Assembly (NCBI GenBank): GCA_903913215.1
Contig: CAIWKE010000041.1
Span: forward strand, 1 to 59,714
Length of the DNA stretch: 59,714 nucleotides
Source: an uncultured Holophagaceae bacterium
Lineage (GTDB): Bacteria > Acidobacteriota > Holophagae > Holophagales > Holophagaceae
Reading direction: 5' to 3'
The notes beneath the pieces were generated by a model that was not told the origin of the DNA, made no database searches, and saw only the letters and a program-made list of their open reading frames with translations. The translations under genes and the position numbers were made by a program. The first letter of the stretch is position 1. Each line of letters starts with the position of its first letter. This document shows, one piece after another, positions 1 through 59,714 of the stretch.

Positions 1-1178
1 ATCAGCACGGGCACGATGGAGACCAGGGCCAGGTAGATGGCGCCCACGAAAGTCAGCTTGGACAGGATGCTGTCCATGAAGATGCTGGTTTCCTTGCCGG
101 GGCGAATGCCCGGAATATAGCCACCGGAGCGCTTCATGTTCTCGGCAGTCTCATCGGGGTTGAACACGATGCTGGTGTAGAAGAAGGCGAAGAAGATCAC
201 GATGCCCACGAAGACCGGGACATAGGTCCAGAAGTGGGTCTGAGGGCTGATGTAGGCCGAGGCCTTCGACAGCCATTCCCATTTGAAGAACTGGTTGATG
301 GTCGCCGGGAAGAAGATCACCGAACTGGCGAAGATGACAGGCATCACGCCGGCGGTGTTGACCTTCAGGGGCATGTAGGAACTGCGCTGGCTGGACATGC
401 CGGCCGAATCCGCGCGCCGGGCGTAGTGGATGGGAATCCGCCGGTAGGCGTTCTCCACCAGGACTACGGCCAGCAGCACCACGGTCATGGCCGCGATGAG
501 CAGGATGAAGATGCCCGGAGGGGGCACATTCGGCATGTTCCTCAGCGACTGGCCGATCATGACGGACAGCGTGGTCACGCCCTGGGGCAGACCGGCCACG
601 ATGCCAGCGAAGATCAGCAAGCTGATGCCATTGCCAATGCCGCGCTCAGTGATCTGCTCGCCGATCCACATGACGAACATGGTGCCCACGGACAGCGTAA
701 AGGCAGCCAAGATGCGGAAAGCCGTCGGCGACAGGGCCGAGGTCACCACTTCGAGTCCGGGCGAATTCTGACTCTGAGCCAGGGAGGCGATGCCCATGCC
801 CTGGATGAAGGCCAGGAACACGGTCAGGTAGCGGGTCCACTGGTTGATTTTCTGGCGGCCGGCTTCGCCTTCCTTCTTCTGGAGGTTCTCCAGGTAGGGA
901 ACCACGGCCCCCATCAACTGCAGCACGATGCTGGCCGTGATGTAGGGTGCAATGCCCAGGGCGAAGACCGAGAACTTCTTGAACGCACCACCGGAAAAGA
1001 GGTCGACGACGTCGAACAACCCACCGCCGCCGCGCCGGAGCGCGGAGGCCAGGTTCTCGGCGTTCACCCCGGGCACGCTGACGTGCACCCCCAGCCGATA
1101 GACAGCCAGAAGGAGGAGGGTGAATAGGAGCCGCTTGCGCAGCTCCGGAATCGCGAAGAGGTTCCTGAGACGGTTCAT
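1..1178 (-). CDS. secY: Protein translocase subunit SecY (3' end outside window)
   Basis: SecY is the channel-forming inner-membrane subunit of the SecYEG translocon. The reading frame begins with ATG at 1178 (MNRLRNLFAIPELRKRLLF), followed by the typical first transmembrane helix and the GVHVSVPGVN stretch, then alternating hydrophobic helices and the loop GIGNGISLLIFAGI typical of SecY. About 392 codons are visible of a usual 430-440, so the last helix and C-terminus lie outside the window. It sits 6 nt after rplO, with an AAAGG ribosome-binding site, as last visible gene of the spc operon. The family call is firm. Confidence 0.95.
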   Translation of the reverse strand, partial: MNRLRNLFAIPELRKRLLFTLLLLAVYRLGVHVSVPGVNAENLASALRRGGGGLFDVVDLFSGGAFKKFSVFALGIAPYITASIVLQLMGAVVPYLENLQKKEGEAGRQKINQWTRYLTVFLAFIQGMGIASLAQSQNSPGLEVVTSALSPTAFRILAAFTLSVGTMFVMWIGEQITERGIGNGISLLIFAGIVAGLPQGVTTLSVMIGQSLRNMPNVPPPGIFILLIAAMTVVLLAVVLVENAYRRIPIHYARRADSAGMSSQRSSYMPLKVNTAGVMPVIFASSVIFFPATINQFFKWEWLSKASAYISPQTHFWTYVPVFVGIVIFFAFFYTSIVFNPDETAENMKRSGGYIPGIRPGKETSIFMDSILSKLTFVGAIYLALVSIVPVL

Positions 1179-1184
1179 GAGCCT

Positions 1185-1646
1185 TTACTCAGCAGCTTTC
1201 GCGCTGGGCTCCTGGATCGTGCCGCCCTTAGCCAGGATGGCTTCGCGAGCGCCCTTGGTGATGCGATCGGCCACGACGGTCACCTTGGTGGTGAGTTCGC
1301 CACTGGCCAGCACCACGATCTTCTCCACGCGGGAGTTGACGAGCTTCTTCTCGCGGAGCGCCTCGAGCGTCACGGTCTCGCCATCCTGGAAGTGGATGGA
1401 GATGAGGCTGAGGGTGATCTCCTTGGTCTCAGGAGCGAAGATATTGGTGAAGCCGCGCTTGGGCAGACGGCGGACGAGGGGCATCTGGCCACCCTCGAAG
1501 CCGCGCTTGCTGCGGTAGCCGGACCGGGACTTCTGGCCCTTTTCACCACGACCGGAGGTCTTGCCGAGGCCTGACCCCTTACCGCGACCGACCCGCTTGC
1601 GGGATTTGGTGGCGCCCTCTGCGGGGCGGAGTTCGTTGAGCTTCAT
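1185..1646 (-). CDS. rplO: 50S ribosomal protein L15
   Basis: L15 is a large-subunit protein that binds 23S rRNA late in assembly. The 153-aa product starts [20 protein letters not shown] and has the glycine/arginine-rich N-terminal arm ([19 protein letters not shown]) and the [18 protein letters not shown] motif characteristic of the family. Length is normal. It lies between rpmD and secY with very short spacers, the standard spc order. Confidence 0.97.
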
Positions 1647-1649
1647 GGT

Positions 1650-1847
1650 CTACCCCTTCACCTTGACGTCGAGGAGATGGGGGACGAGCTTGACCATTCC
1701 GTGGACGTGGGGGGTGTATTCGCATTCGCGGGTATCGCCGGGACGCTTCAGGCAGAGGGTCTGCATGAAGGCACGGTGCTTGGGAGTGGTGCAGATGATG
1801 GAACGCTTGAGCGTAATCACCACCTGCTTGCCGAAGAACTGCGACAT
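1650..1847 (-). CDS. rpmD: 50S ribosomal protein L30
   Basis: This small L30 protein (65 aa) contains the family pattern VVITLKRSIICTTPKHRAF followed by LGL-like LCLKRPGDTRE and ends in a short basic tail. L30 is absent from some bacteria but present here in its usual place between rpsE and rplO. The spacer to rpsE is 1 nt, implying translational coupling. Confidence 0.95.
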   Translation of the reverse strand: MSQFFGKQVVITLKRSIICTTPKHRAFMQTLCLKRPGDTRECEYTPHVHGMVKLVPHLLDVKVKG

Positions 1848-1848
1848 G

Positions 1849-2373
1849 TTAAGCCTCCGCCTGGTCCAGGCCCCGATTGGTCAGGACCGTGTAGGGATCC
1901 ATGAGTTCCTTGAGCCCTTCGAACGTGGCGCGAACCACGTTGTGGGGGTTGGAGGAGCCCAGGCTCTTCGTCATCACGTTATGGACGCCAGCGGCCTCCA
2001 TGATGGCTCGCACCGCGGCGCCGGCGATGATGCCGGTGCCCTCAGGGGCGGGCTTCAGCAGCACGCTGCCGGAACCGAAGACGCCCGTCACCGGGTGCGG
2101 CAGGCTGCCGTTCGGGGTGAGCGGAACGCGGATCATGTTGCGCTTGGCGCTTTCAATGCCCTTCTTGATGGCGGAGGGCACTTCGAGGGCCTTGCCGAGG
2201 CCGAAGCCGACCTTGCCATTGCCGTCACCGACGACCACCAGCGCGGAGAAGGAGAAGTTCTTACCCCCCTTGACCACCTTGGTGACGCGGCCGACATAGA
2301 TGACCTGGTCCTTGAATTCTCCAGCTTCGGAGTTGCGGGATTCTTTGTTGTGAGTGAGCTCTGCAGTCGCCAT
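1849..2373 (-). CDS. rpsE: 30S ribosomal protein S5
   Basis: S5 is a small-subunit protein near the mRNA entry tunnel that contributes to decoding accuracy. The 174-aa product has the N-terminal double-stranded-RNA-binding-like S5 domain ([38 protein letters not shown]) and the C-terminal S5 domain ([35 protein letters not shown]). Spacing to rplR is 9 nt and to rpmD 1 nt. Confidence 0.97.
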
Positions 2374-2382
2374 GGTGATCCC

Positions 2383-2745
2383 CTAGAACTGGAGCCCGGC
2401 TTCGCGGGCGCTGTCAGCCAGCGCCTTGACGCGGCCGTGGTAAACGTAGCCGTTCCGGTCAAACACCACGGAGGTGATGCCCTTCTCCTTCAGTCGAGCG
2501 GCAATGCTCGCACCGACAGCCTTGGCGGCTTCGATGTTGGCGCCGTTCTGTAGTGAAGCGCGGAGATCCTTTTCCAGGCTGCTCGCGGACGCCAGGGTCA
2601 CACCCTGGGTATCGTCCACGGCCTGCACATAGATGCGCTTCAGGCTCTTGTAGATGGTCAGCCGAGGCCGCTCAGGCGTGCCGCTGATGCGGCCGCGGAT
2701 GCGGGCCTTGGTCTTGTCACGCCGAATGTTGATATCGTTCGCCAT
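2383..2745 (-). CDS. rplR: 50S ribosomal protein L18
   Basis: L18 binds 5S rRNA and helps attach it to the large subunit. The 120-aa protein has the basic start ([20 protein letters not shown]), the [14 protein letters not shown] segment and the C-terminal [19 protein letters not shown] motif that marks the family. It is in its standard place between rplF and rpsE with 9-nt gaps. Confidence 0.97.
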
Positions 2746-2754
2746 GGGTTCCCC

Positions 2755-3291
2755 TTACTTCCCGGTCTTGCCGGCCTTGCGGCGGATGACTTCGCCGGTG
2801 TACATGACGCCCTTGCCCTTATAAGGCTCGGGCTTGCGGAACTTCCTGATGTCAGCGGCGACCTGGCCCACCAACTGGCGATCGATTCCGATCACCGTGA
2901 TGTGGGTGTTCTTTTCGACGCTCATCGTGATGCCCGCGGGAGCCTCATACTTGATGGGGTGGCTGTAGCCGAGCTCGAGGTTGAGCTTGGCGCCATCCAT
3001 GGCGGCCTTGTAGCCGACGCCGACGATGTCGAGTTCCTTCTTCCAGCCCTCGGTCACACCGAGAACGGCGTTACCAAGAAGGGCACGGGACAGACCGTGA
3101 TAGGCACGGGTCTGGGCTTCATCGTTGGCGCGGGTGAACGTGACGGAGTCGGCCTGCACATCGAGGGTGATCCCCTTGGGGATCGGGCAGCTAAGTGTGC
3201 CCTTGGCGCCTTCGACGACAGCCTCGGACCCGGTGACTGTGACCTTCACGCCCTTGGGCAGCGTCACGGGCTTCTTTCCGATTCGAGACAT
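2755..3291 (-). CDS. rplF: 50S ribosomal protein L6
   Basis: L6 sits near the sarcin-ricin loop of the large subunit. The 178-aa product starts MSRIGKKPVTLPKGVKVTV, contains two L6 repeats and the C-terminal signature RKPEPYKGKGVMYTGEVIRR. Length is normal. The 48-nt spacer upstream holds a GC hairpin at 3310-3326, otherwise the operon is compact. Confidence 0.97.
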   Translation of the reverse strand: MSRIGKKPVTLPKGVKVTVTGSEAVVEGAKGTLSCPIPKGITLDVQADSVTFTRANDEAQTRAYHGLSRALLGNAVLGVTEGWKKELDIVGVGYKAAMDGAKLNLELGYSHPIKYEAPAGITMSVEKNTHITVIGIDRQLVGQVAADIRKFRKPEPYKGKGVMYTGEVIRRKAGKTGK

Positions 3292-3309
3292 GGGTGATTC
3301 CTTAGATGA

Positions 3310-3326
3310 GGGCGGGGTGACCGCCC
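3310..3326 (-). promoter_or_regulatory. Hairpin in the rpsH-rplF spacer
   Basis: A perfect 6-bp stem (GGGCGG/CCGCCC) with a 5-nt loop lies 20-odd nt before the rplF start codon. The 11-nt string TGACCGCCCAT (3318-3328) recurs exactly in the rpsJ leader at 10528-10538, where it also forms part of a hairpin. It may be a small regulatory or processing element in ribosomal-protein mRNA; this is inference. Confidence 0.35.
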
Positions 3327-3339
3327 ATTTCAGGATGGG

Positions 3340-3735
3340 TTACCAGACGTGGGCGAGGACTTCGCCGCCCAGGTTCTGCTTTTTGGCGTCCTTGCCCGTG
3401 AGGAGACCCTTCGGGGTGGAGACAATGGCGATGCCGAGGCCCCCGTGGACTTCGGGGAGTTCCTGGGCACCAGAGTAGATGCGGAGGCCGGGACGGGACA
3501 CACGGCGGAGGCCGTGAATCACGTTCTGCTTGTCCTTCACGTACTTCAGATTGACGATGAGGTAGACGCGGCCCTCGTGCTCAACCTGCTTGAAGGAGTG
3601 GATGTAGCCTTCCTGCTTCAAGATGCCGCAGAGACCGGCCTTGATCTTGGAAGCGGGCACCACCACGGCATCGTGACCGGCCATGATGCCGTTGCGAATG
3701 CGGGTGAGGTAATCAGCGATGGGATCGGTATGCAT
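3340..3735 (-). CDS. rpsH: 30S ribosomal protein S8
   Basis: S8 is a primary 16S-rRNA-binding protein and in Escherichia coli the repressor of the spc operon. The 131-aa sequence starts MHTDPIADYLTRIRNGIMAG and ends with the family signature GLGIAIVSTPKGLLTGKDAK followed by GGEVLAHVW. Its place between rpsN and rplF is standard. Confidence 0.97.
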   Translation of the reverse strand: MHTDPIADYLTRIRNGIMAGHDAVVVPASKIKAGLCGILKQEGYIHSFKQVEHEGRVYLIVNLKYVKDKQNVIHGLRRVSRPGLRIYSGAQELPEVHGGLGIAIVSTPKGLLTGKDAKKQNLGGEVLAHVW

Positions 3736-3744
3736 GGTCCCCCC

Positions 3745-3930
3745 TTACCAGCTGGACTTCTGAACGCCCGGCAGTTCGCCGTTGAGGGCGAGCTTGCGGA
3801 AGCACAGACGGCAGAGTTCAAACTTGCGCATATAACCGCGAGGACGACCACAGCACTTGCAACGATTGCGATGCTGGGTCGAGAACTTCGGCTTGCGCTG
3901 ATCCTTGACGATTTTGGAAATCTTGGCCAT
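3745..3930 (-). CDS. rpsN: 30S ribosomal protein S14, zinc-binding type
   Basis: This is the short, zinc-ribbon (type Z) form of S14, 61 aa. It carries two CxxC pairs ([20 protein letters not shown]), which bind one zinc. Only this zinc form is seen in the window; bacteria that switch under zinc starvation keep a second C-minus copy elsewhere. It follows rplE by 17 nt. Confidence 0.97.
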
Positions 3931-3947
3931 CGGTATGATCTCCTTGG

Positions 3948-4511
3948 CTACTTGCGGAAGGGCATACCGAGGTGGGCAAGAAGGGCCCGCGCTTCGGTGT
4001 CGTTGGCGGCGGTGGTCACGAACGTGATGTTCATGCCCTTCATCTTGTCCACGCGGGAGTAGTCGATCTCCTGGAAGATCAGCTGGTCCTTGAGGCCAAG
4101 CGTGTAGTTACCGCGGCCATCAAAGGACTTCGTGGGGACGCCGCGGAAATCGCGGACCCGGGGAAGGGACAGGGTCACGAGGCGGTCGAAGAACTCCCAC
4201 ATGCGGGTGCCACGGAGGGTCACCATGCAGGCGATGGGCATGCCGGCGCGCAGCTTGAACTGGGCGACGCTCTTCTTGGCCTTGCGGACGACGGCCTTCT
4301 GGCCGGCGATGGCGGTGAGCTCGTCGACAGCCACATCCAGGACCTTGATGTTCTGGATGGCGTCGCCGACGCCCATATTGATGACGATCTTCTGCAGACG
4401 GGGGATCTGCATAGCCGAAGAGAAGGCGAACTCCTCCTTCAGCTTGGACGCCACCTCTTTGTGGTAGCGAGCCTTGACGCGGGGCTCCGCGTGCACTGAC
4501 TTGTCAGTCAT
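3948..4511 (-). CDS. rplE: 50S ribosomal protein L5
   Basis: L5 binds 5S rRNA and contacts the P-site tRNA. I place the start at ATG 4511 ([17 protein letters not shown]) because GGAGG precedes it by 5 nt; the frame stays open upstream to 4601 but those codons are not L5-like. The 187-aa product contains [25 protein letters not shown] and [15 protein letters not shown], all typical. Unusually, a 331-nt gap containing hairpins separates it from rplX, so rplE may start its own transcription unit or be controlled by its leader. Confidence 0.96.
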
Positions 4512-4614
4512 GAATTCCTCCATTTCCGTGGGACGGCTATGACCCAGGGGTTCGGGAGAGCGGGGGGGCTTGGGACGGCGATCCGGCCCGTTTCCCCCCA
4601 ACCTCGGTTGTCAT

Positions 4615-4629
4615 GGCGCAGAATGCGCC
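4615..4629 (-). promoter_or_regulatory. rplE leader hairpin 2
   Basis: Perfect 6-bp stem GGCGCA/TGCGCC with a 3-nt loop, about 105 nt before the rplE start. It is immediately next to the hairpin at 4638-4657 and could form part of a leader structure. Confidence 0.4.
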
Positions 4630-4637
4630 GTGGATAC

Positions 4638-4657
4638 CTGTCCCGCGCACGGGACAG
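4638..4657 (-). promoter_or_regulatory. rplE leader hairpin 1
   Basis: Perfect 8-bp stem (CTGTCCCG/CGGGACAG) with loop CGCA on the plus strand. There is no run of T after it in the mRNA direction, so it is not a classical intrinsic terminator. Confidence 0.4.
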
Positions 4658-4767
4658 AATGATCATCTTCACACAGGAAAAGCAAAGATGGAAGAACTAA
4701 AGCCGAAGCGGCTGGAACTGTAATGTTCAGGGGTCGCCCGGAGAACCTGACAACCCGAGAAGATCAA

Positions 4768-4836
4768 GCTCGGAGCGGGCTTGGCCCGTTCCGAGCGAGG
4801 GGGTCCGGGGGTGTGTGCGCAGCACAGAACCCTCGG
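4768..4836 (-). repeat. Double-hairpin repeat, copy A (after rplX)
   Basis: Two adjacent hairpins. The first, 4768-4796, has a 13-bp stem with one G-T pair and loop TTG; the second, 4805-4836, is closed by CCGGGGGT/ACCCTCGG. The linking string GGGGGTCCGGGGGTG (4799-4813) is 14/15 identical to 56695-56709 in copy B after rpmI. Both copies follow the stop codon of a ribosomal-protein gene within 10-80 nt, in the same orientation. Confidence 0.6.
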
Positions 4837-4842
4837 AGAACA

Positions 4843-5118
4843 CTAAGCACGCTTGCGGGTGCCCTTGCCGGTCTTGGGGTCGAGAAGCATCACGTTGGAG
4901 GCGTGGAGCGGAGCCTCCTTCTCGATGATTCCACCACCCTCACCGGTCTGGGGGTTGGGCTTCGTGGCCTTCTTGATCATGTTCAGGCCGGCAACAACCA
5001 CGCTATTGGTGGTGGGGCTGACCTTGGAGACCGAGCCCGTCTTGCCCTTTTCCTTGCCGGCAATGACGATGACCTGCTCGCCCTTCTTGAGCTTCATCTT
5101 CGTGATGGTGGCTTCCAT
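4843..5118 (-). CDS. rplX: 50S ribosomal protein L24
   Basis: L24 is an assembly-initiator protein of the large subunit. The 91-aa product has the KOW motif near its start (LKKGEQVIVIAGKEKGKTGS) and the C-terminal ASNVMLLDPKTGKGTRKRA. The start codon shares one base with the rplN stop (TAATG), so translation is coupled. It is followed by an unusually long spacer. Confidence 0.96.
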   Translation of the reverse strand: MEATITKMKLKKGEQVIVIAGKEKGKTGSVSKVSPTTNSVVVAGLNMIKKATKPNPQTGEGGGIIEKEAPLHASNVMLLDPKTGKGTRKRA

Positions 5119-5486
5119 TACAGCACCTCAGGGGCGAGGGAGACGATCTTCATGTACTTCCGCTCACGCAGCTCGCGGGCCACGGGTCCGAAGACACGGG
5201 TTCCGACGGGCTCGCCATCCTTCTTGATGATGACGGCGGCGTTCTCGTCGAAACGGATGTAGGATCCGTCCTTGCGGCGGAAGGCCTTGCGCTGGCGGAC
5301 GATGACCGCCTGGACGACAGCTTTCTTCTTGACGGTGCCGCCGGGGATCGCTTCCTTCACGGAGGCAGTGATCACGTCACCAAGCTGGGCGATCCGACCC
5401 ACACCGCCGCCCAGGGGCAGGATGCAGCAGATCTTCTTGGCGCCGGAATTGTCGGCAACGATGAGCATGGTTCCCATCTGAATCAT
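5118..5486 (-). CDS. rplN: 50S ribosomal protein L14
   Basis: L14 forms an intersubunit bridge. The 122-aa product starts [19 protein letters not shown] and has the family signature [20 protein letters not shown] and the end [19 protein letters not shown]. Length and place (rpsQ-rplN-rplX) are standard. Confidence 0.98.
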
Positions 5487-5494
5487 GTGAGCTC

Positions 5495-5752
5495 CTACTC
5501 GCCGGCCTTCTGAACGATCTCAAGGACCATCCAGCGCTTGCGCTTTGAAAGGGGGCGGGTCTCCACGATCCTGACCACGTCGCCGATGGCGCAGGCATTG
5601 GTCTCATCGTGGGCCATGAATTTGGCAGTCTGCTTGACCGTGCGGTGGTAGAGCGGGTGCTGGAACTTGCGCTCCACCTTCACCACCACCGTCTTGTCGG
5701 CCTTGTTGGAGACCACCACGCCGTTACGAGTCATCTTGTTTTCGAGGCTCAT
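5495..5752 (-). CDS. rpsQ: 30S ribosomal protein S17
   Basis: S17 is a primary 16S-rRNA binder with an OB fold. The 85-aa sequence includes [40 protein letters not shown] and the signature [18 protein letters not shown]. It sits 8 nt from each neighbour. Confidence 0.97.
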
Positions 5753-5760
5753 GGGATCTC

Positions 5761-5961
5761 CTAGGCCAGCTTGGTAGCCAGGGCGGTTTTGACACGGGCG
5801 AGTTCACGACGGGTCTTGCGGACCTCGGCAGTGTTCTCGACCTGGCCCACGGCGTGCTGGAAGCGGAGCGTGAAGCGCTTGGCGGCCAGTTCGGTCTCCA
5901 GCTGCGCCAGTTCCTCGACACTCTTGCTGGTCAAATCGGAAAAAGGGTTCTTCTTGGACAT
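5761..5961 (-). CDS. rpmC: 50S ribosomal protein L29
   Basis: L29 is a small two-helix protein at the exit tunnel, where it helps form the docking site for trigger factor and SRP. The 66-aa product has the helical pattern [20 protein letters not shown] and the family motif [15 protein letters not shown]. It lies between rplP and rpsQ as expected. Confidence 0.95.
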
Positions 5962-5966
5962 GGCTC

Positions 5967-6386
5967 TTATTCCTCCGGCGGCGTGCGCGTAATGAACTCG
6001 GACGCCACGGACAGCTTCATCTGGGCCAGGCGCAGGGCCTCGCGAGCGGTTTCCTCGGTCACACCTTCCATTTCGAAGAGAATGCGTCCGGGGCGGATCA
6101 CCGCAACCCAGCCGTCCGGAGCCCCCTTACCGGAACCCATGCGGGTTTCCGCGGGCTTCGAGGTGGTCGGGCGATCGGGGAAGATGCGGATCCAGATCTT
6201 GCCGCCGCGCTTGATGTGGCGGGTCATGGCGATACGGGCCGCTTCAATCTCACGGTTGGTGAGCCAGCAGTGCTCCATCGCCTTGAGGCCGTAATCACCG
6301 AACGCGAGATCGTTGCCACGGGTGGCAACGCCGCGGGTGCGGCCCTTCATGGTTTTGCGGTTCTTGACCTTCTTGGGCATCATCAT
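5967..6386 (-). CDS. rplP: 50S ribosomal protein L16
   Basis: L16 contacts the A-site tRNA elbow. The 139-aa product starts [19 protein letters not shown]; the first of three consecutive ATG codons has GAGG 7 nt upstream. It contains [20 protein letters not shown] and the [20 protein letters not shown] segment, both diagnostic. It overlaps neither neighbour. Confidence 0.97.
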
Positions 6387-6395
6387 AGGTTCACC

Positions 6396-7043
6396 TCAGC
6401 GCTTCACGGTCTCGGCAACCTGGTCGCCCAGATTCACCCAAACCTTGATGCCGATGATCCCGTAGGTCGTGTGGGCCTCGGCGAATCCGTAATCAACACC
6501 CACGCGGATAGTCTGCAGGGGCATCTGGCCGGAGAGGTAATCCTCGGTCCGGGCGATCTCGGCGCCATTCAGACGGCCGGCGACCTTGATCTTGAAACCC
6601 TTGGCGCCGAAGCGGATCGCGGCCTCTTCCGCCTTGCGCATGGCGCGGCGGAAAGCGATGCGACGCTCGAGCTGCTGGGCAACGCCCTCGGCCACGAGCT
6701 GGGCATCGACTTCAGGCTTCTTGATCTCCTGGATGTCGACGGACACGGGACGGTTCAGGCGCTTCTGGAGGTCTTCGCGGAGCTTGTCGATCTCAGCACC
6801 CTTGCGGCCAATGACGATGCCGGGGCGGGCGGTGAAGATGCGCACGGTCACCTTGTCGGCGGCGCGCTCGATGTCGATCTTGGAGACCATCGCGTTGAGG
6901 CTGTGGAGCTGCTTCTTCAGTTCGCGGCGGAGCTTGATGTCCTCGTGCAGGAGCGACGCGTAGTCGCGCTTGGAGAACCACTTGCTGTGCCAGTTCTTCT
7001 GGTAGATGAGGCGGAACCCGTACGGGTGTACTTTCTGACCCAT
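6396..7043 (-). CDS. rpsC: 30S ribosomal protein S3
   Basis: S3 forms part of the mRNA entry helicase. The 215-aa protein starts [18 protein letters not shown], has a KH type-2 domain in its first half ([20 protein letters not shown]) and the C-terminal S3 domain ending [19 protein letters not shown]. Spacer to rplV is 2 nt. Confidence 0.98.
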
Positions 7044-7045
7044 GA

Positions 7046-7402
7046 CTACTCCTCCCCGGCCGCGGACGCGAGCTGGATGGTGATGTGGCAGGTGCGCTTC
7101 TGGACCCGGTAGGCACGGCCCATGGGTGCAGGGCGGACCCGCTTCATGCGGAAGCCCTCGTCCACGAAGACGGACTTGACCAGCAGCTGGTCCGGATTGA
7201 CCGAAGGATTCTTGTCGATGGCGTTGGCCACGGCGGAATCAAGCAGCTTGCGAATGGGGGCGGCGGCATACTTCTTCGCCTGCGTGAGAACCCACTGGGC
7301 CTCACCGACGTGCTTGCCGCGGATCATGTCCACCACGAGGCGGGCCTTCTGGGCCGAACCGCGCAGGTGGCGAACGGTGGCGCTGGAAACGATCTCAGCC
7401 AT
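7046..7402 (-). CDS. rplV: 50S ribosomal protein L22
   Basis: L22 lines the peptide exit tunnel; changes in its loop confer macrolide resistance. The 118-aa product has the start [20 protein letters not shown] and the loop and tail [20 protein letters not shown] with [10 protein letters not shown]. No deletion or insertion in the tunnel loop is evident. It follows rpsS by 2 nt. Confidence 0.97.
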
Positions 7403-7404
7403 CG

Positions 7405-7689
7405 CTACTTCCCCTTCGCCTTGGAATCGGACTTGCCGGCGTGACCCTTGAACGTGCGGGTCATGGAAAATTCGCCAAGCTTGTGGCCGATCATGTTCTC
7501 GGTGACATATACAGGAATGAACTTGTTGCCGTTATGGACGGCGAGGGTCAGTCCGATCATCTGCGGTACGACCGTGGACCGGCGCGACCAGGTCTTGATC
7601 ACGCGCTTGTCGTTGGCCGCCTGGGCGACTTCCACCTTCTTCTGGAGGTGGGCGTCAATGAACGGGCCTTTTTTCAGGGAACGTGCCAT
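7405..7689 (-). CDS. rpsS: 30S ribosomal protein S19
   Basis: S19 sits at the small-subunit head and contacts the A-site tRNA. The 94-aa product starts [19 protein letters not shown] and carries the signature [20 protein letters not shown] followed by TRTFKGHAG. Length and position are standard. Confidence 0.98.
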
Positions 7690-7700
7690 TGTCGGGCCTC

Positions 7701-8522
<822 letters not shown>

Positions 8523-8607
8523 GGTTGTCCTCTTGCCTCAGGGTTGAAAGGGGCGGGCGATAGTGGGCAAAGCTTTTCCGTCCGCCATGGTGATTCGATC
8601 GTTCGCC

Positions 8608-8883
8608 TTACTCAGACGCGGGCGCGCCCTCGGCGAGTTCGACATAGGCCTTCTTGCGGGGGCTGGAAGTCCCCACGAAACGACCCAGGCGCTTGGTCCG
8701 GCTGGGGATCCGCACAGTGCGGACGGCCTTCACCTTGGACTGGAGCAGGAGCTCCACAGCTTCTTTGATCTGGTGCTTGGAGGCCCAAGTGGCGACCTCG
8801 AAGACCTGGATATTCTTCTCGCGCAGGATCTGGCCCTTCTCCGTGAGGAGGGGCTTGCGGATCACTTCAAAAATCTTGGTCAT
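8608..8883 (-). CDS. rplW: 50S ribosomal protein L23
   Basis: L23 is the main docking site for trigger factor and SRP at the tunnel exit. The 91-aa product begins MTKIFEVIRKPLLTEKGQIL and has [20 protein letters not shown] and a basic tail TKRLGRFVG. Its ATG overlaps the rplD stop by 4 nt (ATGA). Confidence 0.96.
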   Translation of the reverse strand: MTKIFEVIRKPLLTEKGQILREKNIQVFEVATWASKHQIKEAVELLLQSKVKAVRTVRIPSRTKRLGRFVGTSSPRKKAYVELAEGAPASE

Positions 8884-9515
8884 GGCTTCACCACCTCTTG
8901 GAGGGCCAGGACGGCTTCCTTGGAGAAGACAACCTGGTCGTACTTGAGGAGCTCATAGACGTTCACGCCCAGGCTCTCGACGGTCTGCAGCTTCGGGTTG
9001 TTGCCGGCAGCCATGGTCAGCTTGTCGCTGGCCTCGGTGCCCACCAGAAGAGCGGAACCAGTGATGCCGAGCTTGGTGAGGGTCTGGATCAGAGTCTTGG
9101 TCTTGTGGGACTCGACGTCCCAGTTCTCGACCACCACGACCTGATTGCTCGCCAGCTTGGCGGACAGCGCGTTACGCAGGGCGGCGCGCCGGGCCTTCTT
9201 GGGGAAGGCGTAATCGTAGGAACGGGGGTGCGGACCGTGGGTGGTGCCGCCGCCCTTCCAGAGCGGGCTGCGGATCGAGCCCACACGGGCGCGGCCGGTA
9301 CCCTTCTGTTTCCAGAGCTTGCGACCGGAACCGCTGACTTCCCACTTGTCCTTGGTCTTGGCCGTGCCAGCGCGACGCTTGGCCAGGAAGTGGCGGACCG
9401 CTTCCCAGATCAGGTGCTGGTTGAGCTCTTCGAGCTTGAACACTTCGGGAAGCAGATCAACGGTGCCGACCTGCTTGTTCTCGAGGTTGAATACGGGGTG
9501 CTGGAACACAGACAT
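8880..9515 (-). CDS. rplD: 50S ribosomal protein L4
   Basis: L4 lines the exit tunnel and in E. coli autoregulates the S10 operon. I set the start at ATG 9515 (MSVFQHPVFNLENKQVG), preceded by GGAGG at 6 nt; the frame is open further upstream but only as overlap with rplC. The 211-aa product has the tunnel-loop signature KGTGRARVGSIRSPLWKGGG. It starts 1 nt after the rplC stop. Confidence 0.96.
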   Translation of the reverse strand: MSVFQHPVFNLENKQVGTVDLLPEVFKLEELNQHLIWEAVRHFLAKRRAGTAKTKDKWEVSGSGRKLWKQKGTGRARVGSIRSPLWKGGGTTHGPHPRSYDYAFPKKARRAALRNALSAKLASNQVVVVENWDVESHKTKTLIQTLTKLGITGSALLVGTEASDKLTMAAGNNPKLQTVESLGVNVYELLKYDQVVFSKEAVLALQEVVKP

Positions 9516-9516
9516 C

Positions 9517-10143
9517 CTAGGCCTCCTGCTTGATGACGATGTACCCACCCTTGGGACCGGGGACGGCACCCTTGATGAGCAGCAGGTTGTTCTCGACATC
9601 CACCTTGGCGATTTCCAGGTTGCGGACCGTCACCTGGGCATCGCCCATGTGGCCGGGCATGCGCACGCCGGGGAACACGCGGCTGGGGTAGCTGGACTGG
9701 CCGATGGAGCCAGGTGCGCGGTGGAACATGGAGCCGTGGGTCGCACGACCGCCGGCGAAGTGGTGCCGCTTGATGACGCCAGCGAAACCCTTGCCCTTGC
9801 TGATACCGGTAACGTTGACCTTGGTCTTCGCCTCGAAGGCGCTGGCCAGGACACTGTCGCCGGGCTTGGACTCGTCAGCCGCGTCCACCTTGATCTCGCG
9901 CAGAACGCGAACCGGGGCAACGCCAAGCTTCTCGCAATGGCCCTTTTCGGCCTTGGAGGCGCGCTTGCCGCCGTTGGGATCCACGAAACCGATCTGGACG
10001 GCCTCGTAGCCATCCTTGGCGGAGGTCTTGCGCTGAACGACGACGCAGGGGCCGGCCTGGATGACCGTCACGGGGACGACCTGGCCCTGCTCATTGAAGA
10101 TCTGGGTCATCCCCAGCTTCTTTCCGATGATTCCTTTGGACAT
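9517..10143 (-). CDS. rplC: 50S ribosomal protein L3
   Basis: L3 approaches the peptidyl-transferase centre. The 208-aa product starts [20 protein letters not shown] and has the characteristic [19 protein letters not shown] and the [18 protein letters not shown] loop. Position after rpsJ is standard for the S10 operon. Confidence 0.98.
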
Positions 10144-10156
10144 GTCTCTCCCCCCT

Positions 10157-10483
10157 CTACCTGTTGCCCTGACGGCTGAAGACCTTGATCTCCACGTCGA
10201 CGCCAGCGGGCAGATCGAGGCGCATGAGAGTGTCCACCGTGTTCTGGGTCGGATTCAGGATGTCCAGGAGCCGCTTGTGCGTGCGGATCTCGAACTGGTC
10301 CCGGCTCTTCTTGTCCACGTGGGGTGAGCGGTTGACGGTGTACTTGTTCGTGCGCGTGGGGAGGGGGATAGGTCCCGCCACCTGGGCGCCCGTGCGCTTG
10401 GCGGTGTCCACGATCTCGCGGGTGCTCTGGTCGAGCAGACGGTGGTCGAAGGCACGCAAACGGATGCGGATGTTGTCTTTCAT
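10157..10483 (-). CDS. rpsJ: 30S ribosomal protein S10
   Basis: S10 is a small-subunit head protein that also acts in NusB/NusE antitermination. I choose ATG 10483 ([20 protein letters not shown]), since GGAG lies 5 nt upstream; a GTG two codons earlier would put the ribosome-binding site on the start. The 108-aa product includes [20 protein letters not shown], the family signature, and ends in a short basic tail. It is first gene of the S10 operon. Confidence 0.96.
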
Positions 10484-10573
10484 GTTCACTCCATTGGGAC
10501 GGGAGACCGTCCATAGACGTGGGGCGCTGACCGCCCATGTGGATCCGTCCCTCTAACAGGGACAGGGCTGATC

Positions 10574-10601
10574 AGCATAACAAAAGCCGCTGGAAAATCA
10601 A
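10574..10601 (-). promoter_or_regulatory. Predicted sigma-70 promoter of the S10 operon
   Basis: On the minus strand a -35 box TTGATT (10596-10601) is followed after 16 nt by a -10 box TATGCT (10574-10579), in an A/T-rich zone. The transcription start would be near 10567, giving an 84-nt leader to rpsJ. Confidence 0.6.
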
Positions 10602-10745
10602 CGGCTATTTGAGAAGAACGCACGACCTCCCGGAGGAGGAAGCGGTAGATCAAGAGGCCCGGCAACCAAAAGGTTCGAGTAATGACCTCACCCCAGAGGG
10701 GCTAGAACAACAAGTAGTGACTTTATTTACAGCTTTTAACTAACC

Positions 10746-10772
10746 CAGGAAGTGGGGCTGGCCCACTTCCTG
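10746..10772 (-). terminator. Hairpin after fusA
   Basis: An 11-bp perfect stem (CAGGAAGTGGG/CCCACTTCCTG) with a 5-nt loop lies 8 nt past the fusA stop. The sequence downstream in the mRNA is only mildly T-rich, so termination may be incomplete or the hairpin may protect the 3' end. Confidence 0.55.
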
Positions 10773-10780
10773 AGCAAAAT

Positions 10781-12889
10781 TTACTTGGCACCCTTGATCT
10801 TGGCCACGATCTCTTCGGCCACGTTCCGGGGGGCTTCCTCGTAGTGCGAGAACTGCATGGTGTAGTTGCCGCGGCCCTGGGTCATGCCGCGGAGGGTGGT
10901 CGAGTAGGCGAACATCTCAGCCAGGGGCACCTTGGCGGTGACCACCTTGACGCCGGCCCGGTCTTCCATGTTCTCGATGCGACCACGGCGGCTGTTCAGG
11001 TTGCCGATGACATCACCCATGTAGTCCTCGGGGACCACAACCTCGACGCCCATGATGGGTTCGAGGATCACGGGGGAGGCCTTCTCGCAGCCCGACTTGA
11101 AGCCCATGGAGCCGGCGATCTTGAATGCCATTTCGTTGGAATCCACGTCATGGTAGCTGCCGTCGTAGATGGTGATCTTGATGTCGACGCAGGGGTAGCC
11201 AGCGAGGACGCCGGACTGCATGGCTTCCTGGATGCCCTGGTCGATGGGCTTGATGTATTCCTTGGGAATCACACCGCCCTTGATGTCGTTGATGAACTCG
11301 TAGCCCTTGCCGGCCTCATTGGGCTCGACATACATCTTGACGTGGCCGTACTGGCCGCGACCGCCGGACTGACGGACGAACTTGCCCTCGGCGTCCACGC
11401 GCTTCCGGATGGTCTCGCGGTAGGCCACCATGGGCTTGCCCACGTTGGCTTCCACCTTGAACTCGCGCATCATGCGATCGACGATGATCTCAAGGTGCAG
11501 CTCGCCCATGCCGGCGATGATGGTCTGGTTGGTTTCGGGATCGGACTTCACCTTGAAGGTGGGATCTTCCTGGGCCAGACGGCTCAGGGCAACACCCATC
11601 TTCTCCTGGTCGGCCTTGGTCTTCGGCTCGATGGCCACCTGGATCACGGGATCCGGGAAGTCCATGGATTCGAGGATCACAGGATGGTTCTCATCGCAGA
11701 TAGTCTGGCCAGTGAGGACTTCTTTGAGGCCCACGGCGGCGGCAATGTCGCCCGTGCGGACTTCTTCGATGTCCTCACGCTTGTTGGCGTGCATCTGAAG
11801 CAGGCGGCCAATGCGCTCGCGACGTCCCTTGGCGGCGTTGTAGACGCCAGAGCCAGCGGCCAGCACGCCGGAATAAACGCGAATGAAGGCCAGCGAGCCC
11901 ACGAAGGGATCAGCCATGATCTTGAAGATGAGGGCGGAGAAGGGCTCCTTGTCCTCAGCCTTGCGCTCCACGGTGTTCCCGTCGGTATCGACGCCCTTGA
12001 TGGCGGCGATGTCCAGGGGCGAAGGCATGTAGCTCACGACCGCGTCGAGCATGGGCTGAACGCCCTTGTTCTTGAAGGCGGAGCCGCACATCATCGGCGT
12101 GAAGGTCAGGGCGATGCAGCCATTGCGGATGCCCACACGGAGTTCCTCCTCGGTCAGTTCTTCGCCACCGAGATACTTGTCCATGAGGGAATCGTCGGTC
12201 TCAGAGACCATCTCGATCATCTTCTCGCGCCACTCCTTGGCCGTGGCCAGAAGGTCCGCGGGGATGTCGCTGTAGAGAACCTTGAAGCCCTTTTCACCCT
12301 CGTCGAAGGTCAGGGCCTTCATGAGGACGAGGTCAACCACACCCTTGAAGTCCTCTTCAGCACCGATGGGGATCTGGATCGGCATGGGACGCGCCTTCAG
12401 GCGGGTCTTCATCATTTCCACAACGCGGAAGAAATCCGCGCCGGGGCGGTCCATCTTGTTCACGAAAGCCATGCGGGGCACGCCGTACTTGTCGGCCTGG
12501 CGCCACACGGTCTCGGACTGGGGCTCGACGCCTCCCACCGCGCAGAACACGGCGCAGGCGCCGTCCAGCACGCGCAGGGAGCGCTCCACTTCGGCCGTGA
12601 AGTCCACGTGACCGGGGGTGTCGATGATGTTGATGCGGTGCTCCACGCCCTTCAGCAGCCCAGTCTGGGGAGTCCAGGCGGCAGTGATGGCGGCGGAGGT
12701 GATGGTGATGCCCCGCTCCTGCTCCTGCACCATCCAGTCGGTGGTGGCGGCACCTTCGTGCACCTCACCGATCTTGTGGATCTTGCCGGTGTAGAAAAGA
12801 ATGCGCTCCGTGGTCGTGGTCTTGCCGGCATCGATGTGCGCCATGATGCCGATGTTCCGATAGCGCTCTAGGGGGGTGTGGCGGGCCAC
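10781..12889 (-). CDS. fusA: Translation elongation factor G
   Basis: EF-G is the GTPase that drives ribosomal translocation. The 702-aa protein has G1 [15 protein letters not shown] (about residues 17-31), the switch region [28 protein letters not shown], and in domain [20 protein letters not shown]. Length is typical. It follows rpsG in the str cluster, separated by a 105-nt spacer containing a strong hairpin. A fully open frame runs antisense to it but has no independent support. Confidence 0.98.
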
Positions 12890-12948
12890 GTCGGCCTCCT
12901 GAATGGGTCAAAACGGAAACAGAATCGGGGATGCTTCAAATGCTTTCG

Positions 12949-12981
12949 CGGAAGGAGCCGCCCAGACGGCGGCTCCTTCCG
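12949..12981 (-). promoter_or_regulatory. Strong hairpin between rpsG and fusA
   Basis: A perfect 14-bp GC-rich stem with a 5-nt loop CAGAC lies in the rpsG-fusA spacer. No T-run follows in the mRNA direction. It may attenuate or stabilise mRNA between the two genes; in E. coli the comparable spacer is the S7 target, but that one lies between rpsL and rpsG. Confidence 0.5.
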
Positions 12982-12994
12982 GACAGGCAGGCTG

Positions 12995-13465
12995 CTACCA
13001 GCGGAAGTGGGCGAAGGCCTTGTTGGCTTCGGCCATCTTGTGGACGTCGTCCTTCTTCTTGATGGCGGCGCCACGGAAGTTCATGGCATCGAGAATCTCG
13101 CCAGCCAGCTTGTCGCGCATGGTGCGCTCGCCGCGGGAGGCGGAGTAGGTCTTCAGCCAGCGCATGGCCAGGGACTGGCGGCGGTTCTGGGGAACCTCCA
13201 CGGGCACCTGGTAGGTGGCACCGCCCACACGGCGGGACTTGACTTCCACCGAGGGCTTGATGTTGTTGAGGGCCTTCTGGAAGGCTTCGAGGGCCTCTTC
13301 GCCGGACTTCTTGGCGACGATTTCGAGTGCTCCGTAGAGGATGCGCTCGGCGGTGGCCTTCTTGCCACGCTCCATGAGGATGTTCACGAACTTGGAGACC
13401 GTGAGGCTGTTGTAGACGGGATCCGGAAGGATCTCGCGCTTGGCAGGTGCATTACGACGGGCCAT
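12995..13465 (-). CDS. rpsG: 30S ribosomal protein S7
   Basis: S7 is a primary 16S-rRNA binder that organises the head of the small subunit. The 156-aa sequence includes [40 protein letters not shown] and [19 protein letters not shown]. It follows rpsL by 10 nt. Confidence 0.98.
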
Positions 13466-13475
13466 GGTCTACCCC

Positions 13476-13874
13476 CTACTTCTTCTTGGCCGGCGCAGCG
13501 CCAGCCTTGGGGCGCTTGGCGCCGTACTTGGAACGGGACTGGTTGCGGCCCGCGACGCCAGTGGCGTCCAGGGTGCCGCGCACCACGTGATAGCGCACGC
13601 CCGGCAGATCCTTCACACGGCCGCCGCGGATGAGCACGATGCTGTGCTCCTGCAGGTTGTGGCCCACGCCCGGGATGTAGGTCGTGCACTCGATGCCGTT
13701 GGTGAGGCGCACACGGGCCACCTTGCGAAGCGCGGAGTTCGGCTTCTTGGGGGTGGTGGTGAACACGCGCGTGCAAACGCCACGCTTCTGGGGGCAAGCG
13801 TCGAGCGCAGGGCTCTTCGTCTTGTTCTGAAAGGTTTTCCGCCCGACGCGGATGAGCTGATTGATGGTAGGCAC
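13476..13874 (-). CDS. rpsL: 30S ribosomal protein S12
   Basis: S12 monitors decoding in the A site. I place the start at GTG 13874 so that the product begins (M)[14 protein letters not shown] as in the family; GGAGG lies 5 nt upstream. The 132-aa product has [20 protein letters not shown] and [19 protein letters not shown]; both lysines whose substitution gives streptomycin resistance (in PKKPNS and RVKDLPG) are the wild-type residues. It heads the str operon. Confidence 0.97.
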
Positions 13875-13994
13875 ACCATCCTCCATGGAAGGCACCGGAG
13901 TGTCCGGGCCTGGGCTCGAGAGGTTCGTCAGACAAGAGCTGGAGAACGTCGAACGGATGAATAACTGGACCGACCCACGGGGCCGGAACCATCT

Positions 13995-14022
13995 AGGCTA
14001 TCGGAAAGAGCCCGAAAGTCAA
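13995..14022 (-). promoter_or_regulatory. Predicted sigma-70 promoter of rpsL-rpsG-fusA
   Basis: On the minus strand TTGACT (14017-14022) and TAGCCT (13995-14000) are separated by 16 nt, about 120 nt before rpsL. The 175-nt spacer up to the FmdB-like gene contains no other feature I can support. Confidence 0.55.
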
Positions 14023-14049
14023 CGGATCAACTGCAATTTGGGACCCGGA

Positions 14050-14331
14050 TCACCCGGCGATAGGACAGCCACAGCCGCCTGCGGCACAGCCATGGCCGCT
14101 CTTGGGAGCCGCAGCCGGGGCCTCAGCCTTGGTGGTGGAAGCCGCTGGTTCCGAGGCGGCGCCCTTGTACCAGCCGCTACCCGCCAGGGAAAACGCCGCC
14201 ACGGACAACTGCCGCTTCATGCCCTCTCCCGCCCCACAGGCCGGGCAGGCGTGGACCTCTGGAGCCGAAAGGCTCTCCAGCTTCTCTTCGGGCTGACCAC
14301 AGGCTTCACATCGGTATTCGTAGAGGGGCAT
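14050..14331 (-). CDS. FmdB-family zinc-ribbon protein
   Basis: This 93-aa protein starts MPLYEYRCEACGQPEEKLES, the hallmark of the FmdB regulatory-protein family, with a zinc ribbon from CEACG and CPACG. The middle is Ala/Pro/Lys-rich and probably disordered, and the tail GHGCAAGGCGCPIAG adds four more cysteines. The precise function of the family is unknown; a transcriptional role was proposed for one founding member. It is transcribed toward the rpsL promoter, from its own start. Confidence 0.8.
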   Translation of the reverse strand: MPLYEYRCEACGQPEEKLESLSAPEVHACPACGAGEGMKRQLSVAAFSLAGSGWYKGAASEPAASTTKAEAPAAAPKSGHGCAAGGCGCPIAG

Positions 14332-14386
14332 GGCAGACTTCTCCTGGGAATCGTCCCCGAACCGTCCATTTTAGGCTGATCCTTCG

Positions 14387-14875
14387 ATGCCGTCACTGAT
14401 CCCTTTCTTCCAGACCCCTGAATCCTTCCTGGCAGCCACGCCCCGTCCGGGTCGGCTCGTCTTCACCAACGGCTGCTTCGACCTGATCCACCCGGGCCAC
14501 GTGCAGTACTTGGCCGACGCCCGGGCCCTGGGCGACTTCCTGGTGGTGGGCCTCAACAGTGACGCCTCTGTGGCCCGCCTCAAGGGCAGCAGCCGCCCCC
14601 TCCAGGACGAGGCCGCCCGGGCCGCCATCCTGCTGGGCCTGCGCAGCGTGGATGCCGTCATCCGCTTTGACGAGGACACCCCCTTGGAGCTCATCACAGC
14701 CCTCCAGCCTGACGTGCTGGTCAAGGGTGGCGACTACACCCCGGAGACCGTGGTGGGCCGCGAGGTGGTCGAAGGCCGGGGCGGCCGCCTGGTCCTGATC
14801 CCCTTCCTGCCCGGCCACAGCACTTCACGCATCGAGGCGCGGATTCGCTCGGGGCGTGGCGTGACGCTGGAGTAG
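14387..14875 (+). CDS. rfaE2: D-glycero-beta-D-manno-heptose 1-phosphate adenylyltransferase
   Basis: This enzyme makes ADP-heptose for the inner core of lipopolysaccharide. The 162-aa product is the stand-alone nucleotidyltransferase domain (equivalent to the C-terminal half of HldE), with the cytidylyltransferase-like motif [31 protein letters not shown] and the C-terminal [13 protein letters not shown]. The kinase half must be encoded elsewhere. It ends in front of a strong bidirectional terminator. Confidence 0.92.
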
Positions 14876-14887
14876 GCACTGCAGCAC

Positions 14888-14927
14888 ATACAAAACACGG
14901 GCCGCTTGCGCGGCCCGTGTTTTGTAT
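14888..14927. terminator. Bidirectional intrinsic terminator
   Basis: A perfect 18-bp palindrome with loop TTGC: GC-rich core ACGGGCCGC/GCGGCCCGT flanked by ACAAAA and TTTTGT. It lies between the convergent heptose adenylyltransferase and glutamine synthetase genes and can act as a terminator for both. Confidence 0.92.
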
Positions 14928-14940
14928 GGCCTGAAAAGAA

Positions 14941-17103
14941 TCAGACCAGGGGGGACAGCAGTTCCCAATACTTGGGCAGGGGCCAGAGGTCCGCGTCGCA
15001 GGCCTCTTCGAGGAGGTCCAGCACTTCCCGGAGGGCGTGCTTGGACTCGTTGACGCTGGTGCCGAAGACCTCCGTGCGGGCATGGAGGTCTTCCACGGCC
15101 TCAGCGGCGATCAGGGCAGCCTTCATGGCGCTGAGGCGGTTCTGCGCTTCGCCAGCCAGGGTCGCCTGGGTCTGCAGGGCGGTCTTGAGCGACTCGGGCA
15201 CACCCACGCCGGCACTGGCCAGCTTGGAGAGGCTTTCGGCGCGGGAGCCCAGGTCGGCCACCACGGAGGGCAGGATCTGGGTCTCGGCCATCTGGCGCAG
15301 CACCTGGGTCTCGATGGCGATGGCCTTCTGGTACTGCTCGTGGCGGATGTGGAGGCGGGATTCCAGCTCACCCTCGGAAAGGATGCCGGGCTTGCAGAAC
15401 ACAGCCTTGACCGCGGGCTCTTCCCAGATGTGGAGGGCTGCCACCGTGTCCTTGGCGTGGGGCAGGCCGCGGCGCTCGGCCTCGATCTTCCACTCCTCGG
15501 AGTAGCCATTGCCTTCAAAGCGGATGGCCTTGGTCTCGATGATGGCCTGCTTCACCACGATCATGACTGCGACCTTGAGATCCTTACCTGCCTTGAGTTC
15601 GGCTTCCAGCTTGGCGTTGAGCCCGTCCAGAGCCTCGGCCACGGCGGCGTTGATGACCGTCAGGGGCAGGGCGATGGGCTGACTGGAGCCCACGGCGCGG
15701 AACTCGAACTTGTTGCCGGTGAAGGCAAAGGGGCTGGTGCGGTTGCGGTCCGTGGCGTCCTTCTCGATGCGGGGCAGGTTGCCGATGCCCAGGTCGAGGA
15801 TCTTCTGGGTGGAGGTGTCGGCCAGATCACCCTTCTCGATGGCATCGAGGATGTGATTCAGCTGACCACCCAGGAAGGCGGACATGATGGCCGGGGGCGC
15901 CGCATTGGCGCCCAGACGGTGATCGTTGCCGGCGCTGGCGATGCAGGCGCGCATCAGGCCGCCATGGGTGTGGATGGCCTTCAAGGTCGCGCTGAGGAAG
16001 TAGAGGAACTGCAGGGTCTCCTCGGGGGTCTGGCCGGGCTCCAGCAGGTTCTGGCCCTCGTCCGTGGCGATGCTCCAGTTCACGTGCTTGCCGCTGCCGT
16101 TGACGCCCGCGAAGGGCTTCTCGTGCAGGAGGATCGCCAGGCTGTGGCGCTCGCCGACAGACTTCAGAATTTCCATGAGCAGCTGGTTGTGGTCGCTGGC
16201 GAGGTTCGCGGCCTCATAGATCGGCGCGATCTCGAACTGGTTGGGCGCCACCTCGTTGTGGCGGGTCTTGGCGGGAATGCCCAGCTTGAAGCACTCCAAC
16301 TCCACGTCCTGCATGTAGCCCAGTACGCGCTCCTTGATGCTGCCGAAGTAGTGGTCTTCCAGTTCCTGGCCCTTGGGGGGCTTGGCGCCCTGGAGGGTGC
16401 GGTTGGCGAAGAGAAGGTCGGGCCGCTGCTGGGCCAGTTCCAGATCCACGGCGAAGTATTCCTGCTCCGGGCCGCACTGGGCCACGACGGAGTTGGTGTT
16501 CACGCCGAAGAACTTCAGAGCCGTCTGCGCCGACTTGGACACCACGTCCATGGAGCGCAGGAGGGGCACCTTATGGTCCAGGGCCTCGCCGTGGTACCCG
16601 ATGAAAGCGGTGGGAATGCAGAGCGTCTTGCCCAGGGGCCCTTCCATGAGAAAGGCCGGGCTGGCGGGATCCCAGGCGGTGTAGCCCCGAGCCTCGAAGG
16701 TGGCGCGCAGGCCACCGCTCGGGAAGGAGCTGGCGTCGGGTTCACCCTGGATGAGCTGGCCGCCGCTGAAGCGCTCGATGACCTGGCCGGGCTCGTCGTC
16801 CCAGGTGATGAAGGCATCGTGCTTCTCGGCCGTGGCGCCGGTCATGGGCAGGAACCAGTGGGTGAAGTGCGTACAGCCCTGCTCCAGGGCCCACTCCTTC
16901 ATGGCGAGTGCCACGGACTTCGCCACGTCCGGGGACAGGGCCTCGCCGCGCTTATGCGCCTGGCGGTAGGCCTTGTACACGTCCTTCTGCAGCCGTTCGC
17001 GCATGGTGCGCTCGCTGAACGTATTGCAGCCGAAGTACTGGCTGATCTTGGTCTGGTCCAGCCGTGTAATGCTGGAAGTGTCGGGCGCCTGCGTCTTGGC
17101 CAT
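14941..17103 (-). CDS. glnN: Type III glutamine synthetase
   Basis: Glutamine synthetase joins ammonia to glutamate using ATP; the type III (GlnN) form is a large dodecamer. I place the start at ATG 17103 (MAKTQAPDTSSITRLDQTK), just after AAAGGGGGG. The 720-aa length fits type III, not the 470-aa type I. Visible features are FGCNTFSERTMRERL near the start, CGPEQEYFAVDL, the ATP-site-like NGSGKHVNWSIAT, and GNDHRLGANAAPPAIMSAFL. It is monocistronic, between a terminator and an A/T-richer promoter region. Confidence 0.93.
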   Translation of the reverse strand: MAKTQAPDTSSITRLDQTKISQYFGCNTFSERTMRERLQKDVYKAYRQAHKRGEALSPDVAKSVALAMKEWALEQGCTHFTHWFLPMTGATAEKHDAFITWDDEPGQVIERFSGGQLIQGEPDASSFPSGGLRATFEARGYTAWDPASPAFLMEGPLGKTLCIPTAFIGYHGEALDHKVPLLRSMDVVSKSAQTALKFFGVNTNSVVAQCGPEQEYFAVDLELAQQRPDLLFANRTLQGAKPPKGQELEDHYFGSIKERVLGYMQDVELECFKLGIPAKTRHNEVAPNQFEIAPIYEAANLASDHNQLLMEILKSVGERHSLAILLHEKPFAGVNGSGKHVNWSIATDEGQNLLEPGQTPEETLQFLYFLSATLKAIHTHGGLMRACIASAGNDHRLGANAAPPAIMSAFLGGQLNHILDAIEKGDLADTSTQKILDLGIGNLPRIEKDATDRNRTSPFAFTGNKFEFRAVGSSQPIALPLTVINAAVAEALDGLNAKLEAELKAGKDLKVAVMIVVKQAIIETKAIRFEGNGYSEEWKIEAERRGLPHAKDTVAALHIWEEPAVKAVFCKPGILSEGELESRLHIRHEQYQKAIAIETQVLRQMAETQILPSVVADLGSRAESLSKLASAGVGVPESLKTALQTQATLAGEAQNRLSAMKAALIAAEAVEDLHARTEVFGTSVNESKHALREVLDLLEEACDADLWPLPKYWELLSPLV

Positions 17104-17422
17104 GTGTCCCCCCTTTGGACGAAAAAACATGAATCCACCTAGACCTGGACCGATGCCCACTCACGTTGAGCAGCCATCGGATTCCCACATCCCTTTGGAC
17201 CCTGCGGTCCAAGCCCATAATATCGCAAACCCTCTTGTGGCAACAGGTTTTGATGCCTGTTCTCGAGCGATTTTTTTACTTGAAGTCCTCCAGATCCAGC
17301 AGGGAAAGCTGCCGCGAGGAGCGGCCCTAGCCTGGGAACGGGCAGCCTTTTCCGAGGTCTTCGGCCATCAGGAGCCATCTGTCCGAATTCGGCGATTTCT
17401 CGACAGGGCATAGAATAGAACC
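17104..17422. other. Divergent glnN-nadA intergenic region
   Basis: About 320 nt with no convincing gene. On the minus strand a -10 box TATTAT (17217-17222) for glnN has a perfect palindrome TTGGACC-CTGC-GGTCCAA (17195-17212) over the expected start point. On the plus strand a TAGAAT hexamer (17411-17416) lies only 6 nt before the nadA start codon, which would give an almost leaderless message. Confidence 0.5.
17195..17212. promoter_or_regulatory. Palindrome at the predicted glnN transcription start
   Basis: A perfect 7-bp inverted repeat with a 4-nt spacer, TTGGACC/GGTCCAA, directly downstream of the predicted -10 element of glnN. Its position fits a repressor operator that responds to nitrogen supply, but it does not match any operator consensus I can name. 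Confidence 0.4.
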
Positions 17423-18391
17423 ATGGAACTGACGGCCCCCTACCTTCCCGACCTCGACACCATCCCCGCAGGCCTCGACCTGGCCGCCGAGATTCGACGC
17501 CTGAAGGTTGAGCGGAAAGCCGTTCTTTTAGCCCACTACTACCAGGAGCCGGAGATCCAGGATCTGGCCGACTTTGTGGGGGACAGCCTCCAGTTGAGTC
17601 AGCAGGCCGCCAAGGCCGACGCCGAGGTCATCGCCTTCTGCGGTGTCCACTTCATGGCCGAGACCGCCAAGATCCTCAACCCCACCAAGACCGTTGTAAT
17701 CCCCGACATGGACGCCGGCTGCAGCCTCGCTGACCGCTGCCCCGCAGACCACTTCGCCGAGTGGCTGAAGCAGTACCCCGACCACGATGTGGTCAGCTAC
17801 ATCAACTGCTCCGCAGGTGTGAAGGCCCTCAGCACCATCATCTGCACCAGCAGCAACGCCGTGCGGGTGGTGGAGAGCCTGCCCAAGGACCGGAAGATCG
17901 TCTTCGCCCCGGACCGCCACCTGGGCAAGTGGGTCATGAAGCAGACTGGCCGGGACATGGCCCTCTTCCCGGGCTTCTGCATCGTCCACGAGCAGTTCAC
18001 GGCCAAGCGCCTGGCGGCCCTCAAAGCCCAGCACCCCGAGGCCAAGCTCATCGCCCACCCTGAGTGCGACGCCAGCGTGAGCCAGCTGGCGGACTTCGTG
18101 GGCTCCACCGCCGCCCTCCTGAACTACGTGGCCAAGGACAGCGCCACGACGTTCATCGTCGCCACAGAAGCGGGCATCCTCCACCAGATGCGCCAGCTCC
18201 GCCCCGGAGCTGAGCTCATCCCCGCCCCCGCCGACAGCGGCTGCAACTGCAGCCTCTGCCCCTACATGAAGCTCAACAGCCTTGAGAAGCTCTACCTCTG
18301 CCTCCGGGATCTGAAGCCGGAGATCCACCTGGACGAGGCTCTCCGGCTGCGCGCCCTCACCCCGCTGGAGCGCATGCTGGCCCTGGGCTGA
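17423..18391 (+). CDS. nadA: Quinolinate synthase A
   Basis: NadA condenses iminoaspartate with dihydroxyacetone phosphate to give quinolinate in NAD synthesis, using a [4Fe-4S] cluster. The 322-aa product contains LLAHYYQEPEIQDLADFVGD, DMDAGCSLADRCP, YINCSAGVKA and the C-terminal cysteine motif GCNCSLCPYMKLN; cluster cysteines of the family are in CGVHFMAET, NCSAGVK and CSLCPYM. nadB and nadC are not next to it. A sensor kinase gene begins 10 nt downstream. Confidence 0.95.
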   Translation: MELTAPYLPDLDTIPAGLDLAAEIRRLKVERKAVLLAHYYQEPEIQDLADFVGDSLQLSQQAAKADAEVIAFCGVHFMAETAKILNPTKTVVIPDMDAGCSLADRCPADHFAEWLKQYPDHDVVSYINCSAGVKALSTIICTSSNAVRVVESLPKDRKIVFAPDRHLGKWVMKQTGRDMALFPGFCIVHEQFTAKRLAALKAQHPEAKLIAHPECDASVSQLADFVGSTAALLNYVAKDSATTFIVATEAGILHQMRQLRPGAELIPAPADSGCNCSLCPYMKLNSLEKLYLCLRDLKPEIHLDEALRLRALTPLERMLALG

Positions 18392-18401
18392 TCCAGTCCC
18401 C

Positions 18402-19973
18402 ATGTACCGGCACCGCACCTCTCGCTACCGAGCCCTGCACCCCGGCATGGGGCCCTCTCGGTGGCAACAGCTCCAGCAGCGCAGCGGCATCGTGATGCTG
18501 GTCCTGGCAGGCCTGGCCACGACGGCCCTCCTGGTGGCCTTGCCCCGGTACTACTACGTGGACCGGGTGGACAAGGGCCGCCAGGCCTACATCGACGCGC
18601 ACTGGGTGGACTTCGAGGCCGTGGAGCGCAGCTGGAAGAGCCTGCCGGTCCTGCAGACGGTACACAAGGGCGACGAGGCCGATGTCCAGAAATTCCTGGA
18701 ACACCAGCCCCTGGTCGTGGCCCTGCTGGATCGCTTCGAGGGCCGACGCCTCTGGGTCCGTCAGGGCGGTCGGCTGGTGGAGCCCAGGGATCAGGTCTTG
18801 GCCCAGCAGTATCTGGGCTGGTTTGCCCATGCCGAGATGGCTCAGCGGTTCGAGTGGAACCCCGACAAGGCCCAGGATCCGGACTTTGGCAAGGTGGCCT
18901 CCGTGGTCCTGCTCTCGGATCGCTGGCTGGTCATCAAGCGCTGGCACCTGGGCTCCCCGGAGGTGGAACGGGAACTGGTCGAGGCCCTCGCCCCCCACCC
19001 TGGCATGCGCATGGGCCTGATCCGCGAGCCGGACCTGAACCGGCGGGACCTGCACCCTCAGGCCTGGGGGGCCGAGCCGAACCTGCAGGCGGACCCCCAG
19101 CGCATCTCCAGGAGTCTGCTCTCCGCCCTGACCAAGACCAATGCCTTCGGGGACGGCTGGCTCTTGGCCGGCGTGGGCTTCGACGGCGAGGAGGCCGCCT
19201 TCAGGAAGGCCATGCAGCGTCAGCGCTGGCTGGCCTCCGGCGTGGCCGCCTTGCTGGGCGCAACCATCCTCCTGGGCCTCTGGCTGCGACACCGGAGCCG
19301 CCGGAAGATGGAGCTGGATGCGGATCGCCTGGCCTCCATGACCCACAGCCTCAAGACCCCCTTGGCCATCCTGAAGTTCCGCTGCGACTCCCTGCGCCTG
19401 GGCCGCCTGAGTCCGGATCGCGCAGACGAGGAACTGCTTCGTATCGGCGACGAGGTAGACCACCTCACCACCCTCATCGAGAACGGCTTGCGCGTGGTCC
19501 GAGGAGGCGGCCCCTCAGGTCCCCAAGGTCAGGCGACCCTGGCCTGGTTCCAGGATGTGGCCGAGGATCTTCTGCCCGGCTTTGAGCTCGAACAGCGGTC
19601 TCTCGTCCTTCAACTCTGCCCAGAAGCGGGTCGCGCCCCCCTGCCCTCTCTCCGCTCGGCGGTCTTCACCCTGCTGGAAAACGCCCTTGGACATGGCCGG
19701 GGCACCGTCACCCTGACCACCTGGCGCGCCCGCCGCCGTTTCTGCATCCAGATTTCCGATCAGGGCGAGGGCCTCGAACTCCATCAGCTGAAGGCCCTGG
19801 GCAAACCATTCCAGCGCTTAAGGGCTCCAGGCAAGGAGGGCTTTCTGCGCGAGGGACAGGGCCTGGGCCTGAGCCTCCTGATCCAGGTGGCGGAGCAGGA
19901 GGGCTGGGGCCTGACCTTCTCCTCCAGCCCCGGCGAAGGCTTCTCGGCTCTATTAGAGATTCCGGCGAGCTGA
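18402..19973 (+). CDS. Membrane sensor histidine kinase
   Basis: This 523-aa protein looks like a classical two-component sensor. A first transmembrane helix lies at about residues 30-48, a periplasmic part of about 225 residues without a domain I recognise follows, and a second helix at 276-294. The phosphorylated histidine is His315 in SMTHSLKTPLAILKF, and the ATPase domain has LLENALGHGRG (N box), SDQGEGL (G1) and GQGLGLSLL (G2). No HAMP domain is evident between helix 2 and the H box. It is followed after 35 nt by its probable partner regulator. The signal sensed is unknown. Confidence 0.87.
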   Translation: MYRHRTSRYRALHPGMGPSRWQQLQQRSGIVMLVLAGLATTALLVALPRYYYVDRVDKGRQAYIDAHWVDFEAVERSWKSLPVLQTVHKGDEADVQKFLEHQPLVVALLDRFEGRRLWVRQGGRLVEPRDQVLAQQYLGWFAHAEMAQRFEWNPDKAQDPDFGKVASVVLLSDRWLVIKRWHLGSPEVERELVEALAPHPGMRMGLIREPDLNRRDLHPQAWGAEPNLQADPQRISRSLLSALTKTNAFGDGWLLAGVGFDGEEAAFRKAMQRQRWLASGVAALLGATILLGLWLRHRSRRKMELDADRLASMTHSLKTPLAILKFRCDSLRLGRLSPDRADEELLRIGDEVDHLTTLIENGLRVVRGGGPSGPQGQATLAWFQDVAEDLLPGFELEQRSLVLQLCPEAGRAPLPSLRSAVFTLLENALGHGRGTVTLTTWRARRRFCIQISDQGEGLELHQLKALGKPFQRLRAPGKEGFLREGQGLGLSLLIQVAEQEGWGLTFSSSPGEGFSALLEIPAS

Positions 19974-20008
19974 GGCACTGGAGTATCTTTTCTTCCGAGG
20001 AAACCGAC

Positions 20009-20734
20009 TTGCCCACACCCCTTCCCGAGCGAGAGGCACCGACCCACATTCTCGTGGTGGAGGACGAGCCCTCGCTCTGCCAGCTGCTGGTGAACAACCT
20101 CAGCTTCGAAGGCTACTCCGTGGCCGCGGCCGGAGACGGAGGCCCCGCCCTGGCAGCCCATGCGGCCCACCGGGCCGACCTCATTGTGCTGGACCTGATG
20201 CTCCCCCAGATGGATGGCTTCGAGGTGCTCCGCAACCTCCGGGAGGCCAGGGACGAAGTGCCCGTCCTCATGCTCACGGCCCGGGGTGAGGAGTCCGACC
20301 GACTCCAGGGGCTGAGCCTCGGGGCGGACGACTACATGGTGAAGCCCTTCTCCCTACTGGAATTGGTCGCCAGGGTAAAGGCCATCCTGCGCCGGACCCG
20401 TGCCGTGGACCGCCCCCCTCTCCTGCGCTCAGGTCCCTTCCGCTTCGATCTGCCCCGCCTCGAGGCCCGCTGGGAGGGCCGAATCCTGGACCTCACGCCC
20501 CGGGAGTTCCGACTCCTGGAGATCCTCATCACCCATCCCGGTCGGACCCACAGCCGCAAAGAATTGCTGCAGCTGGCCTGGGAGCCGGATGCCCGACCCA
20601 GCGCCCGCACCGTAGATGTGCATATCGCCAACCTCCGCCGGAAGCTCGGTGAGGATCAGGATTCCGCCTGGATCACCACCGTGGGTGGCGAAGGCTACCG
20701 CTGGGTCACGCCCGTGGAGCCGCTCTCGGATTAG
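20009..20734 (+). CDS. OmpR/PhoB-type response regulator
   Basis: This 241-aa regulator probably pairs with the sensor kinase upstream. The start is TTG at 20009, with GAGG at suitable distance. The receiver domain has VVEDEPSL, the phospho-acceptor Asp62 in IVLDLMLPQMDGFE, and the Lys of DDYMVKPF; a winged-helix DNA-binding domain follows (LTPREFRLLEILITHPGRTH, ARTVDVHIANLRRKLGED). The target genes cannot be told from the sequence. Confidence 0.92.
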   Translation: MPTPLPEREAPTHILVVEDEPSLCQLLVNNLSFEGYSVAAAGDGGPALAAHAAHRADLIVLDLMLPQMDGFEVLRNLREARDEVPVLMLTARGEESDRLQGLSLGADDYMVKPFSLLELVARVKAILRRTRAVDRPPLLRSGPFRFDLPRLEARWEGRILDLTPREFRLLEILITHPGRTHSRKELLQLAWEPDARPSARTVDVHIANLRRKLGEDQDSAWITTVGGEGYRWVTPVEPLSD

Positions 20735-20766
20735 GAACTGGGGCCCCTTCCACGCCAGAATGGGGC

Positions 20767-22095
20767 ATGGCGCTCTGGACTCCTCACAGTTGGCAGCACT
20801 TCCCGGCACAGCAGCAGCCGGTCTACGGGGACGCCGCTGAGCTGGAGGCCAGCTTGGCCCGCCTGCGCCGTCTGCCACCCCTGGTGGTGCCCGAGGAGAT
20901 CCGGCGTCTGCGGGGCCTGCTGGCGGAGGCGGCCCTCGGGCGCCGCTTCCTGTTGCAGGGTGGCGACTGCGCCGAGGCCTTCAAGGACTGTACCTCCGAG
21001 GCCATCGAAGGCAAGCTCCGGGTGCTGCTCCAGATGTCCGTGGCCCTCACCCACGGCGGGCGCAAGCCCGTGGTGCGGGTGGGCCGCATCGCCGGACAGT
21101 TCGCCAAGCCCCGCAGCAAACCCACGGAGCGCGTGGGGGACCAGGAGCTGCCCAGCTATCGGGGCGACCTCATCAACGGCCTCGAGCCCAGCGCCGCCAC
21201 CCGCCGGGCCGACCCAGCCCGCCTGCAGGAAGCCTACTTCCACGCCTCGGCCACCCTCAACCACCTGCGGGCCCTCAGCGCCGGTGGCTTCGCAGACCTG
21301 CACCACCCCGAGCGCTGGGAGCTGCCCGGCGGCACCGGCGAGGTGCCCGCCTATCGCCGCACCCTGGATCAGGTTCGGGAGTCCCTGGACTTCCTGGAGG
21401 CCCTGGGTGGGGTCCAACGGGATGCGCTGGAGCGCATCGACTTCTTCACCAGCCATGAGGCCCTGCTGCTGCCCTACGAGGAGGCCCTCACCCGCTGGGT
21501 GGCCGAGGACTCCACCTACTACAACCTGGGCGCCCACACCCTCTGGGTGGGGGAGCGGACCCGCCAGCTGGACGGGGCCCACATCGAGTATCTGCGTGGC
21601 ATCCGGAATCCCATCGGCGTGAAGGTGGGCCCCAGCGCCACCCCTGAGCACCTCGTAGCACTCCTGGACTGCCTGGACCCCGGCCGGGAACCCGGGCGAG
21701 TGACCCTCATCTCCCGCTTCGGCGCCACCCGGATCCAGGCGGCCCTGCCCCCGCTCCTGGCGGCGGTGCAGCGCACGGATCACCCGGTGCTCTGGAGCTG
21801 CGACCCCATGCACGGCAACGGCACCGAGAGTGCCTCCGGCTATAAGACCCGCGACTTCGGGGCCATCCTCGCGGAGCTGCGCCAAGCCTTTGAGCTGCAC
21901 CGGGCTCACGGCTCCCACCTGGGGGGCGTCCACATCGAGCTGACCGGAGAGGCCGTCACGGAATGCACCGGCGGCACGGAAGGCCTCTCCGAGGCGGACC
22001 TTGCCAGGGCCTACGAGACCGGCTGTGATCCCCGCCTCAACGGCACCCAAAGCCTGGAGATGGCCTTCCTCATCGCGGAGATGATGCGCGGCTAG
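20767..22095 (+). CDS. 3-deoxy-7-phosphoheptulonate synthase, class II
   Basis: DAHP synthase performs the first step of the shikimate pathway, joining phosphoenolpyruvate and erythrose 4-phosphate. The 442-aa protein is the plant/mycobacterial class II type: FLLQGGDCAEAFKDC with the metal-binding cysteine, MSVALTHGGRKPVVRVGRIA, TEPHLLLPYEE-like FTSHEALLLPYEEAL, and VLWSCDPMHGNGTES. Its stop overlaps by 4 nt with that of the convergent gene at 22092. Confidence 0.94.
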   Translation: MALWTPHSWQHFPAQQQPVYGDAAELEASLARLRRLPPLVVPEEIRRLRGLLAEAALGRRFLLQGGDCAEAFKDCTSEAIEGKLRVLLQMSVALTHGGRKPVVRVGRIAGQFAKPRSKPTERVGDQELPSYRGDLINGLEPSAATRRADPARLQEAYFHASATLNHLRALSAGGFADLHHPERWELPGGTGEVPAYRRTLDQVRESLDFLEALGGVQRDALERIDFFTSHEALLLPYEEALTRWVAEDSTYYNLGAHTLWVGERTRQLDGAHIEYLRGIRNPIGVKVGPSATPEHLVALLDCLDPGREPGRVTLISRFGATRIQAALPPLLAAVQRTDHPVLWSCDPMHGNGTESASGYKTRDFGAILAELRQAFELHRAHGSHLGGVHIELTGEAVTECTGGTEGLSEADLARAYETGCDPRLNGTQSLEMAFLIAEMMRG

Positions 22096-22862
22096 TGGAT
22101 GGTGGTGGGCAGGTCCATAGCCCCCAGCCCCACCACCAGCTGATCGAAGTCGGCGCTTAGGCTCACCTCGGCCCCCTCGGGCAGCTCAGGGAAGGGCTTC
22201 AGCCGAGGGGGCGGAAAGAGCAGCACCTCACCGGCCCGCAGACCCGAGAAGACCAGGTTCTCCCAGGCCTTCAGCGGCACACTGCGGCGGGTGTTCCCCA
22301 CCTTCAGCTCCATGTTTTCCGCTGGCCACTGGTCCGAGAGCCAGGCACCCAACACGGTGCCGCTGGGCTGATCGAAGGCCAGACAGAAGCCGGCGACGGC
22401 TCCCCCGGCCGCGCCCACCACGCCCAGGCTGGGCTGCGGTGCCGAGTTCAGTTCCGCACCGGGGCCACCCAGGGTGAGGCGATCCAGGAGCCCGCCGTCA
22501 AAGCGGTGGAGGGCCAGGGGCCGGGGCAGACAGGGGCCCAGGCGCACCTGGTCGGCCATCGGGGCCAGGGCCTCGGGCAGGTTGCCCCGGAGGTCCCACT
22601 TCTCAGCGTAAGCCAGGGTTTGCTTGGCTCGGGCAAGAGCCCTGGGGCCGCCCTCCAGCAGGCGCCGCAGGCTGGGGGGCACCAGCGCCTCGGCCAGCCG
22701 TGTGGGATCGCCCTCCCCCAGCTTGCCCAGGCGGAGGGCCTCAATGCGATTCAGGTCCGCCAGGCGGCCCGAAGCCAGGCGACCCACCAGGGCCCGCCGC
22801 TCCGCGGGACCCTCGGCCCAGGAACCCGTCCCCAGCAACATCAGGATTGCGCTTCCAGCCAC
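22092..22862 (-). CDS. Exported protein of unknown function
   Basis: A 256-aa product starting with GTG at 22862 inside the end of the thioesterase gene. Residues 1-16 (VAGSAILMLLGTGSWA) resemble a short signal peptide with cleavage before EGPAERR. The body is rich in Leu, Ala and Gly with a helical first half (two SLRRLLEG-like segments) and a beta-like second half. I recognise no domain. It ends by overlapping the stop codon of the DAHP synthase gene. Confidence 0.6.
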   Translation of the reverse strand: MAGSAILMLLGTGSWAEGPAERRALVGRLASGRLADLNRIEALRLGKLGEGDPTRLAEALVPPSLRRLLEGGPRALARAKQTLAYAEKWDLRGNLPEALAPMADQVRLGPCLPRPLALHRFDGGLLDRLTLGGPGAELNSAPQPSLGVVGAAGGAVAGFCLAFDQPSGTVLGAWLSDQWPAENMELKVGNTRRSVPLKAWENLVFSGLRAGEVLLFPPPRLKPFPELPEGAEVSLSADFDQLVVGLGAMDLPTTIH

Positions 22863-23236
22863 TCACGCGTGGCGGGGAGGAGGGGCTTGGGCCGGTTGGT
22901 GCTGAAGTCGAGCATCACCTGTACGGATTTTCCTTCGGCGAAGAGCTCGCCGCCCAGGCCCTTGGTGAGGCGGTAGCCCAGCTCGAAGGAACTGTTTCCC
23001 ACCTTGAGCACATGCAGTTCGACGCGCACATCCTCGCCCAGAAGGATGGGCATGCGGTAGTCCACCTCGATGCGAGCCAGGAGGAAGCCCTCCTCCTGGA
23101 AGCGGCGCCCGCCCAGGAAGGATCTCCACCACTGGAAGCGCCCCTGCTCCATGAAGCTCACAATGACCGCGTTGTTGACGTGGCCCATGGCGTCCAGATC
23201 GCTGAACCGCACTTCAATGGGATGGGAAAAGGGCAT
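22841..23236 (-). CDS. Acyl-CoA thioesterase, YbgC/4HBT family
   Basis: This 131-aa hot-dog-fold protein starts with the family signature IEVRFSDLDAMGHVNNAVIVSFMEQGR, whose Asp in DLDAMGHVNN is the catalytic residue of 4-hydroxybenzoyl-CoA-type thioesterases. It then has VDYRMPILLGEDVRVELHV and FELGYRL. Substrate is probably a short or medium acyl-CoA or acyl-ACP. The downstream gene starts within its last 22 nt, so the two are coupled. Confidence 0.85.
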   Translation of the reverse strand: MPFSHPIEVRFSDLDAMGHVNNAVIVSFMEQGRFQWWRSFLGGRRFQEEGFLLARIEVDYRMPILLGEDVRVELHVLKVGNSSFELGYRLTKGLGGELFAEGKSVQVMLDFSTNRPKPLLPATREWLEAQS

Positions 23237-23270
23237 GGGGCCTCCGAATGTCCAAGCTTAGCGCCAAGTC

Positions 23271-23657
23271 ATGGCATCATTCGCCACGATGGCCGCGCCC
23301 CTCCTCCTCGCCTATGACTCTGCCTGCACCCTCTGCTGCCGGATGGTCCTCTGGCTGGCCCGCCAGGACCGGCAAGGCCTGCTGGTGATCCTGCCTCTGC
23401 GCGATCCGAATCTCCTGGAACTGGCGCCGGAGCTGGCCGGAAAGCCCCTGGAGAAGGAGATCCACGGCCTGGACCTGGGCAGCCGCGAAGTCCGAGCGGG
23501 AGCCGACCTCCTGGGACCCATCGCCCGGCGCCTGCCCGGCTGGCGCTGGCTGGCTCCCCTCTGCGGGATCCCCGGCTTGCCGCGGCTGCTGAACCGGATC
23601 TACCTCTGGGTGGCGGCTCGCCGCTTCCGGCGCACAGGGCGGCCTCCGTTCGCTTAG
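23271..23657 (+). CDS. DUF393-like thiol-disulfide oxidoreductase (DCC family)
   Basis: The 128-aa protein has the start LLLAYDSACTLCCRMVLWLA, resembling the DCC family pattern (Y/F)DGxCxLC, then VILPLRDPNLLELAPELAGK and a second half RLPGWRWLAPLCGIPGLPRLL and NRIYLWVAARRF. The CTLC redox pair is kept but the Gly of DGxC is Ser-Ala. A partner or substrate is unknown. The gene is followed by an imperfect hairpin. Confidence 0.75.
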   Translation: MASFATMAAPLLLAYDSACTLCCRMVLWLARQDRQGLLVILPLRDPNLLELAPELAGKPLEKEIHGLDLGSREVRAGADLLGPIARRLPGWRWLAPLCGIPGLPRLLNRIYLWVAARRFRRTGRPPFA

Positions 23658-23708
23658 GGGCCGTGACGGAATAGTCAGAGCTTTGGATGGTCATTCCGTT
23701 AGGGCCCC
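23657..23708 (+). terminator. Imperfect long hairpin after the DUF393 gene
   Basis: GGGGCCGTGACGGAAT (23657-23672) and ATTCCGTTAGGGCCCC (23693-23708) form a 16-bp stem with 3 mismatches and a 20-nt loop. There is only a short T-run after it, so it is a possible terminator or a degraded repeat. Confidence 0.5.
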
Positions 23709-23769
23709 TTATGTCGCTCACGCCTCTAAATGAAATGATGAATTTCAAATAGCGACGTAGCCTGGAGCC

Positions 23770-25110
23770 ATGGATGCGGAACCTCGAGCCCCCTGGAAGC
23801 CGGACCGCAGCTGGGCGGACCCCCTCATTGTCCTGCTAGCCCTTCTGGCCCTGCTGGCCTCGAGCCTCAGCCTCTCTTCACGGAAAGCAGCGCTCCAGAA
23901 ACCCGCCGAGCGGCTCAGCCTCCAGGGCCGCCTCAGCGAGGTGGCCCTCATGGGCCCAGGCCTCGTGACAGGCCTGGGTGGCAGGGCCCCGGACTGGATC
24001 AAGGTCGAAGGGCAGTTGCAGGAACCCTGGGACCGGGCCATGGTGGCCGTGCTGAAGGCCGAGTCCGGGGCGCAACCCCAGTCCGCCCTGCTTTGGATCC
24101 CGAGCGCCACACCCACGGGGGCTGGCGGCCCCGCCTTCAAACGGGTCTGCCTGGCCGCCTACGCCCAAGGGCCCATGCCCAGCCAGGCGGAGCGCCTGGA
24201 GGTTCAGAAACGCCTGGGCCAGGGCCATGCCGCGGCCCTGCTGGAGGCCCGCCTCCAGGATCGGGAGCGCGGTGGCGAGGCCCTCCGCGCCCAGGCCCGA
24301 AAAGCCCTGCTGCTGCACCTGCTGGGTCTCGGCTTCCTGGGCCTTCTGGTCCTGGGCGCGGCCACCGCCGGTCTGGTGGTTGGCATCTACCTGGTTGCCA
24401 CCCGGGCCAAGGTCCCGCCCCACCCCCTGCCCGCCTGGTCCATGTCGGGCCGGGCCGCGGCCTTGATGCTCCTCACTTGGTTCCTGGCCTTCTTCCTGTC
24501 CGGGAACCTGATGGGCCTCCTGCTCCACCCCTGGCCCGGGCTCCGCTGGCTGGCCGTGCCACTGGGCTATGCGCTCCATGCCGCCGTGGGAGTGGGCCTC
24601 CTCTGTGGGGCCGAGGGCCTGAGCCTGGAGGAACTCTGGCGGCGGGTGGCCCCGGAGCGTGGCTGGCGCGACCTGGGCTGGGCTGCGGGTTTCCTGGCCC
24701 TGGCCCTCACCCTCGTCCTGCTGGTGGCGCTGTTCATGAGCCTCATCCTGAAGCCTGATCACAGCTCGCAGCGCGACCTCCAGGAACTGTTGCGGGGCCT
24801 CTCGGGGTGGGGGCCCAGCCTCGTGCTCCTGCTGACGGTGGCGGGCCTGGCGCCCCTCTTCGAGGAGTTGCTCTGCCGGGGCTTCCTGCTGCCGGTCCTG
24901 GCGCGACGTCAGACCATGGGCCTGGCCCTGGTCCTGTCGGCCCTGGCCTTTGGGGCCATGCACCTCCAGCCCTCGGGGCTGCCGGTCCTCAGCACCCTGG
25001 GCTTGGTCCTGGGCCTCGCCATGCGCCATACAGGCAGCCTGCGGACCCCCATCCTCGTTCACGCCTGCTGGAACGGCGGCCTCTTCCTGCTGATGCGGGC
25101 ATTTGCGTAA
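23770..25110 (+). CDS. CPBP-family intramembrane metalloprotease
   Basis: A 446-aa polytopic membrane protein. The first helix is at about residues 18-36, a hydrophilic domain to about residue 175 carries no motif I know, and six or more helices follow. The CPBP (Abi) motifs are present: FEELLCRGFLLPVLARR (EExxxR), ALAFGAMHL (FxxxH) and HACWNGGLF (HxxxN/B). Proteins of this family cleave prenylated or other membrane substrates, or act in bacteriocin immunity; the substrate here is unknown. Confidence 0.88.
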   Translation: MDAEPRAPWKPDRSWADPLIVLLALLALLASSLSLSSRKAALQKPAERLSLQGRLSEVALMGPGLVTGLGGRAPDWIKVEGQLQEPWDRAMVAVLKAESGAQPQSALLWIPSATPTGAGGPAFKRVCLAAYAQGPMPSQAERLEVQKRLGQGHAAALLEARLQDRERGGEALRAQARKALLLHLLGLGFLGLLVLGAATAGLVVGIYLVATRAKVPPHPLPAWSMSGRAAALMLLTWFLAFFLSGNLMGLLLHPWPGLRWLAVPLGYALHAAVGVGLLCGAEGLSLEELWRRVAPERGWRDLGWAAGFLALALTLVLLVALFMSLILKPDHSSQRDLQELLRGLSGWGPSLVLLLTVAGLAPLFEELLCRGFLLPVLARRQTMGLALVLSALAFGAMHLQPSGLPVLSTLGLVLGLAMRHTGSLRTPILVHACWNGGLFLLMRAFA

Positions 25111-25136
25111 CGAGCCCCGGGCGACCCTGAAGGAAA

Positions 25137-25253
25137 GAACAACCATACTCGCTGAGGGACGATGAAAGAACGGAGGTTAATGAGACCTGCCCTTTGAAGG
25201 CAAAGCTCTACGCCCTCAGCCTCCTCGTCATTTCTCTGCGAGTGAAGTTGTTC
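25137..25253. repeat. Inverted-repeat element, ACTCGCnGAG type, copy 1
   Basis: An imperfect inverted repeat about 117 nt long. Ends GAACAAC (25137-25143) and GTTGTTC (25247-25253) are exact complements, and ACTCGCTGAG (25147-25156) pairs with CTCTGCGAGT (25234-25243) at 9 of 10. The right arm closely matches the right arm of copy 2 after purH. It lies between the convergent CPBP and Ser/Thr kinase genes and has no coding potential. Confidence 0.6.
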
Positions 25254-25270
25254 TTCGTGGTTCAAGCGTC

Positions 25271-26479
25271 TCAGCGCCCCAACCCAGGCGCGAGCCACCA
25301 GAACAGTTGGAGCAACACGAAGACCAGGGCCACCCACTTCAAGATGGAGAGCCAGTTGGTGTCGTCAGTGGAGGGCACCTCTGGCGCCGGCTTGCGGGTG
25401 GAGAGATAGCTCTCCACGGGATCCTCCGCGAGGCTGATCTTCAGTGGCTGACTCTGCCGCGACCGGGTGATGACCTCCTGGGGCCCGCTCTCGGGCGGCT
25501 CAAGGACGGGCAGGCGGAAGCGGGCCGTGGAGACGCTGCTGCCGTCCTCGTCCTGGGCCAGCAGGGCGAAGAGGCGGGCCCGCATGCTGACGGGACCCGG
25601 CAGCGCGTCCACCAGCTCCTCCAGGAATTCGGGCAGGGTGGTGTAGCGGTCCTCGGGGTCCGCAGCCAGAGCCCGTTGGAACACGTTCCCCAGACGGGGA
25701 GGCAGATCCGGGGGCAGGGCCACCGGCTCCTGGAGGATGTGGATGATGATCTCCGTGAGGCCACTACCGGGATGGGGCAGCTTGCCGGTGAGCAGCTCAA
25801 AGGCCGTGGCGGCAAAGCTGTAGCGGTCCGAGGCGGGGGTGCCCTCGCCGCCTTTCAGGATCTCGGGGGGCGCGTAGGCCGGGGAGCCCAGGAAGTCCCC
25901 GGTGACCGTGAGGCGCAGAGCCAGGGTCTGGGCTGGCCCCCCGGAAAGGGCACCATCCAGCAGGGCGGTCTCGGCCAGTTGTTCGGGGTTGCTGCTCATG
26001 TGGCCCATGCTGCGGGCGATGCCGAAGTCCATGAGCTTGGCCCGGCCCTCTTCGCTCAAGAGGATGTTTTCGGGCTTCACGTCCCGGTGGACGATGGCCC
26101 GTCGGTGGGCGGCCCGCAGGGCCCGCATGGTCTGGATGAGCACCCGGACCGAGGTCTCCGTGTCCAGGCTCTTGTCCTTGATGTGCTTGCCAAGGCTCTT
26201 GCCCTCCACGTACTCCATGGCCAGGAAGGGCCCCAACGCCTCCTCCACACCCACGTCGAAGATGGTCACCAGGTTGGGGTGGTTCAGCTGGGCGCTGATC
26301 TCGGCTTCCCTGCGGAAGCGCAGCATGGCCTGGTTCCGGGCGGCCCCGGCCACCCGCACGACTTTGATGGCCACCCGCCGCTTCAGCATGGGGTCCTCGG
26401 CCAGGTACACGGTGCCCATGCCCCCCTGTCCGATGGAGTGCAGCACTTGGTACCTGCCGATGGTTTTGGGATCCGCCAT
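25271..26479 (-). CDS. Serine/threonine protein kinase with C-terminal membrane anchor
   Basis: A 402-aa Hanks-type kinase of the PknB class. The P-loop IGQGGMGTVYLAED, ATP-binding Lys39 (VAIKVV), catalytic HRDVKPENIL with Asp133, and DFGIARS are all intact, and GSPAYAPPEI marks the activation segment. A linker of about 100 residues leads to one membrane helix at about 380-398 (WVALVFVLLQLFWWLA), which puts the kinase in the cytoplasm. No extracellular PASTA domain is present, so any signal is probably internal. It is divergent from efp. Confidence 0.93.
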   Translation of the reverse strand: MADPKTIGRYQVLHSIGQGGMGTVYLAEDPMLKRRVAIKVVRVAGAARNQAMLRFRREAEISAQLNHPNLVTIFDVGVEEALGPFLAMEYVEGKSLGKHIKDKSLDTETSVRVLIQTMRALRAAHRRAIVHRDVKPENILLSEEGRAKLMDFGIARSMGHMSSNPEQLAETALLDGALSGGPAQTLALRLTVTGDFLGSPAYAPPEILKGGEGTPASDRYSFAATAFELLTGKLPHPGSGLTEIIIHILQEPVALPPDLPPRLGNVFQRALAADPEDRYTTLPEFLEELVDALPGPVSMRARLFALLAQDEDGSSVSTARFRLPVLEPPESGPQEVITRSRQSQPLKISLAEDPVESYLSTRKPAPEVPSTDDTNWLSILKWVALVFVLLQLFWWLAPGLGR

Positions 26480-26555
26480 GGAACTGAAATTCTAACCAGG
26501 AGATCCCTTGGCGAAGACAAGGTAGAATGGAGGATTCGACATTCTGGAGATTCCC

Positions 26556-27131
26556 ATGGCGGCTCTGCTCGAAGCCATCGAGATCAAGCGCAAGATGTTC
26601 TTCGAACTGGAGGACATCCCCTTCCATTGCCTGGACGTGGAGATTTCGACCCCCACGGCCCGGGGCGGCCAGACCCTGGTTCGCATCAAGATGCGCAACC
26701 TGCTGACACGAGCCGTGTTCGATAAAACCTTCAAAGCCGGGGACAAGTTCAAGGAACCGGACCTCGTGCTCACGCCTTCCAGCTACCTCTACAGCGATGG
26801 TGAGGGTTCCCACTTCATGGACCAGGAGACCTACGAGACCCACACGCTGGGTCCAGACCTGCTGGGCAACGCCCTGGACTACCTGACCGAGGGCCTCATC
26901 GTCCAGATCCAGAAGTTCAACGGCAACCCCATCGGCCTGCAGATGCCCACCCACGTGGAGCTGAAGGTCACCTACACCGAGCCCGGCGCCCGGGGGGACA
27001 CGGCCAGCGGCAACGTCACCAAACCCGCGAAGGTGGAGACCGGCATCGAAATCAAGGTGCCCCTCTTCATCAAAGAGGGTGAGTTGGTAAAGGTCAGCAC
27101 CGAGACCGGCGACTTCGCAGGTCGCGCGTGA
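26556..27131 (+). CDS. Elongation factor P, EfpL/YeiP-like paralogue
   Basis: EF-P-type proteins relieve ribosome stalling at proline runs. The 191-aa product has the KOW-like N-terminal domain, a central OB domain and the C-terminal domain ending GELVKVSTETGDFAGRA. The loop at the P-site tRNA reads STPTARGGQTLVRIKMR, close to the SPTARGAAT loop of E. coli YeiP (EfpL) rather than to the PGKG loop of EF-P that carries a modified lysine. An arginine is therefore at or near the tip. No epmA, epmB or earP gene is nearby. It starts the rsgA-like operon. Confidence 0.85.
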   Translation: MAALLEAIEIKRKMFFELEDIPFHCLDVEISTPTARGGQTLVRIKMRNLLTRAVFDKTFKAGDKFKEPDLVLTPSSYLYSDGEGSHFMDQETYETHTLGPDLLGNALDYLTEGLIVQIQKFNGNPIGLQMPTHVELKVTYTEPGARGDTASGNVTKPAKVETGIEIKVPLFIKEGELVKVSTETGDFAGRA

Positions 27132-27138
27132 CCGTCTA

Positions 27139-28257
27139 ATGCCACGCAAGTACCGCCTAGGCCAGAGCCGGGAGGCCCAGGACATGGACCACCGGGAGGC
27201 CTACTCCGGGGAGCGCGCGGCGGACAGCAAGCGGCGGCAGCGCCGCGCCGAGCGCCTGGAGACGGGCATTGAGTCCCATGACGCGACCTCTCTGCTGAGC
27301 CTGCCCGACCCGGCCCCCTGGCTGCACCTGCCCGAGGCCACCCTGATCCAGCGCTTCAGCCAATGGGTGGATCTGGAACTCGAGGACCGCTCCACCCTCC
27401 GGGCCACCCTGGGTGGCAAGCTCAAGGGTGTGCATCTGGTCTGCGGCGACCGCGTGCGCTACTCCCCGATCCCCATCGAGGCCACGGACACCAAGCGCCC
27501 CCAGGCCCAGGTGGTGGCCATCATGCCCCGACGCAGCCTGCTCAAGCGGGGCGGGATTGATGATCGCGAACCCTGGCAGCTCATCTGCGCCAATGCCGAC
27601 GAGCTCTGGATCTGCGCCGCCGTGGTGGACCCACCCCTACGACCGGGCCTCCTGGAGCGGGCCCTGCTGCTTGCCCTGGACGCAGGGCTCACCTTCCGGG
27701 TTCTGGTCACCAAGCGGGACCGGGCTTCCAAGAAGGACACCCTCCCGGAGTTGGATCCGCTGCGGGGTCAGGGCATCGCCATCCACGAGACCTCTGCCCT
27801 CAAGGGCGAGGGCATCGAGCCCCTCCGGAACCTGCTCCGGGGCAAAGTGGTCGTACTGCTGGGCCACAGTGGTGTGGGCAAGAGCACCCTGGTGAACGCC
27901 CTGCGCCCGGACGAGGCCCTTAAGACCGGCGGGCTCACGAAGTTCGGCACGGGCAAGCAGACCACCACGGCGGCCCGCTGGCTGCCCCTGCTTGCGCCGG
28001 ATGGTTCCGATGGAGGTGTGCTCGTCGACACGCCGGGTATCCGCACCCTCAGCGTCCGGGGCCTGAACCGGGATCTTCTGGCTCAGGTCTTCCCGGAGTT
28101 TCCGTCCGAGGTGCTGGAGGATCCCCTGGCCTTTGATCCTGACGACGAGGCCACCCTCGAGCGCCTGGATCTGGACTACCCGGAGCGGCTCCAGAGCCTC
28201 CAGCGGCTCTGGCAGGAGATGGACGACCGCAATCCCAACCAGAACATCTGGCGCTAG
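27139..28257 (+). CDS. rsgA: RsgA-like ribosome-assembly GTPase lacking the zinc motif
   Basis: RsgA is a circularly permuted GTPase that checks maturation of the 30S subunit. The 372-aa product has a basic N-terminal extension, an OB-like part (LRATLGGKLKGVHLVCGDRV), G4-like VTKRDRASK, the P-loop LLGHSGVGKSTLVNAL, and DTPGIRTLSV. After VFPEF the family normally has a Cys-rich zinc site (CxxxxCxHxxxxxC); here no such cysteines exist and the tail is acidic and helical. So the GTPase core is clear but the C-terminal RNA-contacting part differs. Gap to efp is 7 nt. Confidence 0.82.
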   Translation: MPRKYRLGQSREAQDMDHREAYSGERAADSKRRQRRAERLETGIESHDATSLLSLPDPAPWLHLPEATLIQRFSQWVDLELEDRSTLRATLGGKLKGVHLVCGDRVRYSPIPIEATDTKRPQAQVVAIMPRRSLLKRGGIDDREPWQLICANADELWICAAVVDPPLRPGLLERALLLALDAGLTFRVLVTKRDRASKKDTLPELDPLRGQGIAIHETSALKGEGIEPLRNLLRGKVVVLLGHSGVGKSTLVNALRPDEALKTGGLTKFGTGKQTTTAARWLPLLAPDGSDGGVLVDTPGIRTLSVRGLNRDLLAQVFPEFPSEVLEDPLAFDPDDEATLERLDLDYPERLQSLQRLWQEMDDRNPNQNIWR

Positions 28258-28259
28258 GT

Positions 28260-29207
28260 ATGCAAGACCGGATGCAGTCCGATTCCAAGTTGCTGGGCCT
28301 CCTCTATGGGGCCGTGTTCGGGTCCCTCTTCCCCCTTTTCCACTTCGCGGCCCGTTCCTTCGCCCGCCGGGAGCGGGGCCACGACATCGCGGATCAGATC
28401 GCCAATGCCTTCATGACCCTGCGGCCTAAATACCTGGAGGCCATCAAGGGCAACACCGCCCGTGTCCTGGGCCTGCCCCCCACCGATCCCCGGGTGGAGC
28501 GTAATGCCGGAGAGATGGTGCGCCAGCATGCCCGGGCCTGGGTGGACTTTTTCTGGTTCGGCCAGCGCCCTTTGGCTGAGGCTCTGGCCCAATTCGATGA
28601 ACTGGAAGGGACCGAGGGCTTCGAGGCCGCCCTGGCGGAAGGCAAGGGCGTCATCCTGCTCACGGCCCACGCGGGCAACTTCGAACTGGGCGGGGTTCTG
28701 CTCCGGGCCCAGGGGCGCAAGGTCCACGCCGTCTACAAGCCGGATCGCTTCGAGGCAGTGGAGCGACTGCGCGAGCAGATGCGGACCAATAGTGGCGTGG
28801 TGGGCATCCCCGTGGATGGCGTTGGGTTCTCGACCTTGCCGCTGGTGCGCTTGCTCCGGGAGGGCGCCCTGGTGGGCATGCAGGGAGACCGCGACTTCAG
28901 CCTCAACGGGGTGCCCATGCCCTTCTTTGGCCGGGAGGTCCCCTTCCCCCGGGGGCCCTGGGAGCTGGCGGCCATGACTGGAGCCCCCATCGTCACCACC
29001 TTCTTCTACACGGACGAGGACCGGCGCTTCCACGCACGGTTTGGTGCCCCCATTCGAGTCCTTGGAGGCCGCGGGGACCGCATGGCCGCCATCGAGGCCG
29101 GAATGCGCTCCTATGTGGCAGACTTGGAGGCCCTGATCCGGGCCCACCCCAGCCAGTGGTACTGCTTTTATCCCTTCTGGGATGATCCTGCCCGGAACGG
29201 TACCTAG
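28260..29207 (+). CDS. LpxL-like lysophospholipid/lipid A acyltransferase
   Basis: A 315-aa membrane-associated acyltransferase. One hydrophobic helix near residues 9-26 anchors it. The catalytic HxxxxE motif is in LLTAHAGNFELGG, followed by PDRFEAVERLREQMRTNSG and MQGDRDFSLNGVPMPFFGR, the conserved phosphate-binding and acceptor segments of the LpxL/HtrB group. It probably adds a secondary acyl chain to lipid A. The ATG begins 2 nt after the preceding stop, so it is co-transcribed with the GTPase. Confidence 0.85.
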   Translation: MQDRMQSDSKLLGLLYGAVFGSLFPLFHFAARSFARRERGHDIADQIANAFMTLRPKYLEAIKGNTARVLGLPPTDPRVERNAGEMVRQHARAWVDFFWFGQRPLAEALAQFDELEGTEGFEAALAEGKGVILLTAHAGNFELGGVLLRAQGRKVHAVYKPDRFEAVERLREQMRTNSGVVGIPVDGVGFSTLPLVRLLREGALVGMQGDRDFSLNGVPMPFFGREVPFPRGPWELAAMTGAPIVTTFFYTDEDRRFHARFGAPIRVLGGRGDRMAAIEAGMRSYVADLEALIRAHPSQWYCFYPFWDDPARNGT

Positions 29208-29244
29208 ATCCCACGCATCCAAGCAGGAACACCTGTTGCGCACC

Positions 29245-29304
29245 TTGTCCCCGGTCATAGGACCATTGCCCTAAGCTCAGGTTGTCCCCGGTTCGAATCC
29301 GGTC
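29245..29304 (+). other. tRNA T-arm-like sequence with an 11-nt direct repeat
   Basis: CCGG-TTCGAAT-CCGG (29288-29302) reproduces a T arm with its invariant GTTCRA box, followed by CTCTCA where the 3' acceptor strand would be. The string TTGTCCCCGGT occurs at 29245-29255 and again at 29282-29292. I cannot fold a D arm, anticodon arm or matching 5' acceptor strand upstream, so this is not a complete tRNA; it may be a remnant or chance. Confidence 0.35.
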
Positions 29305-29322
29305 TCTCAAGGAGTTCTCCCC

Positions 29323-30093
29323 ATGCGCGCCGCCCTCCCCCTGTCCCTGCTCCTCGCCCTCACCCTCGGTTGCCAATCCAAGAAGTCCGATGCCATCGTG
29401 GCTGCCTCCACCCAACCCGGAACTGGTGGGATGTCCGCTGCCATGCCTGGCGCCCCCCAAGGGTCAGGCCTCAGTGGCAAGGTGCTGGAGCGCATCGACG
29501 CCGCCCCCTACTGCTACCTGCGGCTCAAGACCGCCCAAGGGGAAGTGTGGGCCGCCGTGCCCGAAACCAAGGTGGAGAAGGGCGCCGAGGTCACCATCGC
29601 CAACCCCATGATGATGACCAATTTCGAGTCCAAGACCCTGAACCGCACCTTTGCGGAAGTCTACTTCGGCACCCTGGCCGGCGCTCCTGGTACCGCCCCT
29701 GCCGCGATGGCAGCAGCCCCCGGCAGCGCCCCCGCGGGCGCTCCGGCCCCCGCCCCGGTGCTCATCGCCAAGGTGGACAAGGCCTCTGGTGCCGATGCCA
29801 AGACTGTCGCCGAGATCTGGGCCCAGAAGGCCGGCCTCAAGGAGAAGACCGTCAGCATCCGCGGCAAGGTGGTGAAGTACAACCCCGGCGTGATGGGCAA
29901 GAACTGGATCCATCTGCAGGACGGCAGCGGGGATCCCGCGAAGAGCACCCACGACATCACCGTCACCAGCATGGACACCGTCGCCAAGGGCGATGTGGTC
30001 ACGGCCAAGGGCGTCGTGCGCATCGACAAGGACTTCGGCGCGGGCTACACCTACCCGATCATTGTGGAAGACGCCAAGGTCGTGAAGAAATAG
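29323..30093 (+). CDS. Lipoprotein with two OB-fold-like domains
   Basis: A 256-aa lipoprotein: signal peptide and lipobox LALTLGC at residues 11-17, then QSKKSDAI. Two beta-rich parts, about residues 50-110 (SGLSGKVLERIDAAPYCYLRL) and 150-255 (VSIRGKVVKYNPGVMGKNWI, HLQDGSG), resemble the nucleic-acid-binding-like OB domains seen in NrfJ-type periplasmic proteins near cytochromes. They are joined by an Ala/Pro/Gly linker. The role is unknown; binding of a metal or redox partner has been proposed for relatives. A strong terminator follows. Confidence 0.7.
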   Translation: MRAALPLSLLLALTLGCQSKKSDAIVAASTQPGTGGMSAAMPGAPQGSGLSGKVLERIDAAPYCYLRLKTAQGEVWAAVPETKVEKGAEVTIANPMMMTNFESKTLNRTFAEVYFGTLAGAPGTAPAAMAAAPGSAPAGAPAPAPVLIAKVDKASGADAKTVAEIWAQKAGLKEKTVSIRGKVVKYNPGVMGKNWIHLQDGSGDPAKSTHDITVTSMDTVAKGDVVTAKGVVRIDKDFGAGYTYPIIVEDAKVVKK

Positions 30094-30115
30094 CCACGAC
30101 CCACCAGCCACCATC

Positions 30116-30145
30116 GCAAAAAGGCGCCTCAAGGCGCCTTTTTGC
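30116..30145 (+). terminator. Intrinsic terminator after the OB-fold lipoprotein
   Basis: A perfect 13-bp palindrome, GCAAAAAGGCGCC / GGCGCCTTTTTGC with loop TCAA. The T-run makes it an efficient terminator for the plus strand and the A-run makes it bidirectional. Confidence 0.93.
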
Positions 30146-30430
30146 TTTGTACGGGCCGAATTCGCCCTAGGAGCTGGCCGGAAATTACGAAGCAACCTCA
30201 ATAGCGAAAGGGAAAAGCAAGACTGCTTCTGCTTCACATACCGAAGCTCTTGAGGCATTTCTCTTAAATAGAATCAAAAAAAATTTGCGATTCGCCCCTT
30301 GGCAACGATAGACAACCAGTACATCATGAATACGGTTCGAGTGGGTTACCCGACGGTAGGCACTTGGCGCCCTGTTTAGCATTCACGAATGTGGTGTTTT
30401 ATGCCCACTTGTCCCAAAAGTGAGGTTCGA
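30146..30430 (+). promoter_or_regulatory. A/T-rich upstream region of the transcarboxylase operon
   Basis: This 285-nt stretch is clearly richer in A and T than its surroundings (for example TCAAAAAAAATTTGCG near 30270-30290) and has no supported gene. It should contain the transcarboxylase promoter, but I see no -35/-10 pair that stands out. A short CATTC-AC-GAATG palindrome is about 45 nt upstream of the GTG start of the 5S gene. Confidence 0.4.
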
Positions 30431-31942
30431 GTGCCAAAGCTCATCGATATCACCGAATTGTGCCTGCGCGATGCTCACCAGAGCCTGCTGGCCACCCGCA
30501 TGGCCATGGAGGACATGGTGCCGGCCTGTACCGACATCGACAAAGCCGGCTACTGGTCCGTCGAGTGCTGGGGGGGCGCCACCTTTGATGCCTGCATCCG
30601 CTTCCTCAATGAGGATCCCTGGGAGCGGCTGCGCACCTTCCGCAAGCTGATGCCCAACTCGCGCCTGCAGATGCTGCTGCGCGGCCAGAACCTGCTGGGC
30701 TACCGCCACTACGAAGACGGCGTGGTGGACCGCTTTGTGGACAAGGCCGCAAGCAACGGCATGGATGTGTTCCGGATTTTCGACGCGCTCAATGACATCC
30801 GCAACATCCGTCACTCCGTGCAGGCGGTGCGCCGCAACGGCAAGCACGCCCAGGGCACCATCTCCTACACCACCAGCCCACTCCACACCACGGAGACCTT
30901 TGTCGAGATGGCCGAGCGCCTGGTGGAACTTGGCTGTGACTCCATCTGCATCAAGGACATGGCGGCCCTGCTGCGACCTCAGGCCGCCTATGACGTGGTC
31001 AAGGGCATCAAGACCCGCTGCGGTGAAGGAGTTCGGATCCACATCCACACCCACGCCACCACCGGCGTCACCCTGGTCTCGCTCATGAGGGCCATCGAAG
31101 CCGGGGCCGACTGTCTGGACACAGCCATCAGCTCCCTCAGCCTGGGACCCGGCCACAATCCCACCGAAAGTCTGGTCGCCATGCTGGTCGACACCGGCTA
31201 CGAAACTCGCCTGGACAAGGCCGCCTTGCACCGCATCAAGAACCATTTCGCCACGATCCGTCCGCGCTACCAAGCCTTCATGTCCAACATCGTGGGCGTG
31301 GAAACCGATATCTTCGACAGCCAGATTCCCGGCGGGATGATCTCCAACATGGAAAGCCAGCTCAAGCAGCAGGGCGCCGGGGACCGGCTGGAAGAAGTGT
31401 TCATTGAAGTGCCCCGTGTGCGTGAAGACGCTGGCTTCCCACCCCTGGTGACACCATCCAGCCAGATCGTGGGCACCCAGGCGGTCTTCAACGTCCTGAT
31501 GGGCCGCTATAAAGTGCTGTCGAGTGAGTTCTCGGATCTGATGCTGGGCTACTACGGCGAGACGCCGGGCCAGCGCGACCCCGAGGTGCTGGCCCTGGCC
31601 GAAGCGCAGGCCCACAAGCCCCCCATCCTGCAGCGCCCGGCTGACCTGCTGACCCCTGAGTGGGAATCACTGCACACAGCGGCTACGGCCCTGCCTGGCT
31701 GCAACGGCACCGAAGAAGATGTGTTGACCTATGCCATGTTCCCGCAGGTTGCCGCCAACTTCTTCGAGAAACGGAGTGAGGGTCCCCTCAATCTCGGCCG
31801 CGATCCCGAGACCCCAGGTAAATCCACAAAGGGTGCAGCTGGCGCGAACGCTCCTGGTAGCAACGCAGTGAACTCACCGGTGACCTACGACGTGAAGTTG
31901 AACGGCCGCTCACACCGGGTCTCCGTCTCCCCCGTCGAATAA
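30431..31942 (+). CDS. Methylmalonyl-CoA carboxyltransferase 5S subunit
   Basis: The 5S subunit of transcarboxylase moves CO2 between carboxybiotin and pyruvate/oxaloacetate. I choose GTG 30431, with TGAGG 5 nt upstream, giving 503 aa beginning (M)PKLIDITELCLRDAHQSLLA. The TIM-barrel motifs are intact: LRDAHQSLLATRM (metal-binding Asp), IKDMAALLRP with the carbamylated-lysine position, and HIHTHATTG with the metal histidines. The PGGMISNMESQL and RPADLL stretches are very close to the Propionibacterium enzyme. It opens a four-gene operon. Confidence 0.92.
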   Translation: MPKLIDITELCLRDAHQSLLATRMAMEDMVPACTDIDKAGYWSVECWGGATFDACIRFLNEDPWERLRTFRKLMPNSRLQMLLRGQNLLGYRHYEDGVVDRFVDKAASNGMDVFRIFDALNDIRNIRHSVQAVRRNGKHAQGTISYTTSPLHTTETFVEMAERLVELGCDSICIKDMAALLRPQAAYDVVKGIKTRCGEGVRIHIHTHATTGVTLVSLMRAIEAGADCLDTAISSLSLGPGHNPTESLVAMLVDTGYETRLDKAALHRIKNHFATIRPRYQAFMSNIVGVETDIFDSQIPGGMISNMESQLKQQGAGDRLEEVFIEVPRVREDAGFPPLVTPSSQIVGTQAVFNVLMGRYKVLSSEFSDLMLGYYGETPGQRDPEVLALAEAQAHKPPILQRPADLLTPEWESLHTAATALPGCNGTEEDVLTYAMFPQVAANFFEKRSEGPLNLGRDPETPGKSTKGAAGANAPGSNAVNSPVTYDVKLNGRSHRVSVSPVE

Positions 31943-31957
31943 GCCACAGGAAACGCC

Positions 31958-33505
31958 ATGACCATGATGCAAGAAAAAATCGAGGAACTCCGGCGCAGGC
32001 AGGAAGAGGCCTATCTGGGCGGCGGTGCTGACAAGCTGGCCAAGCAGCGCAAGGGCGGGCGCATGACCGCACGCGAACGCGTGGCCGCCCTGGTGGATGA
32101 GGGCAGCTTCGACGAGGTCGGGCTCTTTGTCACGCACCGCTCATCCCTGTTCGAGATGCAGGGCAAGACCCTGGCCGCCGATGGTGTGGTAACCGGTGCC
32201 GCCTCCGTGGCCGGACGACTGGTGCACCTGGCCAGCCAGGACTTCACTGTGGCTGGCGGCTCCGCCGGCGAGATGCACTCCATCAAGGTGGCCGAGATCA
32301 TGAAGGCCTCCCTGCGTGCCGGCTCGCCGTTCGTGTTCATCAATGATTCCGGTGGCGCCCGGGTGCAGGAAGGGATCGATTCGCTCTCGGGCTATGGCAA
32401 GGTGTTCCACGCCAACGTGCTCTTGTCCGGGGCAGTGCCACAAATCTCCCTGATCTGCGGCCCCTGTGCCGGTGGCGCGGCCTACAGCCCGGCCCTGACC
32501 GACTTCATCATCCAGACCCGTCAGGCCCAGATGTTCATCACCGGCCCCTCGGTCATCAAACAGGTCACGGGCGAAGATGTGACCGCTGAGGAACTCGGGG
32601 GCGCCGATGCCCACATGGTTCACTCTGGCGTGATTCACTTCATCGCCGAGGACGACCAGCACGCCATTCAGCTCTGCCACAAACTCCTCAGCTTCCTGCC
32701 CTCCAACAACCTGGAGGATCCGCCGCTCATCGAGGGCGACCGCTCCGTGGAACCCAACCCGGTGCTGGAAACCGTCCTCCCCGAAGAAAGCAAGCAGGGC
32801 TACGATGTGCGCGCCGTGATCGGAGCGGTCGTCGATGGTGCGGACTTCCTGGAAGTGCAGGAAGGCTACGCCATGAACATCGTGGTCGGCTTCGCCCGCA
32901 TTTGTGGTGGCTCGGTTGGCATCGTGGCCAATCAGCCCTTGGTGATGGCCGGTGCGCTGGATATCAATGCCTCCAACAAGGCAGCCCGCTTCATCCGCTT
33001 CTGCAACGCCTTCAACATCCCGCTGGTGACCTTCGTGGACGTGCCTGGCTTCATGCCCGGGGTGGAGCAGGAATACGGTGGCATCATCCGCCACGGTGCC
33101 AAACTGCTGTTCGCCTACTCGGCGGCCACGGTACCCAAGATCACGATCATCCTACGCAAGAGCTACGGTGGCGCCTACCTGGCCATGTGCGGCAAGGATC
33201 TGGACGCCGACCGCGTGTTCGCCTGGCCCACAGCCGAAATCGCCGTCATGGGTGCCGAGGGTGCAGCTGAAATCGTCTTCCGCAAGGAAATTGCCGAAGC
33301 GGCCGACCCAGCCCAGCGCCGCGCTGAGCTGATCAAGAACTACCGAGACACCTTCTCCAACCCCTATGTGGCGGCCGCGTCGCGGTTGGTGGACTCGGTG
33401 ATCGAGCCCAAAAATACCCGCTTTCATATCGCTCAGGCCCTGGAATACGAGCGCATCAAGCGCCTGCCAAGGCCGCACAAGAAACACGGGCTGACGCCGC
33501 TCTAG
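31958..33505 (+). CDS. Methylmalonyl-CoA carboxyltransferase 12S subunit
   Basis: The 12S subunit moves the carboxyl group from methylmalonyl-CoA to biotin, giving propionyl-CoA. The 515-aa product is a carboxyl-transferase of the ACCD/MmdA type: TARERVAALVDEGSF near the start, the N-half oxyanion site FINDSGGARVQEGIDSL with GPCAGGAAYSPALTDF, and the C-half VDVPGFMPGVEQEYGGIIR with RKSYGGAYLAM. Length fits the family. It is 15 nt after the 5S gene. Confidence 0.95.
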   Translation: MTMMQEKIEELRRRQEEAYLGGGADKLAKQRKGGRMTARERVAALVDEGSFDEVGLFVTHRSSLFEMQGKTLAADGVVTGAASVAGRLVHLASQDFTVAGGSAGEMHSIKVAEIMKASLRAGSPFVFINDSGGARVQEGIDSLSGYGKVFHANVLLSGAVPQISLICGPCAGGAAYSPALTDFIIQTRQAQMFITGPSVIKQVTGEDVTAEELGGADAHMVHSGVIHFIAEDDQHAIQLCHKLLSFLPSNNLEDPPLIEGDRSVEPNPVLETVLPEESKQGYDVRAVIGAVVDGADFLEVQEGYAMNIVVGFARICGGSVGIVANQPLVMAGALDINASNKAARFIRFCNAFNIPLVTFVDVPGFMPGVEQEYGGIIRHGAKLLFAYSAATVPKITIILRKSYGGAYLAMCGKDLDADRVFAWPTAEIAVMGAEGAAEIVFRKEIAEAADPAQRRAELIKNYRDTFSNPYVAAASRLVDSVIEPKNTRFHIAQALEYERIKRLPRPHKKHGLTPL

Positions 33506-33513
33506 GATACGCC

Positions 33514-33786
33514 ATGGACGCACCGACCAATGACCCGCTGGCCCTGATCGCGGAACTGCGCGAGGAACTGGATGCCCTCAAGGGGCGCCTGAGCACCCTC
33601 GAAGGCAGGACCCTTCAAGCCGCTGCTTCTTCAGGCCCCAGCGAGGAGGACATGCTGGCCATATCTGCCGCCGTGGCGGCCTTCCTCGGGGTTCGCGCGC
33701 GCATCCGCCAGGTGCGCCTGGTGCAGTCCAGCGCCTGGGCCCAGGTCGGACGCAGCGGAATACACGCATCACATCATCCTCACTGA
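33514..33786 (+). CDS. Small transcarboxylase-associated subunit
   Basis: A 90-aa protein. The first half is a probable coiled coil (LIAELREELDALKGRLSTLE); the second half has ISAAVAAFLGVRARIRQVRL and SAWAQVGRSGIHASH, a pattern shared with small accessory subunits of biotin-dependent decarboxylases. It likely helps hold the 12S subunit and the biotin carrier together. It begins 8 nt after the 12S gene and ends 11 nt before the carrier. Confidence 0.7.
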   Translation: MDAPTNDPLALIAELREELDALKGRLSTLEGRTLQAAASSGPSEEDMLAISAAVAAFLGVRARIRQVRLVQSSAWAQVGRSGIHASHHPH

Positions 33787-33797
33787 ATGGACCTGCC

Positions 33798-34193
33798 GTG
33801 AAACTACGCATCAGCCTGGACGAACGCACCTTTGAAGTGGAGGTCGAGGTCGCCGAACCCGACCACGCCAGCCTGCCCCCGGCCTATCCCGTGGGCTCAG
33901 CTCGCCTTGTCGGCAGCGCGGCCAGTTCAAGACCTTCGGGACCGGGCGCCGGTGGCCCACCCGCAGCCGTGGCCGATGAAAGCAAGGCCTGCCGAAGCCC
34001 GGTGTCCGGCGTGGTGGTCAAGGTCGTTGCCGCCGAGGGCGCGACCCTCAATGCCGGGGATACCATCCTCGTGCTAGAGGCCATGAAAATGGAGACCAAC
34101 ATCACCGCTCCCCAGTCCGGCGTCATTGCATCCATCAAAGTGATCAAGGGCAATCGGGTGCAGACCGGCGATGTGCTGGTGGAATTCGTCTAA
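33798..34193 (+). CDS. Biotinyl carrier (1.3S) subunit of transcarboxylase
   Basis: This 131-aa protein carries the biotin that shuttles CO2 between the 12S and 5S sites. The biotinylation motif is VLEAMKMETNITAP, with the modified lysine between the two methionines. An N-terminal part (KLRISLDERTFEVEVEV) is followed by a flexible Gly/Pro/Ala linker and the 70-residue biotinyl domain that ends GDVLVEFV. A biotin-ligase gene is not seen nearby. It closes the operon ahead of a strong terminator. Confidence 0.93.
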   Translation: MKLRISLDERTFEVEVEVAEPDHASLPPAYPVGSARLVGSAASSRPSGPGAGGPPAAVADESKACRSPVSGVVVKVVAAEGATLNAGDTILVLEAMKMETNITAPQSGVIASIKVIKGNRVQTGDVLVEFV

Positions 34194-34205
34194 CCCGTTT
34201 AGGCA

Positions 34206-34248
34206 GCAAGGCCCGTTCCTCCGACTTCCTCGGAGGAACGGGCCTTGC
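34206..34248. terminator. Bidirectional terminator between transcarboxylase operon and nuoG
   Basis: A 19-bp perfect stem (core AAGGCCCGTTCCTCCGA / TCGGAGGAACGGGCCTT) with a 5-nt loop lies between the convergent genes. The T-run is short, but the stem is exceptionally strong. Confidence 0.85.
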
Positions 34249-34256
34249 CCGCAAAC

Positions 34257-35705
34257 CTAGACCGGAACAGGAACGGCAGCCAGCTCCTTGACCAGAGCGG
34301 GCACCGTGAGGATCCCCTTGGGGGCTTGCAGGGCCTTCTGGTAACGACGCAATTCACCATCGTGGTTGACGATGAAGTCGTTCTCCTCGGCACAGCTGGC
34401 GATGGGCAGCCAGGCGGTGGCTGCGCGGCCCAGGTCCGAGGGCTCCACTTCCAGGGCCAGGCTGAACGGCGCAGCCTTGAGGATCTGGCCCAGCAGTTCG
34501 GCCTCCTTGTTGCTAGTGAAGGCAGCGTCATGCAGCAGCACCAAAGCCTTGATGGCGCCCTGCTGCACCTTGGCCAGCAACTCATCCAGGGTGCCAAAGC
34601 GGAAGCCCCGCTCCGTAAAACCGCGGCGATTGAAGATGCCGTCGGCACTGGTCTGATACTTGGGTAGGAGTACGGGGATGGTCTTGTCGCCGCTGCCGTA
34701 GCGTAGCTCTGGCGTCGAGGCCAGCTCACCTAGACGCTGGGCGGTATCGCAACCGAAGGTACCCTGGCCGATGACGGCCACGGTGCCGACGCCCTGCAGA
34801 ACCTCACGAATGGCATCGAGGGTCGCGGGAGCGCCCTTCAGGCTGGGCGCAGGAGCCTGACCCTTGCGGTTGTATGCGACATAGGCGTACCGCTCTTCGT
34901 CACTGATGAAGTGCGTGGTCTCCTTCCCCTCCAGGGGGCGGGGCCGGAAGCGGTGGACCTGGTTGCCCTCGTGGTCCATCCAAATGGGGTTACCCAGGGC
35001 CGAGTGGCGGCTGATGGAGGGAACGCTCTTGAGATACCAGACCCGCTTCTTGAAGCGGAAGTCGCGGCTGGTGAGGGCGCCCACGGGGCAGAGATCCACC
35101 ACGTTTCCGGCAAAGGGATTTTGGTCCATGCTCTTGCCCGTGAAGGTGGTGACTTCCAGGTGGGAGCCGCGGGAGGCCACGGTCAGCTCGCCGCCGCCGC
35201 TGATCTCGCGGGTGAAGCGGACGCAGCGGGTGCAGTGGATGCAACGGTTCTTGTCGATGACGATCTTTGCGCCCAAGTCCTCGTAACGGTAGCGGCGCTT
35301 CACTTCGCCCATGCGGGAGTCACCGCTGCCGTAGTTGTAAGAGTAGTCCTGCAGCTTGCACTCACCGGCCTGATCGCAGATGGGGCAATCCAGAGGGTGG
35401 TTCATGAGCAGGAATTCCATCACGCCGGCCCGGGCGTCAGCCACGGCGGGCGTATTGGTGAACACCTCCATGACCACTGCGTCCGGGTTGTCCTTGGGCG
35501 CGGGCGGCACCGTGGTGGTGCAGCTGGTGGCCAGTTTGGGCTGACCCTTGATGTCCACCAGGCACATGCGGCAGGTGGCCACCGGCGTGAGCGCCGGGTG
35601 GTAGCAGTAGTGCGGGATGTCGATCCCCACCTGACGGCAAGCGTCCAACACCAGGGTGCCGGTGTTCACGCTCAGTTCAACGTCATTGATCTTGATCGTC
35701 GGCAT
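34257..35705 (-). CDS. nuoG: NuoG-like NADH-quinone oxidoreductase chain (short)
   Basis: NuoG carries several Fe-S clusters in the arm of complex I. I start at ATG 35705 (MPTIKINDVELSVNTGTLVL), GGAG 8 nt upstream. The 482-aa product has the plant-type [2Fe-2S] cysteines in HYCYHPALTPVATCRMCLVD, the HxxxC cluster HPLDCPICDQAGECKL, and the [4Fe-4S] ligands CIHCTRCVRFTREI with CPVGAL. The next region, where other NuoG have a further Cys-rich site, reads SVPSISRHSALGNPIWMDHE, and the molybdopterin-like domain is short. No other nuo gene is adjacent, so it may serve another NAD-linked enzyme or a scattered complex I. Confidence 0.85.
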   Translation of the reverse strand: MPTIKINDVELSVNTGTLVLDACRQVGIDIPHYCYHPALTPVATCRMCLVDIKGQPKLATSCTTTVPPAPKDNPDAVVMEVFTNTPAVADARAGVMEFLLMNHPLDCPICDQAGECKLQDYSYNYGSGDSRMGEVKRRYRYEDLGAKIVIDKNRCIHCTRCVRFTREISGGGELTVASRGSHLEVTTFTGKSMDQNPFAGNVVDLCPVGALTSRDFRFKKRVWYLKSVPSISRHSALGNPIWMDHEGNQVHRFRPRPLEGKETTHFISDEERYAYVAYNRKGQAPAPSLKGAPATLDAIREVLQGVGTVAVIGQGTFGCDTAQRLGELASTPELRYGSGDKTIPVLLPKYQTSADGIFNRRGFTERGFRFGTLDELLAKVQQGAIKALVLLHDAAFTSNKEAELLGQILKAAPFSLALEVEPSDLGRAATAWLPIASCAEENDFIVNHDGELRRYQKALQAPKGILTVPALVKELAAVPVPV

Positions 35706-35764
35706 GGGCCCACTCCACTTCAACCAGAATGGGGCCTATAGCTGGGAACGTAAAGGAGGCGAGA

Positions 35765-36103
35765 TCAACCCCTTCCGACCGCACCCACCATGCACCGCCT
35801 GCAGAAGTCGAGGAAATCCTCCAGATCCGGGATATCCGCCTGCACTGTGGCGGGGATCACATTCGGGATCACCACCCTTTTCCGCAGTTCCCCTGTGGCT
35901 TCCAGGGAAAATACGAACCAGGCTTGGCGGTCCTTTTCCGAGGAGAGGGTAAGGCTCACCACCTTGGACTCAAAGAACAAGTCTGGTGCCCCGCCGTCGT
36001 CTGGGGTCTTCCACTCGGGGATATGGCCCCGCTTGACGAACTCCGCCTTCAGTTGCTCCAGGGTGTGCTGGACGGTGAATTGCACCTCGACCTGGACATC
36101 CAT
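35765..36103 (-). CDS. Hypothetical 112-aa protein
   Basis: A 112-aa product starting at ATG 36103, with AGGAGG 5 nt upstream. It looks soluble and mixed alpha/beta (MDVQVEVQFTVQHTLEQLKA, IPEWKTPDDGG, SLEATGELRKRVVIP) with an acidic tail DLEDFLDFCRRCM. I recognise no domain. It ends 59 nt before nuoG on the same strand and may be co-transcribed with it; it is divergent from purH. Confidence 0.65.
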   Translation of the reverse strand: MDVQVEVQFTVQHTLEQLKAEFVKRGHIPEWKTPDDGGAPDLFFESKVVSLTLSSEKDRQAWFVFSLEATGELRKRVVIPNVIPATVQADIPDLEDFLDFCRRCMVGAVGRG

Positions 36104-36217
36104 GAGGGCCTCCTGTGCCCACTTCTTCGGTCGGATCGCCCGGGAACCCAAACCTGGACATCCTTTCCTTCCGAAAGGTCGCAGAACATGGAAAAATCTA
36201 GAGTTCAGGGGGCGGAC

Positions 36218-37762
36218 ATGCCAACGGCATTGATCTCGGTTTATGACAAGGTAGGACTGATCCCACTGGCTGAGGGCCTGCTGGCACAAGGCTGGCGGAT
36301 CCTGGCCACGGGCGGCACCCTGCGCACCCTCAATGAGGCCAAACTGGAGGCCCTGGAAGTGGCCGCCTACACCGGGGCTCCCGAGTGCTTTGATGGCCGC
36401 GTGAAGACCCTCCACCCGCGCATTCACGGGGGTCTCCTCTACCGCCGCGACCAGGCGGACCACGTGGCTGACGCCAAGGCCCAGGGCATCGAGCCCATCG
36501 ACCTGGTGGTGATCAACCTCTACCCCTTCGAGGCCACCATCGCCCGAGAAGGCGTCACGGCGGCTGAGGCCATCGAGCAGATCGACATCGGCGGCCCCAG
36601 CATGATCCGCAGCGCCTCCAAGAACCACGCCTCCGTGACCGTGTTGACGGCCCCGGACCAATACGAGCCCTTTCTGGAGAAGCTGGGCTCCGGCACCTGG
36701 GGCATGGAGGACCGCCGCCGCTGTGCCCTGGAGGCCTTCCGACGCACGGCTGCCTATGACGCCGCCATCTCCGGCTGGATGGAACGGGAACTGGTCTCCG
36801 GCAAGAGCGTGGAGCTGCCCCACCACCTCTGCCTGAACCTGGTCCAGAAGCAGAGCCTCCGCTACGGAGAGAACCCCCACCAGCCCGCGGCATTCTATGT
36901 GGAGCCTGGCCGCGCCTTCGAGGGCATGGCCTCCTGTGAGCAGCTCCAGGGCAAGGAACTCAGCTTCAACAACCTGCTGGATGCGGATGCCTGCGCCCGC
37001 CTGGTCTGGCAATTCCCGGCTCCGGCCTGCGTCATCGTGAAGCACAACAACCCCTGCGGAGTCGGTCAGGGCCCCCATGCGCTGGAGGCTTTCATGCGCG
37101 CCCAGGCCGGGGATCCAGTCAGCGCCTTTGGTGGCATCGTGGCCTTCAACCGTCCCGTGGGCGTCGAGGTCGCCAAGGTCATGTCCCAGAATTTCTGGGA
37201 GGTCATCCTGGCCCCGGCCTTCACCGGTGAGGCCCTGGAGGTCTTTGCCGCCAAAAAGCAGCTCCGTATCCTGCAGACACCGGACCATTGGCCCCAGAGC
37301 GCCAAGGGCCTCGACACCCGCTCCATCGGGGGCGGCTACCTGGTTCAGAGCGCTGATGACGCCTTCCTGCCCTTTGAATCCTGGGAAGTGAAGGCCAGCG
37401 GCCAGGGTGTGAAGCCCCGCACCGAGGACCTGGTCCTGGCCCAGCGCGTGGCCAAGGCCGTGAAGTCCAACGCCATCGTGTTGGTCAAGGATGGCGCTAC
37501 CGTGGGTATCGGCGCTGGCCAGATGAGCCGGGTGGATTCCGTGGAGATCGCCTGCCGCAAAGCCGGTGAGCGGGCCCGCGGCGCCGTCCTGGGCAGCGAT
37601 GCCTTCTTCCCCTTCGCCGACGGCCTGGAACTGGCCGCCAGCCATGGCGTCAGCGCCGTCGTGGAACCCGGAGGCAGCCTGCGGGACAACGAAGTCATCG
37701 CCGCCGCCCAGAAACTCGGTGTCTGGCTCTTCTTCACGGGGATGAGGCACTTCAGGCATTGA
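36218..37762 (+). CDS. purH: Bifunctional AICAR transformylase/IMP cyclohydrolase
   Basis: PurH performs the last two steps of IMP synthesis. I start at ATG 36218 (MPTALISVYDKVGLIPLA), with AGGGGG upstream and the usual ALISVxDK beginning; the frame is open further upstream without PurH-like sequence. The 514-aa product has the MGS-type IMP cyclohydrolase domain (LATGGTLRTLNEA, DGRVKTLHPRIHGGLL, GGPSMIRSASKNH) and the transformylase domain (SLRYGENPHQPA, KHNNPCGVG, DAFFPFADGLELA). An inverted-repeat element follows. Confidence 0.97.
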   Translation: MPTALISVYDKVGLIPLAEGLLAQGWRILATGGTLRTLNEAKLEALEVAAYTGAPECFDGRVKTLHPRIHGGLLYRRDQADHVADAKAQGIEPIDLVVINLYPFEATIAREGVTAAEAIEQIDIGGPSMIRSASKNHASVTVLTAPDQYEPFLEKLGSGTWGMEDRRRCALEAFRRTAAYDAAISGWMERELVSGKSVELPHHLCLNLVQKQSLRYGENPHQPAAFYVEPGRAFEGMASCEQLQGKELSFNNLLDADACARLVWQFPAPACVIVKHNNPCGVGQGPHALEAFMRAQAGDPVSAFGGIVAFNRPVGVEVAKVMSQNFWEVILAPAFTGEALEVFAAKKQLRILQTPDHWPQSAKGLDTRSIGGGYLVQSADDAFLPFESWEVKASGQGVKPRTEDLVLAQRVAKAVKSNAIVLVKDGATVGIGAGQMSRVDSVEIACRKAGERARGAVLGSDAFFPFADGLELAASHGVSAVVEPGGSLRDNEVIAAAQKLGVWLFFTGMRHFRH

Positions 37763-37768
37763 GTAACT

Positions 37769-37871
37769 ACACTCGCAGAGGGTCGCAGGGGGATCTGAGG
37801 TTGCAGAGAAAAGCACCCCACCATGGCTTTCTCCGCGAACCTCTGCCTTCTCGTCTTTTCTCAGCGAGTGT
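37769..37871. repeat. Inverted-repeat element, ACTCGCnGAG type, copy 2
   Basis: Ends ACACTCGCAGAG (37769-37780) and CTCAGCGAGTGT (37860-37871) pair at 11 of 12. Interior segments around 37794-37813 (CTGAGGTTGCAGAGAAAAGC) and the complementary right segment match imperfectly. The right arm shares about 23 of 27 bases with copy 1. A poly-T run follows, so it may also act as a terminator between purH and alaS. Confidence 0.65.
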
Positions 37872-37892
37872 TTTTTTTCTTTGGATGTACCC

Positions 37893-40514
<2,622 letters not shown>

Positions 40515-40520
40515 AATCCT

Positions 40521-40591
40521 CCACGAAGACAGGAAGGCCACGAAGCAAGGATGCCTGATGGCCTTCCTTCGTGGTCTTCCCGTCTTGGTGG
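40521..40591. repeat. CCACGAAG-type long inverted repeat
   Basis: The 30-nt left arm beginning CCACGAAGACAGGAAGGCC (40521-40550) is complementary, with about 4 mismatches, to the right arm ending CTTCCCGTCTTGGTGG (40562-40591); an 11-nt loop lies between. Elements with tandem CACGAAG are widespread in intergenic DNA of environmental bacteria. A T-rich run (TTAAGGTTTTT) follows, so it may double as the alaS terminator. Confidence 0.7.
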
Positions 40592-40611
40592 TTAAGGTTT
40601 TTCGCCTTGAC

Positions 40612-41580
40612 CTATTTCGCCGAGCCGCCCTTGTCGTGGCAGCCGAGGCAGGTGGCGATGCGGGGATCGGGACTGCGCCAGTACACCGAGTCCTGATTGC
40701 CGAAATCCTTCTGCAGGGCTTCAGGCACCTTGCCCCAGTAGAAGGCGAAGGCCGTAGTACCGTCCCCCTTGGTTTCCTTCATGTAGAGGGGACCGGGATC
40801 CGTGCTGGGTCGTCCCTTCTCATCCGAAAAGGTGGACATGACCGCATAAGCGCCCGCGGGCAAAGCCTTGCCGGCCTTGTACGCATCGATGCCCGAGGCG
40901 GTAACCCAGATACGGCGCCAGCGGTCCCCATGGGCCTTGCTACGCATCGGCGCAGCTTCAGCAGGTTCCAGGCTCGCATAGTCCAGGGCGCGAATGGGCA
41001 ACTCAGCTTCCACATCGTTCCGCTTGGCGGCATCGGCAGCAGCGGCAGCCTTGTTGGTGGCCTCGTTACCGAAGACCATGATGCCCCCCAGTTTGCCGCT
41101 GAAGCCCCAGCAGCCCAGCCAAATGAAGCCCACCAGGAGAGCCGGTGCCCCCACGCCCCGCTCCCAGAAACGGCGCCCGGCGTGATGTCGGTGCTCACCC
41201 GGAGTGGCAGCATCCTGGCGCCAGGCCCGCCAGAGCAGAAACACGCAAAGGCCACCCACGAGGAAACCGATGAGGGAGGCCTGGATGTGGATCTGCAGGA
41301 TCCGCTGCAGCACCTGCTTCTCCGAGGCAACCACCGGCAGGAAGGCCGAAGGGGCGATGAGGTTGATCTGCCGCCCCCACATGAGGCCACTGAAGAGCGC
41401 GACGGTACTGCCCAACCAGCCGATGGCACCCAGGAAGAAGGAGGTTCCCACCAGGGCCCTGCCGTGCCGCGGGTGAAAGGAAACCAGCATGGCCAGGGGC
41501 AGCACTGCCACCAAGCCCAGGGGAATGTGGACGAAAGCTGGATGCTCCCGGGCGATGAACTCGATGAGGGGTGAGGTCAT
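40612..41580 (-). CDS. DUF2231-like membrane domain fused to a P460-like c-type cytochrome
   Basis: Start ATG 41580 (MTSPLIEFIAREHPAFVHIP) has GGAG 5 nt upstream; 322 aa. The first 170 residues form about four membrane helices with HPAFVHIPLGLVAV and LQIHIQASLIGFLV, a pattern like DUF2231, whose histidines may bind haem b. The periplasmic second half resembles cytochrome P460: YKAGKALPAGAYAVMSTF, AFYWGKVPEALQ and one c-type haem site CLGCHDKGG near the C-terminus. It is last in the cytochrome operon. Whether it is an electron-transfer protein or a P460-like oxidase is open. Confidence 0.72.
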   Translation of the reverse strand: MTSPLIEFIAREHPAFVHIPLGLVAVLPLAMLVSFHPRHGRALVGTSFFLGAIGWLGSTVALFSGLMWGRQINLIAPSAFLPVVASEKQVLQRILQIHIQASLIGFLVGGLCVFLLWRAWRQDAATPGEHRHHAGRRFWERGVGAPALLVGFIWLGCWGFSGKLGGIMVFGNEATNKAAAAADAAKRNDVEAELPIRALDYASLEPAEAAPMRSKAHGDRWRRIWVTASGIDAYKAGKALPAGAYAVMSTFSDEKGRPSTDPGPLYMKETKGDGTTAFAFYWGKVPEALQKDFGNQDSVYWRSPDPRIATCLGCHDKGGSAK

Positions 41581-41591
41581 GTCACTCCCGA

Positions 41592-42461
41592 TCAGAACAC
41601 GCGGGCCACGTTGAAACCGATGGACCACTGGGAACTGAGCCGCGGGCCGCCACCATAGTCCCCGCTCAGCACCTGGTTGGCAGTTGTGCCGCTGGCATTG
41701 GTGCCCACCAGGGTGAAGCGGTGCTTGAAGGTCTTGTACGAGATACCTGCCGCAAACCCCTGCTGGTAGGTGCTGCCGTCGGTGATGCCGCCGGGAGCCG
41801 CCTTGGCCAGCTTGGAGGGCCGAGGATAGTACTCCGTCACGATGGAGAACTTCTCAGTGATCCCGTAGCGAAGTCCCACGCCCACGTTGAAGACGCCGCC
41901 CTTGTTGGGCTTGGTGTTGGGCGTCACGCCGGGAGGCACAGCCAGGATGGTGTCCGTGGTGGTGGTGCGGGTGATGTAGGTGGGTACCACGGAGAGAATC
42001 AGGTCATCCGTGACGAAGATCTCCGTGGGGAGCTGGAAGGTCACACCCGTGATACCCACCTTCCCCAAGGGGGTCACCGTTTCCTTCACCACCTCGTCAA
42101 AGCGCTCCGCTCGGAGCGCCATGCGGACATGGTCGCCATTCAGAACCTGCTGTTGCAGGCCCACGGTGAAGGTCTTGTTGTCAGCCGTGCGGTAGATGAA
42201 GGCGTTCAACCCCTTGATGGGCTTGATGCCGAAGGTGAAGCCCAGGCCCGCATAGGTGTACCCGTCCAGGCCGTAGGCGTCCTTGCCGTGGTCCTTCACG
42301 GGTTGAATGAACCGGTGGGTGAAGGCCACGCCGATGTCCCAGAACTGCATGCGCTCTGCTGAGGGGAGGTTGATCACCAGCGGGACATCCGAGGATTCGG
42401 CCCGAAGCCCGCCCCCAGCCAGAAGGACGCAGGCGATCAGGGAAGCGGTCTTCCTTGTCAT
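41592..42461 (-). CDS. DUF5777-like outer-membrane beta-barrel candidate
   Basis: A 289-aa protein from ATG 42461, with a signal peptide MTRKTASLIACVLLAGGGLRA. The rest alternates polar and hydrophobic residues as in beta barrels (DGYTYAGLGFTFGIKPIKGL, FTVGLQQQVL, SKLAKAAPGG turn, WSIGFNVARVF). The C-terminal Phe and overall pattern suggest an outer-membrane barrel. The family is repeatedly seen beside cytochrome genes; here it lies between a cytochrome c and the P460-like gene, so it may be a porin of an electron conduit, or a plain accessory protein. Confidence 0.68.
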   Translation of the reverse strand: MTRKTASLIACVLLAGGGLRAESSDVPLVINLPSAERMQFWDIGVAFTHRFIQPVKDHGKDAYGLDGYTYAGLGFTFGIKPIKGLNAFIYRTADNKTFTVGLQQQVLNGDHVRMALRAERFDEVVKETVTPLGKVGITGVTFQLPTEIFVTDDLILSVVPTYITRTTTTDTILAVPPGVTPNTKPNKGGVFNVGVGLRYGITEKFSIVTEYYPRPSKLAKAAPGGITDGSTYQQGFAAGISYKTFKHRFTLVGTNASGTTANQVLSGDYGGGPRLSSQWSIGFNVARVF

Positions 42462-42477
42462 GGGGGCTCCAGAAAAG

Positions 42478-42828
42478 CTACTTGGCGGAGAACTTGCGCA
42501 TGATGGCGACCATCTTCTGGACATCATCGGCGCTCATCTTGTCCTTGAAGGCTGGCATCTTCTCTTTGCCCTCCAGGGTGATCTTGACCCAATCGCTGTC
42601 CTTCTTCTTGTTGGCCTTGCGGCTGTCGGTGAAGTCGAAGCCCGCATCGGGCAGCGGCGCACCGTTGTTATCGCGCCCATTCCCATTGAAACCATGGCAG
42701 CGCGCACAGGCGTCATTCCAATACTTCTGGAGGTCGCCCCCCTGGAACTTAGGCAGATCCTTGGCGGGGTCGCCAGCCAGCAGGGTCGCGCTGGCCAGGA
42801 AGAGAATGGAAAGAAGGGATTGGCGCAT
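42478..42828 (-). CDS. Monohaem class I cytochrome c
   Basis: A 116-aa secreted cytochrome from ATG 42828 with CGGAGG upstream. Signal peptide MRQSLLSILFLASATLLA, then the haem-binding motif CARCHG and the axial methionine in KMPAFKDKMSADDVQKMVAI. It is 31 nt after the giant cytochrome and 16 nt before the barrel gene. It probably ferries electrons in the periplasm. Confidence 0.9.
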   Translation of the reverse strand: MRQSLLSILFLASATLLAGDPAKDLPKFQGGDLQKYWNDACARCHGFNGNGRDNNGAPLPDAGFDFTDSRKANKKKDSDWVKITLEGKEKMPAFKDKMSADDVQKMVAIMRKFSAK

Positions 42829-42859
42829 GAGGCCTCCGTGTTGGGGGGGAATGGTAGGG

Positions 42860-45688
42860 TCAATTCCAGACATTGTTTGTGGTGCTGTGGGTCTGACCGT
42901 GGCAGCTAAGGGCACAACCGCCACGGCCGATGGTGGCGTTGACGGTGTAGGTCAGAGCACCAGTCGCTGGAGTGGCGCCACCACCGAATTTGACGGTGTC
43001 ACTGGAGAGCTGATCGGGAGACAAACGCACGGCGGTGGTGTCCAGATACTTGAAGTGGTTCTGGGCACCGGTCTTGGCCTGGGTCATGTCGTGGCAATAG
43101 TCGCAAGTGGTGTTGTGGGCACCAGGGTTGTTGTGGCGGCCAGTGGCATCGTTGTACTGGGTGGCAGTCGAGGTCACCTTGTGGCAGGCGATGCAGTAGG
43201 TCGTGGCGTTGACGGTGATGCTTCCAGTCTGCCAACCCGGAGTGGTCTGGCCACCGTGACAGCTGATGTTCGAGCAGGTGAAGGCCGAGGCACTGGACAC
43301 GGTGCCGGCCGCACCGCTCTGGGCATTGAAGGTGGGGTCAATGGCCACCGTGCCTGGAGCTGCGGGAAGGGGCGTGATCCTCAGGTTGGCATTGCTGTAG
43401 TGAGTGTTGGTGGCGTCGCCGGGGAGCGAGCCCGCGTGGCAGGCGGCGCAGGCCGGAAGAGAGGCGCCAGCCAGGGAGGCCGGCAGGCCCGGCGTGGACC
43501 GGGTGAAGGTGCTGAGGTTCAGGTGCTTGGGATGCGCCCCCTGGATGTTGGGCCAGGTGGAGCCTGTTGGGCCCATGGTCTTGAAGCTGGCGCCCACATG
43601 GCAGGAGAGACAGGTTCCGGCCGCCGTGCCCGTGGCCACCGGCGAAGCCAGGGTGTGGCAGACCGCGCAGACGGGCCCCGTCTTCGTGGTGGCGCCGCTG
43701 AGGTCGTGACAGGTGGAGCACTCGGCGGTGAACTGGGCCTGGGTGACGGTCTGATGGTGGTTCCCCGCATTGCTGGTGTCAGTGCTAAGGAAGGGGACGG
43801 GATGTGCCACTCCAGTGCCCTTGGGGGCACCCCAGTGGTTCGTGATGGCATCGTGGGTCTGACCGTGGCAGCTGAGGGCGCAGCCTCCGTCGCCCTCGGG
43901 CGTCGTGGCATTGATGGTGTAGGTGGCCGCCCCGGTGATGGCGTAGGTGGCATTGGTCAGTTTGAATTTGATGGTACCGCTGGGCAGCTGGTCCGCGGGT
44001 ATCCCGGTTCCCACCCCACTGACCGCCGTCGTGTTCAGGTACTTGAAGTGGTTCACGGCGCCACCATTAGTGTTGGCCGTGGTCATGTCGTGGCAGATCG
44101 TGCAGTCCAGGGTGGATGCGTTGCTGTGGGTGCCCCAGGCGTGGCGGCCGATGGCGTCGTTGTACTGGGAGGCGGTAGCTCCACTGTTGACTGCATGGCA
44201 AAGGAGGCACTGGGACGCGGAGGCGATGGAGCCCGTCCGCCAGTTCGGGGAGACCTGGCCGCCATGGCAGCTCGTGCTGGAGCAGGTGAGGGCCGAGGGG
44301 TTGAAGCCTGCGGTGCCTCCGCTTTGGGCATTGTAGGTGGCGCTGAGGCTCACCGTGGCAGGCCCGGAGAGCGGTGCAATCAGGGCGTTGGCATTGGTGT
44401 AGTGGGTGGTGGTCCCCGCCCCGGACCCGGCGTGGCAGGCGTCGCAGTTGAGGGGTGTCAAAAGAGCCATGTGCTTGGCGTGGGCCCCGGCGATGTTGGG
44501 GAAGGTCGTGCCGGTGGGCCCAGCCGGCAGCCCTGAGGGGCCCGCATGGCAGGATAAGCAGGTTCCCACACCGGTGCCGGCAGAGGTCGGGTTCGCGAGG
44601 GTGTGGCAGGTGGCGCAGAGCGGAGCGCCGGCGATGGGTGAGGTGCCCGAATAGGCGTGGCAGGTGGCGCAGTCCGAGGCGAACGCCGCCGGGGTCACCG
44701 TGAGGTGCCCGTTGCCCTGCGTGTCCGTCTGGCCCCCCAGGAAGGGGACGGGGTGTGGGGCTCCCGTGGCGGTCCAGGTGTCAAAAGCGGTTGTGTGGGT
44801 GTGAGTGTGGCAAAGGATCGCGCAGCCCCCATTGCCCTGGGTGGCACTGGTGACCGTGTAGGTCCCGGCTCCCGTGACGATCAGGGGATCGAAGACGATG
44901 GTGCCGCTGGGCAGCTGATCGGCGGGGATCCCCGTGGCCACCCCGTCAACGGCGGAGGTGTTGAGGTACTTGAAATGGGCCAGGGCCCCCAGAGAGCCGT
45001 TGCCCATGGCGTGGCAGGTGGTGCAGGCGATGCCGTTGGCGGCGACGGTGGCGTTGTGGGTGCCCAGGCTGTGACGACCGAAGGCATCATTGGCCTGGAC
45101 CGCCGTACCAGCGGTGGCGGCGACGCCGTGGCAGGCCGTGCACTGTGTCGCGGTGTTGAGCGTGCCATTCTGCCAGCCGGGTGTGGTCTGAGCGCCGTGG
45201 CAGCTCACGTTGGAGCAGGTGAGGGCAGCAGGACTGAAGGTCGGGGATGTGCCGGACTTGGGGGTGAAGATCTGGTCGATGACCACGGGGGCCGGACCCG
45301 TCGGGGTGCCGATGCGCACGTTGGCATTGGTGTAGTGGGTGACGGTCCCCGCCCCGGCGCCTGCATGGCAGGTGTCGCAGGTCAGCTGAGTGGCCAGGGC
45401 CATGTGCTTGGCGTGGGCGCCCGACAGGCTGGGGAAACCCGAGCCGCTGGGTCCATTGGGTAGGCCGGGGGTGCCCGTGTGGCACGAGAGGCAGGTGCCA
45501 GCGCCCGTACCCGACGCAACCGGATTGCCCACGGTGTGGCAGACGTTGCAGAGTGGCGCCGCCGCCAGGGGCGAAGTGCCACTGGTTGCGTGGCAGGTGG
45601 CGCAGTCCCCGGCGAAGGCTGCGGCGGTCACAGTCAGGTGGCCGTTCTGCTGAGTGTCGGTCTGGCCCTTCAGGAAGGGCACGGGATG
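42860..45688 (-). repeat. Three tandem 8-haem modules within the cytochrome gene
   Basis: Modules span 45688-44756, 44755-43805 and 43804-42860. In each, motifs run CX2CH x4, CX4CH, CX2CH x2, CX3CH, with the landmarks GAHAKHM (GAHPKHL in module 3), THYTNAN, GRHxxGTH and HFKYLNT between them. Modules 1 and 2 are most alike; module 3 is more diverged. Internal duplication is the simplest explanation. Confidence 0.85.
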
Positions 45689-46321
45689 GGGCGCTGTGTT
45701 GGCGCCGTGGCAGAGGGTGGCGTTGTAGCAGCCAGGCTGGGTTCCCGCCGCCGCAGGCGTGATGGGGTGACCGGCTGGGTTCTTGGGTGAACCGGGATAG
45801 TGGCACTGGGCGCAGACAGCAGCATTGGCCGGATCGGTGGTGGCGTGGGTGTACACCGAGCCCCCCGAGAGCCGCCAGGGCTTGGCCGGATGCGGAGCCT
45901 GGACACCGTGGCAGGATGCGCAGGCGCTCGCGGAGGGTCCGCCAGAGAAGTCCTTGCCGTGGCAGAGCTGGCAGGAGACAAGGCTCCCCCCGTCGGCCTG
46001 AATGGCCAGCTTGGCGCGCATGCCGTGGGTGGCAGCGCCGGCCCAGCCGGGCGTGGACTGATGGTGGCAGCCCGTGGTGAGGCAGGTGGGAACCCCGCTA
46101 CCCACTTTGATGATCGATAGTTCATGGCACTTGGTGCAGGCATCCACCCCTGCCAGCGCTTGGCCACCGTGAGCACTGATCCACCCGGTGGGGTGGTAGT
46201 CCCCGTAATACTGGGCCACGCTGCCCGCCCCCTTGCCGCTGCCGCACCCCAGCGTGACCAGGGCCACCACAGCGATACCCAGCGCGCGCATGATCCCGAT
46301 CCGATTCCAAATGCTGTTCAT
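42860..46321 (-). CDS. Giant multihaem c-type cytochrome lipoprotein (about 30 haem motifs)
   Basis: About 1153 aa from ATG 46321 (frame is open to 46417; ATG 46291, which gives MRALGIAVVALVTLGC, is also possible). The lipobox LVTLGCGSG indicates an exported lipoprotein. I count 30 haem-type motifs: 22 CX2CH, 3 CX3CH, 4 CX4CH and 1 CX5CH. Six lie in an N-terminal part; the remaining 24 are in three tandem modules of about 311-317 residues that each start with HPVPFL (DNA 45688, 44755, 43804) and hold eight motifs in the same order. This resembles the CxxxxCH/CxxCH proteins of Geobacter. It heads the operon; a role in extracellular electron transfer is likely. Confidence 0.88.
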   Translation of the reverse strand: MNSIWNRIGIMRALGIAVVALVTLGCGSGKGAGSVAQYYGDYHPTGWISAHGGQALAGVDACTKCHELSIIKVGSGVPTCLTTGCHHQSTPGWAGAATHGMRAKLAIQADGGSLVSCQLCHGKDFSGGPSASACASCHGVQAPHPAKPWRLSGGSVYTHATTDPANAAVCAQCHYPGSPKNPAGHPITPAAAGTQPGCYNATLCHGANTAPHPVPFLKGQTDTQQNGHLTVTAAAFAGDCATCHATSGTSPLAAAPLCNVCHTVGNPVASGTGAGTCLSCHTGTPGLPNGPSGSGFPSLSGAHAKHMALATQLTCDTCHAGAGAGTVTHYTNANVRIGTPTGPAPVVIDQIFTPKSGTSPTFSPAALTCSNVSCHGAQTTPGWQNGTLNTATQCTACHGVAATAGTAVQANDAFGRHSLGTHNATVAANGIACTTCHAMGNGSLGALAHFKYLNTSAVDGVATGIPADQLPSGTIVFDPLIVTGAGTYTVTSATQGNGGCAILCHTHTHTTAFDTWTATGAPHPVPFLGGQTDTQGNGHLTVTPAAFASDCATCHAYSGTSPIAGAPLCATCHTLANPTSAGTGVGTCLSCHAGPSGLPAGPTGTTFPNIAGAHAKHMALLTPLNCDACHAGSGAGTTTHYTNANALIAPLSGPATVSLSATYNAQSGGTAGFNPSALTCSSTSCHGGQVSPNWRTGSIASASQCLLCHAVNSGATASQYNDAIGRHAWGTHSNASTLDCTICHDMTTANTNGGAVNHFKYLNTTAVSGVGTGIPADQLPSGTIKFKLTNATYAITGAATYTINATTPEGDGGCALSCHGQTHDAITNHWGAPKGTGVAHPVPFLSTDTSNAGNHHQTVTQAQFTAECSTCHDLSGATTKTGPVCAVCHTLASPVATGTAAGTCLSCHVGASFKTMGPTGSTWPNIQGAHPKHLNLSTFTRSTPGLPASLAGASLPACAACHAGSLPGDATNTHYSNANLRITPLPAAPGTVAIDPTFNAQSGAAGTVSSASAFTCSNISCHGGQTTPGWQTGSITVNATTYCIACHKVTSTATQYNDATGRHNNPGAHNTTCDYCHDMTQAKTGAQNHFKYLDTTAVRLSPDQLSSDTVKFGGGATPATGALTYTVNATIGRGGCALSCHGQTHSTTNNVWN

Positions 46322-46695
46322 AGCGACACCCGAGGTTGCTGGCGGTTCTGGCTGGGACTGGGCTGGATCGGACTGAATGGGCTTGGTAAGTGATTCATCG
46401 TCTGTAAGCTTGATCATTCAAATTTTGGGGTCCATGTATGGGTGAAAAACGGGAAGGCCGCCATGGCTGAGCGACTAAGTTTGCCGAGGTCTGACGGTAT
46501 TTTGTCTGTAACTACACTTTTATCCAAGCTGAGACATCTGCCCATATCCCCAATGGGAACAGTTATCTAGACCTAAAGGACTAGAGTCTGTTTGCTAGGT
46601 AGGTGTGGACGCACAGGGGGCGCATCCCAGGCGAGACCAGGAAAGCGAGCTTGGGAAACAGGCCCTTGCCCTTCCCAATTGCCCCACCCGGGCCG
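46322..46695. promoter_or_regulatory. Divergent control region between cytochrome operon and sensor kinase
   Basis: A 374-nt region with A/T-rich patches and no supported gene. On the minus strand TTGGAT and CAAAAT 17 nt apart (near 46500-46530) are a possible promoter for the cytochrome operon. A near-palindrome TCTAGACCTA/AAGGACTAGA at 46566-46585 (8 of 10 positions symmetric) and a CCCAT-ATCCCCA-ATGGG dyad just upstream are candidate regulator sites. No experimental consensus supports these calls. Confidence 0.45.
46566..46585. promoter_or_regulatory. Near-palindromic operator candidate
   Basis: The 20-mer TCTAGACCTAAAGGACTAGA is symmetric at 8 of 10 paired positions and lies between the divergent cytochrome and two-component genes. 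Its size and symmetry suit a dimeric NarL-type regulator, such as the one encoded at 49683. Confidence 0.4.
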
Positions 46696-49686
46696 ATGTC
46701 CTACCCTTCAGCTTCGATGCCAGCTGTAACGAGAGAAGCACACGTTCGACACCCGGGACCTCTCCGGTGGGTGCTTCTCGTCCTGGTCTGGCTGTGGACG
46801 GCAGGTGGGTCTCTGGCGCTGGAACCGGGGCGCCCCCTTTCGAACCATGCCCACCGGGTCTTCCGCAGCGAGGAGGGGCTGCTCCAGGATGCAGCCCTGG
46901 CCCTGCTGGAAGGTCGCGATGGCTACCTGTGGATCGGCACTTCGGCAGGCCTGCTCCGCTTTGATGGCGCCTCCTTCGAGACCTATTCCCGCTTGAACGT
47001 GCCTGGCTTCGTCCACAACGAGGTCCAGTGCCTGGCCCAGGAACCAGATGGGGCCCTCTGGATTGGCACTCGGGAGTCCGGGCTCTACCGTTTCCAAAAG
47101 GGCTCCGTGCGCGCCTATGGCCTGACTGAGGGCTTGCCAGACCAGCCCATCCGCCACCTGCTGAGGGACCGCCAGGGCATTCTCTGGGCCTCGCCGACGG
47201 AAGGACCCCTGCTCCGCTTCGACGGAGGCAGCTTCCATCCCGTGGAGTCTGCGGCGGCGCACCTTGAGATCCGGGCCCTGACTGAAGATCGCGAAGGCAT
47301 TCTCTGGGTGGGTACCGCCAGCTCGGGCCTCTGGCGACTGAAGCAAGGGCGTCTGGTCCTGGCGGCGCTGGCCCCAGAGATCACCGCCCTGGATACCGGC
47401 CTGGACGGCACCCTCTGGGTGGGTACCCGCACTCAGGGCCTGCAGCAGTTCGAGGAGGGTCGGCTGCAGACCCCGGCCTGGGCCCGGTCCCTGCCATCCA
47501 AACCCATCAGCCACCTGCTACTGGACCGCCATGGCAGCCTCTGGGTTGGGCTGGAGCAGGGAGGGCTCTTCCGCCACACCGCCTCCGGCCGCCTGGAGAC
47601 CACCCCCGGCGCCCCCGGCTCCCGCTGGACCCCAAGGGCCCTCATGGAAGACAGCTCCGGTGCGCTCTGGTGGGGCACCGCGGATCGGGGCATGGGCGTC
47701 ATCTACCCGGTTCCGTTCAGGCCCATCCCCTTGCTGGATGCAGATCCGGAAGAACCCGTGAGCATGGTCTGCCAGGACCCTGCTGGGGAAGTCTGGTGCC
47801 TCACCGGGGACCAGAGCCTGGGCCATCTGCTGAACGGCCATCTGCAGCGCAAGATTCCAAAATCCGCCTTTGACGGCCCGCTTTCGGCCCTTTGGCCCCG
47901 ACAGGCGGGCGGCCTTTGGCTGGGCACCCGGAAGGGTGAGATTCTTGTTCTAGATCAAGGTCAGATTCATCGACAGTCCTGGTCCCAGACCAGCCAACCA
48001 GAGCCAGTCCTATCAATTTACGAGGATCCCCAAGGTACCCTTTGGGTGGCCAAGGCCCACCAGGGCCTGGTGAAGGTCGCACCGGGCCAGGCTCCACTCC
48101 ATCTGCCCTCCATCCAGGGCGTGGTGGCCATGACCGGGGGCGGACCCGATCCTCTCTATCTCGCCAACCGCACGATGGGCCTGGGCCTGCTGGCCGCCGA
48201 TCAGGCCCGGTGGCTGGGCCGGGCAGAGGGCTTGGGCTCCAGTGGCGCCCAGGCCCTGCACCTGGATGCCAAAGGCAATTTATGGATCGGCACCCCGGAC
48301 GGCCTGAGGCGCTATCGGAATGGGGGCTTCCAATCCGTGGTGAATCCGCCCGAGGCGCTGCAAGCGCCCATTCACGCCATCCTCGAAGACCCAGGAGAGC
48401 GTCTGTGGCTCAGCACTGGGCAGGGGGTGTTGCGCATTCCCCTGGCCGCGCTCCTCAAGGGGCTACGTCAGCCAACCCTCCTGGCACCGGTTGTCTATGA
48501 CCACCACGACGGCATGCCCTCCCGGGAGACCTTTGGTGGAGCCCAGCCCGCAGCCTGGCTCAGCCGCGAGGGAGAGTTCTATTTCCCCACCATCCGCGGC
48601 CTCTGCCGCCTGGATGGCAACCTGACCACGCCACCGGGGCCCCCCATCCGGCTCCACCTTCTGAGGGCGGAAAGCGATGAGACCGTGCTGCCTGAGGGCA
48701 CACCAATCCATGTGCCATCGGGTACCCACCGCTTCGAGGTCTACTACACCGCCACCTCCCTGACCCGGGCCGATAAAATCCGCTTCCGCTACCGACTTGA
48801 AGGATGGGACCGCCTCTGGAGCGACGTTGGCGACCGCCGCTTCTCGGCCTACTCGAACCTGCCCCCAGGCTCATACCGCTTCGTCGTCCAGGCATGGCGC
48901 CTGGACGATGACGCCCCGCCCTCGGAGCAGTCCGTGGCCGTGGTGGTGGAGCCCTTCCTGTACCAACGGCCTGCCTTCTGGGCCCTGTGCGCCCTGGCCC
49001 TCGCAGCCTTTGCCTGGTGGCTCCTGCGCCTCCGCCTCCAGCAGGTGGAGGCCCGTTCCGCCGTGCTCGCCGAGCGGAACCGCATGGCCCGTGAGATCCA
49101 CGATCACCTGGCCCAGGGCTTCACGGGGGTACTGCTTCAACTGGAGGCCGCCGAGGCCAAGCTGGGTCACATGGCCGGGGATCCAGCCCCCGTCCTGACC
49201 CGCCTGGACCATGCAAGGAACCTGGCCGTGGCCAGCCTCCAGGAGGCCCGGCGTTCTGTAATGTCCCTCAGCCCCCGCAAGCTGGAGGGCATGGACCTCC
49301 TGGGCGCCTTGCGCTCCCTTGCGGATCGCCTGCTGGCGGGCACTGAGATCCAGGTGGAGCTGGTCCAAACGGGCCAGCCCCGGCCCATCCCGCCGCGTCT
49401 GGAAGAGGAGCTGCTCCGCATGGCCCAGGAGCTGTTCACCAACGCCCTGCGTCATGGCAAGGCCCACTGGGTACGGACGGTACTGCAGTTTGAGGGGCGC
49501 CATATCCACCTCAGCGTGGAGGACGATGGCCAGGGCTTCGACCCCACCGCCAGCGCTGCGGGCTACGGCATGCGCAGCATCCGCGAGAGCCTCCGAAAGT
49601 GGCGTGGCCATATGGACATCGACAGCAGCCCGGGGTTCGGCGCCCGCATCACCCTCACCCTTCCCCTCCGCAGGTGGCCCTTATGA
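46696..49686 (+). CDS. Beta-propeller (Reg_prop) sensor histidine kinase
   Basis: A very large sensor, about 996 aa from ATG 46696; starts at 46603 (GTG) or 46717 are also possible as no clear ribosome-binding site decides. A signal helix (RWVLLVLVWLWTAGG) is followed by about twelve two-component propeller repeats such as GYLWIGTSAGLLRFDG, GALWIGTRESGLYRF and GNLWIGTPDGLRRY, a Y_Y_Y domain (RFRYRLEGWDRLWSD), one membrane helix (FWALCALALAAFAWWLL), and a HisKA_3/HATPase module. The H box is EIHDHLAQGF (His codon 49099-49101), with N box LFTNALRHG and DDGQGFDP. It is divergent from the cytochrome operon. Confidence 0.9.
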   Translation: MSYPSASMPAVTREAHVRHPGPLRWVLLVLVWLWTAGGSLALEPGRPLSNHAHRVFRSEEGLLQDAALALLEGRDGYLWIGTSAGLLRFDGASFETYSRLNVPGFVHNEVQCLAQEPDGALWIGTRESGLYRFQKGSVRAYGLTEGLPDQPIRHLLRDRQGILWASPTEGPLLRFDGGSFHPVESAAAHLEIRALTEDREGILWVGTASSGLWRLKQGRLVLAALAPEITALDTGLDGTLWVGTRTQGLQQFEEGRLQTPAWARSLPSKPISHLLLDRHGSLWVGLEQGGLFRHTASGRLETTPGAPGSRWTPRALMEDSSGALWWGTADRGMGVIYPVPFRPIPLLDADPEEPVSMVCQDPAGEVWCLTGDQSLGHLLNGHLQRKIPKSAFDGPLSALWPRQAGGLWLGTRKGEILVLDQGQIHRQSWSQTSQPEPVLSIYEDPQGTLWVAKAHQGLVKVAPGQAPLHLPSIQGVVAMTGGGPDPLYLANRTMGLGLLAADQARWLGRAEGLGSSGAQALHLDAKGNLWIGTPDGLRRYRNGGFQSVVNPPEALQAPIHAILEDPGERLWLSTGQGVLRIPLAALLKGLRQPTLLAPVVYDHHDGMPSRETFGGAQPAAWLSREGEFYFPTIRGLCRLDGNLTTPPGPPIRLHLLRAESDETVLPEGTPIHVPSGTHRFEVYYTATSLTRADKIRFRYRLEGWDRLWSDVGDRRFSAYSNLPPGSYRFVVQAWRLDDDAPPSEQSVAVVVEPFLYQRPAFWALCALALAAFAWWLLRLRLQQVEARSAVLAERNRMAREIHDHLAQGFTGVLLQLEAAEAKLGHMAGDPAPVLTRLDHARNLAVASLQEARRSVMSLSPRKLEGMDLLGALRSLADRLLAGTEIQVELVQTGQPRPIPPRLEEELLRMAQELFTNALRHGKAHWVRTVLQFEGRHIHLSVEDDGQGFDPTASAAGYGMRSIRESLRKWRGHMDIDSSPGFGARITLTLPLRRWPL

Positions 49687-50336
49687 ACCTCGAACCAACC
49701 GATCGCATCAAACTCCTCATCGTCGATGACCATCCCATCGTCCGGGACGGCCTCGTGGCCATCTTGCACGAGGGCGAACCTGACCTGGAGGTGGTGGGCG
49801 AAGCCGGGGATGGCAGGGAGGCCGTGGCCGCCTGGCGGAAGCTGCAGCCCACGGTGACCATCATGGACCTGCAGCTACCCGGCCAGAGCGGCGTGGAGGC
49901 CATCCTGGCCATCCGCCGCGAGGATCCCGATGCCCGCATCCTGGTGCTCACGACCTTCGACGGGGACGCGGACATCCAGCGAGCCCTGGAGGCCGGGGCC
50001 CGGGGGTACCTGCTGAAGAGTGTGCGCCGGGCCATTCTCATCGAGGCTGTGCGGGCCGTGGCCGCCGGCCAGCGCTACCTGCCCCCCGCCACCGCCGCTC
50101 GCCTGGTGGAGGCCATGGAGGCGGAGCGACTCACGCCCCGGGAGCTGGATGTGCTGCGCCTCCTGGCCCAGGGCCAGCGCAATCGCGAGATCGCCGATGC
50201 CCTGGGTCTGGCGGAACCCACGGTGAAGATCCACGTGAACAACCTGCTGCGAAAACTCCAGGCCAAGGACCGCACCGAGGCCTCCATGATCGCCCTCAAG
50301 CGGGGTCTCATCCACCTGAGGCCCGGGGGAGTCTAA
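49683..50336 (+). CDS. NarL/LuxR-type response regulator
   Basis: A 217-aa regulator whose ATG overlaps the kinase stop (ATGA), so the two are co-translated. The receiver domain has LLIVDDHPIVRDGL, phospho-acceptor Asp62 in TIMDLQLPGQSG and the Lys of YLLKSV; the HTH is LTPRELDVLRLLAQGQRNRE followed by PTVKIHVNNLLRKL. It is the obvious partner of the propeller kinase and the first candidate regulator of the cytochrome operon. Confidence 0.95.
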   Translation: MNLEPTDRIKLLIVDDHPIVRDGLVAILHEGEPDLEVVGEAGDGREAVAAWRKLQPTVTIMDLQLPGQSGVEAILAIRREDPDARILVLTTFDGDADIQRALEAGARGYLLKSVRRAILIEAVRAVAAGQRYLPPATAARLVEAMEAERLTPRELDVLRLLAQGQRNREIADALGLAEPTVKIHVNNLLRKLQAKDRTEASMIALKRGLIHLRPGGV

Positions 50337-50666
50337 CTAGCGCCGGAACATGAAGAAGACCGCCCCCACCAGGCAGAGCCCCGCCCAGAGGTGGTTCAGG
50401 TGGAGCCGCTCGCGCATCCAGACCACGGCGAAGACGGCGAACACCAGGAGGGTCACCACCTCCTGGATCACCTTCAGCTGGGGCAGACTGAAGCGACCGA
50501 AGCCTGCCCGGTTGGCAGGCACCATGAGGCAGTATTCAAAAAAGGCGATACCCCAGCTCACGAGGATTGCAATCCAGAGCGGGCTGTCCCGGTTGTGCTT
50601 CAGGTGCCCGTACCAGGCGAAGGTCATAAAGATGTTGCTGAGGACGAGCAGCAGGACCGTCTTCAT
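50337..50666 (-). CDS. DUF486 (DMT-family) membrane protein
   Basis: A 109-aa, four-helix membrane protein: VLLLVLSNIFMTFAWYGHLK, WIAILVSWGIAFFEYCLMVP, VVTLLVFAVFAVVWM, and WAGLCLVGAVFFMF. The motif FMTFAWYGHLK and EYCLMVPANRAGF are characteristic of DUF486 proteins. Function unknown; it resembles small multidrug-resistance-like proteins. It converges with the response-regulator gene and lies downstream of rny, 21 nt away. Confidence 0.85.
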   Translation of the reverse strand: MKTVLLLVLSNIFMTFAWYGHLKHNRDSPLWIAILVSWGIAFFEYCLMVPANRAGFGRFSLPQLKVIQEVVTLLVFAVFAVVWMRERLHLNHLWAGLCLVGAVFFMFRR

Positions 50667-50687
50667 GGGCGGGCTCCCGCCGGGTGC

Positions 50688-52307
50688 CTAGCGGGCGACC
50701 TCCACGGCGCGCAGCTCGCGCATCACCGTGACCTTGATCTGGCCGGGGTACTGCATCTCAGCTTCGATACGGCGGGAGACGTCCTTGGCGATCCAGTAGG
50801 CTTGGTCATCGTTCACGGAGCCGGCATCCACCAGGATGCGGATCTCGCGGCCCGCCTGCATGGCAAAGCTCTTCTGCACGCCCTTGTAGCTGTTGGCGAT
50901 GCCCTCCAGCTGTTCCAGACGCTTGACGTAGGTCTCCATCATCTCGCGGCGGGCGCCGGGCCGAGCCGCGCTGAGGGCGTCGGCAGCGGTGATGAGCATG
51001 GCTTCCACGGTGCGAGGCTCGAAGTCCCCGTGGTGGCAGCTCATGGCGTGGATGACTTCTTCCTTCTCTCCGTAGCGCTGCATCAACTGCATGCCGATCT
51101 CGATGTGAGTGCCCTCCACCTCACGGTCGATGGCCTTGCCGATGTCATGGAAGAGGCCGGCTCGGCGGGAGAGCCGGGCGTCCGCGCCCATCTCGCCGGC
51201 CATGTATTCGGCAATGCGGGCCACTTCCTTGGTGTGCTCCAGGACATTCTGGCCGTACGAGGTGCGGTAGTTCAGGCGCCCCACCAGCTTGTGCAGCTTG
51301 GGGTGGATGTCCGGAAAGCCCAGCTCGATGCAGGCGGCTTCGCCGATCTCTTTCAGGTGCTGGTCCATGTCCACCTTGACCTTCTCGACCACTTCCTCGA
51401 TGCGGGCGGGGTGGATGCGGCCGTCGGCCAGGAGCTTCAGGATGGCCTGGCGGGCCACCTCGCGGCGGATGGGGTCGAAGCTGGAGACGACGATGCTCTC
51501 GGGGGTGTCGTCCACGATGAGGTCGCAGCCCGTGGCCTTTTCCAGGGCCCGGATGTTGCGGCCTTCGCGGCCGATGATGCGGCCCTTGAGGTCATCGCTG
51601 GGCAGCTGCACGGAACTGACTGCCTGTTCGGTCACGACGTCTGAGGCCACACGCTGGATGGCGGCACCGATGGTCCAGCGGGCCCGCTTGGCGGCCTCCT
51701 CCTGGGCCTCTTCGTCAATGCGGCGCACCAGTTTGGCGGCGTCCATCTTGGCGGAGTATTCCAGCTGAGAGATCAGTTCCTTCTTGGCGTCCTCCCGGGT
51801 CAGCCCGGCGACCTCCTCCAGGCGCTTGGCCTGGGCCTCCACCAGCTGCTTGGCCTCAGCCTGCTGGCCCTCCAGGCGCTCCAGTTCGGCCTTGCGTTTC
51901 TCGGTGAGGGTCTCCAGATCCTTGGACTTCTGGTCCAACTGCTGGACCTTCTTGTCTAGGCCCTCTTCCTTGGACTGAACGCGCTGCTCTTGCTTCTCCA
52001 GGTTCTTCTGGCGCTCGGTCAGCAGCTTTTCCGCCTCCTGCCGGGCCGTCAGAGCCTGCTCCTTGGCCTTCAGCTCGGATTCCTTGCGAACGGATTCAGC
52101 CTCCTGCTCACCTCGCTGCCGGAGCCGCTGCGCCTCCTTCTGGGCTTCAGCCAGGAGGTGTTCCCGCTCGGTCTTGATATCGGATTCAGCCTTGGCTTGT
52201 GCCTGTGACGCCTCGATGGTGGCTTTCTGCATCCGCATGAAAGCCAACAGCCCCACCACCGAAGCAGCGAAGAACAGGAATAGGAAGATCCAGGCGATCA
52301 GATTCAT
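50688..52307 (-). CDS. rny: Ribonuclease Y
   Basis: RNase Y is a membrane-anchored endoribonuclease that starts mRNA decay. The 539-aa protein has an N-terminal helix (LIAWIFLFLFFAASVVGLLA), a long coiled coil of about residues 25-180, a KH domain (KGRIIGREGRNIRALEKATG) and the HD metal site (GLFHDIGKAIDREVEGTH). Its presence, with no RNase E seen here, is typical of several bacterial phyla. Immediately upstream in the mRNA is a structured 200-nt leader, discussed separately. Confidence 0.96.
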   Translation of the reverse strand: MNLIAWIFLFLFFAASVVGLLAFMRMQKATIEASQAQAKAESDIKTEREHLLAEAQKEAQRLRQRGEQEAESVRKESELKAKEQALTARQEAEKLLTERQKNLEKQEQRVQSKEEGLDKKVQQLDQKSKDLETLTEKRKAELERLEGQQAEAKQLVEAQAKRLEEVAGLTREDAKKELISQLEYSAKMDAAKLVRRIDEEAQEEAAKRARWTIGAAIQRVASDVVTEQAVSSVQLPSDDLKGRIIGREGRNIRALEKATGCDLIVDDTPESIVVSSFDPIRREVARQAILKLLADGRIHPARIEEVVEKVKVDMDQHLKEIGEAACIELGFPDIHPKLHKLVGRLNYRTSYGQNVLEHTKEVARIAEYMAGEMGADARLSRRAGLFHDIGKAIDREVEGTHIEIGMQLMQRYGEKEEVIHAMSCHHGDFEPRTVEAMLITAADALSAARPGARREMMETYVKRLEQLEGIANSYKGVQKSFAMQAGREIRILVDAGSVNDDQAYWIAKDVSRRIEAEMQYPGQIKVTVMRELRAVEVAR

Positions 52308-52523
52308 GGGCGACTCCAGGGAAAGGATCCAAGAGCCACCAGCACCAGTTTGAAGATCCCCGCTCAGTCGTGGAGGCGTGCCGAGTTCCCTAGTTTATAG
52401 GGGGGAGACCAGAGTCCCTGGCTAAGGCGCGCCGACGCGCGGAACGCACAGGACAGGGGGAAGGTCTCCCTAGTCGACTTACGGAACAAGAGCTTGGCCA
52501 TAATCACGGGCCTCGCAGGGAAA
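52308..52523 (-). ncRNA. Structured RNA candidate between zapA and rny, possibly 6S RNA
   Basis: On the minus strand a long hairpin is centred at 52440-52450. GGGAGACC pairs with GGTCTCCC, then an internal loop, CCCTG/CAGGG, and a GC-rich top (CCGCGCGTCGGCGCGCC). It lies directly downstream of zapA, which is where 6S RNA (ssrS) is found in many bacteria. It could instead be a leader that controls rny. The region has no credible coding sequence. Confidence in structure is fair, in identity low. Confidence 0.45.
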
Positions 52524-52883
52524 TCAGTCTCCGTCCTCATCCAGAAGGGGCACAGGGGCGGAAGGTTCGTCCGGAACATCGTTCAGTAGCTTGGAGAGAG
52601 TCTGTTCCAGGTTGTGGGTGTGCTGGTTGGCTTCCTGCTCCAGACGCGCCGTGCGGTGCGCCAGGTTCAGGGCGGCCAGGAGGTACCAGGACGGGGTGTC
52701 CAGGCCCTTCGGGACGCTCCCCCATCTTAACTGGCATTGGGAATCCATGGCCTGAAAGGTATCCTCCAGAACCCGAACCGCTGCCTCCAGCCTTTCGGGG
52801 TCATCGGTCTGAATCTGCAGAGCCCGCCCCTGCACCATCACAGTGACCGGACGAGTGCCCGGCAGCGGGAGGGGTGGCCTCAT
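52524..52883 (-). CDS. zapA: Cell-division protein ZapA
   Basis: ZapA bundles FtsZ at the division site. The 119-aa product has the ZapA domain at residues 12-90 (VTVMVQGRALQIQTDDPERL, LLAALNLAHRTARLEQEANQ) followed by a helical C-terminus for tetramer formation and a disordered acidic tail. Its ATG overlaps the stop of the upstream coiled-coil gene (ATGA), suggesting the two products act together. Confidence 0.85.
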   Translation of the reverse strand: MRPPLPLPGTRPVTVMVQGRALQIQTDDPERLEAAVRVLEDTFQAMDSQCQLRWGSVPKGLDTPSWYLLAALNLAHRTARLEQEANQHTHNLEQTLSKLLNDVPDEPSAPVPLLDEDGD

Positions 52884-53116
52884 CCCAAGGCCTCCAGGGC
52901 GCGGAGGATGGCAGCCACCTGCTCGCGGGTCTCCTCGCGGTCCTTTTCCAGGGCCGTCTGGGCGGCCTGGGCCTCCTCCAGGCGCCCCCGGAGGGAACGC
53001 AACTCCTGGTCTGCGCTGGAGCCGCTGGCCTTGAGGGCATCCAGTTCATCCTTCAACTGGTTGCGCTGCAGGACCAGGGCCTGCATCTTCGATTCGAGCT
53101 GCTTGAGTAGATCCAT
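52880..53116 (-). CDS. ZapB-like coiled-coil protein
   Basis: A 78-aa product that is almost wholly a coiled coil (MDLLKQLESKMQALVLQRNQ, LRSLRGRLEEAQAAQTALEK, REETREQVAAILRALEALG). Similar small coiled-coil genes sit before zapA in many bacteria and are thought to be ZapB-like partners in the division ring. Sequence similarity in such proteins is weak; the call rests on position and coiled-coil shape. Confidence 0.7.
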   Translation of the reverse strand: MDLLKQLESKMQALVLQRNQLKDELDALKASGSSADQELRSLRGRLEEAQAAQTALEKDREETREQVAAILRALEALG

Positions 53117-53134
53117 GATTGCCCCTTCTCGATT

Positions 53135-55057
53135 CTACGCCCGGAGCTTCGCCCCGAGGGACTCCGCCGCGCCCAGGGCTGCCGCGATCCAGCCATCCAC
53201 CTCGTCACCGACCAGGGTGCGATCGGCCTGGAAGCGCATGCGCAGCAGCCAGGCCTGGCGTCCTTCGGGTAGACTCCGGTGCCGGAACACGTCCACACAG
53301 CGCAAGTCCTGCAGGGTGTCCGCTGGCAGGGCCACCCGCATGGCCGCTGCAAGGGCCTCGTAGGTCTGCCCCAGGTCCACGAGCAGGGAGAGGTCCCGCT
53401 CCACCACCGGGAAGCGGCTGAAGGGGCGGAAGGTCGGGATGATCCGGTCTCCGGCCAGGGGCAGGTCCGCCAGCGGGAGCTCCAGGCCGAAGAGCCCCTC
53501 ACCCAGGCTGCGGACCTCAGGGGCCCGGGTCAGGCCAAGGTCGTGAGCGATGCCGGTGAGGTCCGCCTCCCGGACAGCCCTGGCAGGTGTGAGGTAGTCC
53601 TGCCCGCCCAGGGTGCCGCCCCAGACCAAGGCCAGGCTGGGCACCTCCCGGGGACCGCTGGGGGAACTGGTGTAGGCCGGTCCCAGCTCAAAGAGCCTCA
53701 CTTCCCGGGCGCCCTGGCGGAGGTTCTGCTCGGCCGTGGTCTGAAGGCTGGGCAGGAGGGAGCCCCGCATGACGGAGTACTCCAGGCCCAGGGGATTGGA
53801 CAGGGTCCGCCCCTCGGGAGGGTTGTCTGGCGCCGAGAAGGCCCCGTCAGCCTCGGGGCTTATGAAACCGTAGGTCACGGTCTGGTGGAAACCCAGATGA
53901 GCCAGACGGCGGGACAGCTTCTGCCGCTGCAGGTAGGTGGCCGAAAGCGTCTGGGGTGGGCCCTCCATGGGGGGCAAGACGGAAGGGATCCGCTCGTAAC
54001 CACGCAGGCGCAGCACCTCCTCTGCCAAGTCCTCAGCGATGACGAGGTCATGGCGCCAGGTGGGAGCCTGCACACGCAGGCCATGGGCCTCCATGGCAAC
54101 GGCGCAGCCCAGGCGTTCAAGGATCTCTGCGGCCTCGGCCAGGGAAAGGATCTCCCCCGCCACCCGGGTGAGCAACGTGGTTTTCAGGAAGGTGGGTGCT
54201 GCGGGTACGGGAAGGCTGCCTGCAGTCCAGGCCCCCACCAGGCGGGCACCGCACCACTGGGTGAGCCGCTCCACCAGTTGGTTGCGGGCGATTCTGGCCA
54301 TGGCCGGGTCTGCGCCCCGGCCGAAGCGATGGGAGGCGTCCGTGTGCAGGCTGTGGCGCCGGGCCGCGGCCCGCACGGTTTTGGCGTCGAAGTAGGCGCT
54401 CTCCAGCAGCACACGCCGAGTGCCTTCGGTGACCTTGGTTCGCTCGCCACCCATGACGCCCGCCAGCGCAATGGGACCCTGCTCGTCAGCGATAACCATA
54501 TCCAGGGACGTGAGTGTGCGCTCGATGCCATCCAGGGTAACCAGGGCCTCGCCGGCACGGGCCCAGCGCACGGACACGGCGCCCTCGATTCGGTCTGCAT
54601 CGAAGGCGTGGGTCGGGTGACCGTAGCGGTGCAACAGTTCGTTAGAGGCATCCACTGCAGGCAGGCGCTTGGGCGAGGCCTCCAGGGCCAAGAGAAACGA
54701 TTGCACCTCCAGGGGGGTGCTGCCCGACCCCAGTTCAAGGACGGCGGTGCTGTAGACGGGGCAGGCCATGACCTCGAGACGAACGTCCACGATCGGCGTT
54801 CCTTCCACGGGCTCAGCGGGTGCCAGGGGGGCCATGGGCTGGGCCAGCTTGGTCGCCAACTCACGGGCGATGCCACGGTGGGACATGGCGTCACCGCGGT
54901 TGGCAGTGATGTCCACATCCAGAGCTTCGGTGCCTTCGCGGCTGACCACGCCATCTACGGGAAACCCCAGGGCGGCCAGCAACTCACAGACATGGCGCGT
55001 GTCCAGGCCCGCCACGGCGGGAAGTTCCTGGGCGAGAACTTTGCGTTCGATCCACAT
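53135..55057 (-). CDS. pheT: Phenylalanyl-tRNA synthetase beta chain, without N-terminal tRNA-binding domain
   Basis: The beta chain of PheRS, 640 aa from ATG 55057, whose start overlaps the pheS stop (TGATG). After MWIERKVLAQELPAVAGLDT and ELLAALGFPVDGV the chain passes at once into DVDITANRGDAMSHRGIARE. The usual EMAP-like tRNA-binding domain of about 110 residues found at this place is missing, which explains the short length (about 790 is usual). The B3/4 editing domain (RYGHPTHAFDADRIEG), B5 and the class-II-like core are present, as is the C-terminal anticodon-binding domain (FRPFSRFPVVERDLSLLVD). Confidence 0.93.
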   Translation of the reverse strand: MWIERKVLAQELPAVAGLDTRHVCELLAALGFPVDGVVSREGTEALDVDITANRGDAMSHRGIARELATKLAQPMAPLAPAEPVEGTPIVDVRLEVMACPVYSTAVLELGSGSTPLEVQSFLLALEASPKRLPAVDASNELLHRYGHPTHAFDADRIEGAVSVRWARAGEALVTLDGIERTLTSLDMVIADEQGPIALAGVMGGERTKVTEGTRRVLLESAYFDAKTVRAAARRHSLHTDASHRFGRGADPAMARIARNQLVERLTQWCGARLVGAWTAGSLPVPAAPTFLKTTLLTRVAGEILSLAEAAEILERLGCAVAMEAHGLRVQAPTWRHDLVIAEDLAEEVLRLRGYERIPSVLPPMEGPPQTLSATYLQRQKLSRRLAHLGFHQTVTYGFISPEADGAFSAPDNPPEGRTLSNPLGLEYSVMRGSLLPSLQTTAEQNLRQGAREVRLFELGPAYTSSPSGPREVPSLALVWGGTLGGQDYLTPARAVREADLTGIAHDLGLTRAPEVRSLGEGLFGLELPLADLPLAGDRIIPTFRPFSRFPVVERDLSLLVDLGQTYEALAAAMRVALPADTLQDLRCVDVFRHRSLPEGRQAWLLRMRFQADRTLVGDEVDGWIAAALGAAESLGAKLRA

Positions 55058-56127
55058 CAGTCCAGCCCTCCCATGGCCCGGAGGAAGCGCTGGTCGTTCT
55101 CGAAGAACAGGCGCAGGTCCGGGGTCTGACTCAGCATCATGGCCATGCGCTCCACACCCATGCCAAAGGCCCAACCGGACCACTCGTTAGGGTCAATGCC
55201 CGCGTAGCTCAACACGTTCGGATGGATGAGGCCGGCGCCGAGAATCTCCACCCAGCCCGATCCCTTGCAGACCCGGCATCCTTTGGCGTCGCAAAGGGGG
55301 CAGCTCACGTCCACCTCGCAACCCGGTTCCACGAAGGGAAAATAGGAGGGTCGGAGGCGGATCTCCGTGTGGGGACCAAAGAGAGCCCGCAGGGCATACT
55401 CCAGGGTTCCCTTCAGATGCTGCATGCCGATGCCGTGGCCCACGAGCATGCCCTCCACCTGGTGGAACATGGGGCTGTGGGTGGGATCAATCTCGTCCTT
55501 GCGATACACGCGACCCGGCGCCAGGAAGCGGACGCCGCCGCGCGTGGCCAGTTCCGGCGCGATGCGCAGCAGGGTGCGCACTTGCACGGGACTGGTGTGG
55601 GTGCGCAGCAGCAGTTCGGGATGGGCTGCCAGGTAGAAGGTGTCCGAACTGGCCTTGGCCGGGTGGTCTTCGGGGATGTTCAGCCCATCGAAGTTGTGGG
55701 CCTCGGTCTCCACCTCAGGGCCTTCCTCCACATGGAAACCCAGGGGCCGGAAGACCTCCACCAGCCGGTCCATGAGGCGGTTCAGCGGATGCAGCGCGCC
55801 CTCGGCTGGCCGCGGTGGTGGCAGGGAGGGATCCCAGTTCGCGGCCTGCGCACTGCGGGCCTTCTTGGCCGACTCCAACTCCGCCTGGCGGATCTTCAGC
55901 GCCTCCTCCCATTGCTGCTTGAAGGCGTTGATGGCAGCGCCCAGGTCACGCTTCTGGTCCTTCGGCGCAGCTTTGAGCAGATCCATCATGTGGGCCGCGT
56001 GGCTGCCTTCTCGGCCCACGTAGGCGCCCTTCAGACGCAGCAGCGCGTCCAGGTCGGCACAGGCGGCTAACGCCTCGGGAAAAAGCCTTCCCGCCTCGAC
56101 GATGTCTCCAGGGAGCAACTGATCCAT
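55057..56127 (-). CDS. pheS: Phenylalanyl-tRNA synthetase alpha chain
   Basis: The catalytic alpha chain, 356 aa. I choose ATG 56127 (MDQLLPGDIVEAGRLFPEAL), with GAGG 6 nt upstream. It has class II motif 2 in RFLAPGRVYRKDEIDPTHSP, the Phe-site FHQVEGMLVG and motif 3 in GWAFGMGVERMAMML. A Cys-rich insert CPLCDAKGCRVCKGSGW with two CxxC pairs looks like a zinc ribbon, a feature of some bacterial PheS. Its stop is shared with the pheT start. Confidence 0.95.
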   Translation of the reverse strand: MDQLLPGDIVEAGRLFPEALAACADLDALLRLKGAYVGREGSHAAHMMDLLKAAPKDQKRDLGAAINAFKQQWEEALKIRQAELESAKKARSAQAANWDPSLPPPRPAEGALHPLNRLMDRLVEVFRPLGFHVEEGPEVETEAHNFDGLNIPEDHPAKASSDTFYLAAHPELLLRTHTSPVQVRTLLRIAPELATRGGVRFLAPGRVYRKDEIDPTHSPMFHQVEGMLVGHGIGMQHLKGTLEYALRALFGPHTEIRLRPSYFPFVEPGCEVDVSCPLCDAKGCRVCKGSGWVEILGAGLIHPNVLSYAGIDPNEWSGWAFGMGVERMAMMLSQTPDLRLFFENDQRFLRAMGGLD

Positions 56128-56219
56128 GATGTCCTCAACACAAAGAAAGGCCGCTTGCGCGTCCATTCTCGTGTCAGCGAGTTGCTGCTTCGAGTACAGC
56201 GCTTGTCCATGTCCACCAT

Positions 56220-56543
56220 CTAGGTAAACGCCTCGGGATTGCGCACGGCGAGATCCGCGAGAATCTTGCGGTCCAGATCAACGGAGACCTTCTTCAGGCC
56301 GCCCATGAACTTGGAGTAACTGGTGCCGTTCTGGCCGCAGGCGGCGCTGATGCGAACCACCCAAAGGCGGCGGAAGTCACGCTTCTTGACCTTGCGGTCG
56401 CGGTAGCCGTAGCCCAGGGCCTTTTCGACGGCTTCCTTGGCAGAGCGGTACAGACGAGACTTGGCGCCGTAGAAGCCCTTGGCGAACTTCATCATGCGCT
56501 TACGGCGCTGGGCACGCTTAAAACCACGTTTTACGCGAGTCAT
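56220..56543 (-). CDS. rplT: 50S ribosomal protein L20
   Basis: L20 is an assembly protein and, in other bacteria, represses its own operon by binding a pseudoknot. The 107-aa product starts [20 protein letters not shown] and has the family motif [20 protein letters not shown] and [18 protein letters not shown]. The gene is 206 nt downstream of rpmI; that spacer contains a double-hairpin repeat. Confidence 0.97.
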
Positions 56544-56749
56544 GGGTGTTCCTTTCCTCGAGGCAGCCCGTCTTGAATTGGCGGAGCTTTGAAGGCCTCA
56601 TCGGGGGTGGTTTTGCCACCGGGTTAAACCGTCGATGGAATCATCGCCGGGTGGGAGGGACAAGCCCTGAACAGGCTTTGCCTGTGAAGGGCGTGGGGGT
56701 CCGGGAGTGTTCACGCCGCAAAGCGGAGCGTGGAACCCCCGGAGGGAAA
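56544..56749 (-). other. rpmI-rplT intergenic region
   Basis: This 206-nt spacer is long for the infC-rpmI-rplT operon. It holds the double-hairpin repeat (56665-56742) right after the rpmI stop and, nearer rplT, a GGTGG-TTTTG-CCACC hairpin at about 56612-56626. A leader able to bind L20 would be expected in or upstream of this operon, but I cannot identify the pseudoknot by eye. Confidence 0.5.
56665..56742 (-). repeat. Double-hairpin repeat, copy B (after rpmI)
   Basis: First hairpin 56665-56691: CCCT-GA-ACAGGC-TTT-GCCTGT-GA-AGGG, with a symmetric GA/GA internal loop. Second hairpin 56701-56742: CCGGG pairs with CCCGG, enclosing GTTCACGC/GCGTGGAAC and a CGC-AAA-GCG tip. The linker GGGGGTCCGGGAGTG is 14/15 identical to copy A after rplX. 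Both lie in ribosomal-protein operons, just after a stop codon. Confidence 0.65.
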
Positions 56750-56953
56750 TCAGGCGTAAGGCAGCATGGCCATGACGGCCTTCTGATCGGCCTTGGACAC
56801 CATGCGACCCATGTCCAGCTGACGCTTGCGCTTGGCCGTCTTCTTGGTGAGGATGTGGCGCTGGTGCGAACAACCGCGCTTGAACTTGCCGCCGGCCGTC
56901 TTCTTGAAGCGCTTCTGGGCGCCCTTGTGGGTCTTGATCTTGTAACCGCTCAT
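56750..56953 (-). CDS. rpmI: 50S ribosomal protein L35
   Basis: L35 is a small basic large-subunit protein. Start ATG 56953 gives 67 aa beginning [20 protein letters not shown] and including [20 protein letters not shown], the family signature; codons upstream in frame overlap infC and are not L35-like. It sits 7 nt downstream of infC. Confidence 0.96.
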
Positions 56954-56960
56954 AAGTTCC

Positions 56961-57548
56961 TCACTGAATCTGGGCTTCTGCTGCCGGAGTTTCCGGCTTG
57001 GCCGGCTTGGGTTTCTTGGGTGCTTTGGGGACTTCAATGATCTTGGGGGCGAGGATGGCGTGCATGTCGCGTCCATCGATTCCGGCGCCTTTTTCAACGA
57101 TGGCCTTGTCGCCGACCCGCTGAATGACTTCCTCGATGATCCGGTAGCCGATGTCGCGATGGACGACTTCACGTCCGCGGAACATGACAACGACTTTGAC
57201 TTTGTCTTCTTCCTCCAGGAACCGCAGGATGTGCTTCACCTTGAAATCAAAATCGTGATCGTCAGTCTTGGGGCGGAACTTCACTTCCTTGACGACGATG
57301 TTCTTCTGCTTGGCGCGGGCGGCGTGCTCCCGCTTGGCTTCCATGAACTTGTACTTGCCGTAGTCCATGATCCTGCAGACGGGCGGGTTGGCATTTCCGG
57401 CCACTTCCACCAAGTCGAGACCGCGCTCTTCTGCGATCCGAATGGCCTGGTGAGGTGGCATCAAGCCAAGCTGTTCGCCATCTTCGGAGATGACGCGGAC
57501 CTCTTGGGCCCGGATGCCGTCGTTGATGCGGGTCTCGTTAGGACGAAT
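56961..57548 (-). CDS. infC: Translation initiation factor IF-3 (ATT start codon)
   Basis: IF-3 keeps ribosomal subunits apart and rejects non-standard start codons. The conserved beginning [20 protein letters not shown] is preceded by ATT at 57548, and GGGGAGG lies 4 nt upstream, so translation very probably starts at ATT as in E. coli infC; no ATG exists before residue 31. The 195-aa product has both domains ([20 protein letters not shown] and [20 protein letters not shown]). The rare start makes IF-3 repress its own synthesis. The tail is Lys/Pro/Ala-rich. Confidence 0.95.
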
Positions 57549-57622
57549 GGTGCCTCCCCTAGTTACACAAGGACAAAAAGTCTATCACTTGAAAGGATTC
57601 CCGCCAAGCACGGAAAACAGGA

Positions 57623-59536
57623 TCAGCGGTTACGGGTTTGGACTTCGTGTTTGAGGTCGCTGAGGAACTCATCCAGGGCCCTAACACCCAGGTCACCCCG
57701 GTGGCGATGCCGGACGGACACGGTGCCCGCCTCGGCCTCTCGGTCCCCGATCACCAGCATGTAGGGAACCTTGGCCAGTTGGGCATCGCGGATCTTGGCC
57801 TTCAGACTTTCGTTGCGCTGATCCAGTTCTGCGCGGATCCCCAGGGCCTTGGCGCGGGCAGCCACCTCGGTGGCGAACCCATTGGCGCGGTCGGTGATGG
57901 GCAGAATGCTCATCTGGACAGGGGCCAGCCAAGCCGGGAAGGCCCCGGCGGTGTGCTCGACCAGGATGCCCATGAAGCGCTCCAGGCTGCCAAGGATGGC
58001 GCGGTGCAACATGATGGGCCGGCCTTCGCCACCATCGGGGCGAGTGTAGTTGAGGTCGAAGCGCTCAGGCAGCATGTAGTCCACCTGCAGGGTGCCCAGC
58101 TGCCAGGGCCGCTTGAGGGCATCGAGGATCTGGAACTCGATCTTCGGCCCGTAGAAGGCGCCTTCGCCCGGGTTCAGCGTGAAGGGTATGCCGGCTTCGT
58201 CCAGGGCCTCACTGAGGGCGGTCTCCGCCGCATCCCAGATCGCGTCCGAGCCTAGGCGCTTTTCTGGCCGGGTACTGAGAGCCACGCGCATGCCATCAAA
58301 GCCGAAGGTGTCGTAGACCTCCTTCAGCAGGGCGAGGAAGTCCGCCATCTCGGTCTTGATCTGGTCGGGTGTGCAGTAGATGTGGGCGTCGTCCTGGCAG
58401 AAGGTACGTACACGCGTGAGGCCGTGGGTCACACCGCTCCGCTCGAAACGATGCAGGCGGCCGAAGTCGGCGTAGCGGATGGGCAGGTCGCGGTAGCTGT
58501 GCTTCTGACTGCCGAACATGAGGCAGTGGCCGGGGCAGTTCATGGGCTTCACCGCATACTCACGCTCTTCGGCGGTGGTGAAGTACATGTTCTCTGCGTA
58601 ATTCTCGTAGTGGCCGCTAGTTTTCCAGAGCGCCACGTCGAGGATCTGCGGCGTGATCACTTCGCTGTACCCGTACTTGAAGTAGAGCTCGCGAATATAA
58701 GTGACCAACTCGTTGTAGACCTGGGTGCCTTTGGGATGGAAGAAGGGTGAGGCCGGCGCTTCTGGATGGAAGGAGTAAAGGCCCAGTTCCTTGCCCAGCT
58801 TACGGTGGTCGCGCGCCTTGGCCTCTTCCAACCGCTTGAGGTGTTCGTCCAGTTCCTTCTGTGAATGGAATGCGGTGCCGTAGATGCGACTGAGCATCTG
58901 ATTTTTTTCGTCGCCCTTCCAGTAGGCACCCGCGATGCTGAGCAGCTTGAAGGCCTTCAGCTTCGAAGTGTTCGGCACGTGGGGGCCGCGGCAGAGATCG
59001 TAGAAGTCACCCTGGTTGTAGCCGCTGATGATGTCACTGGCAGGAATATTCGCCAGAATCTCCACTTTGAGGGGCTCGCCCATGCTTTCGAAACGCGCCG
59101 AGGCAGCGTCGCGGCTGAGGTCCTCCCGGGTCACCTCCACGCCCTCGGCCACGATCTTGCGCATCTCGGCCTCGATGACCGGCAGATCCTCGGGCACGAA
59201 GGGCTTCGCCACCCAGAAATCGTAGTAAAAGCCATCCTCGATGGTGGGTCCAATACCGACGCGAGCATCCGGATAGAGCCGCTTCACCGCATGGGCCAAC
59301 AGGTGGGCCGTGGAGTGGCGGACCAGCTCGAGGCTCTCGGGGGTCTTATTGGTGACGATTTCCACCTTGACGCCATCGGCCAGGGGAGCCTTGAGGTCTA
59401 CCAGGTGCCCGTTGACCTTCACGGCCAGGGCGGCCTCCAGGAGTCGGGCGCCGATTCCACCGGCCAGGTCGGCCCCAGTGGCCCCTTCGGGCAGCTGCCG
59501 AAGAGAGTCATCTGGTAGGCGAACTTCGATGGACAT
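57623..59536 (-). CDS. thrS: Threonyl-tRNA synthetase
   Basis: ThrRS, 637 aa from ATG 59536 with GAGG upstream. It has a TGS domain (residues 1-60), the editing domain with HSTAHLLAHAVKRLYPDAR and YYDF, the catalytic core with MNCPGHCLMFGSQKHSYRDL (zinc-site cysteine) and RYADFGRLHRFERSG, and an anticodon-binding domain. infC follows 74 nt downstream, as in many bacteria. The rRNA operon ends just upstream. Confidence 0.97.
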   Translation of the reverse strand: MSIEVRLPDDSLRQLPEGATGADLAGGIGARLLEAALAVKVNGHLVDLKAPLADGVKVEIVTNKTPESLELVRHSTAHLLAHAVKRLYPDARVGIGPTIEDGFYYDFWVAKPFVPEDLPVIEAEMRKIVAEGVEVTREDLSRDAASARFESMGEPLKVEILANIPASDIISGYNQGDFYDLCRGPHVPNTSKLKAFKLLSIAGAYWKGDEKNQMLSRIYGTAFHSQKELDEHLKRLEEAKARDHRKLGKELGLYSFHPEAPASPFFHPKGTQVYNELVTYIRELYFKYGYSEVITPQILDVALWKTSGHYENYAENMYFTTAEEREYAVKPMNCPGHCLMFGSQKHSYRDLPIRYADFGRLHRFERSGVTHGLTRVRTFCQDDAHIYCTPDQIKTEMADFLALLKEVYDTFGFDGMRVALSTRPEKRLGSDAIWDAAETALSEALDEAGIPFTLNPGEGAFYGPKIEFQILDALKRPWQLGTLQVDYMLPERFDLNYTRPDGGEGRPIMLHRAILGSLERFMGILVEHTAGAFPAWLAPVQMSILPITDRANGFATEVAARAKALGIRAELDQRNESLKAKIRDAQLAKVPYMLVIGDREAEAGTVSVRHRHRGDLGVRALDEFLSDLKHEVQTRNR

Positions 59537-59578
59537 GGCTTCCTCGAAACAAGAAGAGAATTTTATCAGTTATAACGG

Positions 59579-59607
59579 CTCCGGGCCATCTTGGTGATGG
59601 CCCGGAG
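59579..59607 (-). terminator. Hairpin after the 5S rRNA gene
   Basis: A perfect 12-bp stem, CTCCGGGCCATC/GATGGCCCGGAG, with a 5-nt loop lies between the 5S end and thrS. The sequence after it in the rRNA direction (CCGTTATAACTGATAAAATT) is A/T-rich but lacks a true T-run; it is a likely rRNA-operon terminator. Confidence 0.7.
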
Positions 59608-59619
59608 GGTGATATTAAC

Positions 59620-59714
59620 GTCGCAGCGACCTACTTTCCCACTCCTGTGCAGAGCAGTATCATCGGCCCTCCAAGTCTTAACTGCCGTGTTCGGGATGGG
59701 AACGGGTGTGACCC
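59620..59714 (-). rRNA. rrf: 5S ribosomal RNA, 3' part (5' end outside window)
   Basis: The minus strand reads GGGTCACACCCGTTCCCATC, then CCGAACACGGCAGTTAAG, the most conserved part of bacterial 5S rRNA, and ends with GGAGTGGGAAAGTAGGTCGC. About 95 nt of roughly 117 are inside the window. It should be the last gene of a 16S-23S-5S operon lying beyond the right edge. Confidence 0.95.

Follow-up and report, generated by a model that had tools for sequence, protein, structure and literature searches.

The window, by which we mean the whole 59,714-nucleotide stretch of DNA that was analysed, carries on its minus strand four closely spaced genes that the first-pass annotation had described as a cytochrome operon, and the arrangement was confirmed, with spacers of 31, 16 and 11 nt. 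The genes, together with two that diverge from them, are as follows:

42860..46321, minus strand: giant multihaem lipoprotein of 1153 aa (polypeptide of about 115 kDa) with 30 haem motifs (motif string 242225 followed by three times 22224223), lipobox LGC at C26
42478..42828, minus strand: monohaem class I-type cytochrome c, 116 aa, CARCH at 41, N-terminal signal by eye
41592..42461, minus strand: DUF5777 outer-membrane beta-barrel (predicted structure), 289 aa, about 12 strands, C-terminal Phe
40612..41580, minus strand: membrane cytochrome, four hydrophobic segments and a soluble domain ending in CLGCH (sequence and alignment)
46603..49686, plus strand: Reg_prop / Y_Y_Y / HisKA_3 sensor kinase, divergent from the operon, possible regulator (profile matches)
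49599..50336, plus strand: response regulator of LuxR type that may act together with the kinase (sequence)

A promoter/terminator scan, which is weakly informative at such G+C, returned no promoter-like site in the region, and a PHROGs scan of ten proteins on the ribosomal-protein side of the window gave EF-G as its sole match.

Components of the operon

The count of 30 haem-type motifs in the giant lipoprotein held up on closer analysis and comprises 22 CX2CH, 3 CX3CH, 4 CX4CH and 1 CX5CH. Chance richness in such motifs is ruled out by 500 shuffles of the protein, in which CX2CH occurred 0.2 times on average and 4 times at most, and by a full accounting of its cysteines, which number 61 and correspond to lipobox C26 plus two for each of the 30 motifs. 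Because every cysteine is thereby accounted for, the eight non-canonical motifs are also supported. The protein matches PF14522 (E=3.2e-17) and PF22113 (E=1.8e-15) in Pfam, as well as TIGR01904 in three places (E=5.7e-17, 61.2 bits against a cut-off of 27). It can be divided into a cap and three repeated modules:

45695..46246, minus strand: hexahaem cap, the mature N-terminus from the lipid-bearing cysteine (CX2, CX4, CX2, CX2, CX2, CX5)
44762..45694, minus strand: octahaem module 1, 61% identity with module 2
43811..44761, minus strand: octahaem module 2, 56% identity with module 3
42863..43810, minus strand: octahaem module 3, C-terminal, 52% identity with module 1

A structure model of the octahaem module, built on an alignment of 39 of the 62 modules, was unusable (pLDDT 45). 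No solved structure matched the giant protein by sequence (best E 0.14), and sequence search gave no usable solved relative of the membrane cytochrome or the barrel either.

The smaller proteins were largely as first described. The monohaem cytochrome c has one CXXCH and matches PF13442 (E=1.2e-10), and it is the sole small periplasmic candidate within the operon. The barrel belongs to PF19089 (E=1.7e-21, 77.1 bits against a gathering score of 23.1), and a soluble or periplasmic protein, which would have spoken against a conduit, is not what structure prediction returned: the model is that of an outer-membrane barrel of about 12 strands (pLDDT 85.5, pTM 0.82), with small channels as its nearest folds, namely KdgM (Z 18.3), the COG4313 channel (17.6) and NanC (16.6). 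The label given to the fourth protein, a DUF2231-like and P460-like membrane cytochrome, needs correction for the window, where its scores against both families were under the Pfam cut-offs (DUF2231, PF09990: 11.3 bits, cut-off 26.4; Cytochrome P460, PF16694: 16.3 bits, cut-off 27). In an alignment (A1) of 17 of the 28 same-genus membrane cytochromes, H13, H18 and H98 are invariant in the part with the hydrophobic segments. Matches to DUF2231 at E<=0.1 were found in 10 of the 11 aligned members, the window protein not being one of these ten, and the relative at L104 exceeds the cut-off with 32.7 bits. The P460 family is one of NO and hydroxylamine chemistry; 4 of the 11 members match it at E<=0.1, and hhalign gave a probability of 81.7 over 34 columns only, with an alignment of 11 of the 20 fetched domains (13 were submitted, and L222, with stops, and L231, with a doubtful frame, were dropped).

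Conservation of the operon and variation in haem number

The co-occurrence of the four genes in other genomes was borne out. The trio of monohaem cytochrome, barrel and membrane cytochrome has the same order in all 27 same-genus loci, and the giant gene lies upstream of it in 26 of them, the contig of the 27th stopping there; in our genome collection, which mostly shares its contigs with this set and is not independent of it, all four genes are ordered alike at 29 of 30 loci, and L138 has no room for them. The sensor kinase accompanies the operon at 23 of the 27 loci, and the other four loci end too early. Four more divergent Holophagaceae loci (L146, L149, L152 and L153) keep the four-gene order with different flanks, and neither alaS nor the kinase was found in the stretches around them (L104/L105 in another comparison). 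Regional synteny as a sole explanation is ruled out by these loci, at which the operon is intact although its usual neighbours alaS and the kinase were not found. The operon was found in the cultured species G. limicola, G. rubra, G. campi, G. terrae, G. paludis and G. oryzisoli. It is not universal in the genus, as the orthologous barrel is missing from 9 of the 36 other same-genus genomes, three of which (G007, G014 and G018) are 97-99% complete, and at L108 the giant cytochrome and the barrel occur without an adjoining monohaem or membrane cytochrome. For the barrel paralogs within the genus (42-50%), which occupy 12 loci (L058-L069, of which two are on contigs <4 kb), the gene calls of a crude script revealed no monohaem partner, and at L065 and L067 the membrane portion of the fourth protein has a weak partial match of 40-44 bits.

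The giant protein varies greatly in length. A modular parse into hexahaem cap, tetrahaem units and octahaem units succeeded for all 29 full-length homologs, which have 14, 18, 20, 22, 30, 34, 42 or 50 haems, and at least 11 changes of haem number are needed when these counts are placed on a tree built from the trio of partner proteins, several deep forks of which are weak. The types with 14, 20, 34, 42 and 50 haems each come from a single MAG, and individual MAGs may be affected by assembly collapse. As a general source of the variation, collapse is countered by the seven NZ_ records (18 haems in six and 30 in one), by the 22-haem type, which is built of different units (T14 and T9), and by the repeated modules of the L153 giant protein, which differ from one another (53-81% identity). 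The 22-haem form at L135 is instructive, as its barrel falls among those of 30-haem relatives (93-95%), while its C-terminal module is closest to those of the other 22-haem forms (72-81%), with which it also shares 89-92% identity in the T14 unit; the cap is uninformative, being equally close to both groups (73-74%). These affinities disfavour a simple deletion in place, and replacement of the allele fits better as the origin of this form.

DUF5777 barrels outside the family

Other DUF5777 barrels are found elsewhere in Acidobacteriota, where we compared 72 loci; of the 77 genomes outside the family that gave a match, five were omitted (G053, with locus L070, and G068, G158, G236 and G249). 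An N-terminal redox motif stands in the same open frame as the barrel at 24 of them, being CXXCH in 22 and CuA in 2. At 27 of the 72 loci no redox motif lies nearby, and among 198 control windows, shifted in position, 31 scored; matches counted as upstream or downstream use stop-to-stop frames, some of which are not genes. By eye, a CuA gene lies upstream of the barrel at L120 and L122, beyond the distance limit of the count, and the fused frame of L116 has two CXXCH. A Pfam scan of 10 of the 24 fused proteins recovered DUF5777 in all ten. Two (L156 and L174) contain Cytochrome_CBB3 over the cut-off, the same cytochrome family as the monohaem protein of the window, and two (L176 and L181) contain Cupredoxin_1 over the cut-off; the other six have no over-cut-off redox family, with sub-threshold cytochrome matches in L113 and L203 and none in four. 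Labels such as Reeler-like and PSCyt1-like for fused domains were assigned by eye.

Four DUF5777 copies on Bacteroidota plasmids have other neighbours. YceI, which binds isoprenoid-type ligands, adjoins the barrel in three and is one gene off in the fourth, a Rieske protein is present at one, and small CX2CH/CX4CH proteins lie near all four; tblastn found no YceI or Rieske homolog near the 72 acidobacterial loci. No paper naming DUF5777 was found in the literature searched. We tentatively suggest, with rather more doubt than belief, that DUF5777 could be an unrecognised class of outer-membrane electron port that crosses phyla and employs a single redox centre in each case (haem c, CuA or a Rieske cluster), either fused or encoded by a neighbouring gene, and that in Holophagaceae it would have been joined to a covalent wire of 14-50 haems that varies as modules and whole alleles are gained, lost or exchanged while the port stays constant.

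A candidate electron route and its comparison with known systems

The reading that we prefer, with belief and doubt about equally balanced, is that the operon encodes one trans-envelope redox system, in which a Cyc2-like port of the "one-centre carrier plus small barrel" kind is combined with a haem wire of variable length, passage through the outer membrane and the surface location being presumed. The inner-membrane protein would trade electrons with the quinone pool, and its C-terminal haem c would relay them to the periplasmic monohaem cytochrome, which may dock where the 12-stranded barrel opens to the periplasm, so that the two proteins would be the split counterpart of the fused cytochrome-barrel proteins of other Acidobacteriota. 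With an anchor in the outer membrane and a presumed outward placement, the giant lipoprotein would provide a long haem chain carrying charge to or from an external partner, the chain being longer or shorter according to how many tetra- and octahaem modules it contains. The conserved gene order, the modular haem architecture, the barrel prediction, the fused and neighbouring redox proteins of other DUF5777 barrels and the absence of MtrB/PioB favour this reading. Against it stand the barrel itself, which at about 12 predicted strands is narrow-bored and has no known cofactor of its own, the acidobacterial barrels without a nearby redox motif together with the score of the control windows, the six scanned fusions without an over-cut-off redox family, the paralogs that lack a monohaem partner, L108, and the same-genus genomes without the orthologous barrel. 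The first-pass annotation had taken the four genes as one conduit from their co-location, and co-occurrence and the barrel prediction lend support to this, but a sheathed wire of the MtrAB type is unlikely.

It is possible, though rather unlikely in our judgement, that no electron crosses the barrel, which would instead admit a small redox-active molecule or chelated metal as far as its periplasmic opening. Reduction or oxidation of this molecule or metal would then fall to the monohaem cytochrome, and storage or distribution of the charge to the giant cytochrome. The nearest folds, all small channels, and the YceI genes near the four Bacteroidota copies agree with such a shuttle or ligand port, as does the mechanism proposed for Cyc2, in which Fe2+ would enter a pore whose periplasmic side is plugged by the haem (PMC8406198). 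However, a port of this kind leaves unexplained why a giant multihaem gene is the constant fourth member in Holophagaceae. We consider it improbable that the system is wholly periplasmic, with the giant lipoprotein facing inward, as lipoproteins can, and either storing electrons or bridging the periplasm on behalf of a soluble respiratory reaction while the barrel only imports substrate; the weak P460-like traits of the membrane protein point this way, but a range of 14-50 haems poorly suits a bridge over a periplasm of fixed width, and profile searches recognised no catalytic reductase among the four genes. A classical conduit, with a multihaem cytochrome running through the barrel as in MtrAB, matches the operon in outline only and can practically be dismissed, because the barrel has about 12 predicted strands against the 26 of MtrB (PMC7198977), the small periplasmic partner has one haem, and PF11854 (MtrB/PioB) is neither among the matches of the barrel at E<=1 nor, searched as PF11854-type barrels only, present in the same genome or in 36 of the 37 genomes of the genus.

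A fixed trio of envelope proteins with a giant cytochrome of 14-50 haems looks like a new kind of trans-envelope electron route in Geothrix-type soil and sediment bacteria. Geothrix includes a known iron reducer, and among the literature matches listed no gene set was assigned to outward electron transfer in this genus, for which the operon is now a concrete candidate in named, cultured species. DUF5777, a family of unknown function, gains a testable role, and since the wire exists in nature at several lengths, it offers a way to measure how conductance or storage depends on length.

As the first-pass annotation held, the known conduits (PCC, Mtr and Ext) differ in their parts, which agrees with the features tested here. 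The operon resembles MtrCAB and PCC in combining a multihaem lipoprotein, an outer-membrane barrel and a further cytochrome, but besides its smaller barrel it is without a periplasmic multihaem cytochrome to fill that barrel. It is like Cyc2 in placing one c-type haem beside an outer-membrane barrel, and the fused DUF5777 relatives even have the same order, an N-terminal haem domain and then the barrel. Unlike in Cyc2, the haem protein of the window is a separate gene (22 of the 72 barrel relatives do have a fused CXXCH extension), the barrel has about 12 predicted strands and belongs to PF19089, whereas 16 are predicted for Cyc2 (PMC8406198), and a giant multihaem gene belongs to the operon. 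The giant protein shares with the GSu_C4xC__C2xCH cytochromes (TIGR01904) the domain that it contains three times, and with OmcS, OmcE and OmcZ a chain of repeated haem units. Each OmcZ subunit carries eight haems, and we read its stretch between C77 and H93 (PMC9473688) as a CX14CH spacing like that of the T14 unit of some relatives. These filaments, however, polymerise from separate subunits, whereas the modules of the giant protein are joined in one chain.

Organisation and conservation of the operon

The first-pass annotation proposed a four-gene cytochrome operon with a 30-haem lipoprotein as a candidate trans-envelope electron conduit, and the four genes were found at that place, all on the minus strand and separated by 31, 16 and 11 nt:

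42860-46321, minus strand, giant multihaem lipoprotein cytochrome (1153 aa, 30 CH haem motifs)
42478-42828, minus strand, monohaem cytochrome
41592-42461, minus strand, DUF5777 barrel
40612-41580, minus strand, membrane cytochrome

The haem number of the giant was confirmed as 22 CX2CH, 3 CX3CH, 4 CX4CH and 1 CX5CH, while 500 shuffles of the protein gave a mean of 0.2 and a maximum of 4 CX2CH. The lipobox C26 and two cysteines for each haem motif account for all 61 cysteines of the protein, and 37 of its 67 histidines lie beyond those used by the motifs, which would suffice for bis-histidine ligation of every haem. Family scans matched the giant to PF14522, PF22113 and TIGR01904, and also agreed with the earlier naming of the monohaem cytochrome (PF13442) and the DUF5777-type barrel (PF19089). 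The membrane cytochrome had been called DUF2231- and P460-like; matches to both exist, but fall below the cut-off in the window protein, and a profile comparison with 11 P460 domains aligned 34 columns only, at a probability of 81.7, which makes kinship with P460 no more than possible. This protein has hydrophobic stretches at approximately 15-33, 48-66, 99-117 and 142-170, followed by about 150 residues with CXXCH at the end, which demands a periplasmic C-terminus. H13, H18, H98, H217 and CXXCH are invariant in 17/17 aligned same-genus proteins and in 11/11 that include two other genera. If both protein ends are periplasmic, H13/H18 and H98 would lie at similar membrane depth, and they could bind a b-type haem or form part of a quinone site.

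A barrel ortholog (at least 75% identity) was found in 27 of the 36 other same-genus genomes; in five of the rest only a paralog (about 50% identity) is present, and the other four have none. The order of the trio (monohaem cytochrome, barrel, membrane cytochrome) is kept in all 27 loci, counting L035, where the contig end cuts the last gene, and the giant lies upstream in 26, the 27th contig stopping there. Because alaS and a kinase-regulator pair also recur nearby (each in 23/27, the remaining four running out of contig), same-genus conservation alone could reflect regional synteny. A second survey, which took a single genome for each species, searched with the membrane-cytochrome alignment and started from two conserved peptides, so that distant relatives elsewhere may escape, returned 30 loci, mostly on contigs of the first set. 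These were labelled Holophagaceae (26, of which 10 Geothrix) or only Acidobacteriota (4, placed in the same genus or family by our other genome scans), and included G. limicola, rubra, campi, terrae, paludis and oryzisoli. The complete order occurs in 29/30, L138 having no room for it. Both alaS and the kinase are absent from the stretches around L146 and L149 (other genera of Holophagaceae) and L152 and L153 (Holophagaceae without genus label, membrane cytochrome 59% and 56% identical), yet the four genes are retained there, indicating that the operon is kept as a unit. The co-occurrence elsewhere on which the earlier proposal depended is therefore found, and the operon is real and conserved. 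Neither neighbour was seen in the stretches examined at L104 and L105, and family member L108 has the giant and barrel only.

In the genus, the operon adjoins genes for a propeller-type sensor kinase of divergent sequence and a LuxR regulator (46603-50336), which were not seen next to it at four more distantly related loci; they are a candidate regulator of the operon.

A modular haem chain and its turnover

By motif order, all 29 full-length giants (the window plus 28 loci) can be divided completely into three kinds of part: a cap, in some proteins tetrahaem units whose last motif is CX14CH or CX9CH, and between one and five octahaem units, of which the final one is always of type 22224223 (X count per successive motif). 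The cap carries 6 haems, except 4 in L149. Haem numbers are 30 (12 proteins), 18 (8), 22 (4), and 14, 20, 34, 42 and 50 (one each), and in every giant the mature cysteines comprise the lipobox cysteine and a pair for each haem, with none left over. Motif totals over the set are 549 CX2CH, 100 CX4CH, 53 CX3CH, 29 CX5CH, 14 CX14CH and 7 CX9CH; modules of one giant are 44-81% identical (six proteins compared).

A tree of the trio proteins (31 rows, 29 with haem count; some forks weak, many genomes MAGs) requires at least 11 haem-number changes, the minimum for eight states being 7. L152 (34 haems) and L153 (50) are sisters with support 100/100, as are L131 (22) and L151 (18) with 99/93. In a clade of five rows (100/99), L135 has 22 haems and the other four have 30; the L135 barrel is 93-95% identical to theirs. 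The nearest relatives of its C-terminal module are those of other 22-haem forms (72-81%), with which L135 also shares a tetrahaem unit with CX14CH at 89-92% identity; the cap does not separate 22- from 30-haem relatives. Thus, two processes seem to act on the giant while leaving the trio in place: modules are gained or lost, and the whole gene is replaced.

The DUF5777 barrel and its candidate redox partners

An AlphaFold2 model of the barrel (38 aligned relatives; mean pLDDT 85.5, pTM 0.82) predicts about 12 long strands by our reading of its listed elements, with a C-terminal phenylalanine closing the chain; the turns on one side of the barrel are short, and the loops on the opposite side are longer. 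The best Foldseek matches are porins (E. coli entry 2x9k, E=3.0e-8) and include OmpG entries from 4.3e-8; in VIA-align, KdgM leads (Z 18.3, 2.1 A, 166 residues), followed by the COG4313 channel, FapF, VhGalP and NanC. Such matches express small-barrel resemblance without bearing on function. A soluble or periplasmic product would have spoken against the first-pass annotation; the model instead resembles outer-membrane porins.

PF19089 matches occur in 102/347 acidobacterial genomes, and partners were surveyed in 72 of the 77 matching genomes outside Holophagaceae. A redox motif precedes the barrel in the same open frame in 24/72 loci (22 CXXCH, 2 CuA-type), and is fused or near on the same strand in 45/72 versus 31/198 shifted control windows; 27/72 have no fused or nearby redox motif. 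The fused domains are of five kinds by eye. All ten fused proteins scanned with Pfam match PF19089; L156 (1e-10) and L174 (6e-12) also match Cytochrome_CBB3, to which the monohaem cytochrome of the operon also belongs, L176 and L181 match Cupredoxin_1, L113 and L203 give cytochrome matches below threshold only, and the remaining four give no redox family. To our knowledge, the fusion of a CuA-type cupredoxin with a DUF5777 barrel (L176, L181) is an unusual pairing.

Several further arrangements were observed. A CXXCH domain, Reeler-like by eye, is fused to the barrel in L159, L160, L178, L182, L187, L188, L195, L199, L200 and L208, and Pfam names no family for it (L159 scanned). At L123:1977-6175, genes for a sulfatase, a sugar transferase and a lipoprotein diacylglyceryl transferase stand upstream of a monohaem-DUF5777 fusion. 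On four Bacteroidota plasmids, YceI adjoins DUF5777 in three and is one gene off in L236, and small CX2CH/CX4CH proteins lie a few genes away in all four, with a Pfam cytochrome match over cut-off in L234 only, where a Rieske protein also adjoins the barrel. Other settings, like the 27/72 loci above, speak against a redox partner as the rule. Same-genus genomes carry a second barrel (L058-L069, at 42-50% identity) beside which no monohaem gene was detected, though its neighbour in L065 and L067 shows a weak, partial resemblance to the membrane portion of the membrane cytochrome. In other family genera (L107, L109, L110, L111), the barrel appears to be grouped with genes for c-type cytochrome assembly, CcsA and ResB being Pfam-confirmed for L107 only.

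The proposed electron path and known conduits

The most likely role of the four proteins is a path, in either direction, in which electrons would pass from the quinone pool through the membrane cytochrome, the monohaem cytochrome and the barrel mouth to the giant haem chain and an external partner. The parts and their linkage are observed; we infer the steps between them, and the outer-membrane crossing is the weakest. The main rival bears on this crossing: by analogy with Cyc2, whose haem is proposed to occupy the periplasmic mouth while substrate enters the pore (PMC8406198), the barrel here could admit substrate to a haem at its periplasmic mouth. A multihaem wire sheathed by the barrel is unlikely because the model has about 12 strands, compared with the 26 surrounding MtrA in MtrB (PMC7198977) and the 16 predicted for Cyc2 (PMC8406198). 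The quinone-to-partner conduit is plausible but unproven. Stronger and newer than this reading are two findings, the varying haem number of the giant and the fusion of DUF5777 barrels to single redox centres.

"DUF5777" was not found in the literature searched, nor was the operon described among the titles and abstract openings of the matches listed, subscription papers being mostly outside the scope. Iron reduction is known from G. fermentans (PMC8100337), and an MtrB-like and an ExtB/E-type conduit are reported in a Holophaga genome, with 12 multihaem cytochromes there and 12 in a Geothrix genome (PMC7399161). Among 37 genomes of the window's genus, only G009 matches MtrB/PioB (L239, L242); the operon's barrel is absent from this 78% complete genome, and replacement of one conduit by another is possible in this single incomplete case. 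In Geobacter, rapid multihaem cytochrome turnover is described at the level of whole genes and paralogs (PMC12977616).
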